IMG/VR virus record: IMGVR_UViG_3300042503_001271
Span: 1 to 20,254 of that record
Origin: a virus
DNA: 20,254 bases
Reading direction: 5' to 3' (one strand)
The position numbers were made by a program, and so were the translations under genes. How positions within the stretch are numbered: position 1 is the first letter of the stretch; each line of letters opens with the position of its first letter. The notes beneath the pieces were generated by a model. The model was not told where the DNA came from, did no database searches, and saw only the letters and a list, made by a program, of their open reading frames with translations. This document shows, piece by piece, positions 1-20,254 of this stretch.

Positions 1-68
1 GTTACATATGGTAAAACAGTTTGTTCACCGTCCACTAAAAATTGTTGATATCTGTTAAAATATTCCAT
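1..68 (-). CDS. Baseplate wedge protein, gp53-like (5' fragment)
   Basis: Only the first 22 codons lie in the window. The ATG at 68-66 overlaps the stop of the upstream 1546-aa baseplate gene as TAATG, so translation is probably coupled by termination-reinitiation. The visible N-terminus begins MEYFNRYQQFLVDGEQ and continues TVLPYVT. From memory, many T4-like phages of environmental origin have a gp53/LysM-type baseplate protein that opens with a similar pattern: an aromatic residue, RYQ.FL.DG, then a Pro-containing strand. The position straight after a large baseplate gene supports a baseplate role. Too little is visible for a firm family call; the reading frame and coupled start are seen directly, the product is inference. 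Confidence 0.5.
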   Translation of the reverse strand, partial: MEYFNRYQQFLVDGEQTVLPYV

Positions 69-3000
69 TAGAATGTTACTTTTCCGTTAAATGTGTTATC
101 AGTATTAGTGTTTGAATTTGAGTATAAGTTCAATAACTGTTCTTGTTTTGCAGAGTCTTGTGGGTTCTGTAATTCAAGACCATTAGGTCTGTCTTTCTTT
201 TTAAGTTTGTTCCAATCTGAAGGTAATTTTGTGGTAAATTTTTCTTTTTTGAATCGTTTTTTTCCATCAGTTGATAATTGTTTACATTTAGTTTGATAGT
301 TGTCTCTCAAAACTTTTGTTAATTCGGTATTAAATGGTTTAGTATTTAGTTCACCTAAAACTTGAGTTTGAATTGTAGTAAAATCTAAAATTAAGTCTTT
401 ACTAAAGATAGTACAAAACTGTTTGTCCGCATTATTATCAAATGTAGTACCTATCGTATTAATACTATCAAAACTATAATTAGTTGTGTCTGGTATTATT
501 TGTGTTGTTGTTGATTTTAAATCGTCTATTTGTTTTCCTGTAGACTGAACAATTAATTTTGTATCTGTTACTAAATCGGTTATTGTAGTTGCGGATATTG
601 TATTATAAATTTTAGCAATACCTGTTTTATCTATAATACCGTCGGCATTTCCTGAAAGGAAATTTAATTTGTCAATTACTCTAACATAAGGTATTTGAGA
701 TTGTGAAAGGTCGTTTGTTGCAGAATCTAAATTATCTATAAATGAAGCTCTTTTTGAATCAACTAAATTGTTTAATTGTGTTTGTAAAATGGATGTTTTA
801 TTTACATCATTTACAAGACTAGGTACTTTGAATAAAGTTAAATCCTTATTACTTATACTTGTTTTTAAATTATCAAATAATTCATTTATTTTATCGGTAT
901 ATCCTTCCGATTTTCCAAAAATTTGAACGTCTTGTGATTCTAATTTACCTGTTCCGTAAATTCTATTTGTGGTATACATTTGTAATATAATCCAATTATA
1001 TTCATTAAAAACTTGAAGTAATTTATCATAAGTTGAATCATATGTTTCTTCGGAAACATCTAATAATGTTTCTACAATGTTTTGGTAATCGTTTTCGCCT
1101 GTAGTTGCACTAAATTTTAATTCACCTTTTAATTTACCAATAAATTCACCGCCTTCAGCACTATAATCACCATTAGTATTTCTTGCGGTATCACCAGTTT
1201 CTTCGGTTTTGTCAATAAATTCTTTATCATATGCTGAAACATCCAACACAGTTGCCCTTTCATCGTACATTTCAGTATTAGCAAAGAAATTAAATGATAA
1301 TGCGTTTTGTAATTCTTCCACAGGTCCTCTTAGACTTTGACCACCAATAAAATTGAAATCAACACTAACACTTACAATCATTGGTTGAACACCGATACCC
1401 TCGGGATTTAAATCCAATGTTTTTTCATCATATGTAAATCTGACATTATTAATAATTGCTTTGGTATGATAGAAGTCACCAATTCTTATAACACAAACAG
1501 GTGGTGCTCCGAACGCAGTGTTTCTTGCGTCTTTATCAATAAAAGTACCGTCACTTTTTTTAGTTGGTATTGTATCACCAGGTCTTGTACATTGCATTAA
1601 GAATGTTAATCTTGAGTTAAGTCCTTCTGGTGTTGTAGAATGAAAAGCGGGGTGAAAAAATTTAAGTTTTTCTCTTAATGAATCGTAAACATAAGGATTA
1701 CTTTCTTTTACAAATTGGAAGTAATTTGATTCATTTAACAATTTTCTTAAAACTTCTTTAGATATTGTTTGTAATTGGTTTCTTGCCTGATTACTTGATG
1801 CGTTATTAAGTTGATTAAGTAATGTGTTTTGTGAACCAATATTTCCAACAACTGTTGATGGGCTTGTAACCACTCCACCATTTGGATTTGTAATGTTAGG
1901 TAATGGTATTTCTATAATATCTTGTATAACAACTCTTCTACATCCTACGGATACAACATCATAATTATTTAATGTGTTTGTATTACAAGGTACTGTTTGT
2001 GGGGCAATTGTGTCATTATCCGCACCACTTGTTTTAGTAATAGTTAAATTAGGGTTTGTACCAACAATGTTTAAAATACTTTGTTCTATACAAGAATTTC
2101 TTGAGTCCTTAACACTTGTTGATTCATTAAATGAACTGTTTGATTTAAGTACGATAGTAATTTTAACGTTTGGATTAACGTTTAAAATTTCTTTTACTTT
2201 ATTGGCTAAATTTGTTAATACATTTTTAGAATTCTCTACTTGTGTTTTTTGAGATTGTTCTATTGAAACAAATTGTGGATTTGATTCATATGATGTCAAT
2301 GATTCATTGTATGACGCGCCACCTGTTTGGTTGTAGTCAAAATAAAATTGAGAATTATTAATATACTGTGTAAGTTGTGGTTTATAATCCTGAGTACCAA
2401 CTGAAGAATTGGATGTCATAGGTCCACCAGCACCTGTACCACCTTTATTTAAATTTGAAGTTACCGCTTGTTTTATTTTTTCAGGGTCACTTGATTTATT
2501 AATAGTGTCTTGTAATTGTTGTAATTCTGTAATTGAAAAGTTTTGATATCTTTTACCTAATTCATAAACGTCGAATTTTGTAAGTCCTGCAAAGAAAGAT
2601 TCTAAAACTTGGTCAGCAACTACGCTAGAACTTGAGTTTGATAATACTTGATTAACAACTAAATTCATAATTGATGGGTGGTCAACAACCATTTTAAATG
2701 ATAAACTACCACCTCTTGATGTTCCTTTATATGTATAAATGTCTTCAGGTCTTCCTAAGAATGTGTTTGACTCCCAAGAAACAGTAGAGTTATCTGAAAA
2801 TCCTAAATCATATGGTGGGAACCACATAATTCTACCTCCGTTTGGACCTTTTTCGCTTTCAGGTAAATCAGCATATGTTAATCCTGGTCTTCTTGAAGTT
2901 CTCCACGCAAGGTTTTCAATTGATACCATATATTTTTTAACCCTACCGCCTTCGATTGATGTTGAGTCAGGACCTAAAGTTGGGTACATATTTAAGTTAT

Positions 3001-4708
3001 ATGTTTTATCTAAAATAGAATATGGATTTTTTCTAATATTTCCATCAATCTTCTGTAATTTAGAATTTTCATAATATGGAATATCTTTTGCAAAAACTCT
3101 ACCGTATTCTTCACCCACAAAAGTTCCATTATTATCAACATATCTTATAACTCTTGAACCTTTTGTTATTTCTTTATATCCATCATTAAAAACTTTAGAT
3201 ACTTGGTCAATTGCATTACCAACGTGTTGTAACCTTTTTTGACCGCCAGGTTGTGAATTAATTAACCTTTGTGTTTCATCTAAAATAGAACCTTTTCTTA
3301 ATGCATATTGTGTAGATTCTGAATTATTATATTGTGCGGATATTGGTGGGAAGTTTTGGTCAAATCCTTTTGCATCACCACCTTTACCCACTTTAAAACC
3401 AGCGTTTCCTTTATATTTTGGTGAAACCCAAGTAAATCCTCCTTGAATACCTCCACCATCAATTGTAGATGTACCGTTTAATCCAAATTTGAATTCAATA
3501 TCATTTTCATAAAGATTTCCAAGTAAACTCGGTCCATATACATTTGTTTCTACTTCCTCACCGTATTCGTTTACAGGTACTTCACCTGAAGGTGAAACAA
3601 TATCTAATGGGTCTGAAGTTCTACTTCCAATATAATAATTTGGTCTTGGTGCAAATAAACCAACTTGATTAATAAAGTTGAATCTATAATCAGGTACAAA
3701 TCTATTTAATGCGAGACTGCCAAATAATAACTTTTTGGTTCCTTGCCCTGTATACGCCAAGAAAATATCTGAAGCGGTTTTTCTTGTTGGTAAAACATTT
3801 GGAAAACCAAATAAACCCGTTACAAAATTTACAGCTTGATTTAAAAGACTTGTTGGTTGTACAGGTGAAAAATAATCACCAGGAATATATGAGAACGGTG
3901 AATATACACCTGTAATTCTTGAAATGAAATCTGCTGCGGTTCCTATTACCGTATCAGGTACTGTGACGTTCCAATCGGGTTCAATTAATGGTGACCTACC
4001 TACAGCTATTTTAAGTCCCAAATAAGGGTCTTTTAATGCCGCTACACCGTTAGCTCTACCAACGGTTTCTTGTTGGATTTCATATGCAATCGATTCTTCA
4101 AATAAACTTCTTAGTTTTGTTGCTGCCAATTGTGTTAATACTGAATCTTGTGATAGTAATCCGTCTGAACCTGTTGGGTCTTTATCTAATAATATTTGTG
4201 ATGAAGAATAAGATGATGGTCTAAATAAATTTGGCTTTGTACTGTCTGAAACATACTCATCTCTGATTGTTGGTTCAAGAATCGATACTTCCAATTCCGA
4301 TGAAGCGTCACTCCACCCGTCTTGCGGTCCAAATCTATTAAGAACTAACAATTCTTTTTGTTCTTGTTCTGATTCGGCAAACTTAGACGTACTATCAGTT
4401 TGAAAATTAAAAGGTCCTTGGTTTGATTTTGTACCTAAATTTTTAAATAAAGCATTAGGACCTCTACCATTTTCAGGACCATATTGATTTAATATATTTA
4501 ATTTTGCTTGTGGTAGTAAACCAACATTATCTAAATCAGGTTGATTTACCAATGGACTTTCAATCCACTGTGTTTCTTTTGTACCGACATCAGCCCTATT
4601 TATTTGTGGTGCACTAGATTCCTTAACGAAGTAAGGTTCTAAGTTCATAGCCATAAGTTTTAATCTTAGACTTTGTGTCGCAGAAAACGATAATGGACTT
4701 GATGTCAT
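68..4708 (-). CDS. Large baseplate/tail structural protein with OmpA-like insert
   Basis: A 1546-aa virion protein, probably part of the baseplate or tube-baseplate junction. Residues about 588-720 contain a conserved-looking segment (WFPPYDL, LGRPEDIYTYKGTSRGGSLSF), and about 1017-1152 a second (FHSTTPEGLNSRLTFL.QC, VCVIRIGDFYHTK, NPEGIGVQPM, IGGQSLRGPVEELQNALSFN). I recognise these as the two halves of a baseplate domain seen in T4-like environmental phages. Between them, about 786-928, is an OmpA-like stretch ending in CRRVVI. The N-terminal 400 residues are low-complexity and hold near-repeats LNQYGPENG (73-81) and LNRFGPQDG (123-131). The C-terminal 400 residues are helical and polar. 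It lies between tape measure and gp53-like genes. The exact T4 counterpart is unclear. No Shine-Dalgarno is visible before the ATG. Confidence 0.75.
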   Translation of the reverse strand: MTSSPLSFSATQSLRLKLMAMNLEPYFVKESSAPQINRADVGTKETQWIESPLVNQPDLDNVGLLPQAKLNILNQYGPENGRGPNALFKNLGTKSNQGPFNFQTDSTSKFAESEQEQKELLVLNRFGPQDGWSDASSELEVSILEPTIRDEYVSDSTKPNLFRPSSYSSSQILLDKDPTGSDGLLSQDSVLTQLAATKLRSLFEESIAYEIQQETVGRANGVAALKDPYLGLKIAVGRSPLIEPDWNVTVPDTVIGTAADFISRITGVYSPFSYIPGDYFSPVQPTSLLNQAVNFVTGLFGFPNVLPTRKTASDIFLAYTGQGTKKLLFGSLALNRFVPDYRFNFINQVGLFAPRPNYYIGSRTSDPLDIVSPSGEVPVNEYGEEVETNVYGPSLLGNLYENDIEFKFGLNGTSTIDGGGIQGGFTWVSPKYKGNAGFKVGKGGDAKGFDQNFPPISAQYNNSESTQYALRKGSILDETQRLINSQPGGQKRLQHVGNAIDQVSKVFNDGYKEITKGSRVIRYVDNNGTFVGEEYGRVFAKDIPYYENSKLQKIDGNIRKNPYSILDKTYNLNMYPTLGPDSTSIEGGRVKKYMVSIENLAWRTSRRPGLTYADLPESEKGPNGGRIMWFPPYDLGFSDNSTVSWESNTFLGRPEDIYTYKGTSRGGSLSFKMVVDHPSIMNLVVNQVLSNSSSSVVADQVLESFFAGLTKFDVYELGKRYQNFSITELQQLQDTINKSSDPEKIKQAVTSNLNKGGTGAGGPMTSNSSVGTQDYKPQLTQYINNSQFYFDYNQTGGASYNESLTSYESNPQFVSIEQSQKTQVENSKNVLTNLANKVKEILNVNPNVKITIVLKSNSSFNESTSVKDSRNSCIEQSILNIVGTNPNLTITKTSGADNDTIAPQTVPCNTNTLNNYDVVSVGCRRVVIQDIIEIPLPNITNPNGGVVTSPSTVVGNIGSQNTLLNQLNNASSNQARNQLQTISKEVLRKLLNESNYFQFVKESNPYVYDSLREKLKFFHPAFHSTTPEGLNSRLTFLMQCTRPGDTIPTKKSDGTFIDKDARNTAFGAPPVCVIRIGDFYHTKAIINNVRFTYDEKTLDLNPEGIGVQPMIVSVSVDFNFIGGQSLRGPVEELQNALSFNFFANTEMYDERATVLDVSAYDKEFIDKTEETGDTARNTNGDYSAEGGEFIGKLKGELKFSATTGENDYQNIVETLLDVSEETYDSTYDKLLQVFNEYNWIILQMYTTNRIYGTGKLESQDVQIFGKSEGYTDKINELFDNLKTSISNKDLTLFKVPSLVNDVNKTSILQTQLNNLVDSKRASFIDNLDSATNDLSQSQIPYVRVIDKLNFLSGNADGIIDKTGIAKIYNTISATTITDLVTDTKLIVQSTGKQIDDLKSTTTQIIPDTTNYSFDSINTIGTTFDNNADKQFCTIFSKDLILDFTTIQTQVLGELNTKPFNTELTKVLRDNYQTKCKQLSTDGKKRFKKEKFTTKLPSDWNKLKKKDRPNGLELQNPQDSAKQEQLLNLYSNSNTNTDNTFNGKVTF

Positions 4709-4723
4709 TTTTCTATTTTTTTA

Positions 4724-4730
4724 ATAAATA
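4724..4730 (-). promoter_or_regulatory. TATTTAT motif upstream of the baseplate gene
   Basis: On the minus strand the sequence reads ATCTATTTATTAA, 15 bases before the ATG at 4708. It is one of nine copies of the same heptamer placed upstream of genes in the coding orientation. Promoter function is inferred from recurrence only. Confidence 0.35.
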
Positions 4731-4760
4731 GATTAGGTTTATTTTTTTTAATTTTTATTT

Positions 4761-6440
4761 TTAATTTGAAGTTCCCGATTTCCCGCTAGCATATGGTACT
4801 GCGGCACCAGTTTTACCAGTAGTTTGTTCTATTACCGCATCTTTTATCTTTTGATTCATCGCTTTTTCCAATGCTCCTCTAACAACCTCATCAATATTAA
4901 ACGCCGATGTAATTTCAATTTTAATCGGTTCTTTGGATGTAACTTCAATATTTGTATTTGTACCTTTAGCCGCCGCAGTCGCGCTTAATATTTCTACTAA
5001 TTTATCAAGTCCGATATTACCATTAGACTCAGTACTAGCGGTTAGTGAGCCCAATTGAGTTTTAGCTTTACCAATTAAATCACTAACAGACGCTTCTGCA
5101 ATTCCTTTAGACAATGTACCAACTTTATATAAATTAACAAGTTGAGTTGACGCGGTTTCTAAAACCTTGTTAAAGTTTCCTGTTGTTATTGCGGCTAAAC
5201 TTAATGTATCATTATATTGTTGTTGTTGTATGTTTACCTTTTCAAGTATTGAAGATTGTTGTTGTGTTACATTTATATTATTTTTAATACCATCTTCTTG
5301 TGTAAGTAAATTACTTCCAGTTCCTTTTAATTTTTCAAGAAGGTCGTTCATTGCTTTTGGACCACTTCTTGTAAATTCTTCTAATGATTGACCTTCAATT
5401 GTTACTTTACCTCCCTTACCAATTTGAGCAAAAGCGGCCAAAGTTTGTTGGTCTTCAGGTTTTATACCTTTAAAAGCACCTGACAAATCAAATTGTTTTA
5501 TAATTTCTTGTTGTTTAGCAAGTTTTGTAGCGTTTTCTATAATTGATTTGGAATCAGTACCAAATGCACTCGCAACTTTACCTATTCTTATACGTTCATT
5601 AATACCAATTTCAAACTGTCCTGTTTCTTTATTGAATGTTGCAAGTCCTTTAGTTGCATCCATTAGTTTGTCATTTAAACCTGCCAAGTCATTTTGTGCC
5701 AAAAAAAGTAATTCCATTGGGTCGCCTAATGACGCGAATGAACCACCTAATGTTTGTAATTGAGCAGCCAAGTCTAATGCCGTTTCAGGACTCCCCATTA
5801 TTTTATCGGCTAATCCTGCCGCTAATTCTATATTACCGCCTAATAATTTGGACTTTGCAACCATTTCACCCAAATCTTTAACACCATTTGGAAACCCGTA
5901 CTGATTAATTTTTGTTAATTGTCCTGCAACACTAGTCATAAATTGACCAACATTTAATCCGTAACTTTTGGCTTGATTTACCAAATCCATTTGTAATATT
6001 GTCGCTTCTTCAAATGTTCCACCAATACTATCAAATAATTTATTAAAACTTTTGATTGATTCATCCGCAACACCAACCCTCTTAAGAAGAGCCATATTAA
6101 ATAAAGCTTTCTCAGAAAAATCAACTGTTCTACCAATTTGGTCAGACATTGATTTAAATAACGCAATAACGTCATTTGAATCGTATCCTATTTGAATCAT
6201 TTTTTGTGATACTCTTCCAAGTCTTTGTTCTAAACTTTGAGCATATTCCATACTCTGTCCTAAACTTCTTGATGCTTTAATTAACTCATCATCAAATTTA
6301 GATACGTTATCAACTAATTCTTTAAAACCACTTATTAAATTTTTTTGTAAATTACCAGCAGATTTTATAGTACCTTCTAATTTGGTGTATAATCCTTGGG
6401 TTTCTTGAATTTTATTGGGGTCAGGTGTTTGTAACATCAT
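4761..6440 (-). CDS. Tail length tape measure protein
   Basis: A 559-aa, mostly alpha-helical, Gln/Lys/Leu-rich protein with long heptad-like runs (about residues 15-85) and repeated helix-loop segments such as LDLAAQLQTLGGSFASLGDP (about 224-243). I recall similar LGG.F..L.DP.ELL..A.ND segments in tape measure proteins of environmental T4-like phages. T4 gp29 is 590 aa, so the length fits a T4-sized tail. It follows the tube and gp26-like chaperone genes, the expected place of a tape measure. The role would be to template tube length inside the tail and to be extruded at infection. No clear transmembrane segment is seen. Two consecutive ATG codons (6440 and 6437) begin the frame; the TATTTAT motif ends four bases upstream of the first, leaving almost no leader if it is a -10 element. 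Confidence 0.75.
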   Translation of the reverse strand: MMLQTPDPNKIQETQGLYTKLEGTIKSAGNLQKNLISGFKELVDNVSKFDDELIKASRSLGQSMEYAQSLEQRLGRVSQKMIQIGYDSNDVIALFKSMSDQIGRTVDFSEKALFNMALLKRVGVADESIKSFNKLFDSIGGTFEEATILQMDLVNQAKSYGLNVGQFMTSVAGQLTKINQYGFPNGVKDLGEMVAKSKLLGGNIELAAGLADKIMGSPETALDLAAQLQTLGGSFASLGDPMELLFLAQNDLAGLNDKLMDATKGLATFNKETGQFEIGINERIRIGKVASAFGTDSKSIIENATKLAKQQEIIKQFDLSGAFKGIKPEDQQTLAAFAQIGKGGKVTIEGQSLEEFTRSGPKAMNDLLEKLKGTGSNLLTQEDGIKNNINVTQQQSSILEKVNIQQQQYNDTLSLAAITTGNFNKVLETASTQLVNLYKVGTLSKGIAEASVSDLIGKAKTQLGSLTASTESNGNIGLDKLVEILSATAAAKGTNTNIEVTSKEPIKIEITSAFNIDEVVRGALEKAMNQKIKDAVIEQTTGKTGAAVPYASGKSGTSN

Positions 6441-6444
6441 AATA

Positions 6445-6451
6445 ATAAATA
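6445..6451 (-). promoter_or_regulatory. TATTTAT motif upstream of the tape measure gene
   Basis: The coding strand reads GTCTATTTATTATTATG, with the motif only four bases before the start codon. If it is a -10-type element the transcript would be leaderless or nearly so; otherwise the element may act at another level, or the second ATG at 6437 may be used. Confidence 0.35.
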
Positions 6452-6471
6452 GACAATATTATTTTTTTTAG

Positions 6472-6633
6472 TTATTTGTCTATATCGTGTCTTTCCAATA
6501 TTTTACCCAAAAAATATTTTCTTTGATATGTGGGCATTGACATTAAGTCGGAATATGTAAATCCGTCTTTAATTAAAAAATATAATTCGTCTAATATTAC
6601 TTTACTATATTGCGAAGAAAGGCCGAAAAAACT
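6472..6633 (-). CDS. Out-of-frame C-terminal extension of gp26-like protein (gp51/GT-like), candidate frameshift product
   Basis: Frame +1 relative to the gp26-like gene is open from just after a TAG (6636-6634) to TAA (6474-6472), giving 53 codons. It has no ATG, GTG or TTG before the two Met codons in its second half, so it cannot be started normally at full length. The predicted protein (LDELYFLIKDGFTYSDLMSM, then PTYQRKYFLGKILERHD) is protein-like. As I recall, it resembles a small conserved protein found beside the tape measure gene in T4-like phages (DG.tysD...MP...R...). It overlaps the 3' end of the gp26-like gene by 29 bases, exactly as GT-type extensions do. The simplest reading is a ribosomal frameshift yielding a fused protein of about 296 aa. 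A sequencing error in the T6 run, or a non-standard start, are the alternatives. Confidence 0.7.
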   Translation of the reverse strand, partial: SFFGLSSQYSKVILDELYFLIKDGFTYSDLMSMPTYQRKYFLGKILERHDIDK

Positions 6634-7363
6634 CTACCCCAAAATTGATGGCAACATCAATTAGTTCTCCTGACGGGGTTTGTATTTTTTTGTTTAAATC
6701 TAATCTTGGTTCAACGTCAGATGAAAATTTTCTAATAAATTTTGAATCAGCGATTGGCATCATTGTAATATATGTTGATATCATATTCCTATCTGTAGAA
6801 CCATTAACTGAAACTATTTGAGATTCTAATTTTCTTGTAATTATTGGTTTTGTTATTCCGTTTGGATAAACACTTAATTCTTTATCTATTATTGCTTCTT
6901 CACCGTAAGTTAATAACTTAATTTGAACCGTGTCATTTGATGTTGGTAAAACTGTGGTAAAAAATCCGTGTTCGTCTGGTTTTTGTTCTACTTTTTTTAT
7001 GTTCATTTCACTTAAATCAACAACTGATTCAAACCTTTTTCCTGTTATTGGGTCTAAAACGGAAACACCATAGTTTGTCCCGAATGCTGTGTTTCTTAAA
7101 AATAATAAAATTGCTTCAATGTCTCCCGTTAACATATCATCAATTCTTAAGTCAGGTTCAAAAACTTTATTTCTTAATAATTGTGAAATTAAATCTGAAC
7201 CACCAAAATTATTAGATAATAATAAATTTTCATCTAATGCGGTTAAATAACCTACTTTAACAGTTTTCTTTTTATTTTTGTAAAAAATTCCTTGTGAAGG
7301 AAGTGGTACCACATCGTGTGGTAGGTTAAAATTCATTTGTCCGTATTCTTTTTCGTTATTCAT
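6605..7363 (-). CDS. gp26-like baseplate hub / tail assembly chaperone (PF12322-like)
   Basis: A 252-aa protein with the features I associate with the T4 gp26 family (PF12322): LPSQGIFY near residues 21-28, LTALDENLLLS at 40-50 and DMLTGDIEAILLFLRNTAFG at about 76-95. T4 gp26 is a baseplate hub protein of 208 aa. The position between tube and tape measure is that of tail assembly chaperones in lambda- and P2-like phages, and the 3' end overlaps an out-of-frame extension as in lambda G/GT. Zero-frame translation ends FFRPFFAI. The start at 7363 directly abuts seven T bases of a hairpin terminator and has no room for a ribosome-binding site, so the Met at residue 10 (7336) is a possible alternative start. 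It probably acts in the cytoplasm on the tape measure during assembly; this role is inferred. Confidence 0.75.
   Translation of the reverse strand: MNNEKEYGQMNFNLPHDVVPLPSQGIFYKNKKKTVKVGYLTALDENLLLSNNFGGSDLISQLLRNKVFEPDLRIDDMLTGDIEAILLFLRNTAFGTNYGVSVLDPITGKRFESVVDLSEMNIKKVEQKPDEHGFFTTVLPTSNDTVQIKLLTYGEEAIIDKELSVYPNGITKPIITRKLESQIVSVNGSTDRNMISTYITMMPIADSKFIRKFSSDVEPRLDLNKKIQTPSGELIDVAINFGVEFFRPFFAI
6625..6631 (-). other. Candidate programmed frameshift site TTTTTTC (+1 or -2)
   Basis: The zero frame reads GAG TTT TTT CGG. A tRNA-Phe on the second TTT can slip +1 onto TTC with full pairing while an apparently uncommon CGG codon waits in the A site; a -2 slip within the six T bases reaches the same frame. 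The zero frame continues only six more codons to TAG at 6607-6605. No strong downstream stem-loop was seen. Confidence 0.5.
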
Positions 7364-7390
7364 AAAAAAAAGCCAGGGTTAGTCCTGGCT
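7364..7390 (-). terminator. Intrinsic terminator after tail tube gene
   Basis: Minus strand AGCCAGG, loop ACTAAC, CCTGGCT, then seven T bases: a perfect 7-bp stem with a U-tract. It lies 33 bases past the tube stop and its T-run touches the ATG of the next gene. It should end most tube transcripts and so lower expression of the gp26-like gene. Confidence 0.8.
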
Positions 7391-7396
7391 TTAAAT

Positions 7397-7403
7397 ATAA
7401 ATA
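7397..7403 (-). promoter_or_regulatory. TATTTAT motif between tube stop and terminator hairpin
   Basis: The coding strand reads TTTTATTTATATTTAA and then runs into the hairpin at 7390. If this is a promoter, its transcript would begin at or inside the hairpin and serve the gp26-like gene, bypassing the terminator that stops tube transcripts. Function is inferred. Confidence 0.35.
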
Positions 7404-7423
7404 AAATATATTTTTTGTAAATA

Positions 7424-7912
7424 TTAGTAAACCAAAATACAACGGTCAGGTCTCATAGAAACTTGTATTTTCTGTAAACCGTCTTGTCCATAATCCAATC
7501 CTTGGAAATCCGCTTTGGTTAAGAAACAACCTTGCATTATCCATTTCTCAACCGCAACTCCTGTCGGGTCTAACATTTCTAATGTGATGTCTTTTTTATA
7601 CCCCGCAGCATATCCCATACGACCTGTAACTGATTCAGCGTGTAAACGTACCCATTCCATCAATGCCTGTGCTGCTGATGGTCCAATAGGGTCACGGAAT
7701 GTAACATTAATTTCACCCCATTCAAATTGACCCGCAACATATGTTTTTGTGTTCAAAAATGGTATTTCTGTTGATTTTATTGTTATACTTGGACGTGCTG
7801 TTGATTCAACATACCAAGAATTAATACCCAAAGAAGATGGAAACGTAAGAATAAATCGATTGATTCGTTTCGGTTCGTATGGGTCGGGCATTTTCATTAA
7901 TAAATCAGCCAT
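7424..7912 (-). CDS. Tail tube protein (gp19-like)
   Basis: A 162-aa protein matching the T4 gp19 tail tube family in size (T4 gp19 is 163 aa) and in sequence style: an N-terminal RFILTFPSS strand, a Trp-containing VESTARPSITIKS segment, FEWGEINVTFRDPIGP, then MEWVRLHAESVTGRMGYAAG and a closing strand KIQVSMRPDRC. In the virion it stacks as hexameric rings to form the inner tube through which DNA passes. It follows the sheath gene after an inserted two-gene unit, and it is bounded downstream by a strong terminator, consistent with a separately and highly expressed major structural gene. The leader is 45 bases between the ATG and the TATTTAT motif, with a weak GAAATAAG purine stretch near the start. 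Confidence 0.92.
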   Translation of the reverse strand: MADLLMKMPDPYEPKRINRFILTFPSSLGINSWYVESTARPSITIKSTEIPFLNTKTYVAGQFEWGEINVTFRDPIGPSAAQALMEWVRLHAESVTGRMGYAAGYKKDITLEMLDPTGVAVEKWIMQGCFLTKADFQGLDYGQDGLQKIQVSMRPDRCILVY

Positions 7913-7957
7913 ATCTTATTTCTATTATTTTTTATTTTATTTTAGTTTATTTTTCTT

Positions 7958-7964
7958 ATAAATA
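7958..7964 (-). promoter_or_regulatory. TATTTAT motif upstream of tail tube gene
   Basis: The coding strand reads CAATATTTATAAG, 45 bases before the tube ATG. The flank CAATATTTAT is shared exactly with the copy upstream of the sheath gene, the other major tail gene. The intergenic stretch 7913-8029 that holds it is otherwise AT-rich with no recognisable gene. Confidence 0.45.
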
Positions 7965-8029
7965 TTGACTATTTGGTTTTTTTCGTCATATATTTCCTAG
8001 GCGTTCTAGTTTATTAGTTAATTATTTAT

Positions 8030-8881
8030 TTAATATCTAGTTTTTATATTAGATTTAGTTAAATATGTTTGTACTGGGCTTTCTTTACCAAATTCTTTAG
8101 CTAAGAACTCCTTAACTTTTTCTATGTTTTTTAAGTCGTCGTCAGAAAACCCTATTTTTGGTATCACAAAATTATTGGACACGTCATTTTTGAACAATAC
8201 TTTCCCACCCAAATCCATTGACAACTTTTTTACATATGAAATAAAATCCCTCAAAGCAACGATTTTCCCTTCTTCAGGATTTGCTTCAGCTCCTGTACCA
8301 AATGAAACAGGATGGAATTTACACATATCCAAATATTCTTTTATTAATGTTTCGTCATCTTTAATATCTTCACCTGATAATTCTCTATAGTCTTTAAGTG
8401 ATTGAACTAATTTTTCTTGGTCCAAACCACCAATATCGTTTTTAATTAAACGGTACACCGCTTCTTTTAGAATCTCAGGGTTGTGACCCCTTGCGGTGAT
8501 TATTGCAAAAATTGACCCTCCATTGATACACTCAACAAAATCGTTCCATGATGGACCAAAACTTGCCACCAATACATCTTCCAAAAATTGTTGTTCACCT
8601 TCACCTCTGAAGTTTCTGAAAGGATTTGATGCGTAACCAACTACGTTTTTACCGTTATATACAAAAGGTTCTTTACCTAATTGATGTCTATATTCGGCAA
8701 AATCTTCAGTAGAAATACCTAATTCATTACCTTCATTATCTACCACCATAATCTTTGTTGGCATGTTCATTACATTATCATCCCAATCAAAAGCATAGTA
8801 TTTGTTGTCAGGTAACTTTTCAGGGTCTAAACCTTCATAAATACGTAATAAATTTTTTCTAACAATTTTTTCTAAAATCAT
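8030..8881 (-). CDS. HAD-superfamily phosphatase-like protein
   Basis: A 283-aa protein with the HAD hydrolase motifs in order: motif I FDWDDNVM (residues 31-38, nucleophile D32 and D34), motif II IITARG (T129), a lysine candidate for motif III near K206 (EEGKIVALRDF), and an acidic motif IV-like GFSDDD (244-249). HAD enzymes usually dephosphorylate small phosphoesters or DNA ends; T4 Pnk/PseT has a HAD 3'-phosphatase domain, but no kinase domain is present here. The about 85 residues between motifs I and II would hold a cap domain. The start overlaps the stop of a 47-aa gene as ATGA, so the two are translationally coupled. It sits between sheath and tube, unlike the T4 order. The substrate is unknown; a DNA- or nucleotide-end phosphatase is a guess. 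Confidence 0.7.
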   Translation of the reverse strand: MILEKIVRKNLLRIYEGLDPEKLPDNKYYAFDWDDNVMNMPTKIMVVDNEGNELGISTEDFAEYRHQLGKEPFVYNGKNVVGYASNPFRNFRGEGEQQFLEDVLVASFGPSWNDFVECINGGSIFAIITARGHNPEILKEAVYRLIKNDIGGLDQEKLVQSLKDYRELSGEDIKDDETLIKEYLDMCKFHPVSFGTGAEANPEEGKIVALRDFISYVKKLSMDLGGKVLFKNDVSNNFVIPKIGFSDDDLKNIEKVKEFLAKEFGKESPVQTYLTKSNIKTRY

Positions 8882-9021
8882 TTTTTACCAATAAGTTTTT
8901 GAATAATTCTTTCTAATTGTGATTCTGTAACTATTACAGATTGTGGTTTGTCAGAATAAGTTTTTTTACCGTCTGTTTTTACATTAACGTTTTCAAACAA
9001 TGTTTTTTTTGTGAATTTCAT
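8878..9021 (-). CDS. Small protein of unknown function, coupled to HAD gene
   Basis: Encodes 47 aa: Lys-rich N-terminus (MKFTKKTLFENVNV), then a predicted amphipathic C-terminal helix SVIVTESQLERIIQKLIGKK. Its TGA at 8880-8878 overlaps the ATG of the HAD gene at 8881, which strongly supports it as a real, coupled gene. I recall short IVTESQ-type helices at the ends of several small proteins in environmental T4-like phages, but I cannot assign a function. The start follows an AT-rich leader (AAAAGAAATATG) and lies 20 bases downstream of the hairpin that follows the sheath gene. It may modulate or tether the HAD protein; that is inference from coupling alone. Confidence 0.7.
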   Translation of the reverse strand: MKFTKKTLFENVNVKTDGKKTYSDKPQSVIVTESQLERIIQKLIGKK

Positions 9022-9041
9022 ATTTCTTTTATTTTAAATAG

Positions 9042-9067
9042 TGGGGGTAAGAATTTTCCTACCCCCA
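9042..9067 (-). terminator. Hairpin terminator after tail sheath gene
   Basis: Minus strand TGGGGGTA, 10-base loop, TACCCCCA: a perfect 8-bp, GC-rich stem in an otherwise AT-rich region, nine bases past the sheath stop. The following minus-strand sequence (CTATTTAAAATAAA) is a poor U-tract, so termination may be partial; the stem may also protect the 3' end of the sheath mRNA. On the plus strand it is followed by TTTTATTTA. Confidence 0.65.
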
Positions 9068-9076
9068 TTTTATTTA

Positions 9077-12000
9077 TTATATGTTTTCAAATGAAGCTCC
9101 TGATGGTGTAATCAAGAATTCAATATCGATGAATTCAAGAGCTTTTGTTGGTTTAAGGTAGATTTTACCTGTCATTTGGTTTCTATCTAAATCTTCAGGT
9201 GTGTTTGTAACAACAACTCTAAAGTCAATTAAACCTCTATCTCTTCTAATTGAATCTAATATTGGGTTAACAGAATCCAAGAAATCTTGTCTTACTTTAT
9301 CATCGTTTTGTTCAAACAACAATCTAACCGCAACTGCTGAAATTAACTTACGAGCTTGTAACAACAATCTTCTAACGTTAATTCTATCAAGTGCTGATTC
9401 AGCGATTTGAGTTGTCTTGTTACCCCAAATAACTGTTCCAACATCAGAGAATGTTGCAATTGGGTTAATATGACCTTGATAAAGTACATCTCTATCTTCT
9501 TGAGTTAGTTTCTTTCTTGCTTTAATTGAATTCACTAAACCTCTTGTGTAACCCGCAGATGCGAACCAAGGGAATGCTATGTTGTCAGTTAAAGCCAAGT
9601 TTCTACAAACTTCCGCAGTTGGTGGAAGGTAAATTTGTGTGTTGTTTACTGTATCCCTTGTTAATACCCAAGGATAATATGTACAAGTATAGTTAGAATC
9701 TATTCCAGTATTTTCCAAATTATCTACCGCTTCTTGTGGGAAGTATGCGTCGTTTACATTTGTACTCGTAGGAACAAACATGTTGTAGTCAGGACATGTC
9801 ATAATGTACAATGAATCCGCTCTTTCATTTTCAATCATATCAATAGCATCTTCTACAAGATTTGAGTTTGATACGAAATCAATACCTGGAGTTACAAATA
9901 TGTTAATGTTAACCGCTTGTGGGTTTGCGAATGTCTGTTGACCTAACAAGTATGCGTAATAATCAGTGTTCGCCCAATCAGTTGAGTTTCCTTGAACTGT
10001 TATTTTCTTGAACGCCCCCCAACCTGTAGCGGTAGGGAATTGTGATGTTGGTGCGAAACCTCTTAAGAAACCTGAACCACCAACAATAAAGTTATCACCG
10101 TTTGTTCTGTATTCTCTGTAGATATCCCAACCATCAAAACCACCAGCAGGAACCAAAGTGAATTTTCTACCACTAAGTCTATAATATGGACTTGTTGGGT
10201 CTGTTGGTTCTGAAGTAAACGGATAGTTACCAACTTCAAATGCTGAAGTACCTGAAGTACTATATGTGTTAGGTATTGTAACAACAGTTGCTCCTGAGTC
10301 TAAATGGTAACCTTTTGACAAATATGCCCAAGGATTTGAACTTGTTGCAGTTGCCAAATCATTAGGATTTTGTTTACCTTTGTAATCAAAATATGTTTGG
10401 TCGATACCAACAGTATTGGATATACCTAAGTATGTTCTGTTTATCTTATCTCCTGAACTTACTTGTTGTGAACCAAATGGTGGATAGAATGTTGGTTCTC
10501 CTGTAGTTTCATATTGTGTTTTATATATTGGGAATGGTGAATTTACACCGCTATATGTTCTTAATGGGTAACCTCTAAATCCACAAGGTAATGCGTCTAC
10601 AGGTGCTTCAGGATTTAATTCTAACATTACATATTTAGAACGAACCTGATATTCACCATCACTAGTTCCTATTTTAACACCAATGAAACTATTGTTAGCT
10701 GGGTTCATAGAACAATTTGTAAACTTTTCTAAGAAAACAGGATTTTGGTCTGTATCATCAAAACTTCTAATTCCAACATCAAACGTACCGTTATTAAAAG
10801 AAACATTCAAAATTGAAATTTTTATTTCAGCGTTTGCTGCGTTACCGTCAGAAATTGATATAAATTTAAATAAGTCGTAAACTGTGTTACCACGTAATTC
10901 GGAAACAAGATATGGTGTTTCAGGTGTTTGATATTGTTCTAAATACCAACCAATTGATGTGTTTGTTGAATTGTCATCTTGAGCCGATGGTAAATCAACT
11001 AAAGAACTACCAATACCTCTAACATAACCCATTTTGTATCCATAGTTTAACATACTACTATATTCTTCTTCAACAAATAAAGGAACATCAGTTCTATTTT
11101 TTCCGAAGTTAGATAATCCAAATACTTTTGAAACATAATTTGTATCTGTCTCATCAAGTGATGTTTTAAAGTTAAATGTTTCACCTTCATATGTTATACC
11201 TGAAATTGCAAATGCCCCATAAGGTGTTTTTGTTGTTCCTGAATAAACACCTGACAAATCAATAATTACATCTGTTGAACCTGTAACTTGATAATCAGGA
11301 TTTGTTGAGTCACTATAAGGTGAAATACCTCTTGAACGTAAAGTTGCTAAAACAACATTATTCCAATCTGTAAATGCGGTACCAACTTGTGTACTTGCGG
11401 ATATTGTAACTGAACCTGAAAATTGTCCTACAGTACCAAAAGCACTACCCGATAACGAACCAACCGCAACACTGAATGAATAACCACTGTAGTTATTACC
11501 TGTTGTTGGGTCAAACTGTGAATAATACCAAAAATCATTGTTTCTACTTGAATATGAAGTATTAGCATCTTTCATTGATGGTACATTCCATACGTTAGTT
11601 AAACCTGTATATCCAGCACCTGTTAAGGTATTATATGTTGTATCATCCAAAGTACCAAACACATAAGCTGAAGTTCCACTTGTTGATTGACTACTCATTA
11701 CTGATTTAACAAAAGTGTTAATCTGTGATTGAATTGTAGTTGTAGAACCACCCGATAATGTTTGAGCGTCATTTAAGTCATTATTAAATATTGCTGAAGA
11801 GAACGAACCAAATGATACTGCAGTTGTACCTGTACTTCCTGTAAATGTAACAGTAACAGGAGATACAGTACTATCTTGTTCAACAGTAGCTCCATTTACG
11901 TTAGCAACTGAAATAATTGACCAAGACGGACCCGCATCATAACCCGACAAACCTAACACTCTTGTTACAAACAACTGATTTGATTGTTGTAAATAAGATT

Positions 12001-12244
12001 TAGCGATATAAGCCGCTTCGTATTTTGGAATTTGAGTGTTAACAAATTTTTCAGGTAATGTTCCTCCAAACACTGCTTGGAACTCATCAAAATTTGTTAT
12101 GAATATAGGTTCGAAAGCGGGACCTTTTAATGTTTCTCCCACAATACCTAATGTAGTAACACCTACGCTTTGTGCTACAAATGATAAATCACGTTCTGAA
12201 GTGTATACTCCAGGTGAAACGAATACTTTATTGGATGTTGCCAT
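9077..12244 (-). CDS. Tail sheath protein (gp18-like), enlarged
   Basis: A 1055-aa contractile tail sheath subunit; T4 gp18 is 659 aa. The N-terminus FVSPGVYTSERDLSF and the following GIVGETLKGPAFEPIFITNF are the classic sheath start that threads into neighbouring subunits. The C-terminal conserved domain runs from about residue 890 (FPWFASAGYTRGLV, INVRRLLLQARKLI) to the end, FIDIEFLITPSGASFENI. The middle, from about residue 110 to 800, is rich in Ser, Thr, Gly, Asn and aromatic residues and holds the extra mass, probably domains on the outside of the sheath. In the virion it surrounds the tube and contracts at infection. It follows the gp15-like gene but is separated from it by the plus-strand RHH-like gene, has its own TATTTAT motif with a 40-base leader, and is followed by a hairpin. 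Confidence 0.93.
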   Translation of the reverse strand: MATSNKVFVSPGVYTSERDLSFVAQSVGVTTLGIVGETLKGPAFEPIFITNFDEFQAVFGGTLPEKFVNTQIPKYEAAYIAKSYLQQSNQLFVTRVLGLSGYDAGPSWSIISVANVNGATVEQDSTVSPVTVTFTGSTGTTAVSFGSFSSAIFNNDLNDAQTLSGGSTTTIQSQINTFVKSVMSSQSTSGTSAYVFGTLDDTTYNTLTGAGYTGLTNVWNVPSMKDANTSYSSRNNDFWYYSQFDPTTGNNYSGYSFSVAVGSLSGSAFGTVGQFSGSVTISASTQVGTAFTDWNNVVLATLRSRGISPYSDSTNPDYQVTGSTDVIIDLSGVYSGTTKTPYGAFAISGITYEGETFNFKTSLDETDTNYVSKVFGLSNFGKNRTDVPLFVEEEYSSMLNYGYKMGYVRGIGSSLVDLPSAQDDNSTNTSIGWYLEQYQTPETPYLVSELRGNTVYDLFKFISISDGNAANAEIKISILNVSFNNGTFDVGIRSFDDTDQNPVFLEKFTNCSMNPANNSFIGVKIGTSDGEYQVRSKYVMLELNPEAPVDALPCGFRGYPLRTYSGVNSPFPIYKTQYETTGEPTFYPPFGSQQVSSGDKINRTYLGISNTVGIDQTYFDYKGKQNPNDLATATSSNPWAYLSKGYHLDSGATVVTIPNTYSTSGTSAFEVGNYPFTSEPTDPTSPYYRLSGRKFTLVPAGGFDGWDIYREYRTNGDNFIVGGSGFLRGFAPTSQFPTATGWGAFKKITVQGNSTDWANTDYYAYLLGQQTFANPQAVNINIFVTPGIDFVSNSNLVEDAIDMIENERADSLYIMTCPDYNMFVPTSTNVNDAYFPQEAVDNLENTGIDSNYTCTYYPWVLTRDTVNNTQIYLPPTAEVCRNLALTDNIAFPWFASAGYTRGLVNSIKARKKLTQEDRDVLYQGHINPIATFSDVGTVIWGNKTTQIAESALDRINVRRLLLQARKLISAVAVRLLFEQNDDKVRQDFLDSVNPILDSIRRDRGLIDFRVVVTNTPEDLDRNQMTGKIYLKPTKALEFIDIEFLITPSGASFENI

Positions 12245-12284
12245 TACTAATTATTTTTTTCTTTTTAAGGTTTTATTTTTATAC

Positions 12285-12291
12285 ATAAATA
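12285..12291 (-). promoter_or_regulatory. TATTTAT motif upstream of tail sheath gene
   Basis: The coding strand reads CAATATTTATGTA, 40 bases before the sheath ATG, almost identical to the tube copy. A perfect T4-type late promoter octamer TATAAATA also occurs on the minus strand at 12335-12328, so which element is used is open. Confidence 0.45.
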
Positions 12292-12327
12292 TTGTTGATT
12301 TTTTCAAAAATCTTATTATACCGCTTA

Positions 12328-12334
12328 TATTTAT
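12328..12334 (+). promoter_or_regulatory. TATTTAT motif upstream of the RHH-like gene
   Basis: Plus strand TTATATTTATAAT, 37 bases before the ATG at 12372, in the 127-base divergent region between the sheath and the small plus-strand gene. The same bases read TATAAATA, the T4 late promoter consensus, on the minus strand toward the sheath gene. Confidence 0.35.
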
Positions 12335-12371
12335 AATATGGTATGAATAAATTCTGCCTTTTTTCTGCTTT

Positions 12372-12542
12372 ATGAAAAAAACCCCAAAGAAAATAAAAAA
12401 TATTAAGATTTCTATTGAATCTCATCAGATACTAAAAGAGTATTGTGATAAGAAGGGGTATAAGATATATGGATTTTTAGAAAGTCTAATTAAAGAAAAT
12501 TGTCAAATAAAAAAGGACATATACGGAGAACCGTTAGACTAA
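12372..12542 (+). CDS. Small ribbon-helix-helix-like protein
   Basis: Encodes 56 aa, MKKTPKKIKNIKISIESHQI then LKEYCDKKGYKIYGFLESLI and a short acidic tail. A basic arm, one short strand (IKISIE) and two helices separated by a KKGYK turn fit the Arc/MetJ ribbon-helix-helix pattern; I recall similar I.IS.E.H..LK.YCD..G.K...F.E.LI proteins in phage genomes. Such proteins usually bind DNA as dimers and repress transcription. It is a lone plus-strand gene inside a minus-strand tail cluster, diverging from the sheath gene and overlapping the gp15-like gene by nine bases tail to tail. That position suggests control of the divergent region, but the target is inference. Confidence 0.7.
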   Translation: MKKTPKKIKNIKISIESHQILKEYCDKKGYKIYGFLESLIKENCQIKKDIYGEPLD

Positions 12543-13574
12543 TTTTTTGTCAAAAAGAATAAAACCATCGTTTGATGGATTATCGTAAGTCACCTCAATT
12601 CTTAAAACATCATTTGTGTTGGTTTGAAAATAATCTAAATCTGAACCAATAAAATTATTGTTAATATAAACAGAGTATGTATCAATATTACTTTTTTCAA
12701 TAAAATAATAATCATAGTTATATTGCATTGTGTCGGTAAGTTGTGTATTACCATTAATGTATTGATACAATCCCTCTATTTTATTTTCATTTGGGTTTGG
12801 TGATTCCGCAAATCTTTGTCTTGTTTTAATACCAACATCAACCATCTGTAGTACTCTTGAAACTGCAGGTGCAACTTCAAATTCTGCTTCATCAAGTAAA
12901 ATACCCAACATTTTAAAAGTATAACTTTGAATATAATATCGTCTTTTTTGTAAATCGTTAATTGATTGGTCGTTTATATTTTCCATTATAATTGGAATAT
13001 ATCTTCCATTAACATTAGTATATGCTTGTTTTGAACCAAATGTTTCTAATATTTTTTTATTAAACGCATTTAATTCTCTCATCCTGTTGGTGAATATTTT
13101 AACTTCGTATGTAATATCAACGGGTGTAGGTTGTGGTATTTTATAAACATCATACCCATTTCTTGTTCCATCAAATGTCGGAACTAAGGCGTATTGGAAT
13201 GTTGGTCTGCCAGGTATTTTAAAAGATGTACCTTGATTTGTACCATAAGGTGTTTCAGGTTTTCTAACTGTTGCAACAAATGGTGGGGAAATATTGTTAT
13301 CTAAATCTTGGAAATTCCAAGTCTGAGTAAATTGAGACCAGTTTTGTGTTGTTATAATAACATCAACAGTATTTACCTTTTTACTATCAACCGTAATACC
13401 TAAAGTGTCTTTAACAAAGTCTAACATTGCCCTGTCTAAATCAGCGTGGTAAATACCTTTTGGAAGATATGTACCGTCCTTTTGAATCATTTCTAACAAT
13501 TCTTCTCTTCTTTCCCCCAATATTTTAACAGGTGTCAAAGATATGTTTTTTACTAATTTTTTAGGTAGTGCCAT
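12534..13574 (-). CDS. Tail terminator / proximal sheath stabiliser (gp15-like)
   Basis: A 346-aa protein resembling T4 gp15 (272 aa, PF16724), which caps the tail tube and sheath and docks to the neck. The best match by eye is the segment TPVDITYEVKIFTNRMRELN (about residues 148-167), followed by a helix with KILETFGS, an IPIIME strand and RRYYIQSYTFKMLG. T4 gp15 has the same order: SPIKMIYELSIFT, an IV..ILPYFQ helix, IKIVLM, and SRRRIEWSLTFEV. The N-terminal 100 residues and the last 90, which are Asn/Tyr-rich, are extra. The ATG at 13574 overlaps the stop of the gp14-like gene as TAATG. It ends nine bases inside the convergent RHH-like gene. The gene order gp14, gp15, gp18 matches T4 apart from missing gp16 and gp17. 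Confidence 0.75.
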   Translation of the reverse strand: MALPKKLVKNISLTPVKILGERREELLEMIQKDGTYLPKGIYHADLDRAMLDFVKDTLGITVDSKKVNTVDVIITTQNWSQFTQTWNFQDLDNNISPPFVATVRKPETPYGTNQGTSFKIPGRPTFQYALVPTFDGTRNGYDVYKIPQPTPVDITYEVKIFTNRMRELNAFNKKILETFGSKQAYTNVNGRYIPIIMENINDQSINDLQKRRYYIQSYTFKMLGILLDEAEFEVAPAVSRVLQMVDVGIKTRQRFAESPNPNENKIEGLYQYINGNTQLTDTMQYNYDYYFIEKSNIDTYSVYINNNFIGSDLDYFQTNTNDVLRIEVTYDNPSNDGFILFDKKLV

Positions 13575-14086
13575 TAGATTCCTTTAAATTCGTCTTCACT
13601 TACTGGTGTACAAACAAATGTTCTGTAATATGGTTTGTACCCACCATAAGTGTGTTTATTATCAGAAACAATCCTTCCGTCATCCGCAACTGTGTAGTAT
13701 CTCATTTTACTTTCAGTTTCAGCATACCCAATATAATCACCATAATTAATTTGAACACCTAATTCTTCTAATGTGTGTAGGTACACGCTTAATTTCATAT
13801 TACCAGGTTCTGTTTGTGATAATCTTGAATCCCCAAAAGTTGCTTGAGTCGGTGCTTCAACCTGAACATAACCTTTTATTTCAACAGGAGGTAAAAAATT
13901 TATACTATCAGTTAACGCTTCACCATATACATCGTCTTGATTGGTTTTTGACCTGTCAACACGATAAAGTACAACCGTAAAGTTCATATCACCTAATAAC
14001 CATTCTTCACCCATGGCAATATTTAATTGGAAATCTTTTTCTCCAAAGAATTTAGATATACGAGTAATTGGTACTTTGTTGCTCAT
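13574..14086 (-). CDS. Neck protein, gp14-like
   Basis: From the ATG at 14086 the product is 170 aa; an upstream TTG at 14104 would add six residues, but ATG is preferred because it lies five bases after the TATTTAT motif. The protein is beta-rich: VYGEAL, FLPPVEIKGYVQ, TFGDSRLSQTEPGNMKLSVY, YGDYIGY and a C-terminal GGYKPYYRTFVCTPVSEDEF. This order resembles the T4 gp14 head-closure/neck family (256 aa), which bridges portal-bound gp13 and the tail terminator. The stop is shared with the start of the gp15-like gene (TAATG), giving a coupled pair. The gp14 call leans on gene order as well as on recalled motifs; a related head-tail connector is the alternative. Confidence 0.6.
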   Translation of the reverse strand: MSNKVPITRISKFFGEKDFQLNIAMGEEWLLGDMNFTVVLYRVDRSKTNQDDVYGEALTDSINFLPPVEIKGYVQVEAPTQATFGDSRLSQTEPGNMKLSVYLHTLEELGVQINYGDYIGYAETESKMRYYTVADDGRIVSDNKHTYGGYKPYYRTFVCTPVSEDEFKGI

Positions 14087-14091
14087 TATTG

Positions 14092-14098
14092 ATAAATA
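14092..14098 (-). promoter_or_regulatory. TATTTAT motif upstream of gp14-like gene
   Basis: The coding strand reads TTGTATTTATCAATAATG, five bases before the ATG at 14086. It lies in the 42-base divergent gap shared with the plus-strand helicase gene, for which no equivalent plus-strand copy is seen. Confidence 0.35.
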
Positions 14099-14128
14099 CA
14101 ACAAAAATGATTATTATTAAAGTAATTA

Positions 14129-15898
14129 ATGTCCGATAGTGTAACAATAGAATCATCACTTTTGGTTGAACAAAAGGCTCTTAAGATATTAGAGACCTAT
14201 GATGGTGCAAATAATTACATACTAAAACTTAAGTCAATATACGGACCAAATAAAAAAGGAATACCAACAAGAAGTCAATGTGAATATGTTATTTCACATT
14301 ATAATTCAGTTCCAAAAGTTGCAAGAAAGTGGGTCGAACTTGATTCTTATTTTTCAGAAAAAATTGCAAACGAAAAACTTTATACCGAACCACCAAAACA
14401 AGTTTGGGTTGAAAAGTTATTGGTTGAAAAAGATAAATCTTATCATGTTTGGGGTAAATTTTTTGAAAGTGAGCAGTTAACTGATTTTTGGATTCCAAAA
14501 GTTGCCATTATTAAAAACCCTGAACAATACTATAAAGAAGTTGATTTTTCAAAGTATTCACATAGACCAATGTTATCCCATCAAATTGAGGCGGTAAATA
14601 AATTGGTTAGAACTAAAAGATTTATTTTAGCTGATGACATGGGTTTGGGGAAAACAACTTCAACCGTTGTTGCCGCTTTAGAAACAGAAGCAAAAAAAGT
14701 TTTAATAATTTGTCCCGCATCTTTAAAAATTAATTGGCAAAGGGAAATTCAAAACTATACCGATAGACCAATTTATATTTGTGACGGAAAAAAATATGAA
14801 GATTCAGATTTTGTTATTGTCAATTATGACATCATCAAAAATTTTCACGACCCACAAAATAAAGAAAATTCACTAATATTAAAAAGTAATTTTGATTTAA
14901 TAATAATTGATGAAGCACATTACATTCAAAATAGTTCAGCACAAAGAACAAAATTAATTAATAGTTTTGTTAAAGATGTTGACCGTCTTTGGTTATTAAC
15001 AGGAACACCAATGACATCAAGACCAATGAACTATTACAATCTTTTGAATTTAATTGAGTCTCCCGTTGCTGCAAATTGGATGGCATATGTTGTTAGATAC
15101 TGTAATGGTTATCAATTTAAAGTTGGAAATAGGAAAGTTTGGAATGTTACAGGTGCATCACATTTAGAAGAATTAAGAGATAGAACATCAAAACAAGTAT
15201 TAAGAAGATTAAAAACGGATGTTTTAGATTTACCTGATAAAATTATTACACCCGTTTATTTGAGATTAAAATCAAAAGAATACGAAGAATTAATGGGTGA
15301 ATATTATGATTGGTATGATAAAAACCCTGACGAAAGCGGTTCACTAACGGTTCAGTTTACAAAACTGACAAAAGTTAGACAAGTAATTGCAAAAGAAAAA
15401 ATAAACTCAACAATAGAATTAATTGAAAACATATTAGAACAAGATAAAAAAGTAATAGTTTTTACAAACTTTACTGAAACATTACAAACCATACATTCAC
15501 ATTTTAATAAAAACTCTGTTCACCTAGATGGTTCTTGTAGTCCAAAACAACGACAAGATGCTGTAGACAGATTTCAAAATGATGAAAACGTAAAAGTATT
15601 TGTGGGTAACTTAAAAGCTGCTGGTGTTGGTATAACACTTACGGCAGCTGAGGCGGTAATTATGAACGACTTATCATTTGTACCATCAGACCACTCACAA
15701 GCTGAAGATAGAAGTTATAGATATGGACAAAAATCAAATGTGTCCGTTTACTATCCAATATTTGAAAATACAATCGAAGGAGTTATATATGATATTTTAA
15801 ATCATAAGAAAAATATTTTTGAAACCGTAATGGGTGATAATATATCAAGAGCCGACATTGTACAAGAAATTATGTCTCAAATACATGACCGTAGGTAA
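14129..15898 (+). CDS. SNF2-family (superfamily 2) helicase/ATPase
   Basis: A 589-aa DNA-dependent ATPase with a full SF2 motif set: HQ (151-152), Walker A ADDMGLGKTT (168-177), motif Ia IICPASLKINW, Walker B DEAH (261-264), motif III TGTP (291-294), motif IV VFTNF (444-448), motif V GVGITLT (499-505) and motif VI QAEDRSYRYGQ (524-534). The MGLGKT and QAxDRxxRxGQ forms place it in the SNF2/SMARCAL1-type group rather than with T4 UvsW. Such proteins translocate on double-stranded DNA and remodel forks or recombination intermediates. The first 140 residues are a separate region with no domain I recognise. It probably works in phage replication or repair. The start at 14129 gives MSDSVTIESS; no Shine-Dalgarno is seen. 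It is followed after 42 bases by the dismutase-nuclease gene. Confidence 0.92.
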   Translation: MSDSVTIESSLLVEQKALKILETYDGANNYILKLKSIYGPNKKGIPTRSQCEYVISHYNSVPKVARKWVELDSYFSEKIANEKLYTEPPKQVWVEKLLVEKDKSYHVWGKFFESEQLTDFWIPKVAIIKNPEQYYKEVDFSKYSHRPMLSHQIEAVNKLVRTKRFILADDMGLGKTTSTVVAALETEAKKVLIICPASLKINWQREIQNYTDRPIYICDGKKYEDSDFVIVNYDIIKNFHDPQNKENSLILKSNFDLIIIDEAHYIQNSSAQRTKLINSFVKDVDRLWLLTGTPMTSRPMNYYNLLNLIESPVAANWMAYVVRYCNGYQFKVGNRKVWNVTGASHLEELRDRTSKQVLRRLKTDVLDLPDKIITPVYLRLKSKEYEELMGEYYDWYDKNPDESGSLTVQFTKLTKVRQVIAKEKINSTIELIENILEQDKKVIVFTNFTETLQTIHSHFNKNSVHLDGSCSPKQRQDAVDRFQNDENVKVFVGNLKAAGVGITLTAAEAVIMNDLSFVPSDHSQAEDRSYRYGQKSNVSVYYPIFENTIEGVIYDILNHKKNIFETVMGDNISRADIVQEIMSQIHDRR

Positions 15899-15913
15899 AG
15901 TTTTGTAAGTTTA

Positions 15914-15924
15914 TATTTATTTAT
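15914..15924 (+). promoter_or_regulatory. Tandem overlapping TATTTAT motifs upstream of SOD-fusion gene
   Basis: Plus strand TATTTATTTAT holds two overlapping copies (15914-15920 and 15918-15924), 16-20 bases before the ATG at 15941. It suggests the fusion gene has its own late-type promoter rather than relying only on helicase read-through. Confidence 0.4.
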
Positions 15925-15940
15925 TATAAAAGAAAAACTT

Positions 15941-17503
15941 ATGAAGTTAAAAAAGTTAGAAGCCGAAATAGAAGAAGTTCAAAGCATAATAGAAGGTATC
16001 GAAAACAAAAACGAGAAACTTTTAACAGAGCAAAAAGAAATTATCGAAGAAATGAAAAAAATTGGTATTGAAAAATTACCATATTCATATTCTTCTCTCC
16101 AAAGATTTATTGACCCAAAAACAATGAATGTTCATTATAACAAACATTACAAGGGTTACGTTGATAAACTAAACAAGGCATTAGAAAAAGTTAAAGGTGC
16201 CGATTTGGAACTTGAAGAAATCATTAGAGGTATTTCAAGATACAACAAAACGGTAAGAAATAATGCGGGTGGTGCGTTTAACCACGCATTGTTTTGGAAA
16301 ATGTTAACACCAAAAAGACAAAAAATTAAAGGCGAAATCTTAGAAAAAATTATCAAAGATTTTGGAACATATGAAGAATTTAAAAAACAATTCATAGAAA
16401 AAGCAAAAACAAATTTTGGTTCAGGATGGTGTTGGTTGATTATTTCTAAAAGTGGTAAATTAAAAATTATTACAACACCAAATCAGGACAATCCATTAAT
16501 GAATGTTATTAAAGATGGGGGGTACCCAATTTTAGGATTAGACCTTTGGGAACACGCATATTATTTAAAATACCAAAATAAAAAAGACGAATATATTGAT
16601 AAATTTTTCTTGGTTATAAATTGGGAATTTGTTAATTCTTTGTTTCTTTCTCGAACTGAAAAGAAACTCAATGAAGAAAAATTAATGAATCAGATTTTAA
16701 CTGAAGGTCAAAAAAGTGAAGGTTGTAATTCAACACAAGTAAGAGAAATTAATAGATTATTTTCAACCAATCCGCAAGTTAAATATAAATTTATGAATAC
16801 TATTAACGGTATTTTAAAAGATGTTTATCCTGAATATTGGAAAGAAAAAGACCAATATGAACCAGGTTCAATGTCAGGAATATATGATTTTGGAACACAA
16901 GGTCGTTCAGTTATTAATAAATTAAATACAAATTATAGTTCATTCTGTATTCTAATGAATGACCTCAATATTTTTTTAAAATCAAAAGGACACAAACCAA
17001 TTATGTTTAGTCACGACAACAAACAACAACAATTAGAAGAGGTTGAAAGATTTAGTGAGTATTTGGTTATGTTAAAAGATAGAATTTTTAATTTGTCTAC
17101 TTCTAAAACACTTCAAGAAATCATGAAAAAACTGAAGGAAACTGATGCTAGAGGTGAAAAAAGGGAAGACGAAACAATAATTCAACTTAGAAAAATCTTT
17201 AATACCGATGATGTAAATAAAATTGGTGGTCTTGGTAGTGAAGAAGATATGATATCAGGTGTTGATGCTGTTATTAATATTGATGGAAAAAGATTAACCG
17301 CACAAATAAAACCATTCAGTTATATCAAAGAAATATCTCCAACTGAAGTTATGGTTTTTGGTGCTAGTGCACCAAAAAAATATAAGACTGATTTTATTGT
17401 ATTTAACAACACAAGTAAAACAGTTGTTTTTAAAAATGACAATACAAAAATATTAGATGGAAATTACGTTTTCCCAAAAGAAAGCGAAATTAAATCTGTT
17501 TAA
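15941..17503 (+). CDS. Fe/Mn superoxide dismutase fused to a PD-(D/E)XK-like nuclease domain
   Basis: A 520-aa multidomain protein. Residues 1-42 form a Glu/Lys-rich coiled coil. Residues about 44-236 are an Fe/Mn superoxide dismutase: LPYSYSSLQRFI, HYNKHYKGYV, NNAGGAFNHALFW, FGSGWCWLI, NQDNPLM, LDLWEHAYYLKYQN. All four metal ligands are present (H65, H115, D201, H205), as are the second-sphere Tyr73 and the Gln182 typical of manganese enzymes. Free enzymes are about 200 aa, so the rest is extra. Residues about 240-400 are a helical linker with no recognised family. Residues about 405-520 show an acidic helix, then GVDAVINIDGKRLTAQIKPF, a D442-x12-Q455-x-K457 core of the PD-(D/E)XK fold, and further strands. 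Dismutase chemistry is well supported; nuclease activity is inferred. The gene ends 12 bases before the gp13-like start. Confidence 0.88.
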   Translation: MKLKKLEAEIEEVQSIIEGIENKNEKLLTEQKEIIEEMKKIGIEKLPYSYSSLQRFIDPKTMNVHYNKHYKGYVDKLNKALEKVKGADLELEEIIRGISRYNKTVRNNAGGAFNHALFWKMLTPKRQKIKGEILEKIIKDFGTYEEFKKQFIEKAKTNFGSGWCWLIISKSGKLKIITTPNQDNPLMNVIKDGGYPILGLDLWEHAYYLKYQNKKDEYIDKFFLVINWEFVNSLFLSRTEKKLNEEKLMNQILTEGQKSEGCNSTQVREINRLFSTNPQVKYKFMNTINGILKDVYPEYWKEKDQYEPGSMSGIYDFGTQGRSVINKLNTNYSSFCILMNDLNIFLKSKGHKPIMFSHDNKQQQLEEVERFSEYLVMLKDRIFNLSTSKTLQEIMKKLKETDARGEKREDETIIQLRKIFNTDDVNKIGGLGSEEDMISGVDAVINIDGKRLTAQIKPFSYIKEISPTEVMVFGASAPKKYKTDFIVFNNTSKTVVFKNDNTKILDGNYVFPKESEIKSV

Positions 17504-17510
17504 TATTTAT
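17504..17510 (+). promoter_or_regulatory. TATTTAT motif upstream of gp13-like gene
   Basis: Plus strand TAATATTTATATGTAATG: the motif begins directly after the TAA of the dismutase-nuclease gene and ends five bases before the ATG at 17516. The spacing matches that of the gp14-like gene. Confidence 0.4.
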
Positions 17511-17515
17511 ATGTA

Positions 17516-18643
17516 ATGGCAATTATTCAAGAACCCGAAAGAAGTAGACTATACAGAAGAATAAGAAATCTTCTTGGAGCACCTGTTAGAGGTGTTGAGT
17601 TGGAAGACGAACAAATGGATTCGTTAATGGAACTCGCTATTGGTGACTACACACAATACGTATTAAATTGGTTAATTGATTCTCAATGGACATCACTTAA
17701 CGGTTTAAACTTAGATGAACGTTCAGTCGCAAACGCACTTATTACCCGTAGTTTAGATTGGGAAACACAATATACTTATGCATATTCAAAGATTGTTGGA
17801 TTACAAGCTGGAGGTCCTTGGGTTTTGAAGAAAGATTATTTTGACTTGGTACCAAACCAACAGTTATATGAAATTCCTAAAGGCAGAGAAATCAACGAAT
17901 TATTATGGTTTTCAAGAGCAGAATTAAATGATACGTTTTTTGACCCATTTATGGGTGGATTGTATGGATTTGGCGGTACAGGTTTAGGTGGCCCTTCAGG
18001 ATACGCACAATTTGGTGTTGGTGGAAGTTATTTTATGATGCCAGCATTTGACGTTCTTTTAAGAATGGCTGACAGAAATATTAAACAAAGAATTATTGTT
18101 GGTGATTTAACCTATAGAATTACCGCTGCTCCTGATGGTAAAAAAATAGTTCATTTATATAATACACCTGGTGGTAGATTTGATTTTTCAAATATCACTT
18201 TTAATCAATATAGATGTTGGTATTGGTATTACGATACAACAGATGGTGATAGAGATAATTGTTTGGCACAAAATCCTGATATTGTTAAATTGCCTTCGGA
18301 CATACCATTAGAAGAACTTTCTTGGTCTGAATTAAATGTTCCTGCACAACAATGGGTTAGAAGATGGTTTACCGCATATTGTAAAGAAACTCTTTCTCGT
18401 ATTTGGGGAAAATATAGTGGTAATCTTAAAACACCCGATTCTGAATTAACGTTAGATTTCGCATCTTTGGCGACTGAAGCTAAAGACGAAAGAGCAAAAC
18501 TTATTGAAGAATTAATTGGGGCTGAAGGACAACTCACGAGATTAAGACCTGAAAAAGTAATGGAAAGAGAAGCTTTATTAGCTGAAAATTTAAATAAACA
18601 ATTAAAATTTAGGGCGTTCCCTGGAAATTATTACGTGATTTAA
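17516..18643 (+). CDS. Neck protein, gp13-like
   Basis: A 375-aa structural protein. The N-terminus RLYRRIRNLLGAPVRGVELE followed by DEQMDSLMELAIGDYTQYV is the helical start I associate with T4 gp13-type head-completion/neck proteins and related connectors. Residues about 140-175 are a Gly/Phe-rich loop (GGLYGFGGTGLGGPSGYAQF). A beta region follows, then a long C-terminal helical part beginning WSELNVPAQQWVRRWFTAYC and ending in Glu/Leu-rich helices. T4 gp13 is 309 aa. It would sit on the portal after packaging and receive the tail with gp14. Here it is on the plus strand, 3.4 kb from the gp14-like gene and opposite to it, unlike T4 where the two are adjacent. Its stop overlaps the next start as TAATG. 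Confidence 0.6.
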   Translation: MAIIQEPERSRLYRRIRNLLGAPVRGVELEDEQMDSLMELAIGDYTQYVLNWLIDSQWTSLNGLNLDERSVANALITRSLDWETQYTYAYSKIVGLQAGGPWVLKKDYFDLVPNQQLYEIPKGREINELLWFSRAELNDTFFDPFMGGLYGFGGTGLGGPSGYAQFGVGGSYFMMPAFDVLLRMADRNIKQRIIVGDLTYRITAAPDGKKIVHLYNTPGGRFDFSNITFNQYRCWYWYYDTTDGDRDNCLAQNPDIVKLPSDIPLEELSWSELNVPAQQWVRRWFTAYCKETLSRIWGKYSGNLKTPDSELTLDFASLATEAKDERAKLIEELIGAEGQLTRLRPEKVMEREALLAENLNKQLKFRAFPGNYYVI

Positions 18644-18978
18644 TGCCGTTATTAAGAAGTATACCATCTAAAAGAATAATAAATGGTGTTGAAATTAACA
18701 CGTCGGAAAATTTATTAATTTCAGAATCATTTTATAAAACAAATGGCGAATATGCTATTGTAATTAAAGGTGTTGATTTTTGCGAATTAATTTTAGATAG
18801 TAAGACAAGTGACCATGTTGTAGTTAAAGCGTTAACACGTGTTTTAATAAAACCTGATAAAAATAAAATTGATGAAGAATTTGAAGAAGTAGAAATCAAC
18901 AAAGGTGCTTGTGTCGAATTCTACTTCATGGGTGGTTCTTGGTATATCCTTTCTTCAGACGGTTTGAAACTCAGTTAA
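18643..18978 (+). CDS. Small beta-rich protein, probably virion-associated
   Basis: Encodes 111 aa beginning MPLLRSIPSKRIINGVEINT, with alternating hydrophobic strands and ending FYFMGGSWYILSSDGLKLS. The terminal GSWYILSSDGLK pattern is one I recall at the ends of small phage structural or decoration-type proteins, but I cannot name a family. The ATG overlaps the stop of the gp13-like gene (TAATG), so it is likely expressed with it and may belong to the neck or head. It ends tail to tail with the DNA polymerase gene, overlapping it by 24 bases. No signal peptide or membrane segment is seen. Confidence 0.75.
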   Translation: MPLLRSIPSKRIINGVEINTSENLLISESFYKTNGEYAIVIKGVDFCELILDSKTSDHVVVKALTRVLIKPDKNKIDEEFEEVEINKGACVEFYFMGGSWYILSSDGLKLS

Positions 18979-20254
18979 AGATTCTGTCCAACCTTCTTCG
19001 GCCAATTCATATATGTAATCAGGTTCTAAACCTCTTTTTTTCCAATACTTTAGTTCATCAGGGGATATTTCTAAAACATCCTCAAATAATCTATCTTGGT
19101 CACCATCACCCAATGGATATCCATTAACAAGTTCACATTGTTCTTTAGTAAAAAATTCTCTTTTTGACGGGTCATCAACCAATAAAGTATTTCTCACATC
19201 ATCTTTAAAAACAACCATTAATGGTTCCAATCTTTTATTAAATGTAACGACAGCTCTTGGTACATTATATTCACCCGTCAAATCAGGATTTTTTTCTAAT
19301 TCTTCGTTATCTAATCTGTAACAATTAATTACTAAAGAGTCTGTCTTTTTTTGTACATCACCATGTGATGCTCTTGTACCATTATTAACATAATAAATTA
19401 CATCACCCAAGTTAACATTTAACCCATCACGAATTGCTAATTCCATATGTGCCATTCTCGACATCAAACTACCCGCTTTGGTTTTTTGTGTACATCTAAC
19501 ACGATAATCATCTAATGTTAGTTTTACCTTAGCTCTTGATGCTATCAACTTTAACGGAATTTTCATACTAACAATTTTTTCTAAATATTCGTAATAATAT
19601 TCCACAAATTCCTGACCCTTACCGTTTAATAACAGTTTCAAACCCTTATCCAAAAATTCCTCAATATATAAAGGAAGTTTTTTAGACTTAATTGTGTTAC
19701 CAACTAATTTAATTTTTCCTTTATCGGTCATCAACGCGTAGTTCTTACGAGCAACATTTATACATGACGGCCAAACACCATCGGTATCTAACGCCATTTC
19801 ACCTCTCATGAATATATCATTGTACTCGGCAACATCCGCATCAGCCCCCGTGTATTCTTTATCTTTCTTAACCTTCCAATTTAATCCACGACCAATATAT
19901 CTGTGAGTATCAACATCATCAGGTGATGAAAAGTTAACACCGTCAGTGTCCATTACAAGTGGTTGATATCCACGTTTCATAAAGAATTTAATCATCTGAC
20001 GAAGATATTGTCTACCTGTACACGTAATTTGTTCACCCATGTACATATCACCCCAATGGAATACTTGTGGTGCTGACAAAGCTCCGAACATCGAGTTAAT
20101 GAAAATCTTAATTGGTAATTGTTTGTTGGAATATGTTGCAGAAAGTTTTGGGTCAGTCTTTTCATACTTTTCTGCAAGTTCCTTATAAAGAATACGTGTA
20201 TCACGGAAATATTTTAACATACCTTTCATCGCACCTGTCACGTCACATTTTGGA
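18955..20254 (-). CDS. Family B DNA polymerase, C-terminal part (gp43-like; 5' end outside window)
   Basis: The frame is open to the window edge, so the start is not seen; the GTG at 20241 is internal, preceded in frame by PKCD. The visible 433 codons include the fingers helix YFRDTRILYKELAEKY, motif B KIFINSMFGALSA (20109-20071), and motif C MDTDGVNF with the catalytic DTD at 19950-19942. Then come KKLPLYIEEFLDKG and a thumb-like C-terminal part. Family B enzymes usually carry DTDS in motif C; here the Ser is Gly. Motif A and the 3'-5' exonuclease domain would lie to the right. This is the replicative polymerase of the phage. It runs against the plus-strand neck genes with a 24-base 3' overlap, leaving no separate terminator between the two units. 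Confidence 0.9.
   Translation of the reverse strand, partial: PKCDVTGAMKGMLKYFRDTRILYKELAEKYEKTDPKLSATYSNKQLPIKIFINSMFGALSAPQVFHWGDMYMGEQITCTGRQYLRQMIKFFMKRGYQPLVMDTDGVNFSSPDDVDTHRYIGRGLNWKVKKDKEYTGADADVAEYNDIFMRGEMALDTDGVWPSCINVARKNYALMTDKGKIKLVGNTIKSKKLPLYIEEFLDKGLKLLLNGKGQEFVEYYYEYLEKIVSMKIPLKLIASRAKVKLTLDDYRVRCTQKTKAGSLMSRMAHMELAIRDGLNVNLGDVIYYVNNGTRASHGDVQKKTDSLVINCYRLDNEELEKNPDLTGEYNVPRAVVTFNKRLEPLMVVFKDDVRNTLLVDDPSKREFFTKEQCELVNGYPLGDGDQDRLFEDVLEISPDELKYWKKRGLEPDYIYELAEEGWTESLTEFQTV

What the first reader, a model, noticed from the sequence alone, without database searches (positions are those of the whole stretch)
15941..17503. Phage superoxide dismutase fused to a coiled coil, an unknown helical domain and a PD-(D/E)XK-like nuclease domain
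The dismutase domain keeps all four metal ligands (H65, H115, D201, H205), Tyr73 and Gln182, so it looks catalytically intact. It is joined to a C-terminal domain with a D-x12-QxK core, and it sits between a SNF2 helicase and a neck gene. Fe/Mn dismutases are rarely reported in phages, and I know of no described dismutase-nuclease fusion. Possible roles are protecting DNA processing from superoxide in the infected cell, a redox-gated nuclease, a virion-packaged enzyme, or a dismutase fold reused as a binding module.
Basis: partly seen in the sequence, partly recalled or inferred. Interest (0 to 1): 0.82.

Follow-up and report, generated by a model that had tools for sequence, protein, structure and literature searches.

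The report
Phage head-cargo dismutase–nuclease polyprotein
An uncultured T4-like virus of bacteria carries one gene that joins an apparently working antioxidant enzyme (superoxide dismutase) to a DNA-cutting-type enzyme, with cut-here signals of the kind used during virus head assembly at both joins, which suggests that the two are separated inside the virus head and injected into the host together with the DNA.

Summary
The ORF is real (15941-17503, 520 aa). Residues 43-233 are a Mn-type superoxide dismutase (SOD); its ligands and Tyr/Gln are invariant in 71 distinct phage relatives. Residues 256-520 fold confidently (pLDDT 90.6). The only specific solved matches are PD-(D/E)XK nucleases, and E409, D436, D442, Q455 and K457 are invariant in 27 sequences down to 24% identity.

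A T4-type prohead-protease motif, (L/I)xE, sits exactly before the SOD (41/41 distinct propeptides; shuffles of a 37-cluster set averaged 2.3) and at a fixed distance before the nuclease (34/35 fused, all free-standing ones checked). Relatives encode a gp21-type protease, and their capsid protein carries the same motif where T4 gp23 is cut. The gene shares a TATTTAT upstream element with tail and neck genes. Relatives have SOD and nuclease as separate genes, the nuclease alone, or SOD joined to other domains, all at this locus.

Best reading: a head-cargo precursor, cut by the prohead protease into SOD and nuclease and delivered with the DNA, like T4 Alt and IPI-III. Cleavage, packaging and both activities are inferred, not shown. 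SOD is near-universal at this locus (77 of 80 neighbourhoods picked by the neck gene).

The parts
15941..17503 (+). 520-aa ORF: propeptide + Mn-type SOD + linker + PD-(D/E)XK-like domain
15914..15920 (+). TATTTAT element upstream of the ORF, shared with sheath, tube, hub, neck and other structural genes; putative late promoter element
   Evidence: 35 of 38 distinct SOD-gene upstreams (dinucleotide shuffles mean 2.1, max 7); 8 of 12 window genes (null 0.6, max 3)
15941..16051 (+). residues 1-37, predicted N-terminal propeptide (helical, highly variable between relatives), ending in the (L/I)xE motif I35-E36-E37 (nt 16043-16051)
   Evidence: [LIV]xE immediately before the SOD in 41/41 distinct propeptides
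16052..16645 (+). residues 38-235, Mn-type superoxide dismutase; ligands H65, H115, D201, H205
16646..16705 (+). residues 236-255, variable linker ending in the (L/I)xE motif L253-T254-E255 (nt 16697-16705); predicted second cleavage site
16706..17500 (+). residues 256-520, predicted nuclease product: helical N-lobe (about 256-400) plus PD-(D/E)XK core
17150..17476 (+). PD-(D/E)XK-like core, residues 404-512; E409 (17165), D436 (17246), D442 (17264), Q455 (17303), K457 (17309)
   Evidence: all invariant in 27 sequences
14129..15898 (+). SNF2-type helicase, constant upstream neighbour of the locus
17516..18643 (+). head-tail adaptor (neck) gene, constant downstream neighbour

Best explanation
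The gene encodes a head-cargo precursor of a T4-like phage. It is expressed with the structural genes, and its N-terminal helix (1-37) steers it into the prohead core. The phage's gp21-type prohead protease then cuts after E37 and after E255. This frees a native-length Mn superoxide dismutase (38-255) and a PD-(D/E)XK-fold nuclease (256-520), which stay in the capsid and enter the host with the DNA. There the dismutase most likely removes superoxide during take-over (or guards the packaged DNA), and the nuclease most likely acts on host, competitor or defence DNA. Shown by sequence: the domains, the invariant catalytic residues, the conserved motifs at both borders, the protease and capsid-protein site in relatives, the shared upstream element, and the separability of the modules. 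Inferred: cleavage, packaging, ejection, both activities and their benefit.
For: (1) [LIV]xE immediately before the SOD: 41/41 distinct propeptides, none of the four neighbouring offsets above 1; 37/37 clusters against a shuffle mean of 2.3, max 9. The middle residue varies freely (N, T, L, V, S, F, I, E, A, M). (2) [LIV]xE with E 6-7 residues before a conserved Cys of the nuclease: 34/35 fused (31/32 counted plus 3 mis-sorted; null 4.9, max 12). (3) Free-standing nucleases carry the motif at the same place as an N-terminal leader: LILLTE|KAEKC (L293), TLVLSE|SKAEKC (L311), MKNSFVLNE|EKVTKC (L336); MKKLSMLLTE|S (L053). T4 IPII/IPIII begin MKTYQEFIAE|A. (4) Peptidase_S77 (gp21) in 7/14 long contigs of relatives, in a portal-protease-scaffold-MCP cluster. 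Their MCP has LINE|A near residue 60, comparable to T4 gp23 FLTE65|A, where gp21 removes 65 residues (PMC9958956). T4 Alt is cut at ITE-6 and LTE-619 (PMC5694885). (5) The TATTTAT element is shared with structural genes. (6) Module shuffling at one locus, as expected for cargo. (7) Precedents: T4 IPI and Alt are ejected and act in the host; CTS fusions package foreign enzymes, including nucleases (PMC9026906); chlorovirus PBCV-1 packages an SOD (PMC7019647).
Against: No proteomics or cleavage data. The motif is short and in E/I/L-rich helices; a genome-wide count of N-terminal motifs is only mildly above shuffles (70 v 54 of 299 ORFs in G007). L070 has no site in its linker, and in L298 and L336 the first site is shifted. 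The window is a 20-kb fragment that holds no protease or capsid gene itself. An active nuclease inside a full head would need silencing.
Confidence: 0.66

Rival explanations
1. One uncut bifunctional protein in the infected cell: the dismutase protects, or by its redox state gates, a nuclease that works with the neighbouring SNF2 helicase in DNA processing.
For: Adjacent SNF2 helicase in every locus read that extends far enough; both active sites conserved.
Against: SOD and nuclease are separate genes in L336/L341/L343; the nuclease stands alone in L053, L293 and L311; SOD stands alone or with other domains in many loci of the same neighbourhood. Conserved (L/I)xE in otherwise variable linkers. 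The helicase lacks the TATTTAT element.
Confidence: 0.12
2. The SOD is an ordinary auxiliary metabolic gene made in the cell to relieve oxidative stress; the border motifs are by-products of helical linkers and nothing is packaged.
For: Catalytic residues fully conserved; SODs occur singly in other phages (Vibrio phage 2.275.O, PA5oct).
Against: Position-specific motifs far above shuffles; upstream element shared with structural genes; the same site is an N-terminal leader in free-standing nucleases.
Confidence: 0.12
3. A virion structural or assembly protein (e.g. neck or head completion) that reuses the SOD fold as a binding module.
For: Sits next to the neck gene; near-universal in the group.
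Against: All ligands, Tyr73, Gln182, W163 and E204 invariant in 71 distinct SODs, which a binding module would not need; at least three loci at this position lack SOD.
Confidence: 0.05
4. As in the best explanation, packaged and cut, but the PD-(D/E)XK part does not cut DNA in the host: it blocks or decoys a host restriction enzyme, as T4 IPI does.
For: IPI is an ejected inhibitor of the GmrSD restriction enzyme (PMC9026906/PMC9958956); a decoy avoids the problem of an active nuclease in a full head.
Against: Full retention of E409, D442, Q455 and K457 down to 24% identity points to catalysis.
Confidence: 0.15

Closest known systems
T4 internal head proteins IPI, IPII, IPIII and Alt (CTS-targeted, gp21-processed, ejected)
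   Same: N-terminal leader ending in (L/I)xE, T4-type prohead protease and gp23-type capsid protein in relatives, non-conserved swappable cargo
   Different: Here one precursor holds two cargo enzymes with a predicted internal cut; the cargo is a dismutase and a nuclease; packaging not shown
Bacterial Fe/Mn superoxide dismutase, Mn type (Sphingobacterium sp. T2 MnSOD, 6gsc)
   Same: Fold, ligands, second shell; nested with Bacteroidota-type SODs
   Different: Separate, well-supported phage clade (100/100) on a long stem (0.69); extra propeptide and fused modules
PD-(D/E)XK nucleases (I-Ssp6803I homing endonuclease; archaeal Hjc Holliday-junction resolvases)
   Same: Core fold and E-D-QxK signature
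   Different: Weak overall match (best E 0.014, TM about 0.35-0.52 on the target); about 145 residues of unmatched helical N-lobe; no Pfam or PHROG family
Chlorovirus PBCV-1 A245R Cu/Zn SOD
   Same: Virus-coded, late, packaged SOD
   Different: Unrelated fold and metal, eukaryotic virus, no fusion or processing of this kind
A0A6J5L953 'superoxide dismutase [uncultured Caudovirales phage]', 501 aa
   Same: Its predicted structure contains the same C-terminal fold (E 8.4e-22, TM 0.88 on the query)
   Different: Annotated only as a dismutase; no description of the nuclease part or of processing found

Membership tests
Fe/Mn superoxide dismutase (Mn type) | Both Pfam domains above cut-off | tested here: met
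   78.4 and 131 bits against 27 and 20.9
Fe/Mn superoxide dismutase (Mn type) | Three His and one Asp ligands, active-site Tyr, Mn-type Gln | tested here: met
   invariant in 71 distinct phage SODs
Fe/Mn superoxide dismutase (Mn type) | Dismutase activity | not testable with these tools
   needs purified protein
PD-(D/E)XK nuclease superfamily | Core fold | tested here: met
   pLDDT 90.6; top PDB matches all of this superfamily (ranks 1-18, probabilities 0.47-0.99), though no E-value below 0.001
PD-(D/E)XK nuclease superfamily | Acidic residues plus (E/Q)xK invariant in relatives | tested here: met
   E409, D436, D442, Q455, K457 invariant in 27 sequences
PD-(D/E)XK nuclease superfamily | Match to a described Pfam or PHROG family | tested here: not met
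   none above cut-off; it is not assigned to any named subfamily
PD-(D/E)XK nuclease superfamily | Metal-dependent DNA cleavage | not testable with these tools
   needs purified protein
T4-type capsid-targeted, prohead-protease-processed cargo | (L/I)xE at the mature borders, conserved across relatives | tested here: met
T4-type capsid-targeted, prohead-protease-processed cargo | gp21-type protease in the same phages | tested here: met
   7 of 14 contigs of relatives (all partial); not in the 20-kb window itself
T4-type capsid-targeted, prohead-protease-processed cargo | Protease of these phages cuts at (L/I)xE | tested here: inconclusive
   MCP has LINE|A at the place comparable to T4 gp23 E65; no cleavage data
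T4-type capsid-targeted, prohead-protease-processed cargo | Presence in the virion head and ejection | not testable with these tools
   needs virion proteomics. The SOD-like PA5oct gp223 is marked ESI-MS/MS, but so are ribonucleotide reductase and thymidylate synthase, so this is weak

The most novel reading that the evidence does not exclude
A large group of uncultured T4-like phages, probably of Bacteroidota, has a dedicated cargo locus between the SNF2 and neck genes. A near-core superoxide dismutase there serves as the constant module of swappable precursors (nuclease, HExxH metallopeptidase-like, other PD-(D/E)XK-like domains), which the prohead protease cuts apart and the phage injects, so that infection begins with a delivered antioxidant enzyme plus variable weapons.
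Probability: 0.5. Interest if true: 0.87.

Novelty: new variant of a known kind. Interest (0 to 1): 0.74.

Why it matters
If true, superoxide removal at the moment of infection matters enough to this phage group that the enzyme is near-universal at one locus and delivered in the particle. This would make the role of host superoxide in phage infection directly testable. It would also add multi-enzyme precursors cut by the prohead protease to the known ways of loading a phage head, give a sequence rule ((L/I)xE borders) for finding other injected enzymes in uncultured phages, and hint at a redox-based side of phage-host conflict.

Tried and rejected
Pfam, PHROG and PDB sequence searches of the C-terminal half: nothing above cut-off. 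tblastn of the C-terminal half against named phages: only two huge-phage records (26%), plus one more through L054. Scan of bacterial and archaeal genomes for the nuclease half: none. The full-length AlphaFold model on a shallow alignment was mediocre (pLDDT 73), so the nuclease half was redone with 27 diverse sequences. A genome-wide count of N-terminal (L/I)xE was only weakly above shuffles and is not used as support. PA5oct gp223 as proof of a virion SOD: rejected, since the same record marks metabolic enzymes by MS too. TATAAATA-type T4 late promoters: no TATAAAT upstream of any of the 12 window genes; TATTTAT found instead. 'SOD is rare in phages': rejected for this group. Literature searches found no description of this protein.

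Full report
Observation. The 520-aa ORF at 15941-17503 (+) is open and intact. Pfam places the Fe/Mn SOD pair at 43-122 and 130-233; the best PDB sequence match is Sphingobacterium sp. T2 MnSOD, and Foldseek on the full-length model agrees. The C-terminal half has no Pfam, PHROG or PDB sequence match above cut-off.

Relatives. The first scan of IMG/VR gave 25 loci with the same fusion and synteny. Distant relatives of the C-terminal half alone occur at the same locus (L053: SNF2 - two ORFs - 283-aa nuclease-like ORF - neck - DNA polymerase B) and in unrelated huge phages (LR756501, LR745206). An SOD scan returned at least 579 viral stretches; the 80 kept lie in the same neighbourhood. An independent survey by the neck gene (80 loci, not de-replicated) found SOD in 77, joined to the nuclease in one ORF in 32, and without SOD in 3. 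SOD and nuclease are separate adjacent genes in L336, L341 and L343. Other loci join SOD to an N-terminal domain of about 160 aa with HEWxH, and to C-terminal domains of 340-375 aa, some with their own GxD...QVK-like cores; these gave no firm family match.

Nuclease part. An alignment of 27 sequences (24-84% identity to the window) keeps E409, D436, D442, Q455 and K457 invariant (window number = alignment number + 255). AlphaFold gives pLDDT 90.6 and pTM 0.80. The first 18 PDB matches are I-Ssp6803I and Hjc-type resolvases, all PD-(D/E)XK enzymes, but with modest scores (best E 0.014), because only the core matches. The best viral matches are a 501-aa 'superoxide dismutase' of an uncultured phage and an 1113-aa marine phage protein. 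So the fold assignment is good and the activity is inferred.

Border motifs. The stretch before the SOD is highly variable, yet its last three residues are [LIV]xE in 41 of 41 distinct propeptides, while offsets -4 to -7 give 1, 0, 0, 0. Clustered at 70%, 37 of 37 have it against a shuffle mean of 2.3 and a maximum of 9 in 2000. In the independent neck-picked set, 39 of 41 distinct borders have it at the exact place; the other two (L298 QIDE|AKKET, L336 NIFE|ANYK) have one displaced by a few residues. The SOD-nuclease linker is also variable, yet places [LIV]xE with its E 6-7 residues before a conserved Cys in 31 of 32 fused sequences, plus three that the script mis-sorted as free-standing (null mean 4.9, max 12). 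In truly free-standing nucleases the same site is the end of a short N-terminal leader (L293, L311, L336; L053, L054). Cutting after E37 would leave M38, the place where ordinary SODs start; cutting after E255 would leave the nuclease as found free-standing.

Protease and capsid. Seven of 14 contigs of relatives encode Peptidase_S77 (T4 gp21 family) and eight encode gp23-type capsid protein. In G007 portal, protease, acidic scaffold and capsid genes lie together. Full-length capsid proteins read (H/F)LINE|A near residue 60. T4 gp23 reads FLTE65|A and is cut after residue 65 by gp21 (PMC9958956); T4 gp24 begins MAKINELLRE|S and IPII/IPIII begin MKTYQEFIAE|A. T4 Alt is cut at ITE-6 and LTE-619 (PMC5694885). 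T4 capsid targeting lies in the first ten residues of IPIII, and fusions carry foreign enzymes, nucleases among them, into heads and hosts; IPI and Alt act after ejection (PMC9026906).

Expression. TATTTAT occurs within 70 bp upstream of 8 of 12 window genes (SOD, neck, sheath, tube, hub, others), not of the SNF2 gene (null mean 0.6, max 3), and upstream of 35 of 38 distinct SOD genes (null 2.1, max 7). I read it as a promoter element of the structural-gene class; that is inference.

Origin. Thirty-seven phage SODs form one group (100/100) with a stem of 0.69, among cellular SODs mostly of Bacteroidota. The cellular set was picked by similarity, so donor and host are suggestions only.

Mechanism and confidence. 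Shown: domains, conserved catalytic residues, conserved border motifs, protease and capsid sites in relatives, shared upstream element, module shuffling. Inferred: targeting, two cuts, packaging, ejection, superoxide removal, DNA cleavage. I put 0.66 on the packaged-and-cut precursor, about 0.95 on SOD plus PD-(D/E)XK fold, and lower on any particular use of the nuclease (DNA of host or rivals against a restriction decoy). A packaged viral SOD has a precedent in chlorovirus PBCV-1 (PMC7019647).

Novelty. The kind (head cargo processed by the prohead protease) is known from T4. A two-enzyme precursor with a dismutase, near-universal in a phage group, was not found described in the searches made, which cover open-access papers only.

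Noticed in passing
L075 (3524-5662), L085, L094, L109, L122, L133: The same locus carries SOD joined to an N-terminal HEWxH metallopeptidase-like domain (about 160 aa) and/or other C-terminal domains, some with separate GxD...QVK-like cores; L109 seems to hold two nuclease-like modules in a row, with an (L/I)xE-containing stretch between them.
   Followed up: partly
L160-L173 (G007, 272-kb contig), e.g. L171:14152-18341 (-): Families of near-identical N-terminal tags on otherwise different proteins (MKRIIRLTE|SDLARIVRRVINEE, about nine copies; MKELIRHILKE|ET; MKIIITEKQYNRLTE|D), all holding (L/I)xE: possibly capsid-targeting tags on dozens of cargo proteins.
   Followed up: no
window 8030-8881 (-); L165:15139-15969 (-): A protein with a HAD-like YYAFDWDDN motif next to the sheath gene also has (I/L)xE before the conserved start (RIYE|G; IITE|I), so it may be another head cargo.
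   Followed up: no
window upstream regions, e.g. 15914-15920, and 35 of 38 SOD loci: TATTTAT element upstream of structural genes; a candidate late promoter element of this phage group.
   Followed up: partly
L042/L015 and L044/L018; L039:3317-4880: A few copies of the fusion are frame-shifted or lack part of the SOD (L018 loses H65 and H115); assembly error or decay not settled.
   Followed up: no
L296:516-1529 (-): A second, diverged copy of the nuclease module elsewhere in one contig, again with a short leader (MKIILSE|S).
   Followed up: no
L356:1935-2483 (PA5oct gp223): Annotated as hypothetical, but it is a diverged SOD that keeps the four metal ligands and lacks the usual Gln; marked ESI-MS/MS in the record.
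   Followed up: partly
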